DNA from: Gemmatimonadaceae bacterium | GTDB lineage: Bacteria > Gemmatimonadota > Gemmatimonadetes > Gemmatimonadales > Gemmatimonadaceae | Length of the DNA stretch: 64,000 nt | Assembly: GCA_037721215.1 (NCBI GenBank) | Contig: JBBJNV010000001.1 | Span: forward strand, 124,001-188,000 | Direction: 5' to 3' | Part shown: positions 1 to 64,000 of the stretch, piece by piece | Layout: each line of letters begins with the position of its first letter | Numbering within the stretch: the stretch's first letter is position 1 | Notes under the pieces: model-generated | What the model was told of the DNA's origin: nothing | The model's input: only the letters and a program-made list of their open reading frames with translations | Databases searched by the model: none | Translations under genes and position numbers: made by a program

Positions 1-425
1 TCGCTCCGCGAGCCTGCCGGGGCGCTCAGAAGATCGACCGGCGCCGACAGACTCTCCGGTGTCGCGGGCTGCACCACTGATTCGTAGACGAACTGAGAGT
101 CGTTGTCGCTCACGCGCTGATTGATGACGCCGGCAACGGCGAAGATCGCAGCCGCAGCGATCAGGCCCGTTTGCGCCCACGCGCCGAGCACGGACCACCA
201 CGGGCTATCGGCCCCTGCCAGCCCTGCTGCGCTGGCGCGAGTCATGATCCGCTCCTGGAGCCCGTTCCAGTAGGCAGCCCCCTCCGCGTCTGCCACCGGA
301 GGAGCGTAAGCATCTCGCATCAGCTGAAGCAGCGGATTGGGCAGGCGGCCGTATTTATCCCGCTCGTCATCACCCTGATTTCCGTTCCACCCGGACGGAC
401 CGGGAAATTTCAGCTCATCAGTCAT
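1..425 (-). CDS. Membrane protein downstream of ECF sigma factor, probable anti-sigma factor (3' end outside window)
   Basis: The reading frame starts with ATG one base after the sigma factor stop codon and stays open to the window edge (141 codons visible). The first ~75 residues are hydrophilic and look cytoplasmic. A single hydrophobic helix follows at about residues 85-103 (core GLIAAAAIFAVAGV), and then an extracytoplasmic part begins. Placement directly behind an ECF sigma gene plus one membrane helix is the usual arrangement of a membrane anti-sigma factor. I do not see a zinc-binding HxxxCxxC anti-sigma motif, so the function rests on context. It could instead be a periplasmic sensor or heavy-metal resistance-type partner (DUF-like). 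Confidence 0.6.
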   Translation of the reverse strand, partial: MTDELKFPGPSGWNGNQGDDERDKYGRLPNPLLQLMRDAYAPPVADAEGAAYWNGLQERIMTRASAAGLAGADSPWWSVLGAWAQTGLIAAAAIFAVAGVINQRVSDNDSQFVYESVVQPATPESLSAPVDLLSAPAGSRS

Positions 426-426
426 A

Positions 427-978
427 TCACTGGCCTCTCAGATCGTTCAATAAAACCCGCAACTTCTGTCGCGCGTGGTGAAGATCGGACCTCGCGGTTC
501 CGCCCGGAATGCCGAGCATCTCGCCGATCTCCACATGGGTAAATCCTTCCACGTCATGCATCACGATCACTGACCTTGCTCTATCGGGAAGCTGGGCCAG
601 CGCTTCTGCGAGGCGGGTTCGTAACTCCGCGTCTTCGCCCGGATCGCGAAAACGTGATTGAAGAGCGTCGTGCAGTTCCTCGGTAGTGCGCACTTTCCGC
701 CGCCGCGAAAGATCGAGTGCGGCGTTCGCGACAATCCTGTTGAGCCACGCCCCGAATGCCTGATCCGGATCGAACCGGTCGAGAGCCTGGAATGCCCGGA
801 CAAAACCGTCCTGAACCGCGTCTTCTGCATCTTCGTGGACGGTGACAATTGCACGAGCCACCAGGTATGCGCGTCGCTGGTGCAGGCGAACCAGCCCTGC
901 GAAAGCGTCGTGATCGCCTGCGCGGGCAGCAACGGCCAGCGCGCGTTCCTCATTGGGAATACGTGCCGGATCGTTCAA
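427..978 (-). CDS. ECF (sigma-70 family) RNA polymerase sigma factor
   Basis: The 183-residue protein has region 2 at about residues 22-95 (core promoter -10 recognition, with AEDAVQDGFVRAFQAL) and region 4 at about 125-178 (ALAQLPDRARSVIVMHDVEG followed by a helix-turn-helix THVEIGEMLGIPGGTARSDL). There is no region 1 or 3, which defines an extracytoplasmic-function sigma. It directs RNA polymerase to a dedicated regulon, probably in response to an envelope or cytoplasmic signal relayed by the membrane protein encoded one base downstream. The ATG start at 978 is the first in frame and no clear start competitor exists. The regulon cannot be predicted from the window. Confidence 0.9.
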   Translation of the reverse strand: MNDPARIPNEERALAVAARAGDHDAFAGLVRLHQRRAYLVARAIVTVHEDAEDAVQDGFVRAFQALDRFDPDQAFGAWLNRIVANAALDLSRRRKVRTTEELHDALQSRFRDPGEDAELRTRLAEALAQLPDRARSVIVMHDVEGFTHVEIGEMLGIPGGTARSDLHHARQKLRVLLNDLRGQ

Positions 979-1014
979 TCGTTGAGTGGCGGTCGCAGAG
1001 ATAGCGGATCATGT

Positions 1015-1025
1015 GGTGTTACACC
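1015..1025. promoter_or_regulatory. Short perfect palindrome upstream of the ECF sigma gene
   Basis: GGTGT-T-ACACC lies 37 bases upstream of the sigma factor start codon. It is short and could arise by chance, but it is placed where an operator or a promoter-proximal element would sit. No convincing -35/-10 pair was recognised around it. Confidence 0.2.
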
Positions 1026-1052
1026 CATTACGCTCGCCATCTGCTTCGTGTT

Positions 1053-1071
1053 GGAACGCTTCAGGCGTTCC
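1053..1071 (-). terminator. Hairpin between the small membrane gene and the sigma gene, possible terminator
   Basis: GGAACGC and GCGTTCC form a perfect 7-bp stem with a 5-base loop, just downstream of the stop codon of the 64-residue gene. No T-run follows on the minus strand, so it is not a textbook intrinsic terminator. It may slow polymerase, protect an mRNA end, or be an operator for the sigma gene. Confidence 0.3.
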
Positions 1072-1086
1072 TGCCTCGAAGGACCT

Positions 1087-1281
1087 CTAGTGCGCCAATT
1101 TACCGGGCGGAGCGGCGGCACCGGGAGGCGATGCTGCCGCTCCGTGGCCTTCGCGATTGGCGAAGCTCGAATTGGTGAGCCAGACCACGAGGAGCATCAA
1201 CAGAAAAATAACGGAACCCCCTAGAACCAGGCCGGAAAGTGCAGCACCAAGATCCGTGCTCTTTGGCGCGGCCGTCGACAC
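1087..1281 (-). CDS. Small single-pass membrane protein
   Basis: The 64-residue product starts at a GTG whose G is shared with the TAG stop of the cyclophilin gene (TAGTG), so translation is probably coupled. One hydrophobic segment lies at about residues 14-36 (LVLGGSVIFLLMLLVVWL) and the tail is rich in Ala, Pro and Gly. No family recognised. It may be a membrane-tethered helper of unknown role; an overlapping alternative frame (to 1315) lacks any such structure. Confidence 0.6.
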   Translation of the reverse strand: MSTAAPKSTDLGAALSGLVLGGSVIFLLMLLVVWLTNSSFANREGHGAAASPPGAAAPPGKLAH

Positions 1282-1766
1282 TATTCTTTCGCCTCGCCGG
1301 CACTGTCAGAGACACGAACCTTCGTCATCGTGTCATTGGCCTTAATGGTTTTCACAACTTCAAGGCCTTCAGTTACCTGGCCGAAAACGGTGTGGACGCC
1401 ATTCAGATGGCGGGTGTTTCCTTCGTTCAATACCACGAAGAACTGACTGCCGCCGGTATTCTTGCCGGCATGGGCCATCGACAGCGCTCCAACCTCGTGA
1501 CGATGCGGATTACCGGCTGTCTCACAGTCAATCTTGTATCCGGGACCGCCTGTGCCAATCCGGCGATCTCCTTCGGGATACTCACGGGAGTTGGGATCGC
1601 CCCCTTGAATCACGAAGTCCTCGATGACACGATGAAACTTGATTCCATCGTAGTAACCCTTATTGGCCAGCGTCTCGAAATTGGCGACGGTATTCGGCGC
1701 TTCCTTGTCGTAAAGCTCGGCGGTCATCGTCCCGCGGTTGGTCTCGATCGTTGCGTATCTGGTCAT
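1281..1766 (-). CDS. Cyclophilin-type peptidyl-prolyl cis-trans isomerase
   Basis: The 161-residue protein is a single cyclophilin domain with no signal peptide, so it is cytoplasmic. It isomerises prolyl peptide bonds during folding. Family hallmarks are visible: FHRVI with the catalytic Arg near residue 46, QGGDP, the [17 protein letters not shown] block and the [12 protein letters not shown] block. Its length is that of the minimal bacterial PpiB type. It lies 31 bases after the endonuclease III stop and its own stop overlaps the next gene, so it belongs to the same minus-strand transcription run. Confidence 0.93.
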
Positions 1767-1797
1767 TTATTCGGGGAAAGTTGGCTGAATGATAACA

Positions 1798-2487
1798 TCA
1801 AACCCGGCTGGACGGGCAGGTGTCGTTAAGGATGCACGCGGCACACTTCGGATTGCGGGCGAGGCAGATTCGCCGGCCGTGAAATATCAGCAGGTGAGAG
1901 AGCAACGCCCACTCCTCACGCGGGAAAAGAGGCATCAGTGCTTTCTCGACCTTGACCGGGTCTGTCTCGTTGGTAAGGCCGAGCCGAACGGCCAGTCGCC
2001 CGACATGAGTGTCGACGACGACGCCTTCATTCATACCAAACGCATTACCGAGCAATACGTTCGCCGTCTTGCGCCCTACGCCGGGCAACTCGACAAGATC
2101 TTCCATGGTCGAAGGAACGACACCGCCGTGTCGCGCGGTTACAGCAGCGGCCATTCCGAGAAGGCTTCTGGTCTTGCTTCGAAAAAAACCCGCGCTGCGA
2201 ATAAGGTCTTCCACGACCGCCGGCTCGGCAGTCGCCAGCGAGTCAGCATCGGGGAACGCCTTGAACAAGGCGGGTGTCACCAGGTTCACCCGCTTGTCGG
2301 TGCATTGAGCGCTGAGTATCGTCGCTACGAGCAGTTGAAGCGGAGACTCGAAGTCAAGCTCGCAATGGGCATCCGGATACTCCCGCCTGAGGCGTGCGAG
2401 TGTGTCGAGCGCGTAGGCCTTGAGCGCCGCACCACGTTTTTTCCGTGGTCGACGCGGAATCTGTCCCGCGGACGCGGGGTTCTTCAC
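1798..2487 (-). CDS. nth: Endonuclease III (DNA glycosylase/AP lyase)
   Basis: This base-excision repair enzyme removes oxidised pyrimidines and nicks the abasic site. The helix-hairpin-helix LPGVGRKTANVLL carries the catalytic Lys, VVDTHVGRL carries the catalytic Asp, and the C-terminal C-x6-C-x2-C-x5-C (CLARNPKCAACILNDTC) binds the 4Fe-4S cluster. The frame is open up to 2565, but the GTG at 2487, which overlaps the PolX stop as GTGA, gives a 229-residue protein close to the normal family length and a coupled start. Co-location with a PHP-domain PolX suggests a repair operon. Confidence 0.95.
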   Translation of the reverse strand: MKNPASAGQIPRRPRKKRGAALKAYALDTLARLRREYPDAHCELDFESPLQLLVATILSAQCTDKRVNLVTPALFKAFPDADSLATAEPAVVEDLIRSAGFFRSKTRSLLGMAAAVTARHGGVVPSTMEDLVELPGVGRKTANVLLGNAFGMNEGVVVDTHVGRLAVRLGLTNETDPVKVEKALMPLFPREEWALLSHLLIFHGRRICLARNPKCAACILNDTCPSSRV

Positions 2488-4223
2488 TGACTCTTCCTCG
2501 CACGAGCGACTGCCAGAACACGCTCTGCGGGCATAGCGTTGAGAACGTCGGAGGCTCGCAGCCACGCTTTGCGGGCGATGCCCACTCCAATGTGAACATT
2601 GTCGAGACTGGCTTCAGAGTGCGCATCAGGTCCAATCTCGATGATGACGCCTCGTTCTCTGGCCTTGCCCAACTCACGCCAGTCGAGATCGAGCCGGTGC
2701 GGATCAGCATTGAGCTCGAGGGCCACGCCGGTCTCGGCTGCCCGCTCGATAACCGCATCGAGATCGATGGGATATCCTTCCCTCGACAGCAGCAATCGTC
2801 CGGTAGGATGCCCGAGTATCGTCAGCCGCGGATCTTCCATCGCGGCCAGCACGCGAGCCGTCATCTTTCCGACACCCATGCTGAAGCGGGAATGCACGGA
2901 GCCGATCACGAAGTCGAAAAGGTCTAGCGTGTCATCATCGTAGTCGAGACGGCCGTCGCTCAGGATGTCAACTTCAATGCCCTTGAGAATCCGAAACTCC
3001 GGCGCCGCGGAGTTGAGCTTATCGATCTCCTCATGCTGCTCCAGAACCTCGTCGCGTTTCATCCCACCGGCATAAAACGCGGCTTGGGAATGATCGGTTA
3101 CCCCAAGGTAGGTCCAGCCGCGCCGGCGGGCCGCGCCCGCCATTTCTGCGATGCTCGCTGAACCATCCGACCAGGTGGAGTGGCAGTGCAGAACGCCAAG
3201 AATGTCCTCGCTCGTGAGCAGGGCCGGCAACGACCTTGCCGCCGCCGCCTCGATCTCGCCCATTCCTTCGCGTAGCTCAGGGGGAATAACGTCCAGATCG
3301 AGCGCTGCAAAAAGCTCCGCTTCCGTGGCAAGAGGAATCATTTGCGCCGATGCATCCATCAATGCCGAATCCGTCAAGGTCATGCCGCGCTCAGCCGCGT
3401 ACTCGCGCATTTGTGTGACGTGCACCGCACTGCCGGTTTCGCGCCAGACTGGAATTCCCGCGTTTCCCTGCGAAACACAGGTGAGCCTGAGACGCGCCTC
3501 GTCCACGTAACGAATTGAGATTGTCGCTTCGCCAGGCAAGACTGTGGTCGATGACTCCATCACTGGCATTGCGTTGCCGAAGGAATGCGCAACTTCAGCC
3601 GGATCGCCTCGGCAGACGGCAACCACACGCACCTCACCGATGGTCTCGCAGTGCTGCCTTGCCGAGCCGGCGATGACTGCGGTTGAAACGTCGGGATGAG
3701 CCAGGACGCTGTTTCGCATCGCCACGGCCTGCTCCAGTCCGCGGTGATAAAGCGTGCGGCCCCCGGACCGTCGAAGAAACTCGATGCCTTTGAGCACCCG
3801 GCCAGCCGTCTTCGCACCGAACCGAGGCAGCTTTGCCAGCCGCCCGTCGAGCGCCGCCTGCTCCAGCTCGCCAATGGTCTCAATCCCCAGTGAGCCATGG
3901 ATCAAGTGCACCTTCGCAGGGCTGAGTCCGGGAACGCGCGCCATCTCGATGAGACCGAGGGGCGTTGCTTCGATGAGACGTCTCAGGTAGCTCGACTCAC
4001 CGCTTTCGAGCAATTCCTCAACTACTGACAGCGTGGCCGGCCCAATTCCTGGAGTGGCCATCAGCTCACCTGACGCGATCAGCGGTCCGAGATCATCGGC
4101 GCCGAGAGCCAGTATGGCGCGAGCGGCATTCCGGTATGCGCGAGCGTTGAATCGCGGACCGCCGTCAATCTCGAGAAGCGCGCCGATCTGCGCAAGGAAA
4201 TGGGCAGCAGTGCGGGAGTCCAT
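2484..4223 (-). CDS. PolX-family protein with intact PHP nuclease domain and degenerate polymerase site
   Basis: The 579-residue layout matches bacterial DNA polymerase X: an N-terminal 8-kDa-like and helix-hairpin-helix region (residues ~1-150, with TPGIGPATL), a nucleotidyltransferase core (~155-310) and a PHP phosphoesterase domain (~335-575). The PHP metal ligands are all there (LHCHSTWSDG, GVTDHS, GIEVDI, GSVHSRF, GHPTGR, ELNADPHRLD, GPDAHS), so 3'-5' exonuclease or AP-endonuclease activity is expected. The polymerase motif is not intact: the usual GSxRR...DLD reads GSARQHCETIGEVRVV near residue 185, so both catalytic Asp are gone. The third Asp strand near residue 240 reads ARLRLTCV. 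I infer a repair nuclease without polymerase activity, translationally coupled to nth. Confidence 0.85.
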   Translation of the reverse strand: MDSRTAAHFLAQIGALLEIDGGPRFNARAYRNAARAILALGADDLGPLIASGELMATPGIGPATLSVVEELLESGESSYLRRLIEATPLGLIEMARVPGLSPAKVHLIHGSLGIETIGELEQAALDGRLAKLPRFGAKTAGRVLKGIEFLRRSGGRTLYHRGLEQAVAMRNSVLAHPDVSTAVIAGSARQHCETIGEVRVVAVCRGDPAEVAHSFGNAMPVMESSTTVLPGEATISIRYVDEARLRLTCVSQGNAGIPVWRETGSAVHVTQMREYAAERGMTLTDSALMDASAQMIPLATEAELFAALDLDVIPPELREGMGEIEAAAARSLPALLTSEDILGVLHCHSTWSDGSASIAEMAGAARRRGWTYLGVTDHSQAAFYAGGMKRDEVLEQHEEIDKLNSAAPEFRILKGIEVDILSDGRLDYDDDTLDLFDFVIGSVHSRFSMGVGKMTARVLAAMEDPRLTILGHPTGRLLLSREGYPIDLDAVIERAAETGVALELNADPHRLDLDWRELGKARERGVIIEIGPDAHSEASLDNVHIGVGIARKAWLRASDVLNAMPAERVLAVARARKSQ

Positions 4224-4251
4224 ACCGCAATATACGCCTGCCAGCCCTCTG

Positions 4252-4697
4252 CTAGCCCTCCATCCCCGCGCGACTGGGAAGCCTGTCGATCATCTCATGA
4301 AGTCGCCGCTGGATCAGCTTGATTTCCTGTTTCGCGCCTTCGTGATCCAGCAGTCCGTTTCGCATGTTGATTGAGACCCGGTTCATATACTTGATCTTCA
4401 TCAGCATCTCGTCGGTGGCTCTGCGGAGTGACGTATACCGGCGTTTGTCAGCGCGGGCGCGATGGTAACGGTGGGTACGTCGGCATTCAGCCGCCGTGCA
4501 AAATCGATCGCCTTCTCGACAGTACGGCCGGGAATCGCGCCGTGGTCGGGTATTCCTTCGCCGGTTTCCGGGTCAGAGAAAAGCAGCCGGCCGATATGCT
4601 CGATGCCATCGTACGCGATGCGGAGGGAAACAGTGATTGGCTTCCCATCCATCTCGACCGGCGACAGGTGATGCTGGATTACGCCGAAATCTGACAT
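4252..4697 (-). pseudogene. Small protein of unknown family, interrupted by one frameshift
   Basis: An ATG at 4697 opens a frame with good coding character (VSLRIAYDGIEHIGRLLFSD, then TVEKAIDFARRLNADV) that runs out of sense and stops at 4401. From about 4475 another minus-strand frame continues with ADKRRYTSLRRATDEMLMKI and a helical tail ending PSRAGMEG at a TAG at 4252. Adding one base in the ACCCACCGTT stretch (around 4465-4475) would join both into a ~148-residue protein ending 28 bases before polX. The two halves are each plausible and neither is complete alone. I do not recognise the family. A sequencing or assembly indel is as likely as a true pseudogene. Confidence 0.55.
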
Positions 4698-4710
4698 CTC
4701 TTGCCGCAGG

Positions 4711-5592
4711 TCACTGAGGGTCTTGCGCGGCGAGGAATTTGTCCAGCGCCGCAAACAACCGGCCGGGCTGTTCAACGTACGGAACATGCCCGCAGTCGTC
4801 CAGCAGGACGAGCTCGGCACTCATCGCCTCGGCGCCCTCAATGGATGACTCCAAGGGAATGGGATCATCACGTCCGTGCACAAACAGCGTCGGGCAATGA
4901 GCGGGCTGCAGCTCAGAAATGAGATTGTACTCCGCGCCAAGACTTGACCAGACCGATTGCATTACCCGGCCAGTCACCCGGAATGGCGTGAGATTCACCG
5001 CGTTACCGGGGTCGGCGAAGTAGGGAGCAACGGCGAGCTCGAACGTTCGCGCCCTATAGGCGGCAGGATCGGTTTCTCTGATCCCCGATGCTTCGAGTTC
5101 GTCTCGTATTGCGCGAATCCGCGGGCCATCCTGCCTCGTGGCAAATTCCTTTTCGAACAAGCGCCGGTAGTCGCGCGCCAGCGGTGCCGGATCGATGAGC
5201 GCAAGGCTGGCAGGCAGACGCAACGATGCATCGCGTCTCGTTTCGAGAAGGTAGAGAAGCGCAAGCATCCCGCCCCACGAGTACCCGACGATCGACACCG
5301 GATCGATCGAAAATTCGGCGATGATCGCAGCCAGGTCGGCGACGTGCGTTGCCGCGCTGATGTCCGCACCGGCGGCCGCCCGCGATCGTCCGCCTCCGCG
5401 CTGGTCGTAGAAAAGGACATCGTAACGTCTGGCAAGGTGGAGCATCTGCGGCAGCAGGTAATCGTGATGCGCGCCGGGACCGCCATGAAGAACGAGCAGG
5501 CGCCGGGCTCCCTGCGGACCGTAGGCCGCCCAGTAAAGCGGCTCTTCGGTTGTAGTTGTAAATCCCGATTCACGCGGCGCAGGGATGGCCAA
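4711..5592 (-). CDS. Alpha/beta hydrolase, proline iminopeptidase-like (S33)
   Basis: The 293-residue protein is a complete alpha/beta-hydrolase. HGGPG at residues 36-40 forms the oxyanion hole typical of prolyl aminopeptidases. The nucleophile is Ser105 in GYSWGG, the acid lies in HGRDDPIP, and the base His is in DDCGHVPYVE near residue 270. No signal peptide is visible, so it is cytoplasmic. Release of N-terminal Pro or another residue from peptides is likely, but esterases and lipases share this signature. It starts 13 bases after the M28 peptidase stop, suggesting co-transcription with a secreted peptidase. Confidence 0.85.
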   Translation of the reverse strand: MAIPAPRESGFTTTTEEPLYWAAYGPQGARRLLVLHGGPGAHHDYLLPQMLHLARRYDVLFYDQRGGGRSRAAAGADISAATHVADLAAIIAEFSIDPVSIVGYSWGGMLALLYLLETRRDASLRLPASLALIDPAPLARDYRRLFEKEFATRQDGPRIRAIRDELEASGIRETDPAAYRARTFELAVAPYFADPGNAVNLTPFRVTGRVMQSVWSSLGAEYNLISELQPAHCPTLFVHGRDDPIPLESSIEGAEAMSAELVLLDDCGHVPYVEQPGRLFAALDKFLAAQDPQ

Positions 5593-5605
5593 AGGTGCCG
5601 TGGTT

Positions 5606-6898
5606 CTACCCTCCGCGTTTGCCGAGTGTGATCATCAGCTGAACGCGCTCGCTCCCGCGCAGCACGATGATCTTCACTGCGTCCCCCGGTTTGTGTGCGT
5701 AGAGGGCGTCGGTGTACGTGTAGAGATCCTTCACCGGCGAGCCGCCGAAATCAACGATGAGATCGCCGGCTCTGAGACCTCCGAGGTCCGCGGGACTCCC
5801 CGCGCGCACTCCTGTCAGGCGCAGTCCCGGTGTGCTCCCAGCGGCCATGTCGGGAATCGAGCCAAGGTATGTCTGGGAGGCCGCGCGGTTACCCGTCAAT
5901 GCCGGCGGGCCGACCGAACGGACAAAGGCGAGACGGGCCGGCCGGTCCGCCATTGCGCGGGTCACGCGGTGCGCGAGATCGACCACGCGCGCGGTACCCC
6001 CGGCGTTGAATTTGTCTGCGTCGTCCGTGGCTCGGTGATAATCGTCGTGAAGATCGGTGAAAAAGTGTAGAACGGGGATATCCTTTCCGTAGAATGAGCT
6101 GTGGTCGGAGGGACCGAATCCGTCACCGATTCCGGTGACCTTGAGTGGTGCATCGGCTCCGATGTTGGCTGTCCGAAGAAGCTCGGGGAGCTCGGTGGCC
6201 GTCGCGGTGCCGTAGACGATGAGCTTGTCGTCGCGCAGCCTGCCGACCATATCGAAATTCAGCATGCCTGTGATGCTGGACAGCGGAACTGGCGGATTTT
6301 CGACGAACCATCGTGAGCCAAGAAGTCCAAGCTCCTCGCCGCTGAAGGCGATGAAGATTACGGATCGGCGTGGCGGATTGGCAGCGAGGAGGCGGGCCAG
6401 TTCGAGAACGGTGGCAGTACCGGATGCATTGTCGTCGGCGCCGTTGCGGATTGCGTCGGTCGCGCCGGGATCCAGCGAAGATTCGCTGGACCGACCGAGG
6501 TGATCGAAGTGGGCGCCGACAACCAGATATTGATTTCGCAATGACGGGTCTGTCCCGCGAAGAATCCCGACGACATTCTGGGTGGCGCGGGATCGGGTGG
6601 CTCCCTGATGGGCATCCTGTGCCGACCGGGCGTCAAACCGCTGGATGTATCCGGGGAATGGCTGGATAAGGCCGAGCTTCCCGTAACGCCGCGCAATCCA
6701 GGCGGCTGCACTGTCGTTGCCAGGAGTTCCCGTCCCGCGTCCCTCGAGCGCGTCGCTCGCCAGGAACAGGACATCACTGCGAATCGCAGTTGAATCTGCG
6801 GGGGAAAGACCGGAAACGTGGGGACGCGCCGTCGCGCAGCCAGTCACAAGCACTGCCAGAGCGAAGGTTGTTGCCTGCGTGAGCGATCTGTGAATCAT
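5606..6898 (-). CDS. M28-family zinc aminopeptidase lipoprotein with C-terminal PDZ domain
   Basis: Start chosen at ATG 6898, which gives a signal peptide ending in the lipobox LVTGCA (Cys about residue 19); upstream extension to 7072 has no signal sequence. The peptidase domain has the two-zinc ligand set of family M28: AHFDHLG, NGADDNASG, SGEELGLLGS, NFDMVG and GPSDHSSF. A PDZ domain occupies roughly the last 95 residues (GLRLTGVRAGSPADLGGLRAGD). It is likely exported, lipid-anchored and active on extracellular or periplasmic peptides. It lies between the HDAC-like gene and the S33 hydrolase in one strand run. Confidence 0.92.
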   Translation of the reverse strand: MIHRSLTQATTFALAVLVTGCATARPHVSGLSPADSTAIRSDVLFLASDALEGRGTGTPGNDSAAAWIARRYGKLGLIQPFPGYIQRFDARSAQDAHQGATRSRATQNVVGILRGTDPSLRNQYLVVGAHFDHLGRSSESSLDPGATDAIRNGADDNASGTATVLELARLLAANPPRRSVIFIAFSGEELGLLGSRWFVENPPVPLSSITGMLNFDMVGRLRDDKLIVYGTATATELPELLRTANIGADAPLKVTGIGDGFGPSDHSSFYGKDIPVLHFFTDLHDDYHRATDDADKFNAGGTARVVDLAHRVTRAMADRPARLAFVRSVGPPALTGNRAASQTYLGSIPDMAAGSTPGLRLTGVRAGSPADLGGLRAGDLIVDFGGSPVKDLYTYTDALYAHKPGDAVKIIVLRGSERVQLMITLGKRGG

Positions 6899-6954
6899 CG
6901 GTAAGCTCTTTTCAGGAGGTCGGCCACATTGCCCGCGTAAAGGGGTTGTCATGC

Positions 6955-7911
6955 TCAGGCGTAGGTACTCGCGACCCGCGCAGTGTTGACGTGGACCTGC
7001 ACGGTGTCTCCAATGTAGTTCCCATACCCGCCCGCGACTGCGGCGACGACAGGAATTCCAACAGCCCGGCAACTTTCGAACACCATCACATCCCGCCGCA
7101 GCAATCCGTCGAACGTCAGTTTCATTCTGCCAAGCCGATCGCCTTCATGGGTGTCGGAGCCGGCGAGGTAAAAAACCAGGTCCGGATTTGCAGATCCGAT
7201 TACGCCCGGCAATGCATTCTCGAGCAGGGCGAGATACACGTCGTCACCGACACCGTCGTCCAGTTCTATATCGAGCGAACCCGCGATCTTTCTGAACGGA
7301 TAGTTCTTTCGCCCATGCATGCTGAACGTGAACGCATCAGCGTCGTCCGTGAACAGCTCATGAGTTCCGTTGCCCTGGTGAACGTCGAGATCGATTACTG
7401 CCACTCGCGTGATTCGTCGTCGCGCCCGTAGCATCCGGGTCGCGACGACCACATCGTTGAAAATGCAGTAACCCTCGCCGTGATCGGCGAATGCGTGGTG
7501 AGTACCTCCAGCAAGCGTCATTGCAATGCCGGCATCGAGCGCGTGCAGTGCGGCCTCGCATGTCGAACCCGTCGCTCGCAGCGAACGCTCGGCAAGCTCG
7601 CTCGACCAGGGCAGCCCGATGAGCCGCTGTTCCGCAACAGTGAGAGTTCCACCGGTGATTGCGTTGACGTACCGGCTCGTGTGTACCCGCAGCAGGTCTT
7701 CGACGGATGCGCGGCCGGGATGATCGTGCAGGTGATCGGACCGGGTGATCCCTTCCGCGAGCACCTGATCCCGGATCATCGCGTATTTCTCGATCGGAAA
7801 CCGGTGCCCCCCGGGCAGCGGAAATGTGTATCGCGCGGAGCTCCATACGTGAAGCACGGTTTGTCGGGTGAGACGGGTGATTCGTGGCGGGGCACAGGGC
7901 GAATATGGCAC
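6955..7911 (-). CDS. Histone-deacetylase superfamily protein (AcuC/acetylpolyamine amidohydrolase type)
   Basis: The arginase/deacetylase fold is shown by the catalytic His pair GGTHHAF, GYCIFND, the zinc-binding DLDVHQGNGT and GSDTHEGDRLG, and the catalytic Tyr region VAGGYG. All metal ligands and catalytic residues appear intact. Bacterial members remove acetyl groups from lysines (for example on acetyl-CoA synthetase) or from polyamines; the substrate cannot be told here. ATG 7911 leaves only 29 bases to the divergent M61 start, so a GTG at 7857 is a reasonable alternative start that still retains the whole domain. Confidence 0.9.
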   Translation of the reverse strand: MPYSPCAPPRITRLTRQTVLHVWSSARYTFPLPGGHRFPIEKYAMIRDQVLAEGITRSDHLHDHPGRASVEDLLRVHTSRYVNAITGGTLTVAEQRLIGLPWSSELAERSLRATGSTCEAALHALDAGIAMTLAGGTHHAFADHGEGYCIFNDVVVATRMLRARRRITRVAVIDLDVHQGNGTHELFTDDADAFTFSMHGRKNYPFRKIAGSLDIELDDGVGDDVYLALLENALPGVIGSANPDLVFYLAGSDTHEGDRLGRMKLTFDGLLRRDVMVFESCRAVGIPVVAAVAGGYGNYIGDTVQVHVNTARVASTYA

Positions 7912-7940
7912 TGCCCGCCGCAGGCTTGTAACGTATTGGA

Positions 7941-9821
7941 GTGAAACACATCCTGCTGACCCTTACCACGCTCACGGCGTCCGTATTTTTCGCCATCGAT
8001 GCTTTCGCGCAGGGCCCGCCGCGCGCTGAGACGGCGGCCCGCGCCCAGACGGGCTCCCAGGTCTCGATGCCAATCTCGGCAATCCGCTACGATGTCACAT
8101 TCGATTCGACGACGGCTCTCTCGCGTACCATCGCCGTCAGGATGTCGTTCACCACGAGTTCCGCCGGAGAGGTTCTGCTGTCCCTGCCGTCGTGGACACC
8201 TGGATCATATACGATCGGCAACTTCGCCAGGTATGTCTCCCGCTTCGGAGCGCGGTCGGGATTGGATTCGCTCGACTGGGACAAGACTGACCCGGACACG
8301 TGGCGCATCCAGGCGGCGGGACCGGGTAACGTGACGGTGGCGTTCGACTATCGTGCGGATTCTCTCGACACCGCGCTGTCGTGGACCAGGCCCAACTTCG
8401 CCTTTTTCAACGGGACGAATCTGTTTCTGTATCCCGAGGGGCAGGGAACCGACTTCGTGGCGACGGTGAGTGTGAGAACCGAGCCGGCCTGGCGGGTGAT
8501 TACCGGAATGACGTCCACTGGCTCGCCGCGCACTTACGCTGCCTCGAGCTACCACGATCTGGTGGATATGCCTTTTTTCGTCGGCCGCTTCGACGTTGAC
8601 AGTGCTCAGGCCGCCGGGAAGCAATTCCGCATCGCGACCTACCCAATTGGAAGCGTAACACCCGCGGTCCGCACAGTCATGTTCAGCCAGATGTCGAAGA
8701 TCGTCCCTCAGCAAGCTGCGATTTTCGGTGAAGTGCCCTGGAATACCTACACGCTTCTTCAGGTCTCCGACCCTGATTTCCCGAGCGGCGCCGCTGCCGG
8801 GCTGGAGCATCAGAACTCGCATCTCGACATCGTCTCGCCAATAGTCGTTGGCAACCCCGCGCTGGCATCTCTTTACGCGCACGAAGTTTTTCATGCCTGG
8901 AACGTGAAGCGCCTGCGGCCTGCAGACCTCGTGCCCTACGTGTATGACAGGCCACAGCCAACTCCGCTGCTGTGGATCAGCGAAGGTGTCACCGACTATT
9001 ATGCAGATCTTACCGGAGTGCGTGCGAGGGTCATCACGCCTGAGGGGTTTTATGCAGCCACGATAGCAAAGATCGAAAACGTGCGTCAGGCAATTCCAAC
9101 TGCGCTCGAGGATGCGTCGCTGTCGGCCTGGATCAGCCCGGTGAACGGAACGTCGGACCTCTACTACGACAAGGGCTCGCTCGCCGGTCTGCTTCTGGAC
9201 ATCGCAATCCGTGATGCAAGCGACAACCAGCGATCGCTCGACACCGTGATGCGGGAATTGTATGGGAGCACATATAAACGTGGCCTGGGTTTTTCGAACT
9301 CGGATTGGTGGACATCTGTCTCGCGGGCAGCCGGAGGCAGATCGTTTGCGGAGTTCGAGCGGCGGTACGTTGATGGGCGCGACCCGTTTCCATATGACAG
9401 CATTCTGCCGCTCGCAGGGTTGCGGCTGCTTGTCGAATCGTCGGTGCAGCCCTCTCTCGGTGTTTCCGTCTCGGCGGACGATCAAGGTGCACGTGTAGTG
9501 CAGGTCATAGTTGGCGGTCCTGGTAACACCGCTGGCGTGAAGCTCGGGGATTATCTGGTGTCGATCGGAGGACTTACGGTCTCAGATCCGACCTTCGCGC
9601 AAAAGTTCAATGACAAGTACGCGGCCGTTCCGCCGGGCGGAACGATCGCGGTGCAAGTGAGACGAGGCACCGAGATGCTGACGTTCACGGCGCCGGCGAA
9701 GTTCACGACGTCGGAACGCAGGCGGCTGATCGCAGTGACGAATGCCACTGTGAAGGCGGTAAGGATTCGCAACGGATTGCTGAATGGGGCCGGATGGGCA
9801 GGTGGCGCCGCGCCCCGGTGA
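7941..9821 (+). CDS. Secreted M61-family metallopeptidase (glycyl aminopeptidase type) with PDZ domain
   Basis: GTG start with GGAG just upstream; the N-terminus is a signal peptide ending near AIDAFAQ. An M61 N-terminal beta domain (about 50-240) precedes the catalytic gluzincin domain with HEVFHAWN (zinc His pair and Glu, near residue 315) and the third ligand in SEGVTDYYADL. A PDZ domain lies at about residues 500-590 (LGVSVSADDQGARVVQVIVG). The exported enzyme should release N-terminal Gly or Ala from peptides. It is divergent from the deacetylase gene with a 29-base gap, so the promoters must overlap or one start is further in. Confidence 0.93.
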   Translation: MKHILLTLTTLTASVFFAIDAFAQGPPRAETAARAQTGSQVSMPISAIRYDVTFDSTTALSRTIAVRMSFTTSSAGEVLLSLPSWTPGSYTIGNFARYVSRFGARSGLDSLDWDKTDPDTWRIQAAGPGNVTVAFDYRADSLDTALSWTRPNFAFFNGTNLFLYPEGQGTDFVATVSVRTEPAWRVITGMTSTGSPRTYAASSYHDLVDMPFFVGRFDVDSAQAAGKQFRIATYPIGSVTPAVRTVMFSQMSKIVPQQAAIFGEVPWNTYTLLQVSDPDFPSGAAAGLEHQNSHLDIVSPIVVGNPALASLYAHEVFHAWNVKRLRPADLVPYVYDRPQPTPLLWISEGVTDYYADLTGVRARVITPEGFYAATIAKIENVRQAIPTALEDASLSAWISPVNGTSDLYYDKGSLAGLLLDIAIRDASDNQRSLDTVMRELYGSTYKRGLGFSNSDWWTSVSRAAGGRSFAEFERRYVDGRDPFPYDSILPLAGLRLLVESSVQPSLGVSVSADDQGARVVQVIVGGPGNTAGVKLGDYLVSIGGLTVSDPTFAQKFNDKYAAVPPGGTIAVQVRRGTEMLTFTAPAKFTTSERRRLIAVTNATVKAVRIRNGLLNGAGWAGGAAPR

Positions 9822-9855
9822 ACAGCACTACTTACAGCGAGTTTCTGATATTCGA

Positions 9856-11457
9856 TTAACGCCCGGTAGCCCGGTACCATTCCACTTTGCCTGCATCCCG
9901 CGAGCTGGGTCCGGTCCAGGGCTCGCGCATGATTGCCTCGATCTCCGGAATCTCCCGTGGCGCTTTCGATATCCACTCAACGCCGGCCGGCGTAACGATG
10001 TAGTCGTCCTCGATCCGTACGCCGATGTTCCGGTACTTTTCCACGGCGGGGCGAATTCTCGCAATCATCGCCAGGTTGCGCGGTGTCTTCGGAATGATGT
10101 CGAGCAGATTCTCGCGCACGTAAATCCCGGGCTCGATGGTAAAAGCGCTTCCGGCAACAAGATTGTCCTCACCCGGATCGTGCACATCCAGACCTATCGG
10201 GTGTCCAAGCCCGTGCATGTAGAACAGTGACAGCTGGCTGCATGGTTGGGTCCCGGGGGCGCCGCAATCGTACGTCGCGCCTGCAGCTTCAATCAGCCCT
10301 ATCCGCGCCAGAGATGCCGACAACGAGGCCTGAGCCGCCGAGACGAGGGCTGCGTAGGGTTTGTTCACTGCCGCTACACGTTCAGCTGCGGCCTGCGCGT
10401 CACGAACGGCTGTGTAAATGTCCCGCTGAACCGGAGAGAATGTGCCGTCGGCCGGAATCGTCCTCGTAATATCGGCCGAGTAGCCGAGGTAGGCAGCGCC
10501 GATATCCATGACGATGACGTCGTCGCGCTCGATGAAACGGTCGTTGGCGTTATAGTGAAGAGTGGTCGAATTCGGTCCGGAACCGAGTATCGATCCGAAC
10601 CCCGGCCGGTCCGCGCCATTCCGCCGAAAGGTGTATTCGACGAGTGCCTGAATCTCGAACTCGTTCATGCCCGGTTCCATCGCGTGCATCGCCTCGCGAT
10701 GCGCATCGACGGTGATCGCGACCGCTTTCCGGATAAATCCGAGCTCCGCCGCGCTTTTCACTCTGCGGCCAGCGTTGACTCTCGCGGTAATCGATTGCGC
10801 GGTTACGCCCTGGTTGCGGCCAGCGATCGCGGATACGAGCTGATCGTCGCGCGTCATTATCTCCCGATTGGCGCGATAATCTCCAACGACATGCAGCGCT
10901 TTGGCGGCACCGGAGGCGTAGAGTGAATCGATAACCGAGGGCAATGCGGACGATGGTCTTGCATCGAATCCATACTTTGCAATCGCTCCCTGAACCCCCA
11001 GCCGCCGTCCCTCCCACACTTCACGAGCAGGATTGCTCGGCGCGACGAAAATGATGGGCTTCCCGGCCACTGCGCCTTTGCGCACTACCATCACCAGCGC
11101 GGCATCCGGCTCACTGAATCCGGTGAGGTAGCTGAATGGAGAGTTCTGGAAGAAATTGATGTAGTCTTCCACCGGTGCTGCGGAACCGAGGGCGAGCACG
11201 ATCCCGTCGGGCAAACCCTGGATGAGGGCCGACCGACGGGCCGTGTATTCAGCAGCCGGAACCTGCGACGACACGGGCGCTGTTGCCGCGGACGCGGTCA
11301 TGGCGCAAGCGACGACCAGAAGGAGCGGAAGAAAGCGCGAGCCTCGTGGTCGTACATGCCGGGCATGCCGGGCATGCCGGGCATGCAGGACATGCAGGAC
11401 ATGCAGGACATGCGGCGAAGCTAGCTCTTGCGACCGCGATCGTGGGATGATTGTCAT
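9856..11457 (-). CDS. Secreted M24B-family Xaa-Pro aminopeptidase
   Basis: The protein has a creatinase-like N-terminal domain (~residues 65-220) and a pita-bread catalytic domain (~230-505). The dinuclear metal ligands are complete: Asp in MDIGAAYLGYSADITRT, His in MHGLGHPIGLDVHD, Glu in FTIEPGIYV and IGVRIEDD. It cleaves N-terminal residues in front of Pro. A hydrophobic export helix (FLPLLLVVACAMTASA) sits at residues ~42-58, unusually far from the ATG, because a 22-residue HVL/HAR repeat is inserted before it. No ATG, GTG or TTG lies between the repeat and the helix, so the repeat appears to be translated unless an unusual codon is used. Confidence 0.9.
   Translation of the reverse strand: MTIIPRSRSQELASPHVLHVLHVLHARHARHARHVRPRGSRFLPLLLVVACAMTASAATAPVSSQVPAAEYTARRSALIQGLPDGIVLALGSAAPVEDYINFFQNSPFSYLTGFSEPDAALVMVVRKGAVAGKPIIFVAPSNPAREVWEGRRLGVQGAIAKYGFDARPSSALPSVIDSLYASGAAKALHVVGDYRANREIMTRDDQLVSAIAGRNQGVTAQSITARVNAGRRVKSAAELGFIRKAVAITVDAHREAMHAMEPGMNEFEIQALVEYTFRRNGADRPGFGSILGSGPNSTTLHYNANDRFIERDDVIVMDIGAAYLGYSADITRTIPADGTFSPVQRDIYTAVRDAQAAAERVAAVNKPYAALVSAAQASLSASLARIGLIEAAGATYDCGAPGTQPCSQLSLFYMHGLGHPIGLDVHDPGEDNLVAGSAFTIEPGIYVRENLLDIIPKTPRNLAMIARIRPAVEKYRNIGVRIEDDYIVTPAGVEWISKAPREIPEIEAIMREPWTGPSSRDAGKVEWYRATGR
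11355..11414. repeat. Tandem 9-bp repeat in the leader of the Xaa-Pro aminopeptidase gene
   Basis: Three copies of CATGCCGGG are followed by three copies of CATGCAGGA and a partial unit. The unit is three codons long, so copy changes keep the frame. On the minus strand it encodes alternating His-Ala-Arg and His-Val-Leu triplets before the signal helix. Each unit contains the palindrome GCATGC, so slipped and folded structures are possible. Confidence 0.95.
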
Positions 11458-11467
11458 TGTCCGGTGG

Positions 11468-12637
11468 TCAACGCTTCAGAACTGCTTTGGCGATCGTCTG
11501 CAGCTGCATGTTGGACGTGCCCTCGTAGATCGCGCCGATCTTCGCGTCACGGTAGAACTTCTCGACCGGATAATCCCTCGTGTATCCGTATCCGCCGAAG
11601 AGCTCGACGCAAAGTGAGGTCACACGTTCGCAAACCTGCGACGCGAATAATTTTGCCATTGCACCCTCACGGGCGATGTCGCGGCCAGCATCCTTGAGGC
11701 GCGATGCATTGTACACCATGAGACGTGCCGCCTCGAGCTCGGTTGCCGCCTGGGCCACCTGGAACTGGACACCCTGAAACTCGGACAGCGCTTTCCCGAA
11801 TTGCTTCCGCTCATTGAGATATCGTACCGCGGCGTCGAGGGCACCCTGCGCGACGCCGATCATCTGTGCGCCGATCCCGATACGTCCTTCGTTGAGCGTC
11901 TCGATTGCGATCTTGTAGCCCTGGCCAACCGGCCCGAGGACATTTTCCTCCGGGACTTCACAATCGTCGAGTAGAAGCTCAACAGTGCTCGAGGCGCGTA
12001 TACCCAGCTTGTCTTCCTTCTTGCCAACGCTGAATCCCCTGAACTCCCGCTCGACGATAAAAGCTGTAATCCCCTTGTATCCGGACGACGGGTTGGCGTT
12101 CGCAAACACCACGTAAATCCCGGCCTCGGCGCCGTTGGTGATCCACAACTTCTGGCCGTTGAGGATCCACTTGTCACCCTGTTTGTCGGCGCGGCAGGCC
12201 AGGCCAAATGCGTCAGATCCCGAGCCGGATTCGGATAGTGCATACGCGCCGACGGTGTCGGATGTAAGACGCGGCAGATACTTCGACTTCTGTAATTCAG
12301 TGCCGTAGCGGTTTATCGGATAATTGACGAGAGTGTTCTGTACGTCGCAGAGGATCGCCGCGGACGCATCGACACGGCTGATAGCCTCGATAGCGAGCGT
12401 CACCATGAACAACGATCCGCCAGCACCGCCGTATTCCTCGGGGACTTCGATTCCCATAAGACCGAGCTCGAAGTATTTCGGGATCAGCGATGGCGAAATC
12501 TTCGCCGCATTTTCCATCTCCATCACGATCGGCCGCACGGATTCCTCGGCAAAACCTGCAACCGCGTCGCGGAACATCTCTTCCTCTTCGGAGAGAACTG
12601 TCAGCGCGGTGCGCGCGACTTCGAGATCGGTCGTCAT
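11468..12637 (-). CDS. Acyl-CoA dehydrogenase
   Basis: The 389-residue flavoprotein matches the short/branched-chain acyl-CoA dehydrogenase family over its full length. YALSESGSGSDA is the FAD/substrate loop, WITNGAEAG is a typical signature, and the catalytic Glu lies in GAIYEGTSNMQLQTIAKAVL near the C-terminus. It introduces the alpha,beta double bond in acyl-CoA during fatty-acid or branched-chain amino-acid degradation and passes electrons to ETF. Its ATG overlaps the stop of the upstream lipoprotein gene (ATGA), making it the last member of a four-gene chain. The exact chain-length preference cannot be read by eye. Confidence 0.93.
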   Translation of the reverse strand: MTTDLEVARTALTVLSEEEEMFRDAVAGFAEESVRPIVMEMENAAKISPSLIPKYFELGLMGIEVPEEYGGAGGSLFMVTLAIEAISRVDASAAILCDVQNTLVNYPINRYGTELQKSKYLPRLTSDTVGAYALSESGSGSDAFGLACRADKQGDKWILNGQKLWITNGAEAGIYVVFANANPSSGYKGITAFIVEREFRGFSVGKKEDKLGIRASSTVELLLDDCEVPEENVLGPVGQGYKIAIETLNEGRIGIGAQMIGVAQGALDAAVRYLNERKQFGKALSEFQGVQFQVAQAATELEAARLMVYNASRLKDAGRDIAREGAMAKLFASQVCERVTSLCVELFGGYGYTRDYPVEKFYRDAKIGAIYEGTSNMQLQTIAKAVLKR

Positions 12638-13188
12638 GCAGGGGGCGCAGCGCTGAGCTTAACCACCGCAACGCCAATGAGGCTCTCGAGGGAGCCGGTG
12701 GACGAACAATGCACAGTAGCCCCCGCGCCCGGCTTGGTCATCGATCCGCTGAATTTGGTCTCGATCTTCATACCGGTAGGGTCTGGCCACATTCGCGTAA
12801 CGAGAGACACTCTGACGGGATACGCGTTGGCTTGCTGTCCAGCGAAGGGATCGATTCCGCAATCGAGATACCGGGACACTTCGCCAGTCCCTATCCGCCG
12901 CGAAATGACGACACTGCGATTACCCAGTTCACCGGCAGGACGATTGAGATATTTCACCTCGACACCGATCATCGAATAGGCCCCGAGTATCGCGTTCCAC
13001 GTCCTGTCCGGGGTGGCGGGGACTGCGACAGCCGAACCCCCGGGGTTGGCGTCGGTCCTGACGGTTCCTACCTTGTCGTCAAAGATGATATCCCGCTGTC
13101 GTTGCGAAGTGGACGGCGTGCCGCTGGCGCAGGCGCTGACTGTGAAAGCGATAAGAACCAGTGCGCAGCGCATGAGTAAAATTGTCAT
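12634..13188 (-). CDS. Lipoprotein of unknown function
   Basis: ATG 13188 overlaps the CbiX-like stop as ATGA and gives a short lipoprotein signal (MRCALVLIAFTVSACAS, lipobox Cys near residue 20), followed by about 160 residues. The open frame extends to 13284 but the extra residues have no signal character. The mature part has no motif I recognise. Segments such as RTWNAILGAYSMIGVEV suggest an alpha/beta START-like or DUF fold common in lipoproteins. The 3' end overlaps the acyl-CoA dehydrogenase start by 4 bases. Confidence 0.8.
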   Translation of the reverse strand: MTILLMRCALVLIAFTVSACASGTPSTSQRQRDIIFDDKVGTVRTDANPGGSAVAVPATPDRTWNAILGAYSMIGVEVKYLNRPAGELGNRSVVISRRIGTGEVSRYLDCGIDPFAGQQANAYPVRVSLVTRMWPDPTGMKIETKFSGSMTKPGAGATVHCSSTGSLESLIGVAVVKLSAAPPA

Positions 13189-13679
13189 CGCAGGTTGGTG
13201 CTCCACATATCCTCCGCGGCAGCAGGTTGTTTCGCGCGACAGGCGTCTCCACAGAGAGTCTGGGAGCATGCAGGATCCCAGCATTGGTCGGCATTAATCG
13301 AGGCAAGCCCGGGCGCGGTGGGGATACCAGCGCGACCGAGTATTATTTCGCCGAGTTTTTCATGCACTCCGAATGCCGGAGTGACAGTGAATGTGACGCT
13401 GGGATGAGTTCGGGCCGTCTCAGCAACTATCCGTGGAATGTCGGATGTCGAATGCCGGCCCGGCGACAGCATGTAGGGGAAGACCGTGACTTCTGTAGCG
13501 CCGGCTTCGACGCAGCTGCTGAAACCGGCACCGATGGATGGTTCAGACAACTCCATGTGCGCCAGCCGGACGATGACATCCGGGCCCGCCATGGCCTGAA
13601 CGAGATTAGCCATGCAGACGAGCATGTCGTTCGCCTCACGTTTGCGCGATCCGTGATCGACAAGGAGAATTGCTTTCAT
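13185..13679 (-). CDS. CbiX/SirB-type sirohydrochlorin chelatase family protein with Cys-rich tail
   Basis: The core (~residues 1-120) is a single chelatase half-domain. VDHGSRKREAN contains the metal-binding His, FPYMLSPGRHSTSDIP the second His motif, and AFGVHEKLGEIILGRAG the terminal helix. Such proteins insert cobalt, iron or nickel into sirohydrochlorin, often as homodimers. A ~35-residue extension carries four Cys (CWDPACSQTLCGDACRA) that could hold an Fe-S cluster or zinc. Coupled by ATGA overlaps to both neighbours. With cobalamin-dependent MetH nearby (not in the same operon), a tetrapyrrole role is plausible but unproven. Confidence 0.85.
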   Translation of the reverse strand: MKAILLVDHGSRKREANDMLVCMANLVQAMAGPDVIVRLAHMELSEPSIGAGFSSCVEAGATEVTVFPYMLSPGRHSTSDIPRIVAETARTHPSVTFTVTPAFGVHEKLGEIILGRAGIPTAPGLASINADQCWDPACSQTLCGDACRAKQPAAAEDMWSTNLR

Positions 13680-15214
13680 ATCACTGGAAGATGTTCGGAA
13701 GGCGAGGCAGGGGAAAGTGGAGGCAGGTGCGCCGGGGGAATTTGCTTCGGCGGGTCGACCCAGGCGCTGAATGGGGCCAGCAGCGCGGGCAGGCCGCTTG
13801 CGACCACTCCCGCAATCTGCCGAGTCGCGTGGAGGATCACGCGGCCTATGTCGCCGGCCAGTTGCGCAATGAGAACCGCGATGTGCTCACGGGCGATCGT
13901 ATCGCTTCCCATCGCCGCGAAGAACGCCCGGCGGTGACGCAAAATCAGTGGGCCGGCAAAGTTCACCGGATTGAACCGCGGCACGTACCGTGCGCCGATG
14001 CCTTCAATCAGCGCCACGGCGCGGCCGAAGAACACCAGCTCTCCCCTCAGCACGATCGGCCAGTCATAGATTGTCCGCATCACGTCGTCCGCAAGCGTGC
14101 GATCGGTAAGCATTCGATTCGCAATCTCAGCTGACGCAATCCCTTCGAACGCCATCTGCAGCAACACGTCGACCAGCCGGCGGATGACAGTAACATCGGT
14201 TCCAGGCTCTACAATGCCAAGCTCGAAGAACCCTTTGATGACCCCATCTGCGTCACGCGACACTGCCGCAAGGGCGGTTCGGATGAGTTGCTGACGGAGC
14301 GTCGGATCAACCCGAACCACCATTCCGAAGTCGAGCAACACAAGCCTGCCATCATCGGTGACGAGGAGATTCCCGGCGTGTGGGTCGGCGTGAAATAGTC
14401 CGTCGACAAGCATCATCTGGATGTAGGCCTCTACGACAGCTTCGACAACCTGCTCGCCTTTGACAAGGCCATCTGCAATGAGCGGGGCGAGTGCGTCGAC
14501 GCGGGTGCCCTGCATGTACTCCATCACGACGACGCGCTGACGGGTAAGTGCAGGGACGATTCGGGGAATGAGGACGCGTGGATTACCGGCGAAGCTTTCA
14601 CCGATGGCCGTTGCGTACGCTGCCTCCTGCCGAAAGTCCATCTCCTCACCGATGCGCAGCGCAAACTCATCGACAACGACGCGGAACGCGGTGAGATGCG
14701 GATTCGACCAGCGGGCGGAGACAATATCGATCAGGCGACGAACGGCGCGGATGTCCATGGCGACGAGGCTTTCCACATTCGGGCGCAAAACCTTGACGAC
14801 GACTTCGGCGCCGTCGTGTCGCGCACGATAGACCTGGCCAAGTGACCCTGCGGCGAGCGGCTCGCGTCCGAGCCCTTCGAAGATCTCATCGGGGTGTTGT
14901 CCGTAGCTCGCGACGAGTTCACGCTCAATGTCCTCGAAGGGAACTGCGGGCACCTGGTCGGTGAGCGAGCCGAGTGCGGTGAGGTATGGTTCCGGTACGA
15001 CGTCGGGGCGGGAGCCAAAGACCTGCGCGAGCTTTACGAAGGTGGGGCCGAGTGAGACGAGGGTCGTGACGAGTTGCAGGGCTCGACGCTGATGGAATAC
15101 GGCATCGCGCGGTGTTGAACCGCCAGCGACGATCCATCGGCGGAAATCGCGAGCAAAGGAAAACGCTAACGGCAGCAGGCGCCGTATGATGACGAACGTG
15201 CGGAGATGAGCCAC
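13676..15214 (-). CDS. ABC1/AarF/UbiB-family atypical kinase
   Basis: The 512-residue protein has the family-specific N-terminal helix TFVKLAQVFGSRPD (the usual KxGQ is KLAQ here), the Ala-rich nucleotide loop AAGSLGQVYRA, the Lys in VVVKVLRP, the catalytic HADPHAGN and the metal-binding LLDFGM. Two hydrophobic stretches near the C-terminus (VLIAQLAGDIGRVI and GVVASGLPALLAPF) could anchor it at the membrane. UbiB-like proteins use ATP to support isoprenoid lipid or quinone synthesis. It heads a chain of four genes with 4-base overlaps. The substrate is not indicated by the context. Confidence 0.9.
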   Translation of the reverse strand: MAHLRTFVIIRRLLPLAFSFARDFRRWIVAGGSTPRDAVFHQRRALQLVTTLVSLGPTFVKLAQVFGSRPDVVPEPYLTALGSLTDQVPAVPFEDIERELVASYGQHPDEIFEGLGREPLAAGSLGQVYRARHDGAEVVVKVLRPNVESLVAMDIRAVRRLIDIVSARWSNPHLTAFRVVVDEFALRIGEEMDFRQEAAYATAIGESFAGNPRVLIPRIVPALTRQRVVVMEYMQGTRVDALAPLIADGLVKGEQVVEAVVEAYIQMMLVDGLFHADPHAGNLLVTDDGRLVLLDFGMVVRVDPTLRQQLIRTALAAVSRDADGVIKGFFELGIVEPGTDVTVIRRLVDVLLQMAFEGIASAEIANRMLTDRTLADDVMRTIYDWPIVLRGELVFFGRAVALIEGIGARYVPRFNPVNFAGPLILRHRRAFFAAMGSDTIAREHIAVLIAQLAGDIGRVILHATRQIAGVVASGLPALLAPFSAWVDPPKQIPPAHLPPLSPASPSEHLPVI

Positions 15215-15270
15215 GTCAGTTGTACCCGGAGTGCGGGTCGGAGTTACTGGCAGTTCCAGAGTGCCTCAAC

Positions 15271-15341
15271 CACAGATGACACAGAATAGCACGGATGTCA
15301 CAGATGGACACACCTGGACACCACACGGACACAGATGCCAC
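15271..15341. repeat. Intergenic cluster of CACAGATG-type degenerate direct repeats
   Basis: CACAGATG occurs at 15271, 15299 and 15330, interleaved with related units (CACGGATG, CACACGGACA). It sits between the UbiB-like start and the end of the methyltransferase/reductase gene. Similar CACAGATGGACACAGATG-like strings occur between genes in several environmental phyla (from general knowledge). No clear hairpin or T-run was seen. Confidence 0.6.
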
Positions 15342-15347
15342 CGCCGG

Positions 15348-17240
15348 TTAAGCCGCGCTGCCGGTCAGCGTCTCTTTGAAGACTTCCAGCGCCAGTTCGA
15401 CCTTGCCGAATGGCGCCGAAACCTGGACTCCCTGCACCGAGGGGCGCACTCGATCGAGCATTTCGCGGGCGATAGCGATTCCTTCCTGAACTCCGTGCTC
15501 CTTCGACTTGTCATTCGCGCGGCGCATGCGCGATATGACGTGATCGGGAACGGTGACGCCGGGAACCTCGTTGGCGAGAAATTCAGCGTTACGCACTGAG
15601 ACTAGAGGCCAGATTCCCGCAATGATCGGAATCCTGTTGCCATCGAGCTTCTCCAGGAACGCCTCGAGCTGTTCCACGTCGAACACCGGCTGCGTAATCG
15701 CGTACTCGGCCCCAGCTTCGACTTTCCACGTGAAGCGCCGGAGCTCGTGAGTGAGATCGATCGCGCCGGGGTTCACACCAACGCCAATCGTGAAGCAGGT
15801 TGGTGCGCCGATGGAATTGCCGCCCGGGTCGAGGCCGTGGTTCAGCTTGTTGACGAGATTGGTGAGGCCGATCGCGTCGATGTCAAATACCGCGGTGGCA
15901 TTCGGGTATGGTCCCATTTTCGGCGGATCGCCGGTGATGATGAGCATGTTCCGGAGCCCGATTGCAGATGCCCCCAGCAGGTCGGAGAGCATGCCGAGCA
16001 GGTTGCGGTCGCGGCAGCAGTAGTGGGTGACCGTTTCGATGCCGACTTTCTGCTCGATCAGCAGGCTGGTTAAAAGGGCTCCCATACGACTTTGCGCGCG
16101 GGGACCATCGGGGACATTGACGGCATCTACTCCCGCGAGCTTGAGAGCTTCTGTGTCGCGGAGCATCTTGCTCGCGTCGACGCCGCGGGGCGGGACGATC
16201 TCTACAGAAGTGAGGAACTCACCGCGCGCGAGCTTTCCGCCAAAGCGCGATCGTTGCTCGAGAGGGATGGGATCCACCCCCTTGTCGCCGGGTGGCGCGG
16301 CGCTACCTCCCAGGCCGACCGCTTTCCTCATCGGCACTCTCGCCTGACGGGGAGAAAGCGGTCGAATGCCTTCGACCATTGCCGCGATGTGTTCAGGTGT
16401 TGTTCCGCAGCATCCACCGACGATTCGCGAGCCTCCCCGAACCAGGTGAGCGGCGTAGGTCCCCATGTATTCGGGACTCGCCATGTACATGCTGCGCCCC
16501 CCGACTTCACGAGGCATTCCTGCGTTCGGCTGAGCGCTGAGCTTGCGCCTCGTGACACGAGTCATTTTCTCGATTGCCTCGAGAATCGTCTGCGGGCCCA
16601 CTGAACAGTTGAGCCCGAGAATGTCAGCACCGAATGCATCGAGCGACTGCGCGATATCCTCGGCGGAGTCACCGAAGGGCGTAAGGCAGTCTACGCCAAT
16701 CGTCATCTGGGCTATCACCGGCATTCCCTGGTCGACCAATCGCGCAGCAAGAATTGCCTGTTCGATTTCGGAAAGATCGCCAAACGTTTCGAGCAGGAAG
16801 AAATCTGCGCCACCGTCTTTCAGTCCCCGCAGCTGCTCAGCGAAAATTTCGCGTGCTTCTTCGAGTGACGTGGGACCGTATGGCTCGAGGCGGATTCCCA
16901 GTGGGCCGACAGCTCCGGCGACGAGCACGTTGTCGCCGGCAGCTTCACGAGCGAGCGTAGCGGCGGCGCGGTTTATCTCGATTACCTGCGATTCGAGTCC
17001 GTAGGGTGTGAGCTTGGTGCGGCTCGCGCCGAAAGTGTTCGTCTCAACTACATCTGCGCCGGCTTTCACATACTCGGCGTGAACTGCCCGAACGAGATCT
17101 GGTGAACGGAGGTTGAGCTCGTCATAACACTGATTGATGAACACGCCGCGGGAGTAGAGCATGGTTCCCATCGCGCCGTCGAAGACGATGACCTGCTGTG
17201 GATCCAGAAGCCGCTGGACGAGGTATGTGCGGTCTGTCAT
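15348..17240 (-). CDS. Bifunctional homocysteine S-methyltransferase / methylenetetrahydrofolate reductase
   Basis: The 630-residue fusion has a homocysteine-binding TIM barrel first (residues ~1-300; zinc Cys in GLNCSVG near 210 and GGCCGTTP near 279), then a MetF-type barrel (~330-620; DAVNVPDGPRAQSRM, MLIITGDPPKMG and YAITQPVFDVEQLEAFLEKL). It should make 5-methyl-THF and can transfer a methyl group to homocysteine, as in the YitJ family of Firmicutes. It begins 19 bases after the metH stop, so the two form one operon presumably controlled by the SAM-II leader upstream of metH. No separate metF is in the window, so this fusion probably supplies methyl-THF to MetH. Confidence 0.93.
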   Translation of the reverse strand: MTDRTYLVQRLLDPQQVIVFDGAMGTMLYSRGVFINQCYDELNLRSPDLVRAVHAEYVKAGADVVETNTFGASRTKLTPYGLESQVIEINRAAATLAREAAGDNVLVAGAVGPLGIRLEPYGPTSLEEAREIFAEQLRGLKDGGADFFLLETFGDLSEIEQAILAARLVDQGMPVIAQMTIGVDCLTPFGDSAEDIAQSLDAFGADILGLNCSVGPQTILEAIEKMTRVTRRKLSAQPNAGMPREVGGRSMYMASPEYMGTYAAHLVRGGSRIVGGCCGTTPEHIAAMVEGIRPLSPRQARVPMRKAVGLGGSAAPPGDKGVDPIPLEQRSRFGGKLARGEFLTSVEIVPPRGVDASKMLRDTEALKLAGVDAVNVPDGPRAQSRMGALLTSLLIEQKVGIETVTHYCCRDRNLLGMLSDLLGASAIGLRNMLIITGDPPKMGPYPNATAVFDIDAIGLTNLVNKLNHGLDPGGNSIGAPTCFTIGVGVNPGAIDLTHELRRFTWKVEAGAEYAITQPVFDVEQLEAFLEKLDGNRIPIIAGIWPLVSVRNAEFLANEVPGVTVPDHVISRMRRANDKSKEHGVQEGIAIAREMLDRVRPSVQGVQVSAPFGKVELALEVFKETLTGSAA

Positions 17241-17259
17241 CGCTTCGGCCGCGGGGGAA

Positions 17260-20200
17260 TCATTTATCCGAGCGCGCCTCAGCGAGGGAGATCTCGCCGG
17301 AAGCGGCGCGATCGAGGGCGACGGATTCGTTTATGGAGTCAGTTGCGCTCTCGGCATCGGCAACTTTTCCTGCCCCATCTCCAGCGATCCCTCTGACAGC
17401 GTAGTACTTCGCCTCAGGATGATGGATGATGATCGCCGCCGTGCTTTGTTCGGGCATCAGCTGGAACGCCTCGGTCATCGTCATGCCGAGTGCATCCGTC
17501 GCGGGAAGAAGCTTGAAGACAGTGGCATGATCGTCGAGGTCGGGGCATGCGCCGTAGCCCCATGAGTATCGCTTGCCGCCGCGTGCTGTGTTGGTCGACG
17601 CACCGTCCTCGACTCCCGTCGTTTCAATGTCCAGCTCGCGTTTGATGCGCCGGTGCATCCACTCGGCCGTCGCCTCCGCGGTTTCGACCGAGAGCCCGTG
17701 CGAATAGAAAGCCTCGGTGTACTCATTGGCCCCCTGCAGCTTCTCGAAATGGGTTGTCGCTTCGTTGCCGACAGTCACAACCTGCAGCGGAACGACATCG
17801 ACGTCGCCCGACTCGACAGAGCGGATGTAATCCGCAAGGCACAGCCGCTCTCTGCCCACCATCCTTGGAAAATGGAAGCGCCCGATTTCACGGAGCGAGC
17901 CACCATCGCTGCTGTATGCGGCAGGATCATAGAGAATGATGTCGTTGCCCTGCGATTGCGCCGGGAAATAACCGTATACCGCCTGCGGCTTGACCCATTC
18001 ATGGTGCTCGGCGTCCAACTTCAGACGTGCAAGGGCGGGTTCGAACTCGTCCCGGATCGTGGCTTCGTATTTCTCCCCGGAACCGCGTGCTCCCCATTGG
18101 AGCCGGTAGAGCTCATCGAGGTCAAGAAGGTCGAAGACTTCGCCGACGGGAATGTCCCGAAGCACTCGCGTTCCCCAGAACGGAGGTGCGGGTACGCGGT
18201 TGTTCGCGGCTACGTCGCTTCGCGCGCCCGCCTCATCGCCTCGCGCGATGTCCTTGCCAACATCGGTATGGAGGAAGACATCATTGCGCGCGTCCGTGAG
18301 GTTCTTCGTGACGAACGCATCTCGCCGATCAGAGTCCTGGAGCACGTCCATCGTGTCCAGACCTTCGAACGCGTCCTTGCAGTAGAACACGCCAGACGTG
18401 TACTCGCGTTCGCCGTCCACGAACATGGCGCGACGGCCGAAGCGGCGGTTGATTGCGGCGCCACCGATAAGGACCGGGATTTTCATGTTGCGTTTGTCCA
18501 GCTCCTTCACGCAGAGCGGCATCTGCTTCGATGTCGAGACGAGCAGCGCGCTCAGTCCGATCGCGTCGGCGCCGACTTCGACTGCTTTTTCGAGGATAGT
18601 ATTGACCGGGACTTGTTTGCCGAGGTCGTAGACCGTGTAGCCGTTATTGGAGAGGATCGTGTTGACCAGGGATTTGCCGATGTCGTGCACGTCTCCGTAG
18701 ACAGTCGCGAGAACGACTTTGCCTTTGGTGTAGCCTTCGGCTTTCTCGAGGAACTGCTCGAGGTGTTTGACCGCCTTTTTCATGACTTCGGCGGACTGCA
18801 GAACAAACGGAAGGATCAGCTCGCCGGCGCCAAACTTGTCGCCGACTTCCTTCATCGCGGGGAGAAGGACTTCATTCAGCACTCGTACGGGCGTCTCGCG
18901 GACTCCGGCAGCGTCGAGGTGATCTTCGATCCCTTCCTTCTTGCGGTGGAGGATCATCCAATGGATGCGCTGCTCCGCGGTCATTCCCGCGGTTGGGTCT
19001 TCTTTTTCAGTGGCTGTGCTTTGTCCGTTTCCGCCGACGGTCGAGAAGTACTCGATGAAGTGCTGAAGTGCTTCCGGATTCTTGTTGAACACGAGGTCGT
19101 TGGCGAGATCGCGTTCTCTCTCCGAAATCTCCATGTACGGCTTGATGTGAGCCGGGTTGACGATTGCGGCGTCGAGGCCAGCCGCAACGCAGTGGTGAAG
19201 GAACACCGAGTTAAGCACCGACCGAGCTTCGGGCGTGAGGCCGAAGCTCACATTGGAGACGCCGAGGATTGTCGACACACCGGGAAGCTCGCGCTTGATG
19301 AGGCGGATGCCTTCGATAGTCTCGTGGCCCGAGTTGATCCACTCTTCGTCGCCAGTGGCGAGCGTGAAGGTGAGCGCGTCGTAAATGATGTCTTCAGGGG
19401 CGAGGCCGTACTCGTCTACTACTATCTGGTAGATGGCTTTCGCGACCTCGAGTTTGCGCTCACGTGTTTTTGCCATCCCGACTTCGTCGATCGTGAGTGC
19501 GATAACTGCGGCGCCGTGGGTTTTGACCAACGGAACGACGGCGTCGATGCGGACGCGGCCGTTCTCCATGTTGATGGAGTTGACGATTCCGCGGCCGGGA
19601 ATGTGCTTGAGCGCGGCTTCGATGACGTCAGCTTCGGTGGAGTCGATTACCAGCGGGGTTTCAACACTCATGCTGAGCAGCTTCACGACCTTCGACATCT
19701 GCTCGGCTTCGTCGGCGCGTTCGGTCAGGGCGACGCAGACGTCGAGGACGTGGGCGCCTGAGTCTACCTGGTCGCGGGCGACCTCAAGGATGCCTTCGTA
19801 GTCGTCGGCGAGGAGCAGGCGTTTGACTTTGCGTGAGCCTTGGGAGTTGACGCGTTCGCCGACCAGGAGAGGTGGGGGATCCTGGTGGAGGGTGATGGCG
19901 CGCATCGCCGAGCTTACGCGGGGGACTTTGTGGTGATGGGGGCGGGATCCGTTTCCACCAACTTCGGCCCGGGGGCCGACGCTCTTGCCTTCGATTTCGC
20001 GGACCGCGTTGACGACTGCCTCGAGATGAGCAGGGGTGGTTCCGCAGCAACCGCCAACGATCCGCACACCAAAATCCTGGACGAATTCCGCCAGTGCCTC
20101 GGCCAATGGCCCCGGCTCGAGCGGATAGACGGCTTCACCGATGCCCGTGTTAAGCGGCAATCCAGCGTTGGGAATGACTGAAAGCGGAAGCGTCGCGTTC

Positions 20201-20952
20201 TCTGACAAATAACGAATCGGCTCGCGCATGAGATCCGGTCCCGTCGAGCAGTTGAGACCGATGACATCGACGCCGAGCGATTCGAGCGTCGTCATCGCGC
20301 TCGCGATATCGGTGCCGAGAAGCATGCGCCCCGAGACATCGAGGGTGATCTGCGCCTGAATGGGTATGCGACGCCTCAGCCTGGCGAACAACTGCTCTAT
20401 GCCGGCGATTGCGGCTTTGACCTCGAGGATGTCCTGGGCGGTTTCGATTAGAAGAAGGTCAACGCCCCCTTCCATGAGATATTGCGCCTGATCGTGAAAA
20501 TTCCGGGCGAGCTCCTCGAAAGTAATGTTTCCAAGAGCCGGATCGGAGCTGGATGGAAGCATCCCCGTCGGGCCCATTGACGCTGCAACGAATCTCGGGC
20601 GGCCGGGTGTCGCATACTTGTCGCAGGCGGCCCGGGCAATGCGCGCGGCGGCGATATTTATCTCACGGACATTGTCGCCTAGTCCCCATTCCTCAAGGCG
20701 GCGCGGCGTGCTTTGGAATGTGCACGTCTCAACCACATCGCACCCAACCGCGAGGAACGACTCGTGGATGGCCTGAATTACATCGGGGCGAGTGATGACA
20801 AGGTTGTCATTGCAACCTTCGAGTGACTTTCCGCCGAAATCATCGGGCGTGAGGTTGAAGCGCTGGATGCTCGTTCCCATCGCCCCGTCGTAAACGAGAA
20901 CGCGATTGGCAAGTGCCTGCAGGTAAGAAGAGCCAGTAGGTGTACGAGTCAT
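17260..20952 (-). CDS. metH: Cobalamin-dependent methionine synthase
   Basis: At 1230 residues it has the full MetH set. The homocysteine barrel has zinc Cys in GLNCSTG (~234) and GGCCGTTP (~302). The pterin-binding barrel (~365-620) starts around LLVGERVNSQGSRK. The B12 cap and Rossmann domain carry DVHDIGKSL (His axial cobalt ligand, ~754-762). The C-terminal reactivation domain binds SAM (RGGKRYSWGYGACP and MTMTEAFQLMPEQSTAA). It moves the methyl of 5-methyl-THF to homocysteine through methylcobalamin. A SAM-II-like element and terminator lie directly upstream, so repression at high SAM is expected. ATG 20952 is preceded by a poor Shine-Dalgarno sequence. Confidence 0.96.
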   Translation of the reverse strand: MTRTPTGSSYLQALANRVLVYDGAMGTSIQRFNLTPDDFGGKSLEGCNDNLVITRPDVIQAIHESFLAVGCDVVETCTFQSTPRRLEEWGLGDNVREINIAAARIARAACDKYATPGRPRFVAASMGPTGMLPSSSDPALGNITFEELARNFHDQAQYLMEGGVDLLLIETAQDILEVKAAIAGIEQLFARLRRRIPIQAQITLDVSGRMLLGTDIASAMTTLESLGVDVIGLNCSTGPDLMREPIRYLSENATLPLSVIPNAGLPLNTGIGEAVYPLEPGPLAEALAEFVQDFGVRIVGGCCGTTPAHLEAVVNAVREIEGKSVGPRAEVGGNGSRPHHHKVPRVSSAMRAITLHQDPPPLLVGERVNSQGSRKVKRLLLADDYEGILEVARDQVDSGAHVLDVCVALTERADEAEQMSKVVKLLSMSVETPLVIDSTEADVIEAALKHIPGRGIVNSINMENGRVRIDAVVPLVKTHGAAVIALTIDEVGMAKTRERKLEVAKAIYQIVVDEYGLAPEDIIYDALTFTLATGDEEWINSGHETIEGIRLIKRELPGVSTILGVSNVSFGLTPEARSVLNSVFLHHCVAAGLDAAIVNPAHIKPYMEISERERDLANDLVFNKNPEALQHFIEYFSTVGGNGQSTATEKEDPTAGMTAEQRIHWMILHRKKEGIEDHLDAAGVRETPVRVLNEVLLPAMKEVGDKFGAGELILPFVLQSAEVMKKAVKHLEQFLEKAEGYTKGKVVLATVYGDVHDIGKSLVNTILSNNGYTVYDLGKQVPVNTILEKAVEVGADAIGLSALLVSTSKQMPLCVKELDKRNMKIPVLIGGAAINRRFGRRAMFVDGEREYTSGVFYCKDAFEGLDTMDVLQDSDRRDAFVTKNLTDARNDVFLHTDVGKDIARGDEAGARSDVAANNRVPAPPFWGTRVLRDIPVGEVFDLLDLDELYRLQWGARGSGEKYEATIRDEFEPALARLKLDAEHHEWVKPQAVYGYFPAQSQGNDIILYDPAAYSSDGGSLREIGRFHFPRMVGRERLCLADYIRSVESGDVDVVPLQVVTVGNEATTHFEKLQGANEYTEAFYSHGLSVETAEATAEWMHRRIKRELDIETTGVEDGASTNTARGGKRYSWGYGACPDLDDHATVFKLLPATDALGMTMTEAFQLMPEQSTAAIIIHHPEAKYYAVRGIAGDGAGKVADAESATDSINESVALDRAASGEISLAEARSDK

Positions 20953-20969
20953 GCAAAGCTACCAGAACG

Positions 20970-20989
20970 AAAAAAGCCCACGCGTGGGC
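20970..20989 (-). terminator. Intrinsic terminator in the metH leader
   Basis: GCCCACG and CGTGGGC form a perfect 7-bp self-complementary stem followed on the minus strand by six T residues. It lies 12 bases downstream of the SAM-II-like element and 17 bases before the metH start codon, the layout of an attenuator. A competing hairpin (GCGCT/AGCGC) overlaps the 3' end of the riboswitch and the 5' flank of this stem. Confidence 0.85.
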
Positions 20990-21000
20990 GCTGGGCGAAG

Positions 21001-21050
21001 CGCTTTAGCGGAATATTTAACGTGGCCGCAATTTGCTTGAAATCGCCACG
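21001..21050 (-). promoter_or_regulatory. SAM-II (SAM-alpha) type riboswitch upstream of metH
   Basis: On the minus strand, stem P1 CGTGGC/GCCACG encloses a loop that starts GATTT and ends TTGCG. It is followed by GTTAAA, six bases, and GCTAAAG. These are the conserved blocks of the SAM-II aptamer, in the right order and spacing. The pseudoknot stem by my alignment is AAATT with AATAT, four of five pairs, so it is weaker than in known examples. Position between a promoter and a terminator directly before metH fits SAM-dependent repression by attenuation. Confidence 0.75.
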
Positions 21051-21068
21051 GGATTCGGTTACCTGCAT

Positions 21069-21097
21069 ACGATAGCGGACGGTCAACTTCTATGCAA
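21069..21097 (-). promoter_or_regulatory. metH: Candidate sigma-70-type promoter for the metH operon
   Basis: On the minus strand TTGCAT and TATCGT are separated by exactly 17 bases. Each matches four of six consensus positions. The predicted start of transcription would fall about 10 bases before stem P1 of the riboswitch. It lies inside the long inverted repeat 21071-21116. Confidence 0.45.
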
Positions 21098-21116
21098 GGT
21101 CAAATCCGCCGCTATC
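21071..21116. promoter_or_regulatory. Long inverted repeat spanning the metH promoter, candidate operator
   Basis: GATAGCGG-A-CGG pairs with CCG-CCGCTATC, giving 11 base pairs with one bulged A around a 23-base interior that holds the direct repeat GGTCAA. The arms flank or overlap the candidate -10 and -35 boxes. It could be a binding site for a methionine regulator, or alternatively a hairpin ending transcripts from the SecB-like gene, though no T-run follows. Confidence 0.5.
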
Positions 21117-21213
21117 CAGTCTTTCCGAAGCTCTGACAAGCCTCTGAAATCGCGTCGTCCGGGTCAGAACGATCAGCAGCTGAGCTTTCGGTTTGTCCTG
21201 CCTATGGATTGCT

Positions 21214-22014
21214 CTACGAGGGCATCGCTTTAGCCACTGGTTTCCGTGCTCTCTTTTTCTGTCGCGTTGGCTGCGACGCCTGCTTAAGTGTGAGCCGAGC
21301 CATGAGCGTCGCCAGCGCGGGATCCGCTGCCGCTTGACGAACGCCAGTTGCGTTCTGATCCATGCCGGCGATCAGATGATGTACGTTGATGGGGGGCATG
21401 GTGAATGCACCAAAGTAGCCGCGTGAAGTCAGGGCACTAATGGCTTCTCGAAGGTAGGGCATCAACATCGCAGGGCCGTTCAGCGTCGCGAACGTTTCAA
21501 GCGAAACATCAGGAGTCTCCGTCGGCAGCCTGAACGATCCTACCATGGATACCTCGACCTCCTCCAGCCTTCCGCGGGTCGCGGCAAGGGTGACTCCAAG
21601 AAGCACGTCCATGAACTCGCCTTCCACGAACCGCCAGTCCCACCGGAACGTCACATCACCCAATTCGTCAGCAGGCAGAGTCTCTGTTTCCTGGACCGTG
21701 GCGTACCTGAGGTCCGTCGCAAAGAAGCGAACCGGTACGTAGGTCCTTGAGGCTGGACGCCTGACTTCGATCACGGGGCCAGAACCTTCGAAAGAGACAT
21801 TCGTGCATTTGCTCAGCCACCCGGGCCACAGATTAGCAACTGAGGAAGGCGATTTCCCATATGCGATAGCTGCATCAGGGAGGCGCAGATTCTCGGATGA
21901 TTCCCGGACGTCAGCTACCTCCCCGTGTTGACTCCAAGCGCATGCAACCTCCCCGCCTGCATCCCGAGCCTCCGCTGAAACCCTTCCCACCCCATCAACG
22001 CCCCGCGCGTCCAT
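21214..22014 (-). CDS. SecB-like protein-export chaperone
   Basis: The C-terminal two thirds resemble SecB: a beta-rich core (LLGVTLAATRGRLEEVEVSM) followed by the family helix block MLMPYLREAISALTSRGYF and PPINVHHLIAGM, where SecB has FPYAREAISDLVSRG...LAPVNF. The last ~35 residues are basic. SecB holds unfolded precursors for SecA, and SecB-like proteins also act as chaperones of toxin-antitoxin pairs. The start is uncertain: the frame runs into the 3' end of the GH20 gene for 100 bases, with ATG 22014 or GTG 21990 as starts, while homology-like sequence begins only near residue 50. A frameshift near the start or a rare start codon is possible. Confidence 0.65.
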   Translation of the reverse strand: MDARGVDGVGRVSAEARDAGGEVACAWSQHGEVADVRESSENLRLPDAAIAYGKSPSSVANLWPGWLSKCTNVSFEGSGPVIEVRRPASRTYVPVRFFATDLRYATVQETETLPADELGDVTFRWDWRFVEGEFMDVLLGVTLAATRGRLEEVEVSMVGSFRLPTETPDVSLETFATLNGPAMLMPYLREAISALTSRGYFGAFTMPPINVHHLIAGMDQNATGVRQAAADPALATLMARLTLKQASQPTRQKKRARKPVAKAMPS

Positions 22015-23471
22015 CCCACCTCGGCCACCGCAATCAACCTCGGAAACGCCATCGACTCGAAATCCTCAACCTTTACGAGCGTCTCCGACCAGAGGGGAGC
22101 CTCAATTCCCAACACCGAACTCTCACCTACCCCTGGAATAAAGGTCGCCGGATCCCAGTCATAGCTCGTCCTCACCTGATTAAATCCGGCCCAGTTCAAC
22201 CCAAGCACAGTCGAGCTGTCGTACTTCATGTCGAGATAGATTTTCTTCGCGGGCGACATGATCACTTTGCCACCACGCGCCGCATGCACGGCTGAAGAAT
22301 CCTTGATCCAACTCTGCACCACAGTCGTCGGGAGCAGCTGAGCAGGCGCAATCTCACCCCACCCGATCATTCGCTTGCCATTCGCATTCACGATTCCCTG
22401 CATTCGCTCGACAAACCTCCGGTATTGCGCCGGAGTCAGCGTCTTGACCTCGTCGCCACCGATGTGGAAGTACGGCCCTGGCGTAAGCGACGAGATCTCA
22501 CGCACCACATCTTCGAGGATTGGATAAATCACCGCGCTATCGACGCAGACGGCACTGAAGCCCACGCGGATGCCAGTGTAGACTGGCGGCGGCACCTTGT
22601 TGCAGTTGAGCTCGGGATACGACGCGAGCGCCGCATTCGTGTGGCCCGGCATATCGATCTCCGGCACGATCATGATGAACTGCCTCGCCGCATACGCGAC
22701 GATTTCACTGTAGTCGGACTGACTGTAAAATCCCCCGCGTCCGCCGCCGACCTGCGTACTCCCTCCGATCCTTGCGAGTTCGGGGCGCGACTTAATCTCG
22801 ATCCGCCACCCCTGATCGTCCGACAGGTGCAGATGCAGGCGGTTCATCTTGTAGAGTGCCATCAGATCTATAAAGCGCTTGATGTCGCCGACGCCGAGGA
22901 AGTGGCGGGAGACGTCGAGCATCATGCCACGCCACTCGAACCGCGGAGCATCCACGATACGCCCCGCCGGCAAAGTCAACTGGCGCTTTAGAGCGGCAGG
23001 ATGTTCGACCGACGCCGGGAGCAGCTGCCGAATGGTCTGTACGCCGTAAAAAAGCCCAGCGGGCGTTCGGGCCGCGATTGTTACCATGCCGGCAGCGATA
23101 GTCAGCTCATAACCTTCGGCTCCGCCTGCGACGTTAGCCGAATCGATCCTCAGATAAAATGTTTTCGCCGGCAACGAGGCGCCTGGGGCGAGTTCTTGAA
23201 TCTCGGGCTTCAACGCCGGCCCGAGCATGGTCGCCAGATAACCGGCGACCCCCTCGACCGCCGTGCCAGCGCCCCGGTCAACGTGGATGGTCGTAAGCGT
23301 ATCAACCACGAATGTCTGCGCGGGATCGAGTTGAACTGACCCGGGCAACGGAATGACGCCGTGCCCCGCACCCACCGCTCGCGAAACAGGGAGCGGCGCG
23401 GTTCCGGGGGGACGACCCGTGCAGGCGGCCAACACCAGCACGACGAGTGATAGCGTACGCTGAGTATTCAC
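21915..23471 (-). CDS. Beta-N-acetylhexosaminidase (GH20) lipoprotein
   Basis: A lipoprotein signal (LSLVVLVLAACTG) is followed by a GH20b-type N-terminal domain (~30-165) and a TIM barrel. RGMMLDVSRHFLG starts the barrel, HLHLSDDQGWRIEI and VPEIDMPGHT are signature strands, and HIGGDEV holds the catalytic Asp-Glu pair near residue 345. Substrate-assisted removal of terminal GlcNAc or GalNAc from chitin fragments, glycans or murein fragments is expected outside the cytoplasm. Upstream bases 23472-23751 hold no gene that I can support. Confidence 0.95.
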   Translation of the reverse strand: MNTQRTLSLVVLVLAACTGRPPGTAPLPVSRAVGAGHGVIPLPGSVQLDPAQTFVVDTLTTIHVDRGAGTAVEGVAGYLATMLGPALKPEIQELAPGASLPAKTFYLRIDSANVAGGAEGYELTIAAGMVTIAARTPAGLFYGVQTIRQLLPASVEHPAALKRQLTLPAGRIVDAPRFEWRGMMLDVSRHFLGVGDIKRFIDLMALYKMNRLHLHLSDDQGWRIEIKSRPELARIGGSTQVGGGRGGFYSQSDYSEIVAYAARQFIMIVPEIDMPGHTNAALASYPELNCNKVPPPVYTGIRVGFSAVCVDSAVIYPILEDVVREISSLTPGPYFHIGGDEVKTLTPAQYRRFVERMQGIVNANGKRMIGWGEIAPAQLLPTTVVQSWIKDSSAVHAARGGKVIMSPAKKIYLDMKYDSSTVLGLNWAGFNQVRTSYDWDPATFIPGVGESSVLGIEAPLWSETLVKVEDFESMAFPRLIAVAEVGWTRGALMGWEGFQRRLGMQAGRLHALGVNTGR

Positions 23472-23751
23472 CGAGCAGGGTCCTGAGTGTTAACGAGTTC
23501 GACAACGACAGAGAACGCATGTCGCGACGGCAATAGTATAAGCATCGCACCTTAACACGGCGCCCGCCATTCGAACACTCAGGACACTCGTCTGCACCTG
23601 AAGATCGCCGCTGCAAGCCGAAATCGACAGCATTCCGGTACGCAACCGGGTTGCCTCGATGAACGTCGCCACGTCGTTGCGGTCGCCGCCCGCGTGTGCA
23701 ACCTCCCCTAGGTTCGGTCGTCCAACTCACTGACACCTATATCGAGGCAGG

Positions 23752-25444
23752 ATGCTGCGAAAGTCCCTCATGCTCACTGCCCCGCGGCGTTCCACGCTGC
23801 CGCTTTAAACGCTCCGGTCGGAGCGCAGGAAAGTGACGGGGGTGGACTTACCGCATTCCGTTCGGAACGGGAGCTCTCTGCGTACCTCCGCGAGGTCGCC
23901 GGCCAACGCCGCCGATGGCTGGACATCGAACAGCGCGAGCGAATGCGCAAATGGCGGGGCAGGTTGTCACCCGCAGCCTGTCCGTCGTCCGACTCACAAT
24001 CGAAAGTACAAGTCACACGACGCTGGGCGGCGAAGCGAGCCCAGGCGACGCCCCGTTTGCTCGTAATTCGCGGACGAGCCACCGATTTTGCCGGGGGCGC
24101 GCTCGCTGGCGTGTCGGTAGGAATAGCGTCGCTGGGTCTTGGAGCCAACACGACAGCTGACGGCCGCTTCCGCCTGGAGATTCCCGCCGAGAGCACGATC
24201 AGGCGTTCGAAAATGACGATAGTTGCGCGGCGGATTGGCTTTGCCACAGCAAAACTCGACCTCGACGTAGGCGTCATGGACTCCCTGACTGCCACGATTC
24301 GCCTTTGCTCGACGATAATGGAACTGCAGGATGCTCACGTAGTGAGTGGCGTCGCCGCATACGAATCCATCACCAACACGCAGCACGCCGGCGTCGACGA
24401 AGGCGGAATCGTGAAGCTCCGCGGCGAACACCTTTTAATCCTTCGTCGCGGACGGCTGTTTACGGTATCAATCGCCGATCGTGACACGCGGCCAATGTCG
24501 ACGGTCGATGCGTTTGGCCCGGGACTCGATCCCAGCGGAGCATGGTACGACGAATTGATCCTCGCCGGTAACAAGGTTGTCGTTGTCGGCTTCAGCTACG
24601 CGCGCGGCGGAACGGAGCTGGGTGTATTCGAGATCGATGACGCCGGTCGCCTTCGATATCTGTCCACGTACCCTCTCCGTTCCAACGACTATTACTCGTC
24701 ACGCAATTACGCGTCGCGCCTCATCGGGTCGAAGCTGGTGTTCTACACGCCGCTGACACTTTCCAGCGATCCCACAACGGTCTCGGAGAATCTTCCGTCA
24801 ATGCGCAAATGGCGCGAGGGAGGCGAGCGCGAAGCATTCCAGCCGATTGTGCGGAAGCGCGAGGCGACGGCATGTGGAGAGGAGAAGTCGCCGCGGGAGA
24901 CGCGGCGCTCCTGCGTGTCCCGCGGTCGTCGTTCGGAAGCGGCAGGCGGATGGCCGCAGGTGCGCGCTATCGCGCACTCGCGCTCATGAAAGGCTACGTC
25001 ACCCACAACCGGTTCGTCGGCGACCATCTTCTCTACGGTCTCGGCAATGGCTGGGGCGCACAGGCAGTCGCGGCGTCGGCACTGCACGTTGTACCGATCG
25101 AACCTGGACCTGCGACGGAGATTAAGCTGCCGCATGGCGTGGACCGCATCGAGCCGATGTCACCGGGAGCGATGGTGATCGGGGCAGATGGCAATGACCT
25201 TCATTTTTCGGGTATCCGCCTCGGCGCCGCCGGCAGTTTGTCAGCCCGGGATGAGACAGTAATCGACGACGGATGCAAAGCTTCCTGTGTGGATTGGTAC
25301 GGCAACGCTCGGCCATTGTTCGTCGGCGACCGGATTTTCGCGCTGCTGGGATACGAGCTGGTCGAAGGCTCGTATCGCGATGGTCGAATGGCGGAAGTGC
25401 GTCGCAGCAATTTCGCGCCCGCATCGCGGGTGTTGGCAAGGTAG
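23752..25444 (+). pseudogene. Broken secreted beta-propeller domain protein
   Basis: An ATG at 23752 opens a signal peptide that continues only after a one-base shift near 23785 (then AAFHAAALNAPVGAQES). A carboxypeptidase-regulatory-like segment follows (GGALAGVSVGIASLGLGANT). Next comes the propeller signature TQHAGVDEGGIVKLRGEHLL (~24380-24440). That frame becomes senseless near 24850 and stops at 24989. The rest continues in another frame: GYVTHNRFVGDHLLYG, LPHGVDRIEPMSPGAMVIGA, and the C-terminal CVDWYGNARPLFVGDRIFAL, ending at 25444. The middle blades appear missing, from my memory of the family. Several shifts plus loss of material favour a decaying gene over a single sequencing error. 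Confidence 0.7.
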
Positions 25445-25651
25445 ATCCCGGCCCCCAATTCACGCTGCGGCGCGATAGACGCGGCGCGGAGATGCCTTGC
25501 TATCAAGGGCGAAGCCTGATGTTCGTTTTAACACTATCAACAGGCTCGCTAAGCTACACTACTTAGTCGAGCCGATCATGCCATACAGCCCGTTGCCCGT
25601 CCCGCGTCTTCTCAGCGTTCGCTGCCAGGAACGGAGTGTAAGTGTCTACCG

Positions 25652-25689
25652 TTGACGTATGTATTGCAATCGCATACAATTGTAATACA
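25652..25689 (+). promoter_or_regulatory. Promoter and palindromic operator of the vapBC-type pair
   Basis: TTGACG (25652-25657) and TACAAT (25675-25680) are spaced by 17 bases, an excellent sigma-70 promoter. TGTATTGCAAT (25660-25670) and ATTGTAATACA (25679-25689) are inverted copies with 10 of 11 matches and an 8-base spacer. This covers the -10 box up to the first base of the ATG. Expected transcription start is at or one to two bases before the ATG, so the mRNA is probably leaderless. The palindrome is the probable autoregulatory site of the antitoxin. Confidence 0.85.
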
Positions 25690-25976
25690 TGAAAGCCGCT
25701 GCCCTGACCCTTCGCCTCTCTGTCGAGGTTGCGAGACGTCTCGCCAGCATTGCGCGAGCCCGAGGTATTCCCAAGTCCCAGGTTGTGCGGGAAGCCGTGG
25801 CCCGCTACCTCGCTCCGTCGGGATCCGGGTCCGAATCATCGCGCCTTACAGCCCGTATGCTTGCCGAGCGGTGGAACGACATTCCCCGGCTCACCCCGGA
25901 AGAGTTATCCGAATTTCATGACGACATCGCCACCGGCCGGAAAAAAATGCGGCTGCCTGCAACGGCATGGGAGTGA
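25689..25976 (+). CDS. Ribbon-helix-helix antitoxin (VapB/CopG-like)
   Basis: The 95-residue protein starts with a ribbon-helix-helix DNA-binding domain (LTLRLSVEVARRLASIARAR, then GIPKSQVVREAVARYL, residues ~5-41). An extended acidic C-terminal tail (WNDIPRLTPEELSEFHDDI) would neutralise the toxin. It overlaps the PIN toxin gene by 10 bases, as in type II toxin-antitoxin operons. It should bind the palindrome over its own promoter, probably with the toxin as co-repressor. There is no Shine-Dalgarno sequence, in line with a leaderless mRNA. Confidence 0.88.
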   Translation: MKAAALTLRLSVEVARRLASIARARGIPKSQVVREAVARYLAPSGSGSESSRLTARMLAERWNDIPRLTPEELSEFHDDIATGRKKMRLPATAWE

Positions 25977-26383
25977 TTCTCGACACGTCGATGCTGATTG
26001 CCGCCGAGCGTCGCGCGATCCGTTTCGAATCACTGCTGGAGAAGCTGGGGAACGAGCCCGTCGCAATGGCCGCCATCACGGCGTCGGAATTATTGCACGG
26101 TTACCACAGGGCAACTGAGCCGGCCGTACGCGCACGCCGCGGCGCGTTTGTCGATGCGCTGCTCGACCTGATTCCGGTGCTCCCGTTCGGGCTCCCCGAA
26201 GCCCGTCGTCACGCGGCGCTGTGGGCCGATCTGACTCGCACAGGAGCCGTCATCGGACCACACGATCTCCTGGTCGGCGCAACTGCCATTGCCCATGGCA
26301 GGGCAGTCGCGACGCTCAATCGCAGGGAGTTCGCGCGGATTCCGGGATTGAGACTCGTTAGTCTGGACGATTTTCTGCGTTGA
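25967..26383 (+). CDS. PIN-domain ribonuclease toxin (VapC-like)
   Basis: The 138-residue PIN domain has the acidic metal-binding residues Asp6 (GVILDTSMLI), Glu41 (TASELLHGYHRA) and Asp100 (GPHDLLVGATAIAHG), and the C-terminal TLNRREFARIPGL strand with Asn118. Members cut tRNA or rRNA at specific sites and stop growth when the antitoxin is lost. All active-site residues are present, so the toxin should be functional. It is flanked by two broken genes, which suggests a mobile or accessory setting. Confidence 0.92.
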   Translation: MGVILDTSMLIAAERRAIRFESLLEKLGNEPVAMAAITASELLHGYHRATEPAVRARRGAFVDALLDLIPVLPFGLPEARRHAALWADLTRTGAVIGPHDLLVGATAIAHGRAVATLNRREFARIPGLRLVSLDDFLR

Positions 26384-26559
26384 CGCGGCTGCGTCTACAC
26401 AGGCCGCGGTAAGCGAATCCACTGACGGGGTCGGAACAGATCCGGCTCCAGTTGCGGCAATTCCATTTCTCGTAAAACCAATCGTCATCGGCCATCTCTC
26501 TCCAACCGATGACCTTTCGCCCTCGGCAATCCGCATCTTACCACAGGAGAGAACCGCCC

Positions 26560-26892
26560 ATGAGCGACACTTCAGTAATCGGACCCCCGCAAGCGACCGC
26601 CACAGCGTCGTCGCTGCCCCCCGCAACTCATACCGTAGACTCGATACTCGACCAGCTCGACCAGTTTCAGCAGCGAGCGACATACGGCGCCGTCGCCGGC
26701 ATCGTTGATTCATCGCCACGATCACTGATGACTGGGCGCCCGCGTGATCCGAGAAGCTCCTGGATCGTGAGTGGCAAAAACGGAATGCCCACCGGCTATG
26801 AACCGGACCAGACACATCCGGCAATCAAATCACGCCAGGAAATACTCGACTCCAGACAGGCGCTCGAAAGCTGGTTGCAGAATCCGGCATGA
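26560..26892 (+). CDS. Small hypothetical protein
   Basis: The 110-residue product begins at ATG 26560, nine bases after a strong AGGAGA site; an upstream ATG at 26509 lacks one. It is hydrophilic, with a helical stretch (SILDQLDQFQQRATYGAVAG) and a C-terminal helix rich in Gln, Ser and Arg. No signal peptide or membrane segment, and no family recognised. It sits between the toxin gene and a broken permease. Confidence 0.6.
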   Translation: MSDTSVIGPPQATATASSLPPATHTVDSILDQLDQFQQRATYGAVAGIVDSSPRSLMTGRPRDPRSSWIVSGKNGMPTGYEPDQTHPAIKSRQEILDSRQALESWLQNPA

Positions 26893-26941
26893 AACGGTCA
26901 GGGTTCGAAACCATCGCTTCCACCGTCCGTAAATTCCCGGA

Positions 26942-28191
26942 ATGTTGATGAGCTCCAACATCTCCGGGTCACTTGCTGTCGGCGTCCAGACCTTGCGCGC
27001 CAATCCGCTCAGGACGGTCCTCTTCACGCTTGGCGTCATAATGGGAGTCGCGTCACTGGTGGCAGTGCTGGCGATTGGCGACGGAGTGGAAGCTTTTGCG
27101 CGGGAGCAGAAAGAGAGTACTACTGATCTGCAGGCGTTGATGATTGTGCCATCCACGTCTGACATGATCGACAGCGTGCGCATTCCCCGAACGGACTATC
27201 CGGTCTTCACTCTTGCGGACGCCACAGAGCTGGCCGCCAGACTTCGCTCGACGGCGGTAGTCGCCATTCTCGTGCAGGGCTCCGCGCGAATCGCGGCCGA
27301 CACAGGGCGCGCCCGCGCCGCGATTGTAACGGCGACCACACCTGCCGCGGCGCAGTTGATGAGGAAGCCTCTGGCCTCAGGCCGGTTCTTCACGGACAGA
27401 GAGGTGGCGGACCGCGAACACGTTGCAATCGTATCGCCGGCCTTGTCAGCAATCATTCAACCCGGTTCCCCGGCCGCAGCGGCGCTGGGTAAATCGCTGA
27501 CTATTGAAGGGTCGAAGTTCACGATCGTCGGCGTCGCGCCATCCGACCCGCGACAGGGCTCCCTTTCCGTTTGGGTTCCCGTAACGGTGGCTTCCTCAGC
27601 GATGGCTCGGGTTGTCACACCTCGCGCCCCGGATCTTTATGTACGCGCGCTGCGGGTGGAAGATGTACCCCGCAATGAAAAAGAATGTGGAAGCATGGCT
27701 GACAACCAAGTTCGGCGCCTGGCAAACACGCCTGTCAATAAGCGGCGGACAGGGCCTCCGCCTCGATCAGGCGAGACAATCGGTACTCATATTCAAGATG
27801 GTGATGGGCACGTTCGCGGGGATTTCGCTTCTCGTCGGTGGCATCGGAATCATGAACGTTCTTCTTGCCGCGGTCACCGAACGGACCCGGGAGATAGGCA
27901 TCCGCAAGGCGACAGGCGCGCGTAACCGGGACATCCTCGTGCAATCCTCGCCGAGTCGGTTGCGATCACGGGTGTGGGAAGCGTGATCGGCGCGGCGATT
28001 GGACTTGTTGTCGCATTTGCTGCCACTGCGGTGATGCGCTCCCAGACGCAGGCCAGCTCCACGCCGCATTTACCTGGCAGACAGTTCTGATTGCAGCGCT
28101 GGTGTCCGTCATCACAGGATTGGCCTTCGGAACATACCCCGCCCTCCGCGCCTCCCGGTTGTCTCCCATCGCCGCAATGCGTCACGAGTAG
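26942..28191 (+). pseudogene. Broken MacB/FtsX-type ABC transporter permease
   Basis: The N-terminal part (26942-~27670) has the first membrane helix (TVLFTLGVIMGVASLVAVLA) and a MacB periplasmic core domain. The frame then shifts to another (~27670-27940) carrying [20 protein letters not shown] and [19 protein letters not shown], which is the FtsX helix and its signature. A third frame ([20 protein letters not shown]) follows, and the last frame (VLIAALVSVITGLAFGTYPA) ends in SPIAAMRHE at 28191. At least three shifts are needed to read through. No ABC ATPase or MacA-like gene lies next to it. The order of all family segments is kept, so small indels, not rearrangement, broke it. Confidence 0.85.
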
Positions 28192-28336
28192 ATTAGCCAG
28201 TGAACCGAAGAGTCATCCGTTACGAACAGCATTGGTGAATCGGGGGGAGAAATGGAATGTCGAGGATCCTTTTCATCGTCGTTACGCTCTTTCGATTGAT
28301 GCCGCGTGTGGCAAAAGCACAACCCGGGTCAACCGC

Positions 28337-28696
28337 ATGATCTACCGCTGGTTGGCGGATGCAGTCGTGATCCTGCACGTGGGGTTCGTAATTTTCGTGA
28401 TGGTCGGCGGATTTCTCCTGATGCGCTGGCCAAAGCTGGTGTACGTGCACGTGCCCGCGGCGGTGTGGGGCGTGCTTATTGAATTCGCTGGCTGGACCTG
28501 TCCGCTCACTCCACTCGAAAACTCATTCCGCGCGCGCGGAGGTCAGGCAGGTTATGCCGGCGGATTCATCGATCACTATCTGATTCCAATTCTTTATCCC
28601 GCAGGCCTGAGCCGAAACATCCAATGGGTTCTTGGACTCTTGGCGCTTGGGGTCAACGTGCTCGCATATTACATGTTCCTGCGCAGGCGCAAATGA
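28337..28696 (+). CDS. DUF2784 family membrane protein
   Basis: The 119-residue protein contains three to four hydrophobic helices (DAVVILHVGFVIFVMVGGFL; VYVHVPAAVWGVLIEFAGW; IQWVLGLLALGVNVLAYYMF) and the family signature GWTCPLTPLEN followed by Gly-rich GGQAGYAGGFIDHYL. Function of the family is unknown. ATG 28337 was chosen because it starts directly before the first helix. Its TGA overlaps the ATG of the next gene, so it leads a three-gene operon. Confidence 0.85.
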   Translation: MIYRWLADAVVILHVGFVIFVMVGGFLLMRWPKLVYVHVPAAVWGVLIEFAGWTCPLTPLENSFRARGGQAGYAGGFIDHYLIPILYPAGLSRNIQWVLGLLALGVNVLAYYMFLRRRK

Positions 28697-29172
28697 CATC
28701 TCTCAAGTGGTCAGTCGATCGCCCGCACACCCTTGTGGTCGCCTGTTCCGATGGACGCCTCCAGGAGCAGACGGATGAGTTTCTGCACGTGCAGCTGGGC
28801 CTCGCCGGCTTCGATCGGTTTTACGTGCCGGGCGGCGGTGGCGCCCTTGCGTCGAGTGGACGCGATTTTATGCGCGCCCAGCAGCTGCGACGCGAGTGTG
28901 GATACCTGATTGAGCTGCACCAGATCGAAAGGGTGGTCCTGCTGTTTCACGGCCCGTCGGACCACGGCCGGCCGGATGCCGTCTGCGCGGATTACCGGCG
29001 AAAGTTTCCCTGGGCATCGCCCGCATTGCTGAACGACCGTCAACGCGTCGACGCTCTCGAGCTCATTGAGATCCGCAAACAATGGGCGCACAACGCCGAG
29101 GTACACGCGTATCGTTGCGAGGTCGACGGATCTTGCGATGTCACCTTCACGCCTCTCGACACTCACTTATGA
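28693..29172 (+). CDS. Beta-carbonic-anhydrase-like protein with altered zinc site
   Basis: The 159-residue protein has VVACSDGR near residue 18-25, matching the CxDxR zinc and Asp-Arg dyad motif of beta carbonic anhydrases, and a Gly-rich loop VPGGGGAL where the family has RNAGN. At the second motif the usual HxxC appears as LFHGPSDHG, so the second Cys ligand is missing and one of two His may replace it. Catalysis of CO2 hydration is doubtful. Start by ATGA overlap with the DUF2784 gene; its own stop overlaps the M49 gene the same way. Cytoplasmic by lack of a signal. Confidence 0.6.
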   Translation: MTSLKWSVDRPHTLVVACSDGRLQEQTDEFLHVQLGLAGFDRFYVPGGGGALASSGRDFMRAQQLRRECGYLIELHQIERVVLLFHGPSDHGRPDAVCADYRRKFPWASPALLNDRQRVDALELIEIRKQWAHNAEVHAYRCEVDGSCDVTFTPLDTHL

Positions 29173-30890
29173 CTGCTGCCATGCATTACCGCTTATCGAT
29201 TGCGCCTCTTTCCCTGGTGTGGTGGCTTGCCGCCTGCGCGACGCGCCCGGCGCCCGTCATCGACCCTGTGCCTGCAAACGCGCCGGCATCAGCGAACACG
29301 CCATCGATCACGGCAGGCCCCGCTGTCGCTTCGTCAGCCGCTACAGTGGCCAATCGCCTGGCGAAATACACTGCCGTCAAACTCACCGCCGACGTCACCA
29401 GCCTCACCGCGAAAGAAAAGCAGATGCTGCCATTGCTGATCGATGCAGCGAAGGCGATGGACGATGTTTTCTGGCGTGAAGCCTACGGCGATCCGGCACC
29501 GCTGTTGTCCTCGATCAGCGACCCGGTTACCCGCCAGTTGGTAACGGTGAACTACGGCCCATGGGATCGCCTCGACGATAACGCACCATTCATCACCGGA
29601 GCAGGCGTAAAGCCGCCGGGCGCTGGCTATTACCCGCGCGACATGACCAAAGCGGAATTCGAAACCGCAGTGAAGGCAGGGGGCCCGCAGGCAGATGCCC
29701 TCAAGAGTCTCTACACGCTTGTCCGGCGGAACTCCGCCGGCGCCCTGGTAACGGTTCCCTTTCACGTTGCCTTCGCCGCACAGCACCAGCTGGCCGCATC
29801 CAAACTCCGTGCCGCTGCGGCGCTCGCCGATGACCCGGGCCTGCGCCGCTATCTGGAGCTTCGTGCCGATGCCCTCCTCACGGACAATTACCAGGCCAGC
29901 GACCTGGCATGGATGGACATGAAGAACAACCGTCTCGAGATAGTCATCGGCCCTATCGAAACGTACGAGGATGCACTGTTCGGATACAAAGCGACGCACG
30001 AGGGGTTCGTGCTGATCAAGGACAAGGAATGGAGTGGTCGGTTGGCAAAGTATGCAGCCATGCTACCCGCGCTCCAGCGCGGTATTCCTGTGGCCGAGCA
30101 GTACAAGCGTGAAACTCCGGCGGCGGGTTCCGATCTCAACGCCTACGATGTGGTGTTCGTTTCAGGGGACGCCAATTCGGGGTCGAAAACAATCGCGATC
30201 AACCTTCCGAACGACGAAGAGGTGCAGCTCAAAAAGGGAACGCGCAGGCTGCAGCTGAAAAACGCAATGCGTGCAAAGTTCGACCGGATTCTGCACCCCA
30301 TCGCCCGGGAGCTCATTGCAGACGATCAGCTGGGGCAGGTGAACTTCGATTCCTTTTTCGAAAACGTTATGTTCCACGAAGTTGCCCACGGACTCGGCAT
30401 CAAGAACACGGTCAACAATACCGGTCTCGTGCGAGCCGCCCTCAAGGAACGCGCTTCGGCGCTGGAGGAGGGCAAGGCCGATATCCTTGGACTTTACATG
30501 ATCCGCCAGCTCAGCGCCCAGAACGAAACTGCGACGGCGTCAATGGATGACAACTACGTAACCTTCCTGGCCGGATTGTTCAGGTCGGTAAGATTTGGCG
30601 CGGCCTCTGCACACGGACGAGCCAACGTTGCCGCGTTTAACTTCCTGAAAGGGATGGGAGCTTTCACGCGTGAGCCGAACGGCAAGTATCGCGTCAACGC
30701 AACGAAGATGCGCGAAGGCGTCGATGCGCTGTCGCGGCGCATCCTGGAGCTTCAGGGCAATGGCGATTACGACGGGTCCGGCCGCTTTACCGGTGAATTC
30801 GGCAAGATCGACACAACACTCCAGAGTGATCTCGACAGGCTCGGCACCCGCGGAATTCCGGTTGACATCATTTACGATCAGACGCGATAA
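29169..30890 (+). CDS. M49-like (dipeptidyl-peptidase III type) zinc peptidase lipoprotein
   Basis: ATG 29169 overlaps the upstream stop and gives a lipoprotein signal ending in LVWWLAACAT, then a low-complexity Ala/Pro linker. The catalytic zinc site is HEVAHGLG near residue 403, with the third ligand in EEGKADILGLYMI about 48 residues later, matching the M49 EECRAE motif. Classical DPP III uses HELLGH, so this is the HExxH-variant branch. It is likely exported and should cleave oligopeptides or act as a metal-dependent hydrolase. Length 573 residues is normal for the compact bacterial branch. Confidence 0.8.
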   Translation: MTAAMHYRLSIAPLSLVWWLAACATRPAPVIDPVPANAPASANTPSITAGPAVASSAATVANRLAKYTAVKLTADVTSLTAKEKQMLPLLIDAAKAMDDVFWREAYGDPAPLLSSISDPVTRQLVTVNYGPWDRLDDNAPFITGAGVKPPGAGYYPRDMTKAEFETAVKAGGPQADALKSLYTLVRRNSAGALVTVPFHVAFAAQHQLAASKLRAAAALADDPGLRRYLELRADALLTDNYQASDLAWMDMKNNRLEIVIGPIETYEDALFGYKATHEGFVLIKDKEWSGRLAKYAAMLPALQRGIPVAEQYKRETPAAGSDLNAYDVVFVSGDANSGSKTIAINLPNDEEVQLKKGTRRLQLKNAMRAKFDRILHPIARELIADDQLGQVNFDSFFENVMFHEVAHGLGIKNTVNNTGLVRAALKERASALEEGKADILGLYMIRQLSAQNETATASMDDNYVTFLAGLFRSVRFGAASAHGRANVAAFNFLKGMGAFTREPNGKYRVNATKMREGVDALSRRILELQGNGDYDGSGRFTGEFGKIDTTLQSDLDRLGTRGIPVDIIYDQTR

Positions 30891-30984
30891 CAACCTTCCA
30901 TGAGCCCACCGGCCCAGGCCCTGGCGCATGCCACGCCGCGGGCCGGATTTCGCCTCACCGCGCGGTGCCGGAGATATCAGAAGT

Positions 30985-32625
30985 TCAACCCATTCCGCCC
31001 AGCTCGAGCCGGAGCGTACGGGCTACACTGACCCAGTCGTATTTATCTCTGGCGACTTTTGCCAGAACATCCTTGTACGCCACGCCAACGTCGAGCGCCT
31101 GCGGGACATGCGTCACGATGTCGTGGACAGTGTCTTGAGGATCGACTTTCATTACCTGTGCTATCTCAGGCGGCAAAACTTCCGATAACGCATCTATGCT
31201 TGCGGCCATTCCTCCGAAGTATGTGCCCAGAGGAAAGCACCCTGACGCGAGTGCTTCGAGGAACACGAGCGGGCCCGCCTCCCGCACGACGGAGGGAAAA
31301 ATGCCGACGTCACAGCACGGAAAGAGATAGCGCAGCTGGGTGTGAGTGAGATATCCTGTAAAGAGCACCTTGTCACGCCGGACATGCTGCTGCGCGAGCT
31401 CAAAATACAGGTCAAGCTCGCCCCTTGCCTCGAGTGCTTCGTAATAGAATCGCACCTTGCTCAGATCCTCGGCGCCCGCATCGCCCGTCGGATCGCCTTC
31501 GAGCGACCTGCCCCACGCAACGATGTTGTTGACGAGCTGCCGTTCTCCGTTTTCCAGTCCCCAGAGAAAGGCTTCCATCGGTTCTCTCAGTGGACCGTGT
31601 CCAACCACGATGAGATGCGCGTCGGGCGCCCGGTCGAGAATGAAAGGCAGCGCCGCAAAAATCGCTTGCGGGCCCTTGAGCGAAATCAGACGGCCTGTGA
31701 ACAGCAGTGTTGGATCGCGCTCCCAGTCAACCTCGAGGAGCTTCTCTTCAATGTCCGAATCGGGTGCCTTGGAATCGTACTCACCGGCCTTCACAAACAG
31801 CTCGCGAAGATCGCTCTGGCCGAGCTCGCCGGAAAGGCGCGTGAGCATCGTATCAGTCTGGTCAGGCGTCTTGCCGCGGGCCGTGCCGCCGAGTGATGCG
31901 TATAACGATCCTATCTTCTCCCGTCGGCGCGACTTGAACACCGGATCGAATTGCGCGGTGTCCACGCCAAGGTGCAGCTCAATGCACTTTCTGCCGATGT
32001 CGGGCACCGAGCTGAATATCGTCGTCACGCGCTCTCGCATCTCCTTGCCGATCACGAAAACCGTAGCGGCATCTTCCATCGCCGAGAGCGCGTACCGCAG
32101 AAAGCGTTCATCCTTCTTCACTGCGTATTCGATTCCGCTTCCGTGAGGCATTATCGCGAAGAGCACCCCCAGTTCGCGGCTCACGCGTTGAGCTACCACC
32201 GACATCAGCACTGCATGGTTTGCATGTATGGCCTTGATGCCATTTTGGATCACAATCTTCCGAACCACCGCGACATTCCGGTCGATGTACGTTTCGAGCT
32301 CATCGTCAGTGAGCTCGATCATCGGCACGACCCGCTCGTACTCCTCGTATTTGTCCCAGACGAACACGGGCAAGGTCTCGCCAATGTCGGGCTGATGGAG
32401 AATGCATTTTCCCGCGTAGGGCACTTCGCGCGCAAACCGCCGCTCCACCGCACCGGAGATTTGGTGGCGATACGCCTCGCCAATCGCGTCGTAAAGGTCA
32501 GGATGGTTTTCCTGGCAGACGAGATGAACCGTCTCGCCGGCGCGGGCAAGAGCCGTGACGATCGATCTCGTCCAGAGGTTGCTTCCCGATCCCTCGAGAA
32601 GCCAGCCGTGCAGAATGCAGATCAT
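30985..32625 (-). CDS. GT4-family glycosyltransferase
   Basis: The 546-residue GT-B protein starts with the donor-domain signature HGWLLEGSGSNLWTRSIVTA. The nucleotide-sugar domain shows PTLLFTGRLISLKGPQAIFA and LIVVGHGPLREPM. The conserved GT4 motif is FPSVVREAGPLVFLEALASG (E-x7-E). A long insertion between the two halves (about residues 225-310) is larger than usual. Start ATG 32625 has AGGAAG five bases upstream. Probable role is transfer of a sugar to a cell-surface glycan or small molecule; no other glycan genes adjoin. Confidence 0.85.
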   Translation of the reverse strand: MICILHGWLLEGSGSNLWTRSIVTALARAGETVHLVCQENHPDLYDAIGEAYRHQISGAVERRFAREVPYAGKCILHQPDIGETLPVFVWDKYEEYERVVPMIELTDDELETYIDRNVAVVRKIVIQNGIKAIHANHAVLMSVVAQRVSRELGVLFAIMPHGSGIEYAVKKDERFLRYALSAMEDAATVFVIGKEMRERVTTIFSSVPDIGRKCIELHLGVDTAQFDPVFKSRRREKIGSLYASLGGTARGKTPDQTDTMLTRLSGELGQSDLRELFVKAGEYDSKAPDSDIEEKLLEVDWERDPTLLFTGRLISLKGPQAIFAALPFILDRAPDAHLIVVGHGPLREPMEAFLWGLENGERQLVNNIVAWGRSLEGDPTGDAGAEDLSKVRFYYEALEARGELDLYFELAQQHVRRDKVLFTGYLTHTQLRYLFPCCDVGIFPSVVREAGPLVFLEALASGCFPLGTYFGGMAASIDALSEVLPPEIAQVMKVDPQDTVHDIVTHVPQALDVGVAYKDVLAKVARDKYDWVSVARTLRLELGGMG

Positions 32626-32691
32626 TGAGCTTCCTGTGGCGGGGCTGCCGCCATGACGGGGGGCGATGCCCGGTGAGGCCCGGGAAGTCTG

Positions 32692-32838
32692 CTACTTGCC
32701 CCTGAACATCTGTGCACGAAGCACGGGCTCGATTCGTTTTGCGTCAAGCCCGCGTTCCGCCAGGACCCAGTATTCGAAGGCGGACGAAGCACTCTGCGCC
32801 TTGCAGCTCGGGCAGGTCTGAAGCTCGATCATTGCCAT
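32692..32838 (-). CDS. Tiny CxxC protein upstream of the glycosyltransferase
   Basis: This 48-residue frame starts ATG 32838 after a GGAATGGAG-like site and contains TCPSCKAQS near the N-terminus, a possible half zinc knuckle, then a short helical region (FEYWVLAERGLDAKRIEPVL). It lies 66 bases before the glycosyltransferase start on the same strand. Codon use matches neighbours. No family recognised; it could be a chance frame. Confidence 0.4.
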   Translation of the reverse strand: MAMIELQTCPSCKAQSASSAFEYWVLAERGLDAKRIEPVLRAQMFRGK

Positions 32839-33011
32839 TCTCCATTCCGGAGAGTGAAATCACGACGCAAAATACGCGAACCGTAGCCATCATCGCGGCG
32901 TCTTTTCGCGCGGAACCGGATCAGACCCCACTCCTGAAGGTTACCAATAGTAGCAAATGCCCGCGCCCCGTGTACTTCGCGGTGTGGAAATACTCTCCAG
33001 GAAATAGCGTC

Positions 33012-35192
33012 ATGCTTGCTTGCGTCTTCGCTGCCATCTCGATCGCCGCTTTGTCACAGGATACTGTTGCCCCGCAGCCGGCGGTCGACTCGGCTGGGCT
33101 TGTTACTCTGCTTTCCGAGGCCGCGCGTGTCAACGCGCAGATCCCCGAGCGCCTGCGCGCATATCGGGCCGGGATTGAAACGGAAATGTCGCTCGCTCTT
33201 CTCGACTCCGGTGGCCGGGAACGCACGGTGCAGATCGAGCAAATCGCAAGCGACGTCCGATGGCGCGCGCCCGGCCGGTATGATCAGCGCGTTACTGGCT
33301 ACCGCTCACAGGCCGTCGGCCCTGCCTTTTCGCTGATGAGCATCTTTGGTGGCTGGACTACACCCACGCTCTACGGGAATCGGCTGCAGCTCGGCGTCAT
33401 TCCGGCGACTGCATCGAGCAATCTGCCGCGGACAAACAGCGCAGGGTTGGCAATTCATCCGCTCGCGACGAGCCGCGACACATACTACGCGTTCAGCGGT
33501 GGGGATACGGCTGTTGTCCTGTTTTCGCAGGGCCGTCGCATTCCCGTCGTCAACGTGCGCGTAGAGCCGCGAATCAACGCTCCCGGCGACGCGATCCTTT
33601 TTTACGGCGACATGCAGCTTGACGCGGACAGGAAGCAGATCGTCCGGATGCGCGGCCGGATGGTCGAAGTGCGCAATGGCCGCCAGACGATCGCTTCGGG
33701 GAGCCGCATACCCGGGGTCAGCGGCGCGTCGTTCGTGGAGCTCGTGAACGTCGAGGTTGACGGGCAGTACTGGCTGCCCGCGTATCAGCGCACCGAGCTG
33801 CAGGCCCGGATCGGACTCTTCGGCGATTTCCGGAGCATCATCCGCATCGTGTCCCGGTTCAACACTTACCGCACCAATGATTCATCGTGGACCGCCCGAT
33901 CCTCGGCGCCTCCCGGCGTGAGGCATCACCTCACCTTCGCGCCCTCCGACAGTCTGTCGCGGTTCGACGACTGGGCCAAACCACTGGGTGCCTCGAGCGA
34001 GGATGTCTACTACGCGGATTTTGACGACCTCGCACCTGCGGCGTGGAGCACCAATGGCAGATCGACGGTGCAGTTCCGCCCGCAAAGTCTCGGCGAGGTG
34101 TTTCGCTTCAATCGGGTCGAAGGCCTGTTCACCGGTATCGCCGCGAAACGGGACTTTCGAGATTCCGCGCCCGGACTTTCGGTGCGCGGATCGATCGGGT
34201 ATGCGTGGGCCGAGGGCGTGCCACGAGGCATGTTCGGGATCGAGCAGCGGCGGGGAAGAACTACGGCTGGTATGCGCGTCGAGCGATCACTCAACAACAC
34301 AAACGACTTTGTGCTGCCGCTGTCGTGGGGCGCGACAATCCCGGCACTGCTCGGAAGCCGCGACGATTTCGATTACCTCGACCGGCGAAGCGCGACGGCT
34401 TTCGTCAGTCGCGCGTTGGGGCTCGAGCGTCGGTCGGTGGTGCGATTCGAAATCGGGCCGGGGTCCGACAATTCAGTGCAACAGAACGCGTCGCAGGGAC
34501 TGTACGTGGGCGACGGCGGGTTTCTGCCTAACCGCGGGATTGTGCCAGGAAGTTTCGTGCGCAGTGCGACCACACTCGAGCTCAATCCTCAGGTGAGCGG
34601 TCTCTTCGTCGACCGGGGGATCGGCGCGCGGGTGCACTACGAGAGAGGCGACGGCGACCTGCGCTGGCAGCGGCTGGAGCTTCGTATTGCCGCCCGGCGC
34701 GAGCTGGGGCCATTCGAGTTGTTCGCTCGGGGCGATGCCGGCACGCTGCTCGGAACGCCGATACCGCAGTCGATGTTCGAGATTGGAAGCAGCGAGGGTC
34801 TCGGCGCGTACGGGTACAAGGAATTTGCCGGTGATCGGGCCGCTATCGGACGGGCGACCGTTGGATACAACCTGCCGGTTCTTCGCGCACCCGTACGACT
34901 GCCCGCAAATCTCATCGTGCCGGGAATTGCACCCGGTGTGGCGGCCGGGATCCGTGCCGGATGGACGGACATTTCGGGACCGGCGGCGCAAACCGCACTG
35001 CTGCGGCTCGGCTCCAGGCTGGATACGGCGAGCGGGGTTGTGGTGCCAATCTCCCGGCCCACAGACGGCATACGAGCCACCGCTGAATTGTTGCTGACTT
35101 TTTTCAGCGGTTCCGTTTCAGTTGGTGTAACTCGCCCGATCGATCAGTCGGGACCCTGGAAATTTACCGGGAGAATCGGGCAGGGCTTCTGA
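33012..35192 (+). CDS. Outer-membrane beta-barrel protein, DUF5686-like
   Basis: ATG 33012, nine bases after AGGAAA, opens a signal peptide (ACVFAAISIAALSQ). The next ~330 residues are beta-rich and have no TonB plug. The C-terminal ~350 residues show alternating strands with Tyr/Gly-rich turns (LFTGIAAKRDFRDSAPGLSV, GRATVGYNLPVLRAP) and end in WKFTGRIGQGF, a typical barrel-closing aromatic strand. This layout resembles large BamA-like barrel proteins (DUF5686). No enzymatic motif seen. It runs 15 bases into a convergent NTF2-like gene. Confidence 0.65.
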   Translation: MLACVFAAISIAALSQDTVAPQPAVDSAGLVTLLSEAARVNAQIPERLRAYRAGIETEMSLALLDSGGRERTVQIEQIASDVRWRAPGRYDQRVTGYRSQAVGPAFSLMSIFGGWTTPTLYGNRLQLGVIPATASSNLPRTNSAGLAIHPLATSRDTYYAFSGGDTAVVLFSQGRRIPVVNVRVEPRINAPGDAILFYGDMQLDADRKQIVRMRGRMVEVRNGRQTIASGSRIPGVSGASFVELVNVEVDGQYWLPAYQRTELQARIGLFGDFRSIIRIVSRFNTYRTNDSSWTARSSAPPGVRHHLTFAPSDSLSRFDDWAKPLGASSEDVYYADFDDLAPAAWSTNGRSTVQFRPQSLGEVFRFNRVEGLFTGIAAKRDFRDSAPGLSVRGSIGYAWAEGVPRGMFGIEQRRGRTTAGMRVERSLNNTNDFVLPLSWGATIPALLGSRDDFDYLDRRSATAFVSRALGLERRSVVRFEIGPGSDNSVQQNASQGLYVGDGGFLPNRGIVPGSFVRSATTLELNPQVSGLFVDRGIGARVHYERGDGDLRWQRLELRIAARRELGPFELFARGDAGTLLGTPIPQSMFEIGSSEGLGAYGYKEFAGDRAAIGRATVGYNLPVLRAPVRLPANLIVPGIAPGVAAGIRAGWTDISGPAAQTALLRLGSRLDTASGVVVPISRPTDGIRATAELLLTFFSGSVSVGVTRPIDQSGPWKFTGRIGQGF

Positions 35193-35207
35193 GCAAACTT
35201 CCGTCTC

Positions 35208-35600
35208 TCAGGCGCCCGGAGCGTTGTAGAAGAACTGCTCCCGGACAATCTTGCCGTCTTCCACCGTATACAACGCCATTTCGTCCATCTTCATGCGGCG
35301 GCCTGCGGGCTTGAACGTGGTGTCGTAGACATAATGCACGGCAAACTGTTCTCCCGCCACGAATGGCCCGTTGACCTCGGCACTATGAACTTCGTTGTTC
35401 TCCACCCACCACTTGTTCTTGCCGCGAATGGCATCGATGCCCGTCATTTCCGCGGGCATTTCGTCGCTACCGGCGGATTCGATGCTTACGATGTCAGACG
35501 AGTAGAACTTGGTGATCGCGTCTTCGTTACGACCGGCGCGGCACATTGCCACGAGCTCGTTGGCGATGGCGGATACCGAGTTGGATGCGGAAGCAGTCAT
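35208..35600 (-). CDS. NTF2-like/SnoaL-type domain protein
   Basis: The 130-residue cytoplasmic protein has a cone-shaped NTF2-like pattern: an N-terminal helix with ANELVAMCRAGRNEDAITKF, then strands ending GKIVREQFFYNAPGA. The family includes ketosteroid isomerase-like and polyketide cyclase-like enzymes and non-enzymatic binding modules. No catalytic Asp-His pair could be fixed by eye, so the activity is unknown. Confidence 0.8.
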   Translation of the reverse strand: MTASASNSVSAIANELVAMCRAGRNEDAITKFYSSDIVSIESAGSDEMPAEMTGIDAIRGKNKWWVENNEVHSAEVNGPFVAGEQFAVHYVYDTTFKPAGRRMKMDEMALYTVEDGKIVREQFFYNAPGA

Positions 35601-35709
35601 TGCGTGTCCTCGAATCAGGGGTTGTTTCTATACTATCGGGCGACTGAGGTGTTGTCACGATCCGGGAGCGTAACGACTGCGATACAAGATCGGTGTGAAT
35701 GCCTGCTCT

Positions 35710-38700
35710 TCATCGAATCGAAGCGATCACGCGCGCCACGAGATTGCGCAGAGTAGTACCGTTGACCACCGACAGTCGTCCGCTCGCGACCAACCCGTCT
35801 ATTTCCTTAAGCACCTCGGTGAGCTGTGCTGTAGCTACATGTTTCTGATCGTGTTCGAGATTCTGAATGGCGGCTTTTAGTTTGGCTGTGAGCGAGGCAG
35901 CGTCACCGCTGCCGAGGGCGCCCGCCGCTACAAAGTGCTCCACCAGCAAAACAGCTTTCCTCGCGCCATTGACGGGTACGAGTACCGGCGCCGGCGGCTG
36001 AGCAGCAGTTACGGTGATCGTTGCACTCCGGGTGGAGGTAACGTCGTCATCCGAGACCGTTACGGTCACCGTGTAAGTTCCTGGAGGGGCGTATGTGTGC
36101 GACAACGAGAAGCTCATACCCGACAGCTCAAGCTCGACGGGTCCTGAGCCATCGCCGTAATCAGCTGTGGCGGTCCATGTGTCTGTACCGGGGTCTGTGA
36201 ATGACCCGTCAGCGGTGTAGACAGCACCGGAAGGCAGCGTTGCATCGGCAAGTGTACTGATTTCCGGCGCAACATTCGAAACGGTGGCTGTCGTGGAAAC
36301 TGTGTCAGCCAGACCGCGAATGTCGGTGACGATGAGCCGCACCGTGTAGATACCGTCCTGAGCATAGACAAGCGCAACGGCAACTCCCGATCCCGTCGTT
36401 CCATCGCCGAAATCCCACGCATATTCGAGTGCGTCGTTGTCCGGGTCGCTCGAAAGCGCGGCACTGATCGACAAAACCGAACCCTCGAACGATTCGTAGG
36501 GACCGTCGAGTGCGGCAACTGGCGGTGCGGTCCCGCTCTCGACGGCGATCTCGATGTCGTCGCGCAGCAGCGACAAAACGTCATAGCCGGTCAGCGCCTC
36601 GACATCATCTACGGTTCTCTTGTACGTCTCCCAGTTCACGTTCCGGACTCCGGCATCGTTCGGCATGATGACCGCGACGACATCGATGTCCCGATAATCA
36701 TCGATGTCTTCATTTCCCTGATCGCGTGGCATGATGACGGCGACTTTCCAGACGCTGTCGGGGATCGTGATCCTCCCCTGATCCTTGATTGTGCCCTTGC
36801 TGCCGAAGACACCCGCAATGATGTAGACCTCGCGATTTTGCAGACGGGCGAAGTCGCCGAGGTAATTCTCCAGCACCGCCCATGGACCCTGATTGAGGTC
36901 GGCTGCCTGTGGGATGATGTTCGAGAAGTAGAACGTGGTCGCATTATCCAGACTGCCGGACTCGCGATCGAACGACCGCGCGAGGTGCCCTCGGTCGATG
37001 GCATATCCGTGGAATGTGCCCGCCCCTGTGTAGGCAGCAGTCGTGTAGGGCGTTCCTGGCAGCAGCGGATCGTACGTGAAGCAGTCACAACGATCCTGCG
37101 GGCCGAAGTGGGTTGCGTCGAGATTGTAGCTTACCCAGTTAGGCGTACCAAGAGCGCTGTTCCACGAGCTTGTGAACTGATCGCGACGGATGATGAAGTC
37201 GTTGCTTGCATCGGCGTCGGTCGGATCACCAAACTCAGTGTTGCTGCCGTACTGGGCCGTGGTGCTGGCAACGGCAACACGCGTCGGCAGCGAATAAGTG
37301 GCAGTTGCCCCATCGGGGGCTGTGGCCCGGAAAATCGCGGTGCCGGGTGCAAGCGCACGCACGACACCGTCAGCGTCGATACTCGCAATTGTCGGTGTCT
37401 CGGAGGTCCATCTGAAGACGGTTGGAATCACCACCGCGTCCGGTCCGCGGAGAGTCGCGAAGATCTGGTCCTCGAACCCGACGGGAAGTGGCACATCTCC
37501 GACAGGCGCTCTTCCGGAGAACCCGATGCTGTTTCCGGGAGGCGGCGGAGGCGGTCCAACACCACTGTTGCAGCCACCGATGGTCGCGAGCTTCGGCGCC
37601 AGCCATACGCCGAGCGCGTTGCGCTGAAGGGACTGCCCTGCGGGCGTGTTGACCTCGGCGACGCCGATATCCCGCGAAACCCTGCCCGCAGCGGGTCCGT
37701 TGCTCGCAGTGAATGATCCCTCGTAGGAGAGAAACTCGACTACGGTGCCTTGGGCGTTTACCAGTGCAAAGCCATCCGGATCGCCGTTCTGGATGCCATC
37801 GGTGGGATACCTGATTGCAAGAACCCCCCGGCCGTCGCACATCGATGGAATGACTCCGGTGAGAGTCCTGGTGTCATACGCTTGACCCGCCGGAGTACCG
37901 CCGGCGTTGTAAAGCACGACGGTCCAGCCGGTAAGCACTGTACCCGCAGGCCCTTCAATCTCGATTGCCTCGTTGACGTCGGTGCCGGCATTGTCGTAGT
38001 GGATTTCGGAGAATCGCGTTTCCGGCGGCGGCGGCGGCGGGGTTACCTGAAGCGACGCCGTGTCGGCTTTGCCGTTCGCGGAGGCTGCGATGATCAAGGT
38101 GTTGCCGGGCGTGAGCCCGGTAGCAAGGCCGTTTGCGTTCACATTGGCCACCGCTGGAACGGTGCTGGTCCAGGTGAGCGTTGCGGTTACCGGAGCGTTG
38201 GCGGCATCGAACGCGGTTCCAACGAAAAGCCGGGTCGCGCCCTGCTCGATCGATGCGGTTTCAGGGGTTACGGTGACACGGTCGACGACGACCGGAGCCG
38301 GCGGATTGCTGAAGTCATTGCATGCGCCGAAGGTGCTCGCCTCGGGAGCTTTCCAGGTGCCGTCGCTGTTCCTCTGAAGGGATTGGCCGACAGGTGTGTC
38401 ACCTGTTTCGGCGACGCCAATACTGGTGGATACCACACCGCTGGCCGGCCCGCCGACGGCGGTGAAAGTGCCTTCGTAGGAAAGAAACTCGATCAGTGTA
38501 CCGCCGGGCGCGACCAGCGCGACACCGTCCGGATCGCCGTTCTGGATGCCGTTCGACGGGTAGCTGACGACCACGACACCGCGGGTAGAGCATGTCGCAG
38601 GAATCACCCCGGTGAGCGGCGAAGTAGTGTACGGCGCACCACCGCTGCCGTTGTAGAGAACCACCTGATAGCCCGTCAGATCTGTTCCCGCTGGTCCAGA

Positions 38701-38892
38701 AATCTCAACAGCCTCGCCGGCATCGGCGCCGACGTTGTCGTAGTGGATTTCGCTGATCCGCACCACAGGCGGAGCCACTGCTGCCACGAATCCTGGAGCG
38801 TCAACCGCTCCCGGGCCGCTGATGCTGTTTTCAGAGCACGACGTGCCCACAACAGCGAGCGTGACAAACGCGACACAGGTTCTGAAGCGCAT
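35710..38892 (-). CDS. Secreted multi-domain DNA/RNA non-specific endonuclease with lamin-tail, Ig-like, PKD and FIMAH modules
   Basis: ATG 38892 gives a lipoprotein-type signal (FVTLAVVGTSCSEN), so it is exported. Domain order: lamin-tail-like domain 1 (RISEIHYDNVGADAGEAVEI), Big-2-like domain (VTVTPETASIEQGATRLFVG), lamin-tail-like domain 2 (RFSEIHYDNAGTDVNEAIEI), a second Big-2 domain, then a NucA/EndoG-type nuclease with the catalytic DRGH (HGYAIDRGHLARSFDRE, near residue 634). Two PKD-like domains follow (YAWDFGDGTTGSG and ATADYGDGSGPVEL), and last a FIMAH helical domain (~last 80 residues). The layout fits surface-bound DNA degradation for nutrient uptake or competition. The minus-strand NTF2-like gene lies 109 bases downstream. 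Confidence 0.9.
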   Translation of the reverse strand: MRFRTCVAFVTLAVVGTSCSENSISGPGAVDAPGFVAAVAPPVVRISEIHYDNVGADAGEAVEISGPAGTDLTGYQVVLYNGSGGAPYTTSPLTGVIPATCSTRGVVVVSYPSNGIQNGDPDGVALVAPGGTLIEFLSYEGTFTAVGGPASGVVSTSIGVAETGDTPVGQSLQRNSDGTWKAPEASTFGACNDFSNPPAPVVVDRVTVTPETASIEQGATRLFVGTAFDAANAPVTATLTWTSTVPAVANVNANGLATGLTPGNTLIIAASANGKADTASLQVTPPPPPPETRFSEIHYDNAGTDVNEAIEIEGPAGTVLTGWTVVLYNAGGTPAGQAYDTRTLTGVIPSMCDGRGVLAIRYPTDGIQNGDPDGFALVNAQGTVVEFLSYEGSFTASNGPAAGRVSRDIGVAEVNTPAGQSLQRNALGVWLAPKLATIGGCNSGVGPPPPPPGNSIGFSGRAPVGDVPLPVGFEDQIFATLRGPDAVVIPTVFRWTSETPTIASIDADGVVRALAPGTAIFRATAPDGATATYSLPTRVAVASTTAQYGSNTEFGDPTDADASNDFIIRRDQFTSSWNSALGTPNWVSYNLDATHFGPQDRCDCFTYDPLLPGTPYTTAAYTGAGTFHGYAIDRGHLARSFDRESGSLDNATTFYFSNIIPQAADLNQGPWAVLENYLGDFARLQNREVYIIAGVFGSKGTIKDQGRITIPDSVWKVAVIMPRDQGNEDIDDYRDIDVVAVIMPNDAGVRNVNWETYKRTVDDVEALTGYDVLSLLRDDIEIAVESGTAPPVAALDGPYESFEGSVLSISAALSSDPDNDALEYAWDFGDGTTGSGVAVALVYAQDGIYTVRLIVTDIRGLADTVSTTATVSNVAPEISTLADATLPSGAVYTADGSFTDPGTDTWTATADYGDGSGPVELELSGMSFSLSHTYAPPGTYTVTVTVSDDDVTSTRSATITVTAAQPPAPVLVPVNGARKAVLLVEHFVAAGALGSGDAASLTAKLKAAIQNLEHDQKHVATAQLTEVLKEIDGLVASGRLSVVNGTTLRNLVARVIASIR

Positions 38893-39048
38893 CAGATTTT
38901 CCAGTGAGTGAGGGGCTGCGGCAGTGCGGAGCATCGCTGCGGTGCGTAAGCATTATATCCGCAATCACATGGCAATGTACTAAAAAGACTGTCACGGGAG
39001 ACCCCGCGGCAAACGGCCACTTGTGCTCCGGCCGCTCGCTCAATCGGC

Positions 39049-39077
39049 TTGAATTTTAACCCTTCGCGGTGTATGCT
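39049..39077 (+). promoter_or_regulatory. Sigma-70-like promoter for the lipoprotein gene
   Basis: TTGAAT (39049-39054) and TATGCT (39072-39077) are separated by 17 bases. Transcription would start near 39084, leaving a ~30-base leader that contains AAAGGAG seven bases before the ATG at 39115. Confidence 0.6.
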
Positions 39078-39114
39078 GGCCTGCGCCAGAACCCACATCT
39101 GAAAGGAGATTGAG

Positions 39115-39819
39115 ATGAACATCAGACCCGGAATTCTTCTGCTATCGCTTTCAATCCTGCTCGGCACCGGCTGCAAGAGCGACGAGGAAAAAGCCGCGGA
39201 AGAGGCAGCCGAGAGCATGGCTGAGGCCGGCAAGCAGATGGGGGAGGCAGGCAGGAAGATGGCGGAGGCGGCAAAAGCCGGTGGCTCGGGAATGGACGAC
39301 GCGATGGCCGCAATGGGAGCCATGGGTGCGGCGATGGGCTCAAAAGACGGCAAGAAGGTCGAGACCGTTGATTTCCGTCAGCTCAAGGACCTGCTGCCTG
39401 AATCGCTGCCGGGCATGGCTCGAACGGATGCGACGGGCGAAAAAACCGGCGCGATGGGAATGCAGATCTCGACGGCTGAGGGTCGTTACAAGTCGAACGG
39501 GCCCGGCTCGATGTCGGTTACGATGACCGATATCGGCAGCATGTCGGGGCTCGCCGGAATGGCAAACTACGCGTGGTCGGCCACCGAGTACGACCGCGAG
39601 AGTGGCACCGGGTACGAGAAGACCACGACATTCAATGGCCACAAAGCCCAGGAGAAATACGACAGGAGCGGGCGATTTGGCGAATTGAGCGTGATGGTCG
39701 GCGGCCGCTTCGTCGTCAAGGCCGAGGGCAGGGACGTCGACATGAATGCCATCAAGGCCGCGCTTGGCAAGGTCGACCTCGCCAAGCTCGACAGGATGAA
39801 GAACAGCGGCGTGCAGTAG
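39115..39819 (+). CDS. Ala/Met-rich lipoprotein of unknown function
   Basis: The signal ends in LSILLGTGCKS (lipobox Cys at residue 20). Residues ~23-60 form a charged, helical stretch rich in Ala, Glu and Met (AAEEAAESMAEAGKQMGEAG) that could be a coiled coil. It is followed by a Gly/Met-rich linker and a ~150-residue beta-rich domain (ATEYDRESGTGYEKTTTFNG). No family with known function was recognised. AAAGGAG gives a strong ribosome site and the gene has its own promoter. It ends tail to tail with the App1-like gene. Confidence 0.75.
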   Translation: MNIRPGILLLSLSILLGTGCKSDEEKAAEEAAESMAEAGKQMGEAGRKMAEAAKAGGSGMDDAMAAMGAMGAAMGSKDGKKVETVDFRQLKDLLPESLPGMARTDATGEKTGAMGMQISTAEGRYKSNGPGSMSVTMTDIGSMSGLAGMANYAWSATEYDRESGTGYEKTTTFNGHKAQEKYDRSGRFGELSVMVGGRFVVKAEGRDVDMNAIKAALGKVDLAKLDRMKNSGVQ

Positions 39820-39849
39820 GCGTCACCTCTTCTGGATCCACAGGACGGT

Positions 39850-41040
39850 TCATGGTGCGTTCTCCCCGTCTTTCAGCTCGATTCCCGGCGCCGACACTTT
39901 GCTGTCGTCCTTTCCTTCGTCCGCTTTCTTTTCTTCACTGACCGCCGGCAACGCGTCGGCGCTTATCCATCCCTGAGCGGCTGCATGTTTCGCGGCGCCC
40001 AGGGTGTCTTCGGATAGGACGAGAGTGGAGCCCGCGGCAAGTACTTCATCCGCCAGCCGCTTTATCGACGCCGAGCGATCGGCGCTGCGAACGACATCTC
40101 TGATGTAGATCGCCCTCACGCGTTTCGGAAATTCCCCGACGATCTGGCGGTAAATCTCCGGATCGTGCTGGCTTGTATCGCCGATGAGGATGAATTCCAT
40201 CGCGGGATAGCACTGCATGATGTTGCGTATTGCGACGCCCTTGTGTTCGAAGTGCCGGGTTGGCGCAAGGGATCCCAACCTCATGTCCCAGTCTCTCAAC
40301 AGGATCGGCCCACGTGGAATTTTCTGCAGGTCCATGAACTCGGAAATCACGTCGTGGATATTCCATGGGCTGCTGGACACGTAAAACACAGGATTCTTTT
40401 CCGAGCCCACCAATCCGTTACGAAGCGCTTCGTAGAACGCTGCCACTCCGGGAAATGGGAGCCGCGTGCGGGCGTTGCCGAGTATCACCGTGCGCGCGGC
40501 GAGAAGAAAGTTGGATACCCGTGACTGAATGACAGTGTCATCGATGTCGCTGATCACGCCGAACCGCGCACTGTCCGCGGGCACGAGGGTTTCTCCACTG
40601 CCTTTTACCGTATCCTTCCCCGGAGGGACTGGCGAAACCAGTTCCACTGAATACTCATGCCACTCTTTATCGGAGTCGAGGGGAATGGTGGCTTCCATCC
40701 GGCCGCCAAAAAATCCCTCGTCATCGGCTTTCATGTCTGTCGTCGTTCCGCCGCCGTGGCCGATTGCGACTCCTGCAAACGGCAGTGGGTCGCTGTCCGC
40801 GCGCCGGTAGGTATTCAGAAGATTCTTCAGAATCGAGTCGGCATCAGTGCTCGCGGCGATCGAGCCTTTCTCGACGACCCGTCCGTAGACGTAGGCCTCA
40901 TTCCGGTTGCCGAATCCCCGATACGAGACGATGGCGAAAGGATCGTCATCGAACACCGATCGAACCGCGCGCGCGGCTTTTTTCAGGCCTCGCGCCGCGC
41001 CATCGACAATGGAGTCCAGGCGGTCGGCGGAGTCGGTCAT
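39850..41040 (-). CDS. App1-type phosphatidate phosphatase domain protein (DUF2183)
   Basis: The 396-residue HAD-like enzyme carries the DxDxT catalytic motif in GVISDIDDTVIQSRVSN (~residues 155-170), the phosphate-binding Ser region FYVSSSPWNIHDVI, and the acidic motif FILIGDTSQHDPEIY. App1 removes phosphate from phosphatidic acid. The N-terminal ~150 residues form a beta-rich domain typical of the bacterial branch. Its start follows the end of a dynamin-like GTPase gene by 59 bases on the same strand, suggesting joint work on membranes. No transmembrane helix is evident. The Lys/Asp-rich tail (EEKKADEGKDDSK) is disordered. Confidence 0.88.
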   Translation of the reverse strand: MTDSADRLDSIVDGAARGLKKAARAVRSVFDDDPFAIVSYRGFGNRNEAYVYGRVVEKGSIAASTDADSILKNLLNTYRRADSDPLPFAGVAIGHGGGTTTDMKADDEGFFGGRMEATIPLDSDKEWHEYSVELVSPVPPGKDTVKGSGETLVPADSARFGVISDIDDTVIQSRVSNFLLAARTVILGNARTRLPFPGVAAFYEALRNGLVGSEKNPVFYVSSSPWNIHDVISEFMDLQKIPRGPILLRDWDMRLGSLAPTRHFEHKGVAIRNIMQCYPAMEFILIGDTSQHDPEIYRQIVGEFPKRVRAIYIRDVVRSADRSASIKRLADEVLAAGSTLVLSEDTLGAAKHAAAQGWISADALPAVSEEKKADEGKDDSKVSAPGIELKDGENAP

Positions 41041-41099
41041 CGGTATGCGCCCATTTCCATGCCCGGTGGTTTGTGGACTACGTCACGAATTGCGTGGCC

Positions 41100-42950
41100 T
41101 CATCTGGGCGCGGCGGGCGGTGTCTCTTCCGGGAACGTCGCGATTACCCGCTGCTCGAGCGCACTCACTTCGCGCTCAGCCTCACGCAATTGTGAAAGGC
41201 CGCCTTCGAGCTTTGTCTTTTCGGTTTCGAGAAAACGCTCATAGGGCGCGACAACCTCGAGAAGCTGATCTTCATACCGACGGAGCTGCTCCTCAAACTT
41301 GGCGCGCAACAGCGTTGCCAGATCATCGTTCAGCTTCGCGATCTTCGTTTCGAAATCCTCGATCAGTTGACGACGTTTGGCAGGAATGATGAGCCACCCG
41401 GCAATCGCGAATATTGTTGCGGTGAGGATGCCGGTAACATCCAGCGCAGCAGTCGTGAACGCCGTCACCAGGAGTGCTCCGAGTCCGATAGCAAGTACGT
41501 TGACACCGAACGCCTGATTGACCGCTGCCTTGACGGAATCCACGATCTCGCGTGCTTCGCGATCGGAGTCGTACTCGCTAAGGCGACGTTCGACCGGTTC
41601 TCTTAGCCGGGCGAACATCTCTTCCCGATTGTACTGAAACTCTGTGTCACCGTGCGGAGTGAGAGCGCCTGATTCGCGGAGGCGCGCGGTATGCGCGTCA
41701 AGCTCAGCAAAGACGCTGCTCCAAAGACGAAGATTTCGCTGCACGGTCCAGTCGACCATCTTGTGCACTACTTCCTCGATCTGGTGAGGAGAGTCGGTGA
41801 CGACTTCAGCGCGAAAGCGGTTCTCGACCGCGTCCTTGTTGCGCAGGAAGTTGGCGTTGCCGATTCGGATAGTGCGCTCGAACCATGAACGTCCGCGCCG
41901 TTCGAGCTCGTAAAGCACATTCCGGACTTCGATCAGGTACCGCTCGGAATCGGTGCGCATCTCCTTTGAGTACGCATCCAGTTGTTCGTGGATCGAGCGG
42001 AGAACGCGCGCATCTTCGTGCACCACGACGAGGCGGGTATCGAGCGCCGCGACATTGTTCTTCAGCACGTTGCGAAGAACGCCGAGTGGCGAGAGCAGCT
42101 TGAGCCTGACTCTATCGGTTTCCCGGAGAGTTTCGAGAACATAGCGCTCGAGTGCGGGATATTCGTTCCGTGGATCGACTATGCCCGGCGTTCCCTGTCC
42201 CGGCACAGCCGCTGGCGACGTCTGTGATTCCGGTAGTGTGCCAGATGCACCTGCATTTCCGGCGCGAGCCGCAAGTTTGCCTCGCAGAGCCTGAAGCGCA
42301 CTTATGAAGTAGAGGGTCGGTGTCGTCGCACCCAGCCGGACTCCGATCTCCCTGTTGAGATACTCGCGCACGCGATCGAGCTGCTCATCGGAGTTGCGTC
42401 TGTCCACTCCATTGACGACAAAGACGACTTTCTTTCCCCATTCGCTGATGTGTGCGAGGAAGTCGAGCTCGCTGGCTGTCAGTGGTTGAAGCAGGCTGGT
42501 GACGAACAGCACGAGATCGGCGCGGGGGACGAACTGGCGCGTGATAGCTTCCTCCATCCTCTCGATGGAATTGGTGCCGGGTGTATCGACGATATCGAGG
42601 TCGCGCAGCACCTCGAGCGGATAGTGGTACAACTGGACATTCTCGCCGATCAGCTCTGGAGGCCCGGCCTTGCCGTAGCGGAGGATCGAGATATCCCGGG
42701 TCGTCGGAAGATCGCCCATGGCAAACACTTCATCGCCGAGGATGGCGTTGATGAAAGTGCTTTTACCGGTGTTGTATTCGCCGACGATGACGAGCAGAAA
42801 CAGCTCGTCCATTTCATTGACCAGCGACGCCAGCCTTTCCAGATCAGCGCGCTGGCCGTCGCTCTGCGCGAGTGTATCGCGCACGCGAAGGACGAGCTGG
42901 CGTTCGAGTGCTACTAACTCACCCTGCTGCCTTGTAAGAACCTGTTCCAA
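41100..42950 (-). CDS. Dynamin-family GTPase
   Basis: The 616-residue protein has a G domain at ~45-280: P-loop GEYNTGKSTFINA, switch-I Thr in LPTTRDIS, DTPGTNSIERM and the base-specific NGVD. The remaining region is helical, broken by two hydrophobic helices (LAIGLGALLVTAFTTAAL and GILTATIFAIAGWLI, near residues 480-525), so it is a membrane-inserted bacterial dynamin-like protein. A C-terminal coiled coil (FEEQLRRYEDQLLEVV) completes it. It probably senses or remodels the inner membrane. The App1-type lipid phosphatase is directly downstream. Confidence 0.92.
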   Translation of the reverse strand: MEQVLTRQQGELVALERQLVLRVRDTLAQSDGQRADLERLASLVNEMDELFLLVIVGEYNTGKSTFINAILGDEVFAMGDLPTTRDISILRYGKAGPPELIGENVQLYHYPLEVLRDLDIVDTPGTNSIERMEEAITRQFVPRADLVLFVTSLLQPLTASELDFLAHISEWGKKVVFVVNGVDRRNSDEQLDRVREYLNREIGVRLGATTPTLYFISALQALRGKLAARAGNAGASGTLPESQTSPAAVPGQGTPGIVDPRNEYPALERYVLETLRETDRVRLKLLSPLGVLRNVLKNNVAALDTRLVVVHEDARVLRSIHEQLDAYSKEMRTDSERYLIEVRNVLYELERRGRSWFERTIRIGNANFLRNKDAVENRFRAEVVTDSPHQIEEVVHKMVDWTVQRNLRLWSSVFAELDAHTARLRESGALTPHGDTEFQYNREEMFARLREPVERRLSEYDSDREAREIVDSVKAAVNQAFGVNVLAIGLGALLVTAFTTAALDVTGILTATIFAIAGWLIIPAKRRQLIEDFETKIAKLNDDLATLLRAKFEEQLRRYEDQLLEVVAPYERFLETEKTKLEGGLSQLREAEREVSALEQRVIATFPEETPPAAPR

Positions 42951-43100
42951 GAGATAAGGCTCGCGCGGATTGTTTGGAGTGCTTGGTGATTGTTTCCTGC
43001 CAAAACAAGATGTATTACCGGGGGTTCAGCAGCAACGAAGGCGTCACTGCGGGCGTATCTTCCGGAACCGTCCAGGCCCCGTTCTCTTTACGGAAAAAGT

Positions 43101-44282
43101 ATGAGAATCATGATGCGCTCCCACTCTGTTGTCCGTTTACGGTTCGCCGCGAAGATATTCCTCGCCCACCTGCTTATCGTGGGCTGCGCAACGTCGCAAC
43201 ACGCGCAGCGAACGGGCCCTTACTTTCCTCCGCGCGGCGAATGGCAGCGAAAATCCCCCGCCGAGCTCGGTATGGACTCGGTGAAGCTCAGCGCCGCCAT
43301 TGAGTTCGCGCAATTGCACGGCGCCACCTGGGATTTCGCGCGGGATCAGGTTCGCACCTTCGGCCGGCCGCTCGGTCCGGTACCCGAGAAGCGCGCGGCG
43401 ACCAACGGCATCATTCTCCGTCATGGCTACATCGTCGCCACGTTCGGGGACACCAAGGCGAGTGATCCTGTGTACAGCGTCGCAAAGAGTTTTCTGTCGA
43501 CTGTCGCCGCACTTGGTGTGGACAAAGGCCTCATTAAGAACGTCAACGACCCGGTGGTCGCCAGCATTCGCGACGGCGGCTATGAATCTGCCCAGAATCG
43601 CCTCGTCACCTGGAAGAACCATCTTCAGCAGGAAAGCGAGTGGGAAGGGAATCTGTGGGGAAAGAATTCCGATTTCGTAGGTGCCGCGGAGTTCGGCGCC
43701 GGCGAGCGCAAGCCGCGGCCAATCAGGGCGCCGGGATCCTTTTACGAATACAACGACGTTCGCGTCAATCGATTTGCCCTCTCGCTCGCGAGGCTGTTCG
43801 GTTCCGGTCTGCCGGACGTTCTGAAAACGGGGATCATGGATCCGATTGGTGCGTCGTCAGACTGGCGCTGGGTGCCGTACGACAACTCACAAGTGGACAT
43901 CGGCGGGCGACAGATCGGATCAGTCAGCGGTGGCACGCGGTGGGGCGGCGGCCTGTGGATGAACTCGGAGGATCTGGCTCGATTCGGATTGCTGGTTCTC
44001 AACCGTGGGAAGTGGGGAGAGCGCCAGCTCGTTTCCGAGCAATGGTTTCGGGACGCTCTCACGCCAGGCGCGCACGGTCCCGACTACGGATACATGTGGT
44101 GGTTGAATACGAACCGACAACGTTGGCCGAGCGCGCCGGCATCGAGCTTTGCTGCTCTGGGCAATGGTTCGAATACGATATGGATCGACCCTCAGCACGA
44201 CATCGTCATCGTCTGGCATTGGCACCAGGGGTCGATGGACGGCCTGATTCAAAGAATTCTGGCGGCCGTAACGGAGCCGTAA
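43101..44282 (+). CDS. Serine hydrolase, class C beta-lactamase-like, lipoprotein
   Basis: ATG 43101 after GGAAAAAG gives a lipoprotein signal (FLAHLLIVGCATS). The beta-lactamase/penicillin-binding fold shows the nucleophile motif SxxK in VYSVAKSF, YEYN as the Tyr motif, and a late Gly-rich strand where HxG would be expected. It may cleave D-amino-acid peptides, esters or beta-lactams; class C-like serine hydrolases are mostly esterases or peptidases. Divergent from the dynamin gene with a ~150-base gap. It ends next to the heptamer repeats. Confidence 0.85.
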   Translation: MRIMMRSHSVVRLRFAAKIFLAHLLIVGCATSQHAQRTGPYFPPRGEWQRKSPAELGMDSVKLSAAIEFAQLHGATWDFARDQVRTFGRPLGPVPEKRAATNGIILRHGYIVATFGDTKASDPVYSVAKSFLSTVAALGVDKGLIKNVNDPVVASIRDGGYESAQNRLVTWKNHLQQESEWEGNLWGKNSDFVGAAEFGAGERKPRPIRAPGSFYEYNDVRVNRFALSLARLFGSGLPDVLKTGIMDPIGASSDWRWVPYDNSQVDIGGRQIGSVSGGTRWGGGLWMNSEDLARFGLLVLNRGKWGERQLVSEQWFRDALTPGAHGPDYGYMWWLNTNRQRWPSAPASSFAALGNGSNTIWIDPQHDIVIVWHWHQGSMDGLIQRILAAVTEP

Positions 44283-44300
44283 TCAACGATCAGCCTACGT

Positions 44301-44340
44301 GCAACGGGCAACGGTGTAACGGATAACGGGCAACGGGTAT
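44301..44340. repeat. Heptamer-like AACGG tandem repeats between convergent genes
   Basis: CAACGGG, CAACGGT, GTAACGGA, TAACGGG and CAACGGG follow each other with small irregularities. They lie between the serine hydrolase stop and the GH84 stop. Similar GGGTAACGG strings are scattered in many bacterial genomes (from general knowledge). No hairpin is apparent. Confidence 0.7.
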
Positions 44341-44345
44341 CCGAC

Positions 44346-45406
44346 CTACTGCGTTTGCACGATCTCATCAGTAATGCGATACGCGCCATCGAGCCAGGCG
44401 ATGATCTCGCGAGCCCCTGGATGGTTGACGCTGGAGTATCGCTCGCGCAGCAGCTTCTCCTTCTCTCCCAGCCGGTCGAGACCAACATCCTGCAAGGTGA
44501 GAAGATCCTCGTATACACGTGCGCCGAGTGATTCGCCGAGGACGAGCGCAGCTGCGCGCTGAAACGCTTCTCCGTATTGATAGGCGTCGCCCAATCGGTA
44601 ACTCTCAGCCAGCGTGAGCGCAGGGATGCGACCGAGCACGGGCTGTAGCATGGGGTTGATACCATGTGCGCGTATGTCACCTGCGATCGAAGCTGGTCGG
44701 CCAGTGAACCCGCGCAGATGCAGGTATTGCGACATCCGCTGGCCATCGTTCACTGGATAGTTGTCCCACAGAAATGGTTTTCTCTTCAGTTGCTGCGTGA
44801 CGCGAGCGATATGACCCGGAGAGAACTGACGGCTGATGACTTCCTCCCCCGTCCAGAAGATGTCGATCTCGGGGGTGAGCGAGGCGCCGAGCTGTTCGAC
44901 ATAACCGGGCGGGCGAGCGCCAAAAACCCGATCGAGAACCGGATCGTCAGAGTAGTAGCTCGGGCATACGATGATGCGAGTGCTTTTCGCCCTTTCACGC
45001 ATCCACTGAACAATCTCGATCTGGCGCTCGGCGAGATGGGGTGAATCGCCCCGCATGTCGTCGAACAGGATTGCAAGGTCGTCGATCCCCACCTCATCGA
45101 AGAGCGCAAGCTTTTGAAACAGCGCGCGGCGGGCAGCATCGTCGAAAGCGGCCAACTCGTACGGACTGAGACCGATCCCGAAGCGAACGCCGACGTCGCG
45201 ACACTTCTCGGCAAGCCTGGCGAGCTCACCGGCGGTTTCATCAGGATGAGGCTCGGCCCATTTGCGGCGGAGGTACGGGTCAGCCTTCGGAGCATACAAA
45301 TAGAATCGGTAGCCGTGCGGCGCGAGGAACGAGACAGTCTCAGCCCGCTCTTCCCATGTCCATGGCTTTCCATAGAATCCTTCGATGATGCCAAGCTCGG
45401 GAATCA
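44346..45406 (-). CDS. GH84 beta-N-acetylglucosaminidase (O-GlcNAcase/hyaluronidase type)
   Basis: The barrel begins right at the N-terminus with LGIIEGFYGKPWTWEER, the GH84 signature, then YRFYLYAPKADPYLRRKW. The catalytic Asp-Asp pair is in AILFDDMRGD near residue 115. It hydrolyses terminal GlcNAc with substrate assistance. The open frame extends to 45986 but that part overlaps the nitrilase gene on the other strand and has no coding character. TTG 45406, directly before IPELG, gives a 353-residue protein; GTG 45452 is an alternative. No signal peptide, so a cytoplasmic role in amino-sugar salvage is likely. Confidence 0.85.
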
Positions 45407-45446
45407 AATCGGTTCGCTCACGTTGATGAAATCGGGTGCTGCAACT

Positions 45447-46367
45447 ATGCACGTTGCCATAGTACAGGCGGAAGTGGCAGCCGACCTCTCGCTCGGGATG
45501 AAAAAAACAGTTGCGCTTGCCGCCGACGCGGCTGCCGCGGGTGCGCAGTTGATCGTTTTCCCAGAGACGTGGTTGCCCGGCTACCCTGCGTGGCTCGACG
45601 TTTGTCGCGACGCAGCGCTCTGGGATCACGGTCCGGCCAAAACGGTATTCGAGCGTCATGCAGCGGAAAGTGTCGACGTTGCGGGCGAAGATGGTGCTGC
45701 GCTGTCCCGCCTCGCAGCTGAGCTCGGCGTTGTAGTCGTCATCGGAGTCGTCGAGCGCGTTGCTCGCGGTCCGGGCCGAGGTACGCTGTTCAACGCATTG
45801 CTCACATATGGCAGCGACGGTCAGTTGCTCAACCACCATCGGAAACTTGTCCCCACGTACACCGAGCGACTTGTCTGGGGCCAGGGCGACAGCAGCGGCC
45901 TGCGCGCAGTGGATACTCCGTTTGCGCGTATTGGTGGCCTTGTTTGCTGGGAGCACTGGATGCCGCTCGCGCGGCAGGCGCTGCACGACTCAGGCGAAGA
46001 CATCCATGTGGCCGTCTGGCCGACGGTTCACGAGATGCATCAGGTGGCCAGCCGTCACTACGCGTTCGAGGGCAGATGCTATGTGCTCGCCGCCGGATCG
46101 CTGATGCGCGGCTCGGCGCTTCCGAGTGAGCTCGAGCCACACCCGGATCGCGTCAAGGGCCCCGACGACTGGATACTTCGAGGGGGCTCGGCGATCATTG
46201 CGCCGGATGGCGCATACGTCGCGGAGCCGGTGTTCGAGAGAGAAATCACACTCCATGCGGAACTGGATCCTGGCGCGGTGCGCCGCGAGCAGATGAACCT
46301 CGATGTGAGCGGGCATTACGCGCGCAGCGACTGTTTTGATTTTGCCATCGTGAAAGGAAAGCGATAG
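45447..46367 (+). CDS. Nitrilase-family carbon-nitrogen hydrolase
   Basis: The complete catalytic triad of the superfamily is present: Glu in VFPETWLPGYP, Lys in HHRKLVPTYTERLVWG, Cys in GGLVCWEHWMPLARQ. CWEHW and the overall 306-residue length indicate the true nitrilase branch, which hydrolyses organic nitriles to acids and ammonia. ATG 45447 gives the standard beta-strand start (HVAIVQAEVA); ATG 45426 is possible. The start lies within 45 bases of the divergent GH84 start, so a shared promoter region or leaderless mRNAs are implied. A membrane protein gene follows after one base. Confidence 0.9.
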   Translation: MHVAIVQAEVAADLSLGMKKTVALAADAAAAGAQLIVFPETWLPGYPAWLDVCRDAALWDHGPAKTVFERHAAESVDVAGEDGAALSRLAAELGVVVVIGVVERVARGPGRGTLFNALLTYGSDGQLLNHHRKLVPTYTERLVWGQGDSSGLRAVDTPFARIGGLVCWEHWMPLARQALHDSGEDIHVAVWPTVHEMHQVASRHYAFEGRCYVLAAGSLMRGSALPSELEPHPDRVKGPDDWILRGGSAIIAPDGAYVAEPVFEREITLHAELDPGAVRREQMNLDVSGHYARSDCFDFAIVKGKR

Positions 46368-46368
46368 G

Positions 46369-46770
46369 ATGGCCGCTGCAGCCCGGCGTCAACAGCTCGC
46401 GGGTGCTGCGGTTTGCTGCATCATTGGTCTCTTCATCGCGTACGTCGTGTGGTCGGGCAATCCAGGCCTGCGAACGCCTCCGGCGATCGCATATACGGCC
46501 GCCGGAATATTCGGCGCCGCAGGTATTTCACTGCTTTTTCAGGCTTATGGACGTGAGCGCGGATCAGTGCTGGTCGTTGCTCTGGTCCTCGGAGCCATGG
46601 CGTTGATAGCAACCTGGTTCGCAGTCGGACCCGGTGAACGGGAATGTACAGGAACCATTGGATTCTTCAGATTCGGTGCCGGTCAGACCGCTTGTCGCTC
46701 AGTTGCTGGAATCAGCGCCATCCTCACCGGAGGGATTGCGTTCATGGCGGGGAGAGCGCTGCGCAGCTGA
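46369..46770 (+). CDS. Four-helix membrane protein of unknown function
   Basis: The 133-residue product begins one base after the nitrilase stop and has four hydrophobic helices (VCCIIGLFIAYVVW, AYTAAGIFGAAGISLLFQA, VLVVALVLGAMALIATWFAV, SVAGISAILTGGIAFMAG). A loop between the last two contains two Cys (RECTG and ACRS) that could form a disulfide if outside. No family recognised. Confidence 0.75.
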   Translation: MAAAARRQQLAGAAVCCIIGLFIAYVVWSGNPGLRTPPAIAYTAAGIFGAAGISLLFQAYGRERGSVLVVALVLGAMALIATWFAVGPGERECTGTIGFFRFGAGQTACRSVAGISAILTGGIAFMAGRALRS

Positions 46771-46863
46771 ACAACTGCGGATGTGACCACTGCTTTGCCT
46801 TTCCCGGTTTGCAGTTGGTGCCGGCGCGCTCGTGCCAATGCTTACCGGAGCCCCGACGTTGGT

Positions 46864-48201
46864 CTACCGCGGATAAAGTCGATAGGGCGCCACCGCCGCC
46901 GCAAATTGCGCCGACTCGTGCCTCCACTGAGCGAGCACATCGGCGACATTCCCCCGTTCCACTGCCTCGCGCAGCGAGCGTGATCCCGAGATCTCTTCGA
47001 TCCCCCGTCCCTGCCAGCGAAACTCGCGTGGATGCCGCCGGTAGATCTCCTGCAGCAGATACGCGCCTGCATCAATCACCCGAACGCTGTCCCGGCTGGT
47101 CACTCTCACGCTGACCATCGGAATGCTTTTCCCACCGAACTCCTCACCGGGTGCAATCCGGCGGGAAGTCGCGGCGAATCGCACACCCGGCAGGCGTCTG
47201 GCATTCATCGCCCGCGCAATTTCGTCCGCATCGCTCAGCCAGCTCGCGCCCACCAGTCTGAACGGTGCGTTTGTTCCACGGCCTTCGCTCACGTTGGTGG
47301 CTTCGAACAATCCAGTGCCATTGTAAAGCAGCGCCGCCTCCACGTCCGGAATATTTGGCGATGGCCCCACCCAGGACAGTCCGGTTTCATCCCACCACAT
47401 CGATGCCCTGTAACCCTTCATCGGGACAACGGTGATGTTGGCGTCGATCTGCTTCGTACCGGCGAGATACAAAGCGAGCTCGCCCGGTGTGAGTCCGTAT
47501 CGCGGCATGACGTTATGAAGCCCCGTGAACGACCGATACCGGCGCTCGATGAATCCTCCTTCGATCAGATCACCACGAATGGGATTCGGCCGGTCGAGCA
47601 CAATCAGCCTCTTGCCCGCTTTCTTCGCCGCCTCGGCGGCAAGGGTCATCGTCCACACGTACGTGTACATCCGCGCACCGACATCCTGGATGTCATAAAC
47701 CAGGACATCCACCCCGGCGAGCATCCGGGCTGTCGGAACCCGGCTCGCGCCATACAGGGAATGAATGGGCACTCCAGTGGCCTTGTCCACACTCGACGAT
47801 ATCCGTTTGCCGCCTTCCGCGGCGCCGCGGATACCGTGCTCAGGCGCGAACAGGGCGGTCAGACGCACACCGGGGGCATTGGCAAGAACGTCGATCGAGG
47901 CACGGCCACGTTCGTCCCGGCCGGTATGGTTGGTGATCAGCCCGACGCGCTTCCCGCGCACGAGATGAAGCGAGTCTTCAAGCAACACCGTAATGCCAAG
48001 TGAGACTCGCTGTGCGTTCGAACGCGCGTCACCGGTACTGGTGGCGAACATACCCGATTGAGTCGCCTGACCCGAAACTGTTCGATTGGTGCCCGGCGAA
48101 GCTTCGTGTGCAACGCCCTGAGATCCTGCAGTGTCAGGATGTGCCTGCTCGCAGGAAATCAGAAGTGCGACGATAGAGGTGCGAATATTGAGAAGCATCA
48201 T
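46864..48201 (-). CDS. Exo-beta-N-acetylmuramidase NamZ-type (DUF1343)
   Basis: The DUF1343 family is recognised by VGLITNHTGRDERG, FAPEHGIRGAAEGG, DVLVYDIQDVGARMYTYVWT, DRPNPIRGDLIEG, GELALYLAG and SPNIPDVEAALLYNGTGLFE. NamZ enzymes remove MurNAc from the non-reducing end of murein fragments, in tandem with hexosaminidases, for cell-wall recycling or scavenging. ATG 48201 gives a short signal with lipobox ALLISCEQ, so it is exported and lipid-anchored; the frame extends to 48237. It lies in a neighbourhood with GH84 and, farther away, GH20. Confidence 0.9.
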   Translation of the reverse strand: MMLLNIRTSIVALLISCEQAHPDTAGSQGVAHEASPGTNRTVSGQATQSGMFATSTGDARSNAQRVSLGITVLLEDSLHLVRGKRVGLITNHTGRDERGRASIDVLANAPGVRLTALFAPEHGIRGAAEGGKRISSSVDKATGVPIHSLYGASRVPTARMLAGVDVLVYDIQDVGARMYTYVWTMTLAAEAAKKAGKRLIVLDRPNPIRGDLIEGGFIERRYRSFTGLHNVMPRYGLTPGELALYLAGTKQIDANITVVPMKGYRASMWWDETGLSWVGPSPNIPDVEAALLYNGTGLFEATNVSEGRGTNAPFRLVGASWLSDADEIARAMNARRLPGVRFAATSRRIAPGEEFGGKSIPMVSVRVTSRDSVRVIDAGAYLLQEIYRRHPREFRWQGRGIEEISGSRSLREAVERGNVADVLAQWRHESAQFAAAVAPYRLYPR

Positions 48202-48294
48202 GTACCATTTTCGGGGACATCGGGCGATACTGAGCATAGTCTAACGTGCAAATACACTCTGGCGGCTTCCGGTTTCCCTCAACGAATTGCTGAG

Positions 48295-48981
48295 ATGACT
48301 GAAAACCCTGCTGACGCCGTGCGATCACCTGGTCATTTTATTGACATTGCCGGATGGAAGCGCCGCGAACACTTCGCGTTGTATCGCACCTTCTCGAGCC
48401 CTTTCTTCGGCGTGTCCGTGGAGCTCGACGTGACGCCGCTTCGCGAGCGATGCAACAGGCCCGATGGGCCGCTGTTTTCCCTTTCCGCAATTTTTCTCGC
48501 CCTCAGGTGCGCGAATGAAACCGAAGCGTTTCGGAGGCGCATCCGCGGCGACGGGGTGTGGGTGCACGACCAGATCGCAATTTCGCCGACTGTCCTTCGG
48601 AGCGACGAAACATTTGCATTTGCGCGTCTCGACCCGGCCGATAGTTTCGCCGATTTCCTCCGTCTGAATTCCGTCGAGCTCAGGCGCGCACGGCAGCCGG
48701 GTGCGCTTGTGGCCGGGCATTCTGACGACGACGTCATTTATCATTCGACGCTGCCGTGGGTTCGTTTCACCGGCGTTTCCAATGCGATGCCGGGTGGCGA
48801 CGATTCAATACCCCGCATTGTTTTCGGGAAGTGTTCAAAGGTCGGGGAAGGCTGGCGTCTTCCCGTAGGAGTCGAAGTGCATCATGCAGTGGCGGATGGG
48901 ATCGACGTCGGCCGCTACCTTGAAAGGCTCGAGCGAAGCTTGATGGCCGGCGACGATCCCGTCGGTGGCGGCCCGGCCTGA
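48295..48981 (+). CDS. Chloramphenicol-acetyltransferase-like acyltransferase
   Basis: The 228-residue protein matches CAT: catalytic motif EVHHAVADGIDVGRY (HHxxxDG) near residue 200, FVRFTGV-like strand in PWVRFTGVSNA, and an N-terminal FIDIAGWKRREHF strand as in CAT starts. CAT trimers move acetyl from acetyl-CoA to chloramphenicol; distant homologues acetylate other alcohols. The catalytic His is present. No resistance gene context is visible. It is divergent from NamZ with a ~90-base gap. Confidence 0.85.
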   Translation: MTENPADAVRSPGHFIDIAGWKRREHFALYRTFSSPFFGVSVELDVTPLRERCNRPDGPLFSLSAIFLALRCANETEAFRRRIRGDGVWVHDQIAISPTVLRSDETFAFARLDPADSFADFLRLNSVELRRARQPGALVAGHSDDDVIYHSTLPWVRFTGVSNAMPGGDDSIPRIVFGKCSKVGEGWRLPVGVEVHHAVADGIDVGRYLERLERSLMAGDDPVGGGPA

Positions 48982-49035
48982 TGCAGGGCGAGAGAATGCG
49001 TATCTGACCTTCCCTTTCAAACGGAGCGGTAAAGA

Positions 49036-49806
49036 GTGATACCCACCAGACGCCGCAAGCGCGAGCGGCTTCGAGCAAAGCCATTTGATCCCGAGTGGCG
49101 TCGGATTATCGAGACCAATGTTCCGATGTATTCGCGATTGCCCGATGACGACAAGACGGAGCTGCTGGGCCACGTACAGGTCTTCATCGCCGAGAAACTC
49201 TGGGAAGGGTGTGGCGGACTCGAGCTGACGGACGAGATCCGGGTGACCATTGCCGCGCAGGCCTGCATCCTCCTGCTGCATCGCGACACCGATTACTACC
49301 CAAAGGTCAAGGTGATTCTGGTGTATCCCAGCATCTATGTGGAGGAGGGTGAGCGGAACGTCGGAGGCGGAATCTGGGAGGCAGGCGAGCAACACCGGCT
49401 GGGGCACACCCAGCAGCAGCTCGGCGCAATCGTGCTTGCGTGGGATGCGGCACTGCACGGGTCGCGGGTGTACGACGACGGACACAACCTGGTCCTTCAC
49501 GAATTTGCCCATCAACTGGACTTCGAGGGTATGGGGACGGATGGAACACCACTGCTCGACACGAGGCAGCAGTATCTCTCCTGGGCCCGGGTGCTTGGCG
49601 CCGAATACGAACAACTGCGCAAGCTCGATGACGCCGGGGAGCTGTCAATACTGAACGCCTACGGCGCCACTAATCCAGCAGAATTTTTCGCGGTCGTGAC
49701 GGAGTTCTTTTTCGAGCGACCCGCCGAGCTTCTGGCGAAGCATCAGGCGCTCTACGAGGAGCTGAAAGGATTCTACAGACAGGATCCTGCGGAGCTTTCT
49801 ATCTAG
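49036..49806 (+). CDS. MtfA-type zinc peptidase
   Basis: The 256-residue cytoplasmic protein has the gluzincin motif NLVLHEFAHQLDFEGMGTDG (HExxH near residue 156) and the Glu ligand helix NPAEFFAVVTEFFFERP. The N-terminal region RRIIETNVPMYSRLPDDDK is the MtfA signature. MtfA in E. coli binds the repressor Mlc and has aminopeptidase activity. Target here unknown; no pts genes adjoin. Confidence 0.93.
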   Translation: MIPTRRRKRERLRAKPFDPEWRRIIETNVPMYSRLPDDDKTELLGHVQVFIAEKLWEGCGGLELTDEIRVTIAAQACILLLHRDTDYYPKVKVILVYPSIYVEEGERNVGGGIWEAGEQHRLGHTQQQLGAIVLAWDAALHGSRVYDDGHNLVLHEFAHQLDFEGMGTDGTPLLDTRQQYLSWARVLGAEYEQLRKLDDAGELSILNAYGATNPAEFFAVVTEFFFERPAELLAKHQALYEELKGFYRQDPAELSI

Positions 49807-49872
49807 CGCGGTGCATTGCCGGTTTCTCCATCATTCCGTAACGTCACTCACAACCCGATCTGGAGTTCTGCA

Positions 49873-51357
49873 ATGCCGGCTGGCCGCTATCATCGACTGC
49901 TGATGTGGACAATCACCGCAATGGCCGCTGCGTCATCCGTCTCCGCTCAGAGACCTGGCCGGCCGTTGCTCGACGACGTAGCGCGCGCCATCGGCGGGGC
50001 TGAGCGGATTCTCGCCGTTCGTACCTTGATGCTCGAAGGAACTGGCGAGATGTACAACCTTGGCCAGGGGATGTCGCCTGCCGCGCCGTTGCCCGTCTAT
50101 GCGGTCACCGGATACCGACGGTCGTTCGATTTCGCAAACCGGAGGTGGCGTCAGGAACTCACCCGCCAGCCGCGGTTCATTACTGGCAATGCGTCGCCAC
50201 AACCGCTGAAGTCGGCTTGGGACGGCGTCGCATTCGACATTGGCGCCGACGGGATTTCACGACGATCTGCCGGCCGCGCTGATATCGACCGCGCATATGA
50301 ACTCGCCTATCACCCGATCGGATTCATTCAGATGGCATTGGCGGCGGGCACGCAACTCACCGAAGCGGCACAAGCGGGCGGATTGCGTCACGTTCGCATG
50401 AATGCCGGAGGGAGCAGGTACTCTCTCTTCGTCGACCCGCGGACCAAGCTGCCAGTGCGCATCGAAAAAAATGTCTATCATCCAATGCTCGGCGACGTGA
50501 TAATGGCAACAAGTTTTGCGGACTGGCACGACGCGGGAGGTATAAGGGTTCCCATGCGAATTACTCAGCGGCTCGCGGGGCGCTGGCCGCTAATGGACAC
50601 GCGGGTCGCCACTGCGCGAATCAACACGGAAGTTGGCGACCTCGCTGCACCCGCGGCGTTACGTGGGGCGGCGCCTGTTCCCGGGACGGTCACCGTCACT
50701 GCCGATGAGGTCGCCCCCGGGGTCTGGCATCTGGCCGGCCAGACACACCACAGCGTGGCGATCGAGATGCAGAACGAAATTCTGCTCGTTGAAGCGCCGC
50801 TCAACGATGCGCGCACGCTCGCGGTGATCAAGCGCGCTCGCGCGCTACGCCCCGGCAAGCCGTTGCGAAGAGTGATCGACACGCATCATCACTTCGACCA
50901 TGCAGGGGGATTGAGAGCGGCAATCTCGGAGGGTCTCACGATTGTGACGCATTCGGGAAACGCAGCATTCGTGAATGATCTCGCTAGGCAGCGACACTCC
51001 ATTGTTGGCGACGCGCTGTCGAGTGATCCCAAGCGTGCACGGGTGGAGATTGTCGGAGCGAAGCGGGTGATAAGCGACGGCAACCGGAGCGTAGAACTGC
51101 ACCATCTCCGCGGCAATCCGCACTCGGCGACGATGCTCATCGTCTACCTGCCGGCGGAGAAGATCCTTATTCAGGCGGACGCCTACAATCCCCCTGCCGC
51201 GGGCGCGGCGGTCGCGCCGTCTTATCCTTTCGCACCGAACCTCGTCGACAACATCGACCGGCTGCGGCTCGTCGTTGACAGAATCGTCCCCATTCATGGG
51301 CCTGTCATTCCGATTGCACAGCTGCGTTCCATCGCTGAGGCGAACAGCAAGCGCTGA
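49873..51357 (+). CDS. Exported metallo-beta-lactamase-fold hydrolase
   Basis: ATG 49873 starts a signal peptide ending near ASSVSAQRPG; a longer frame to 49816 adds nothing. About 260 residues of beta-rich sequence precede an MBL domain with DTHHHFDHAGGLRAAIS (HxHxDH, two zinc ions), the later His in GNPHSATMLIVYLPAEK, Asp in LIQADAY and the final His in VPIHGPVIP. Many MBL-fold proteins of this form hydrolyse esters, thioesters or lactones. It is probably periplasmic. The next gene, a Ser/Thr kinase, starts 30 bases later. Confidence 0.88.
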   Translation: MPAGRYHRLLMWTITAMAAASSVSAQRPGRPLLDDVARAIGGAERILAVRTLMLEGTGEMYNLGQGMSPAAPLPVYAVTGYRRSFDFANRRWRQELTRQPRFITGNASPQPLKSAWDGVAFDIGADGISRRSAGRADIDRAYELAYHPIGFIQMALAAGTQLTEAAQAGGLRHVRMNAGGSRYSLFVDPRTKLPVRIEKNVYHPMLGDVIMATSFADWHDAGGIRVPMRITQRLAGRWPLMDTRVATARINTEVGDLAAPAALRGAAPVPGTVTVTADEVAPGVWHLAGQTHHSVAIEMQNEILLVEAPLNDARTLAVIKRARALRPGKPLRRVIDTHHHFDHAGGLRAAISEGLTIVTHSGNAAFVNDLARQRHSIVGDALSSDPKRARVEIVGAKRVISDGNRSVELHHLRGNPHSATMLIVYLPAEKILIQADAYNPPAAGAAVAPSYPFAPNLVDNIDRLRLVVDRIVPIHGPVIPIAQLRSIAEANSKR

Positions 51358-51387
51358 TAACGTGACTGGCTTCCGGAGGCTCAACGA

Positions 51388-54009
<2,622 letters not shown>

Positions 54010-54054
54010 CCGGGTTTATATGGGTTCCCATGTACTTTGCCGGTGTAGGGCAAT

Positions 54055-55512
54055 CTACGGCTTGACGCCCCTCGCGATCCGATAAAGCAGAATCGCTGCA
54101 CGCTTGGTTTGTGAAGGGAATTTCCGAAGATCAGCAGTCTCCTTATCCGTATGACCGTCCCACCCCGAGAGCCCGATCCCATCGATCGCTGACGAAATAT
54201 GAGCAGCGGTGAATGACACATCTGCCGCTCCTGCCCGCATAGGATTTACCGCAACCACCGGCCCGAACCCCAGCTCACGGCTCGCCGCATCGTACATCGC
54301 CAGCAGCCGCCGGTTACCGTCAGTCGGCGCGAGCGGCGGATAGCCATCGTCAAACATTATCTCCGAGCGGGTCTGCGGCAGCGGCTGAGCAACAATCGCC
54401 CGCATCGTTGCCTTCACACTCGCGAGCTGCTGCGGCGAAATTGTCCGGATATCGCCGGTGACATGCATCGTCTTCGCGACAATGTTGCTCTTCCCGTGCG
54501 CGGTACCGCCCGGCTCGGTCGTATCCATCCGGATATCCGAGCCGCCAACCGCGAAACCGGGATTGAAAGTCAGGAACTCCTGCGCACTCAACTGCTCGCG
54601 GAACTGCTGCAGAACGCGCGCGGTCTCGAAGATCGCGCCGGCACCGATGTCGGCGCGGAAGATCTGTGAAGAGTGAGCTGGAGTACCCGTAGACTTGAGG
54701 ACCCACGAACCCGAGCCGCGGCGCGAGACCACTGCCGTGCGCGGGTCGCCCGACCCATCCTCGAATCCGATCGCAAACTGAGAACGCTTCGACTCCTCGA
54801 TGAGCGCCGCACGGGCCAGACTTACCGGATCCCCGGAATCTTCCTCATCTCCCATGAACACTGCGGTAATACTCATCGCCTGGAGTGCGCCGGCAGCGCG
54901 AAGCGCCTTAAGCGCCTGAACGATGATCACGTCGCCACCTTTCATGTCGATGATGCCTGGCCCGCGCGCCGTCGTATCACTCAGACGCTCGAACTTCTGG
55001 AACGGGCTGCTTGGCTCGAACACGGTGTCGAGGTGACCGATGAGAAGAATTCGCGGCCCAACGCCGGTCCGCTCCGCAACAAGATGCCCGGCCCGGCCGA
55101 ATGGAGCACCATCAACCCAGCGTGCAGTGAAGCCGAGCGCCTCGAACTGAGCGCTGAGCACTTTGCCGACCTCGCGCACGCCCGCAAAATTCATCGTGCC
55201 GCTGTTGATGTTCACGAGTCGCTCGAGGAGCGCCAGACCTTCGGCATTACGCGTATCGACCGCTGCAGCGATGGCGCGCTCGATGGGACTCAACGGAACT
55301 ACAGCAGACCCGGCGCCGGATTGACCATCAGCCACGCCTGTTGCCGAAACCGGACTGCTCCCGGCAGTGGAGGATGTCGTCGTGCCGGGAGTTGGACTCG
55401 CACCGCCGGCCGTTGGCCGCAGCACGGGGCGTGGCGCGCAGCCAGCCGCAATCGCGAGACACACAAGCGCTGCGAGTGTGAATCGGTGGGGAAGAACCTG
55501 AATCATGTCCAT
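54055..55512 (-). CDS. M20-family zinc peptidase lipoprotein (glutamate carboxypeptidase type)
   Basis: Signal with lipobox AAGCAP (Cys ~25), a Ser/Thr/Pro-rich linker of ~60 residues, then the M20 domain: LIGHLDTVFEP (His ligand), GPGIIDMKGGDVI (bridging Asp), GDEEDSG (Glu pair), the dimerisation domain and the final His in GIGLSGWDGHTDKETADL. The length of 485 fits CPG2-like carboxypeptidases, which release C-terminal Glu or Gly. It is likely exported and lipid-anchored. Convergent with the kinase gene. Confidence 0.9.
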   Translation of the reverse strand: MDMIQVLPHRFTLAALVCLAIAAGCAPRPVLRPTAGGASPTPGTTTSSTAGSSPVSATGVADGQSGAGSAVVPLSPIERAIAAAVDTRNAEGLALLERLVNINSGTMNFAGVREVGKVLSAQFEALGFTARWVDGAPFGRAGHLVAERTGVGPRILLIGHLDTVFEPSSPFQKFERLSDTTARGPGIIDMKGGDVIIVQALKALRAAGALQAMSITAVFMGDEEDSGDPVSLARAALIEESKRSQFAIGFEDGSGDPRTAVVSRRGSGSWVLKSTGTPAHSSQIFRADIGAGAIFETARVLQQFREQLSAQEFLTFNPGFAVGGSDIRMDTTEPGGTAHGKSNIVAKTMHVTGDIRTISPQQLASVKATMRAIVAQPLPQTRSEIMFDDGYPPLAPTDGNRRLLAMYDAASRELGFGPVVAVNPMRAGAADVSFTAAHISSAIDGIGLSGWDGHTDKETADLRKFPSQTKRAAILLYRIARGVKP

Positions 55513-55671
55513 TGCAGTCAGCGGGTCTGTGATGTAATTGTGTCCGGACCTCTACGTTATCTCCGGCGACAGGGCGATGCAAAGACCACATCTGGCAGGC
55601 ACCTTTCTGGGCGGTTGTCTTTTTTCAGGGCGCGCGGCGGGTCGGGCAGCCGGAGAGGCGGTTCGCTGACG

Positions 55672-56811
55672 ATGAAATACGATGCGATCGTCGCCGGGCT
55701 CGGCGCTATGGGGAGTGCCACTGCCGCGCGTCTCGCGCTGGGCGGACAGCGGGTACTGGGCCTCGACCGATGGAGTCCCGGACACCCATTTGGATCGTCG
55801 CACGGAGACAGCCGCATAATCCGCGAGATGTACTTCGAGCATCCCATGTACGTGCCGCTCCTGCAGCGCGCGTACGAGCTCTGGGAGGACATGAGCGTGC
55901 GCGCCGGCGTGCCCCTCCTGCATCTGATCGGTGGCCTGATGGTCGGCAGGCACGATGGGACGCTGATCCCCGGCGTACTGAGGAGCGCCAAAGAGCATGG
56001 GCTCCCATATATATTGCTCACACCGCCTGAGGTCGCGATGCGATTTCCTGCGTTTGGGTTGCGCGACGATCTCAGCGCAGTGGTCGACCCGCGCGCAGGA
56101 TACCTCAATCCTGAAGTGTGCAACGCAGCGCATCTTGCGGTCGCATCAAAAAACGGGGCGGACCTCAGATTTGAGGAGCCGGTGTTGTCGTGGGAGTCTT
56201 CCGACCGCGGGGTGACAGTAACTACGCCCAAGGGCAGGCATACAGCGAGTCGGATGGTGCTTGCGATGGGCGCTCGCATCGGCGGGTGCCTGAACGACTT
56301 GATGCTTCCGTTAGAAGTCGAGCGCCAGGCGGTATTCTGGCTCGAGCCGAAGCCACAGGTCGGTGCCTACGAGGAATCGGCGTTCCCGGTGTGGGCATAC
56401 GAGTACGAGCCGCGGAAGGTATGCTACGGATTCCCGCGACTTCCGCGTGGCGTAAAGGCAAGCGTAATGCACAGCGGCGAGATCGTTGCCAACCCCGAGA
56501 GCGTCGAGCGGAGTGTCATGGACGTCGAAGTCGAGCCGCTGCTCAGCGCACTCGGCGGAATTCTTCCTGGACTCGCAGATGGGCGGGTCGTGGAGCGGGA
56601 TGTATGTCTCTTCACAAACACCCCCGACAGGGACTTCATAATCGACTTCCATCCAGGCCATCCGCGTGTGCTCGTGTCGAGCGCGTGTTCCGGGCACGGC
56701 TTCAAATTTGCGAGCGTCATCGGAGAAATTCAGGCGAGCCTCGTGATGCACGGCGGCTCGCAGTTCGACCTTTCTCCGTTCAGAATCGATCGGGCAGGTT
56801 TGCAGGCCTAG
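55672..56811 (+). CDS. Monomeric sarcosine oxidase / N-methyl amino acid oxidase family flavoprotein
   Basis: ATG 55672 starts the FAD-binding GxGxxG strand (DAIVAGLGAMGSATAARLAL). RWSPGHPFGSSHGDSRIIR is the MSOX/SolA flavin-binding signature. The Cys that carries covalent FAD in the family is in DVCLFTNTPDRDFIIDFHP (~residue 315), followed by SGHGFKFASVIGEI. It should oxidatively demethylate sarcosine or N-methyl-tryptophan to give formaldehyde and H2O2. The 379-residue length is normal. Its 3' end overlaps the convergent pseudoreceiver gene by 32 bases. Confidence 0.93.
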   Translation: MKYDAIVAGLGAMGSATAARLALGGQRVLGLDRWSPGHPFGSSHGDSRIIREMYFEHPMYVPLLQRAYELWEDMSVRAGVPLLHLIGGLMVGRHDGTLIPGVLRSAKEHGLPYILLTPPEVAMRFPAFGLRDDLSAVVDPRAGYLNPEVCNAAHLAVASKNGADLRFEEPVLSWESSDRGVTVTTPKGRHTASRMVLAMGARIGGCLNDLMLPLEVERQAVFWLEPKPQVGAYEESAFPVWAYEYEPRKVCYGFPRLPRGVKASVMHSGEIVANPESVERSVMDVEVEPLLSALGGILPGLADGRVVERDVCLFTNTPDRDFIIDFHPGHPRVLVSSACSGHGFKFASVIGEIQASLVMHGGSQFDLSPFRIDRAGLQA

Positions 56812-57196
56812 ATTCTGTAATCTCGGCCCTCCCGGTAGCCTGGGCGCGCGCCTCGACCTTTGCGACCAGAGCAACCAGTCGCTTCCGCTCGAGAGGGAGC
56901 TCTAGACTCGCCAGGATCGCCCGCTGAACAGGAAAGGGCAGCGGAGTGGGTTTCGTCTCGTCCCGATGATACGCGACCAGTGCTCCACCCAGTGCCAGCG
57001 GAATACGGAAACTCGTGCCATCACTGAAGAGCTCGGCGCGATCCACAATTGCGACTAGCGGCCGACGACCGCCTAGTGCCACGATCGCTTCTGAAATGTC
57101 ACTGGCAATGGTGACCCTGTGCTCCGCGGCAGCAAGGGTCTGAACGACTCCCTCGATCAGCGTCGGGTCTGATCCCACAACGAGTATTTCTGTCAC
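56780..57196 (-). CDS. Response-regulator-like receiver protein with degenerate active site
   Basis: The 138-residue protein has a receiver-like start (EILVVGSDPTLIEGVVQTLA) and the usual phospho-acceptor strand LVAIVDRAELF. But the acidic pair after the first strand is Ser-Asp-Pro, and no conserved Lys-Pro is seen near the end, so phosphorylation is doubtful. It starts with GTG overlapping the YggT stop (TAGTG). No output domain is attached. It may act as a phosphorylation-independent binding module. Confidence 0.55.
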   Translation of the reverse strand: MTEILVVGSDPTLIEGVVQTLAAAEHRVTIASDISEAIVALGGRRPLVAIVDRAELFSDGTSFRIPLALGGALVAYHRDETKPTPLPFPVQRAILASLELPLERKRLVALVAKVEARAQATGRAEITESRPANLPDRF

Positions 57197-57786
57197 TAAA
57201 TCAATCGCAGCACTGCGCTCTGTAGTAAACCAAGGAGGAAATATGCGACGATCGGTGTGATATCGATCGGACCAAGTGTTGGAATGACCTGGCGTAACGG
57301 CCGAAGAACAGGCTCACTGACAACATGCGCCCAGCGGATCCACGGCGAGTGCGGTGATATGGGCAGCCACGTGCTGATCACGCGCACGAGAATCGCCATG
57401 CGGAGAAAAGCAAACGTCCAGGCAACCAGCAGCCGGAATATTCCGCGCGGGCCCGCCTGAACGGAAGCCGCGATGCCATAGACCTGGCCGGCGATGAAAT
57501 CCAGAACGCTGATGAGAAGTATGCCACCTACCACCGCGCCTGCCAGTGCCCAAAGTGGCGCGCTTGCCGGGTTGCCACCCGCTTTGACGATACGCCGCTC
57601 CACCGGCTCGAGAATCGGATCGATCCTCGACCTGGAGAAACGGGCAAGCCCGCCAAAGACATTCACCTTTCGCGTTCGCACCAGCCAGTCGATCACACAG
57701 AAACCGGCGAACAGTAAAACTATGGCGACTACTACGAGCCGGACAACACCCAGCACGTCGTTGAACAGCATCGTCGCAGGCTCCAC
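57196..57786 (-). CDS. YggT-family membrane protein
   Basis: The protein has five to six hydrophobic helices, with two YggT-type halves: VVRLVVVAIVLLFAGFCVID near the start and MAILVRVISTWLPISPHSPW followed by PLRQVIPTLGPIDITPIVAY at the end. The last block is the family signature, and IDPILEPVERRI in the first half is its partner. YggT is often next to cell-division genes and thought to affect osmotic or division processes, but a precise role is unknown. GTG start overlaps the preceding TAG. Confidence 0.85.
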   Translation of the reverse strand: MEPATMLFNDVLGVVRLVVVAIVLLFAGFCVIDWLVRTRKVNVFGGLARFSRSRIDPILEPVERRIVKAGGNPASAPLWALAGAVVGGILLISVLDFIAGQVYGIAASVQAGPRGIFRLLVAWTFAFLRMAILVRVISTWLPISPHSPWIRWAHVVSEPVLRPLRQVIPTLGPIDITPIVAYFLLGLLQSAVLRLI

Positions 57787-60089
57787 TACTGAAGCGTTAC
57801 GCGCATATTCAGATTCTGCACCAGGAACGCGAATCTGTCGGCGGCCTCATCGATCCGCTTGGCAGTCGGTTTGCCAGCACCATGCCCGGCCTTGGTATCG
57901 ATCCGGATGAGTATCGGTGCCGGGCCAGCCTGGGAATTCTGAAGCGTCGCCGCATACTTGAACGAATGCCCGGGAACGACACGGTCGTCGTGATCCGCGG
58001 TAAGAACCATCGTCGCCGGATAACGAACGCCCGGCTTGATGTTGTGAAGCGGAGAATAGGCACGCAGAAACGCGAAGTCCGCCGGATTGTCTGCGGAGCC
58101 GTAATCCGACGTCCACGCCGCGCCGATGGTGAACTTGTGAAAGCGAAGCATGTCCATCACCCCAACGGCCGGCAGGGCCGCGCCAAACAGCTCAGGGCGT
58201 TGATTCACGACGGCTCCCACAAGCAGCCCACCATTCGAGCCCCCGGCAACCGCGAGTTTCGCGGGCGACGTATATCGTTCGTTCACCAGATACTGTGCTG
58301 CACCGATGAAATCATCAAAAACGTTCTGCTTCCTGCCCAGCGTCCCTGCTTCATGCCAGTCTTTTCCGTACTCGCCACCTCCGCGGAGATTGGCGACAGC
58401 GTAAACGCCGCCCATCTCGAGCCACACCAGGTTGGCAGGAGAAAACGCCGGAGTCTGCGAAATGTTGAATCCGCCATACCCGTAGAGAATGGTGGGGTTA
58501 GCACCATTGAGCGTCAGCCCTTTCTTCGACGTTATGAAGATTGGTACCTGCGTTCCGTCCTTGCTCTTGAAAAAAACCTGTTTCGTCTCGAACTGGTTCA
58601 GATCCATCGGCAGCGACGCAGTCTTGTAAACCGTGTTGACCCGCCGCTTCAGGTCGTAGCGAAACACCGATGGCGGAGAGAGATAGGACGTGAAGCTGTA
58701 AAACATCTCGTCATCCTTCGGTCGGCCGGTGATGCCGCTTACAGAGCCAATTCCCGGCAGCGCAATCTCGCCAATGTACGGGTACCCGGGCGCGCTCCTG
58801 CTGGCCCGGTCATCACGCACCACTGCTTCTTCCGGCGCGGGCGGGCGTTGAGCTCCTCTCGAAGATCCGCCGGGAAACGCGCCCTGCCTCGTTCCGCGCC
58901 CGCGGCGCAGATCATCCGCGTCAGGCATGCCGTATACGCGAATGCTGGAATGCGCATCCTGAAGGTAGGAAACTACCAGTCTGTTTCCGATTACCTGGAC
59001 ATTCCCCATCGCATCCTTTCCCTCAGGAATAACGGTGAGCCAGCGAGTCGATTGAGCCGCGTTGATATCGATCGAAACGAGCCGCCCCTTTGGCGCACCA
59101 AAATCAGTACGAACGAGAAAATTGTCACCCGTGTTGTGAACAAACGCATACTCGGCGTCGAGCTGATCGATGAGACGCACGACCGGTGCGTCAACCTTCG
59201 GCTTCTTCGCATTGTCGAGGAACACGTAGTAAAGGCGCGTACGGCGGTCCGAACCCGCGCTCACAGTGATGACAGCGAATGTACCGTCGTCGGTGACAGT
59301 TGCATCGAAAAGCCACCCGGGCTGATCAGGACGGTCATAAACAAGCCGGTCGGCCGACTGTGGAGCGCCGAGCCGGTGGTAATAGAGTTTCTGATTCTGA
59401 TTGACGTTCGTAAGGGTGTTACCGTTTTTTGGCGAATCGTAGCGGGAGTAGAAGAACCCTTTGTTATCCTTGGTCCACGAAAGGCCCGAGAACTTTACCC
59501 ACTTGAGGGTGTCGGTGAGATCGCGCCCGGTATCTACATTGCGCACCCGGAATTCCTGCCAGTCTGATCCGCTCGCAGATACTCCGTAACCGAGATACCG
59601 GCCGTCCGGTGATTCCTGGCTGGTTGAGAGCGCCACCGTTCCATCTGCAGACATGGAGTTGGGGTCAAGCAGCACCCGCGCGGGGCGGCCGTCATCCTTC
59701 ACGTAGAGAATGCTCTGGCTCAGGAGCCCGCTGTTCTCGTAATAGAACAAGCGGTTGCCTGCCCTCGAGGGCGACGAATATTTGGGATAATTCCAGACCT
59801 GCATGAGGCGATTTCTGATTGCCGCGCGCGCCGGGATCCCTGCCAGATACGAAAACGTCACTGCGTTCTGAGCCTGAACCCACGCAGCGGTCTCCGGCGA
59901 GTCGGTGTTCTCGAGCCAGCGGTAGGGGTCGGCGATCCGGGAGCCATGATAGTCGTCCGTCTGACTGCCGCGCGCTGTCGCGGGATATCTGACGGCGCCG
60001 GGCGGAGTTTGCCCCTCTGCGGCCTGAGCCAGCGAAACAGCCAGGAACGCGATAACGGTCGAAGGACGATAAAAAGACATGTACGCCAT
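57786..60089 (-). CDS. Prolyl oligopeptidase (S9A), exported
   Basis: The 767-residue protein has a signal peptide (IAFLAVSLAQAAEGQ), the S9A N-terminal DDYHGSRIADPYRWLENTDS, a seven-bladed propeller and the C-terminal alpha/beta domain. Catalytic Ser lies in GGSNGGLLVG (~616), Asp in TADHDDRVVPGHS (~698), His in KAGHGAGKP (~733). It cleaves short peptides after Pro and should act in the periplasm. It heads a minus-strand run with YggT and the pseudoreceiver through TAGTG overlaps. Confidence 0.95.
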   Translation of the reverse strand: MAYMSFYRPSTVIAFLAVSLAQAAEGQTPPGAVRYPATARGSQTDDYHGSRIADPYRWLENTDSPETAAWVQAQNAVTFSYLAGIPARAAIRNRLMQVWNYPKYSSPSRAGNRLFYYENSGLLSQSILYVKDDGRPARVLLDPNSMSADGTVALSTSQESPDGRYLGYGVSASGSDWQEFRVRNVDTGRDLTDTLKWVKFSGLSWTKDNKGFFYSRYDSPKNGNTLTNVNQNQKLYYHRLGAPQSADRLVYDRPDQPGWLFDATVTDDGTFAVITVSAGSDRRTRLYYVFLDNAKKPKVDAPVVRLIDQLDAEYAFVHNTGDNFLVRTDFGAPKGRLVSIDINAAQSTRWLTVIPEGKDAMGNVQVIGNRLVVSYLQDAHSSIRVYGMPDADDLRRGRGTRQGAFPGGSSRGAQRPPAPEEAVVRDDRASRSAPGYPYIGEIALPGIGSVSGITGRPKDDEMFYSFTSYLSPPSVFRYDLKRRVNTVYKTASLPMDLNQFETKQVFFKSKDGTQVPIFITSKKGLTLNGANPTILYGYGGFNISQTPAFSPANLVWLEMGGVYAVANLRGGGEYGKDWHEAGTLGRKQNVFDDFIGAAQYLVNERYTSPAKLAVAGGSNGGLLVGAVVNQRPELFGAALPAVGVMDMLRFHKFTIGAAWTSDYGSADNPADFAFLRAYSPLHNIKPGVRYPATMVLTADHDDRVVPGHSFKYAATLQNSQAGPAPILIRIDTKAGHGAGKPTAKRIDEAADRFAFLVQNLNMRVTLQ

Positions 60090-60283
60090 TTGTTATGAGT
60101 AGCTCAATTTACGGTAAATGAGCGCAATGGTTCCAGCCGGACCGTGCGAGCTCTTTGATTGTGTTCAGCAAGCTTGCAAGAGTTGGCTGCTGCTGTGCGG
60201 TGAACCGCAATTCGCGATGGACCAGTCTTGCGGCTGGCAATCCGGCGGTGGAATCGATAACATCGGAACGTGATGCGGAGTGC

Positions 60284-60781
60284 ATGGTGAGTTCAGAGAG
60301 AACGAAGCGCCGTTACTGGCTGCTGAAATCCGAGCCGACGTCATTTTCCTTTGACGACCTCGTCAATGCGCCGTTGCAAACCACGGCTTGGGACGGCGTG
60401 CGGAATTATCAGGCCCGGAACATGATGCGCGACGGCATGCAGCCGGGCGATCTGGCTTTTTTCTACCATTCGAGCTGCGACCCCACGGGGATTGCCGGGA
60501 TCGCGGAGGTGGTTCGCGGCGGGTATCCTGATCCAACGGCTTTCGATTCGGATGACTCGCACTACGATCCTAAGAGCAATAAGGAGTCGCCAATATGGTT
60601 CGTGGTGGACGTGAAAGCAGTCAAAGCGTTTCCGCGTATCATCACTCTTGCTGAGCTGCGGAGTGTGACGGGGCTGGAGAAGATGGTATTGCTCCAGCGG
60701 GGGAGCCGACTTTCGGTTCAGCCCGTGACGGAGGAGGAGTGGACCATAATCACCGATACTTTTTCGCCCGGCTTAGCTTAA
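60284..60781 (+). CDS. EVE-domain protein
   Basis: The 165-residue protein is an EVE domain: YWLLKSEPTSFSFDDLVN, TTAWDGVRNYQARNMMRDGM, LAFFYHSSCDPTGIAGIAEV and FDSDDSHYDPKSN. EVE proteins bind modified bases in nucleic acids; some act in RNA or restriction biology, and the closest well-known relative is eukaryotic THYN1. ATG 60284 is preceded by GCGGAG at short spacing and GTG 60287 is an alternative start. It lies 24 bases upstream of citrate synthase. Confidence 0.92.
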   Translation: MVSSERTKRRYWLLKSEPTSFSFDDLVNAPLQTTAWDGVRNYQARNMMRDGMQPGDLAFFYHSSCDPTGIAGIAEVVRGGYPDPTAFDSDDSHYDPKSNKESPIWFVVDVKAVKAFPRIITLAELRSVTGLEKMVLLQRGSRLSVQPVTEEEWTIITDTFSPGLA

Positions 60782-60805
60782 TTTTGAGCAACACGAGGAG
60801 AACGC

Positions 60806-62131
60806 ATGACCGGCACCACCGCTGCACCCCCTGATCCATCAGCCTCGACAGACGCAATCGACGTAACTGACTCGCGCACCGGAAAGACCTACAGTCTTCC
60901 GATCGCCGATGGTGCCATTCGCGCCAACGATCTGAAAAAAATCACGACTTCGGATGAAGACGATCCGGGTCTTCTCAGTTATGACCCTGCTTTTCTGAAC
61001 ACCGCGTCATGCCGGAGCTCGATTACCTACATCGATGGGGACAAGGGCATCCTGCGGTACCGCGGCTATCCCATCGAGCAGCTGGCGGAAGGTTCCAGCT
61101 TCCTCGAAGTAGCGTGGCTGCTCCGGCACGGTGAGCTGCCCAATCAGACAGAGTACGATGAGTTCGTGCACGAGATCACGTACCACACATACGTGCACGA
61201 AAACATGCGGAAATTTCTTGAAGGTTTTCGCTACGACGCTCATCCCATGGCGATGCTGAACAGCTCGGTTGCCGCGCTTGCGTCGTTCTATCCGTCGGCC
61301 CGCAACATCATGGACGAGCAGGAGCGGAACATCTCGATGATCCGTCTCCTCGCAAAGGTTCCGACCATCGCTGCCTTCTGCTACCGGCATTTAAAAGGGC
61401 TCCCATTCGTTTATCCGGACAACGAGCTGTCTTATGTCGACAATTTCCTGTCGATGGTCGCGCGGATGACAGAGCCGAAGTACGAGGCCAATCCCATTTT
61501 CTCGAAGGCGCTCGAGGTACTGTTCATCCTTCACGCCGATCACGAGCAGAACTGCTCGACCAGCGCGGTCCGAGCGGTAGGCTCATCGCATGTCGACCCG
61601 TTCTCGGCCATGTCGGCCGGAATAGCGGCGCTCTTCGGCCCGCTGCATGGCGGCGCGAACGAGCAGGTTCTCAGGATGATCGAGGAGATCGGGAATGTGA
61701 AAAACATTCCCCAGTTCATCGAGGGCGTAAAAGGTGGCAAGGGCAAGCTGATGGGCTTCGGACATCGCGTTTACAAGAGCTACGACCCGCGGGCAACGAT
61801 CGTGAAGAAACTGGCGGACGAAGTCTTTGCCGTCGTTGGCGTGGACAAGGATCTCGAGATTGCGCTGGAGCTCGAGCGGATTGCGCTGTCGGACGAATAT
61901 TTCGTTTCGCGCAAGCTGTATCCGAATGTCGACTTCTACACCGGATTGATTTACCGGTCGATGGCGTTCCCCACGGAATTCTTCACAGTACTGTTTGCGA
62001 TTGCCCGCACTGCCGGCTGGCTGGCGCAATGGGAAGAGATGCTGCTCGACAAGGAGCAGAAAATCGCCAGGCCACGGCAGATCTACACTGGCTACGACGA
62101 ACGGCCGTACGAGCGGAACGCTACGTTGTAA
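60806..62131 (+). CDS. gltA: Citrate synthase
   Basis: The 441-residue enzyme joins acetyl-CoA and oxaloacetate to enter the TCA cycle. An N-terminal beta-domain (~residues 1-60) and long length mark the hexameric type I. The catalytic residues are visible in HADHEQNCSTSAVRAVGSSH, FGPLHGGANEQ and GFGHRVYKSYDPRA, and the end MAFPTEFFTVLFAIARTAGW is the family signature. GAGGAG lies 5 bases before ATG. It is co-directional with the EVE gene. Confidence 0.97.
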   Translation: MTGTTAAPPDPSASTDAIDVTDSRTGKTYSLPIADGAIRANDLKKITTSDEDDPGLLSYDPAFLNTASCRSSITYIDGDKGILRYRGYPIEQLAEGSSFLEVAWLLRHGELPNQTEYDEFVHEITYHTYVHENMRKFLEGFRYDAHPMAMLNSSVAALASFYPSARNIMDEQERNISMIRLLAKVPTIAAFCYRHLKGLPFVYPDNELSYVDNFLSMVARMTEPKYEANPIFSKALEVLFILHADHEQNCSTSAVRAVGSSHVDPFSAMSAGIAALFGPLHGGANEQVLRMIEEIGNVKNIPQFIEGVKGGKGKLMGFGHRVYKSYDPRATIVKKLADEVFAVVGVDKDLEIALELERIALSDEYFVSRKLYPNVDFYTGLIYRSMAFPTEFFTVLFAIARTAGWLAQWEEMLLDKEQKIARPRQIYTGYDERPYERNATL

Positions 62132-62222
62132 ACGGGCCGGCGGCGTAATCGGTCAAGCGTGTATCGGGGCGTCCGCGTCAGCTTTCGTGCGGCGGTCAGT
62201 AACTTCGCGACGCCTTCGTTCC

Positions 62223-64000
62223 TTACTCGAGCCGGCGCGTTGGGACATCTCTCTCAACTCGGAGAGCGGCGAGCGATGCGTTCAGACCCAGTCGTCGCAC
62301 AAGTTGTTCGAAGCGCGGATCGCTGCGCACCGGATCGAATATCGGATCGACGAAGAAAATGCGTGCGCCGCGGTCGCCCTCCACTCGCTCCAGCCAATCA
62401 AGAGCCCGCTCCTTCTCCCCCAACGCGATGTGAATGATCGCCGGATCGACCGGCGAGACGTATTCACCTCTCCGCGCTTTTCCTTGGAGCTCGGCAAGTA
62501 TCCGGCGAGCTTCGGCCTCGTGCCCCGCGAGGCCATACGCATAGCCCAAAAGCCCCGGCCTGTGCAGACCGGTATAATCGCTACCCTTGTGTTCAAGCTC
62601 GGTGAGCGCTTCCCGGTAGCGACCCTGGGTCAGGTACACGCGCCCCAGACCCCAATGGGCCAGGAATAAATCCGGCGAAAGCTCCAGTGCCTTGCGGAAT
62701 TGTGTCTCTGCCTCGCGCTCGCGACGGAGCCAGAGATAGTGGCTTCCCAGATGCGCCGCCTGCACGTACGAGAGTCGGTCGAGTGCAGAAGCCCGCTCAG
62801 CCAGTGGCAGTGACTCCTGCAATCTCCCGACCGCCGCAAGGTAGGCGCTATACCGGCCTATTGCCCACATATCGCCAGGACTCAACTCAATGGCCCGCCG
62901 GATGTGTTGCTCCGCGCTATTCCAATCCCGATCGTACCACATGTTGACCCAGCTCATCGAGACGTGGGCCTCCGCAAGTGTGCTGTCAAGAGCAAGCGCT
63001 TTCGTGGCAGCCACCTTTGCGCGCGCAAAGCGTTCATAAGGGCGCGCTGGACGTGGCGCGATTTCGACATCAGCAAGCCCGGACCAGGCGGCGGCGTATC
63101 CCGGGTCGAGTGCCACGGCCTGCCGAAAGAAATTCGTCGCGCGGACCATCGCACCCTCGTTCCGCTGGTTCCAGGAGTAGCGGCCCTTGAGGTAAAGGTC
63201 GTGCGCCTCGGAGTTGCGGGTTGAGGGCACGCGCGCGGGCACCGGCTGGTAGAGGCTTATCCGAAGCGCGAGCACGATTGCGCGGCTGATTTCATCCTGA
63301 ATCAGAAAAATGTCGCTGATTTCCCGGTCGTACGTTTCCGCCCAGACGTGGTACCCACTTGCCGCGTCAGTGAGCTGCGCGGTGACGCGGACATGCGTCC
63401 CTTTTTTCTGCACTGTTCCCTGCAGAACGCTTGAGACGCCTAACATTCTTCCAACCTCGCGTAGATCCACGTGCCCGCCCTTGAAATGCGAGGAGGACCT
63501 TCGCGCAGCCACGCGTAGTTGCGCCACCTTTGCAAGGTGCGTTGTCAGCTCTTCTGTGATCCCGTCGCTGAAGTACTTCTGTTCGGGATCTTCGGAGAGA
63601 TTGGTGAAGGGCAGAACGGCGATCGAACTCGTGACCACAGGGCTCACACGCTTTGACGCGCGAAGGCGGGTCATAGCCGACAAAGCCACTGTTGATAGTG
63701 TGAGGGTCACGAGCAGGATGGCTATCGCACGAGAAGCGCGGCTCCTGCGCCATCCAGTAAGGGCCGCCCAGCGCTGACGAGCTGCGCGAGCCGGTGCTGG
63801 CGCGCGGCCGAGCCGCACTGCGCTGAGCTCGGTTGAAACCTGCTGAGCGGTCGCTGGACGATTTGTCGGCGTTTTACGCAGAAGTGCGAAAAGAATTCCC
63901 TCAACGGCGGCCGGGATCTCGTTTCGGAGCCGAGAGGGTCGCTCCGGCTCGCGGTGCATGATCGCGTGGGCCATCGCTACGTCACCGTCACCCTCGAAAG
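62223..64000 (-). CDS. Ser/Thr protein kinase with TolB-like domain and TPRs (N-terminal kinase lobe outside window)
   Basis: The frame is open to the right edge. The visible start is the end of a protein kinase (AVEGILFALLRKTPTNRPAT, the C-lobe helix), then a membrane helix (AIAILLVTLTLSTVALSA). Next is a TolB/FlgO-like domain (SIAVLPFTNLSEDPEQKYFS, GITEEL, GYHVWAETYDREISDIFLIQ) and at least six TPR-like helical pairs from ~290 on (AHDLYLKGRYSWNQRNEGA, YAAAWSGLADVEIA). This is a common two-part sensor kinase: cytoplasmic kinase, exported repeat region. Residues upstream of the C-lobe cannot be seen. Confidence 0.88.
   Translation of the reverse strand, partial: FEGDGDVAMAHAIMHREPERPSRLRNEIPAAVEGILFALLRKTPTNRPATAQQVSTELSAVRLGRAPAPARAARQRWAALTGWRRSRASRAIAILLVTLTLSTVALSAMTRLRASKRVSPVVTSSIAVLPFTNLSEDPEQKYFSDGITEELTTHLAKVAQLRVAARRSSSHFKGGHVDLREVGRMLGVSSVLQGTVQKKGTHVRVTAQLTDAASGYHVWAETYDREISDIFLIQDEISRAIVLALRISLYQPVPARVPSTRNSEAHDLYLKGRYSWNQRNEGAMVRATNFFRQAVALDPGYAAAWSGLADVEIAPRPARPYERFARAKVAATKALALDSTLAEAHVSMSWVNMWYDRDWNSAEQHIRRAIELSPGDMWAIGRYSAYLAAVGRLQESLPLAERASALDRLSYVQAAHLGSHYLWLRREREAETQFRKALELSPDLFLAHWGLGRVYLTQGRYREALTELEHKGSDYTGLHRPGLLGYAYGLAGHEAEARRILAELQGKARRGEYVSPVDPAIIHIALGEKERALDWLERVEGDRGARIFFVDPIFDPVRSDPRFEQLVRRLGLNASLAALRVERDVPTRRLE

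Follow-up and report, generated by a model that had tools for sequence, protein, structure and literature searches.

The metH locus and its leader

The window analysed here is a 64,000-nucleotide stretch of a Gemmatimonadaceae genome, and our subject within it is the leader of a methionine synthase gene, read on the minus strand so that positions fall from 5' to 3'. The gene itself (17260-20952, minus strand) encodes MetH, a cobalamin-dependent methionine synthase of 1230 residues; it matches NCBIfam TIGR02082 at 1143 bits (cut-off 1011) and carries the Pfam domains S-methyl_trans, Pterin_bind, B12-binding and Met_synt_B12. This confirms the gene that the original prediction had named as the target of a SAM-II riboswitch. 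After a gap of 19 bases follows a gene for a bifunctional homocysteine S-methyltransferase/methylenetetrahydrofolate reductase (MTHFR) (15348-17240, minus strand; NF006396, 730 bits, cut-off 453), and from this spacing the two genes are likely to be co-transcribed. Upstream of the leader, on the same strand as metH, lies a SecB-like gene (21214-22014, minus strand), in whose product the SecB domain occupies residues 126-214 behind an N-terminal extension.

A SAM-II aptamer upstream of metH

We scanned the whole 64 kb window against all Rfam families with cmscan and find a single match above its cut-off: RF00521 (SAM_alpha, which is SAM-II), aligned over its full length (1-79) to 21059-20985 on the minus strand with 40.6 bits and an E-value of 1.1e-5. 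The curated cut-off (gathering score) of this family is 36 bits, which leaves a margin of 4.6 bits; a single match at this E-value is more than chance would give. A permissive Rfam scan of 20700-21400 returns, beyond RF00521, just sub-threshold matches to unrelated families. The class assignment made from the letters alone is thus upheld by the covariance model.

The anatomy of the element follows that of the class, as judged from the model match and from an alignment of 37 metH leaders (A1). Stem P1 is 6 bp long and joins CGTGGC (21050-21045) to GCCACG (21026-21021), with 99% of cells paired in the alignment. Loop L1 begins with an invariant GATTT (21044-21040). The 3' strand of the pseudoknot stem P2, GCTAAAGCGCTT (21009-20998), contains the conserved GCUAAA and pairs in two parts: in the inner helix the invariant UUGC (21031-21028) meets GC (21009-21008) and AA (21006-21005) around a bulged U21007, and in the outer helix, beyond a 3x3 internal loop, AAGC within L1 (21038-21035) meets GCUU (21001-20998). 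The blocks GAUUU (21044-21040), UUAAA (21020-21016) and GCUAAA (21009-21004) are intact and invariant or nearly so in the 37 leaders. The P1 stem, the P2 pseudoknot and a methionine gene downstream (metH) are the features by which the class is known, and all are present. Every sequence block named in the original prediction sits on the minus strand where it was placed. The imperfect pseudoknot AAATT/AATAT described there was read in the wrong register, and we dropped it for the class register (UUGC/GC(U)AA plus AAGC/GCUU), which is better paired and conserved. Likewise, the span first given to the element, 21001-21050, covers the aptamer core, and the whole leader extends over about 20970-21059.

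The start of the transcript is less clearly marked. A sigma-70-type candidate, TTGCAT (21097-21092) and TATCGT (21074-21069) separated by 17 nt, matches the consensus at 7 of 12 positions, and a consensus promoter scan calls none. The best promoter-like sites of the relatives lie mostly 16-28 nt upstream of P1, with a mean score of 8.41 against 7.25 (sd 0.11) in shuffles, and the candidate stands at this same distance. The promoter proposed earlier is weak; TTGCAT/TATCGT may serve as the leader promoter.

Predicted terminator and antiterminator

Directly after the aptamer we find an intrinsic terminator (20996-20976, minus strand) in which GCCCA (20996-20992) pairs with UGGGC (20980-20976) and CGC (20990-20988) with GCG (20983-20981), one G being bulged and CCAC forming the loop; the computed stability is -11.8 kcal/mol for the hairpin alone and -13.2 kcal/mol on the tail. 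A U6 tract (20975-20970), read from the sequence, follows. The five outer pairs are paired in 97% of cells in the 37 leaders, and the fifth exchanges A-U for G-C. P2 and the terminator have no bases in common. The metH start codon (20952) lies 17 bases past the U tract and 45 bases past P2. The original prediction had a terminator at this place in the form of a palindromic GCCCACG hairpin with T6; the place holds, and the conserved stem is longer than the palindrome, which can form at most 5 pairs around a 4-base loop (-8.0) and so falls some 5 kcal/mol short of that stem in stability.

A third helix connects the two elements. The segment GCGCT (21003-20999), which overlaps the P2 3' strand, is complementary to AGCGC (20992-20988), which overlaps the 5' arm of the terminator, and the two would form an antiterminator hairpin of -6.0 kcal/mol around the loop UCGCCC. 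The exclusion can be followed at single bases: base 20999 has as partner either 21037 (P2) or 20992 (antiterminator), and base 20992 either 20999 or 20980 (terminator). When the tail is folded as it emerges, the antiterminator is the minimum-energy fold until the 3' arm of the terminator is complete, after which the terminator takes over. The predicted antiterminator is thus mutually exclusive with both the P2 3' strand and the terminator 5' arm, and it is conserved: it is paired in 95.6% of cells of the 37-leader alignment, compared with 20-65% when slid. All five pairs are available in 27 of 30 distinct tails and at least four in all 30; a five-pair complement occurs in a mean of 8.7 shuffled tails (maximum 16) and in 3 reversed tails.

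Two leaders (L077 and L109) have CCGC/GCGG in place of GCGC/GCGC. Covariation in the antiterminator is limited to these cases and the fifth pair because GCGC is nearly invariant, and its score against shuffles (18/500) is mildly significant among relatives that are not independent. The inner stem of the terminator keeps its register less well than AGCGC itself is kept, which suggests that the conservation of AGCGC is owed to its upstream partner. With -6 to -7 kcal/mol against -13 for the terminator, the antiterminator is far the weaker structure, so that its action would have to be kinetic or assisted, not an equilibrium effect. Another antiterminator, between CGTGG of P1 and CCACG of the terminator, can be drawn by eye in the window; the relatives have CCTATG and the like at this place, so it is not conserved.

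Conservation before metH in relatives

The nearest relatives that bear a name are Gemmatimonadaceae MAGs, which places the window in Gemmatimonadota. The comparable loci are 56 that carry this MetH type (L055-L109 and L111), all but two of them labelled Gemmatimonad-, and one of which (L103) has no upstream DNA. The SAM-II element is present in all 55 loci with upstream DNA, two of the elements being partial (L108 at a contig end, L088 at an assembly gap). Fifteen complete leaders fall below RF00521 at its curated cut-off, and a covariance model built from the relatives (R1) recovers these at E-values of 1e-12 or better. In four loci from Chloroflexi or Dormibacterota, whose MetH is related, the same model finds no element. 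Among the leaders below the Rfam cut-off are four (L091, L094, L095, L099) in which UUAAUCC or similar replaces UUAAACA after P1; these could represent a variant whose affinity differs.

Pairing is kept across all three conserved helices. Of the alignment cells for P1, P2 and the terminator, 94% are paired, compared with 26-45% after sliding, and changes on both sides of a pair number 18 cells against 10.7 (sd 3.0) in shuffles, a comparison made among relatives that are not independent. The two pairs at which the structures compete illustrate this: 21037:20999 of P2 is G-C in 19, A-U in 9 and G-U in 6 of the 37 leaders, and 20992:20980 of the terminator is G-C in 22, A-U in 6 and G-U in 6.

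A probable transcriptional OFF switch and its alternatives

The leader has, in sequence and conservation, the layout of a terminating riboswitch: a terminator together with an antiterminator that excludes it and shares bases with the strand that the ligand would stabilise. With good confidence we read it as a SAM-II riboswitch that would act as a transcriptional OFF switch, through termination, for metH and the homocysteine-methyltransferase/MTHFR gene behind it. At low SAM the P2 3' strand (21009-20998) would be free, and its GCGCU end would pair with the downstream AGCGC as soon as that is transcribed; the resulting antiterminator would hold the terminator 5' arm until the polymerase has passed, and MetH would be made. 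At high SAM the ligand would bind the H-type pseudoknot and lock the P2 3' strand against loop L1, the antiterminator would be blocked, and the terminator (20996-20976) with its U6 would form, halting transcription 17 bases ahead of the start codon and leaving metH off.

SAM-II elements elsewhere can control translation (PMC5352136; PMC9373788), and SAM binding could instead mask the metH ribosome site, with the hairpin incidental. The phylum itself offers examples of such a layout: some SAM-II leaders of homocysteine-methyltransferase genes lack a terminator, and the ATG comes immediately behind the aptamer (in L006, L008, L009, L011 and L025, before homocysteine-methyltransferase/MTHFR genes, about ten bases after GCTAAA). 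At metH, however, 45 bases separate P2 from the start codon, which makes direct masking unlikely, and the terminator with its U6 stands between, an arrangement conserved in the relatives read. We give translational control here a small chance.

The hairpin could also be indifferent to the aptamer, either as a constitutive terminator or as the end of the transcript of the SecB-like gene, which lies upstream on the same strand (21214-22014). A precedent is the Sinorhizobium meliloti metA leader, whose terminator is predicted to be unaffected by SAM binding (PMC9373788). Against this stand two observations: in every relative that was read the hairpin accompanies both the aptamer and metH, and the antiterminator ties it to the P2 strand. 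This reading is about as improbable as translational control.

Less probable still is that the element responds to another ligand, such as SAH, or belongs to a related class (SAM-V, SAM/SAH). SAM-V and SAM-II have core features in common. Genes for MetH are found in SAH-responsive regulons elsewhere (PMC4239095). The Agrobacterium tumefaciens SAM-II, however, showed no response to 1 mM SAH (PMC1273637), RF00521 alone among the SAM and SAH families is reported here even at a permissive threshold, and the SAM-II consensus blocks are intact. A chance resemblance, conceivable for a short motif that scores little above the Rfam cut-off, has an E-value of 1.1e-5 in the window against it and is already refuted by conservation of the element in 55 of 55 comparable loci.

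Relation to known SAM-II riboswitches

The proposed terminating SAM-II switch belongs to a familiar class and is unremarkable within it; what it adds is a host phylum, the metH target and a readable antiterminator. The founding description of SAM-II (Corbino et al. 2005, PMC1273637) has the same P1, H-type pseudoknot P2 and GAUUU, UUGC, UUAAA and GCUAAA blocks, a promoter-like site shortly before P1 and, in many members, an intrinsic terminator between P2 and the ORF. A termination mechanism is therefore already known, and S. meliloti metZ is likewise predicted to be terminated upstream of the gene (PMC9373788), so that the arrangement is not the exception for SAM-II that the original prediction took it to be. 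The leader differs from the elements of the founding paper in its host phylum, its metH target, its short L1, a terminator that begins one base past P2 and an explicit antiterminator drawn from the P2 3' strand; it differs from the S. meliloti element in target (metZ there, metH here) and host (Alphaproteobacteria there, Gemmatimonadota here). In the study of Leyn et al. 2014 (PMC4239095), SAM_alpha is confined, among Proteobacteria, to Rhizobiales and Rhodobacterales, and its targets are metY, hom, metA, metX, metC and metW; the aptamer family and its association with methionine genes are the same, whereas metH is not among the targets named there.

Our open-access literature search found nothing joining SAM-II with Gemmatimonadota, with a metH target or with its spread there; earlier notice outside the open-access literature is possible. 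A textbook riboswitch class, described mainly from Alphaproteobacteria, is seen here in wide regulatory use in a phylum that has received little study, with metH added to its targets. The leader is also compact, at about 90 bases, with aptamer, antiterminator and terminator readable from an alignment, which makes co-transcriptional switching by SAM-II directly testable.

SAM-II across Gemmatimonadota

SAM-II is present in two-thirds of the sampled Gemmatimonadota genomes (202 of 298). By best tblastn match of the genes behind about 130 sampled leaders, a sample that is non-random and holds many same-genus loci, the downstream genes encode MetH (54), homocysteine methyltransferase/MTHFR (18), MetF (16), MetY (10), homoserine dehydrogenase (5) and PanB (4 distinct loci), so that methionine-synthase genes are the commonest target in this sample. 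Proteins resembling MetX follow several further leaders.

In 150 distinct SAM-II leaders of the phylum, pairing between the P2 3' strand and the segment downstream is stronger within a leader (-9.70) than between leaders (-9.00, sd 0.12), the best of 1000 permutations reaching -9.38. In the leaders of MetX, MetY, Hom, MetF and PanB it is loop L1 that complements the terminator region, for example as GCCGCC/GGCGGC or GGAGGC/GCCUCC; tested over all leaders, this pairing gives -9.15 against -8.43 (sd 0.14), values uncorrected for kinship. These complementarities suggest two antiterminator designs among SAM-II leaders, a lead in which relatedness is uncontrolled. It is a tentative proposal, to which we would give a little less than an even chance, that in Gemmatimonadota SAM-II controls the transcription of methionine and one-carbon genes generally, by two designs that are interchangeable, the antiterminator being drawn from the P2 3' strand in metH leaders and from L1 and the P2 5' strand in those of metX, metY, hom, panB and metF.

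The source genome has two SAM-II matches. The second (G000:C3:157728-157803, minus strand; 52.7 bits) lies before panB (read in L214), and downstream of this panB are a threonine-synthase-like PLP gene, a GHMP (probably homoserine) kinase, a ThiS-like sulfur carrier and a ThiF-rhodanese protein. That SAM should control pantothenate and threonine genes together with a sulfur carrier would be unexpected. Four genomes have a SAM-II leader before panB (L001, L007, L017, L136).

Behind one leader, the first long frame (L183:3-1175, minus strand) resembles a TonB-dependent receptor plug domain. In six others (L010, L013, L174, L178, L186, L212) the terminator loop contains a stretch almost perfectly complementary to much of the strand that binds the ligand (GCUAAAACGC with GCGUUUUAGC in L174), which amounts to an extended version of the antiterminator described above.
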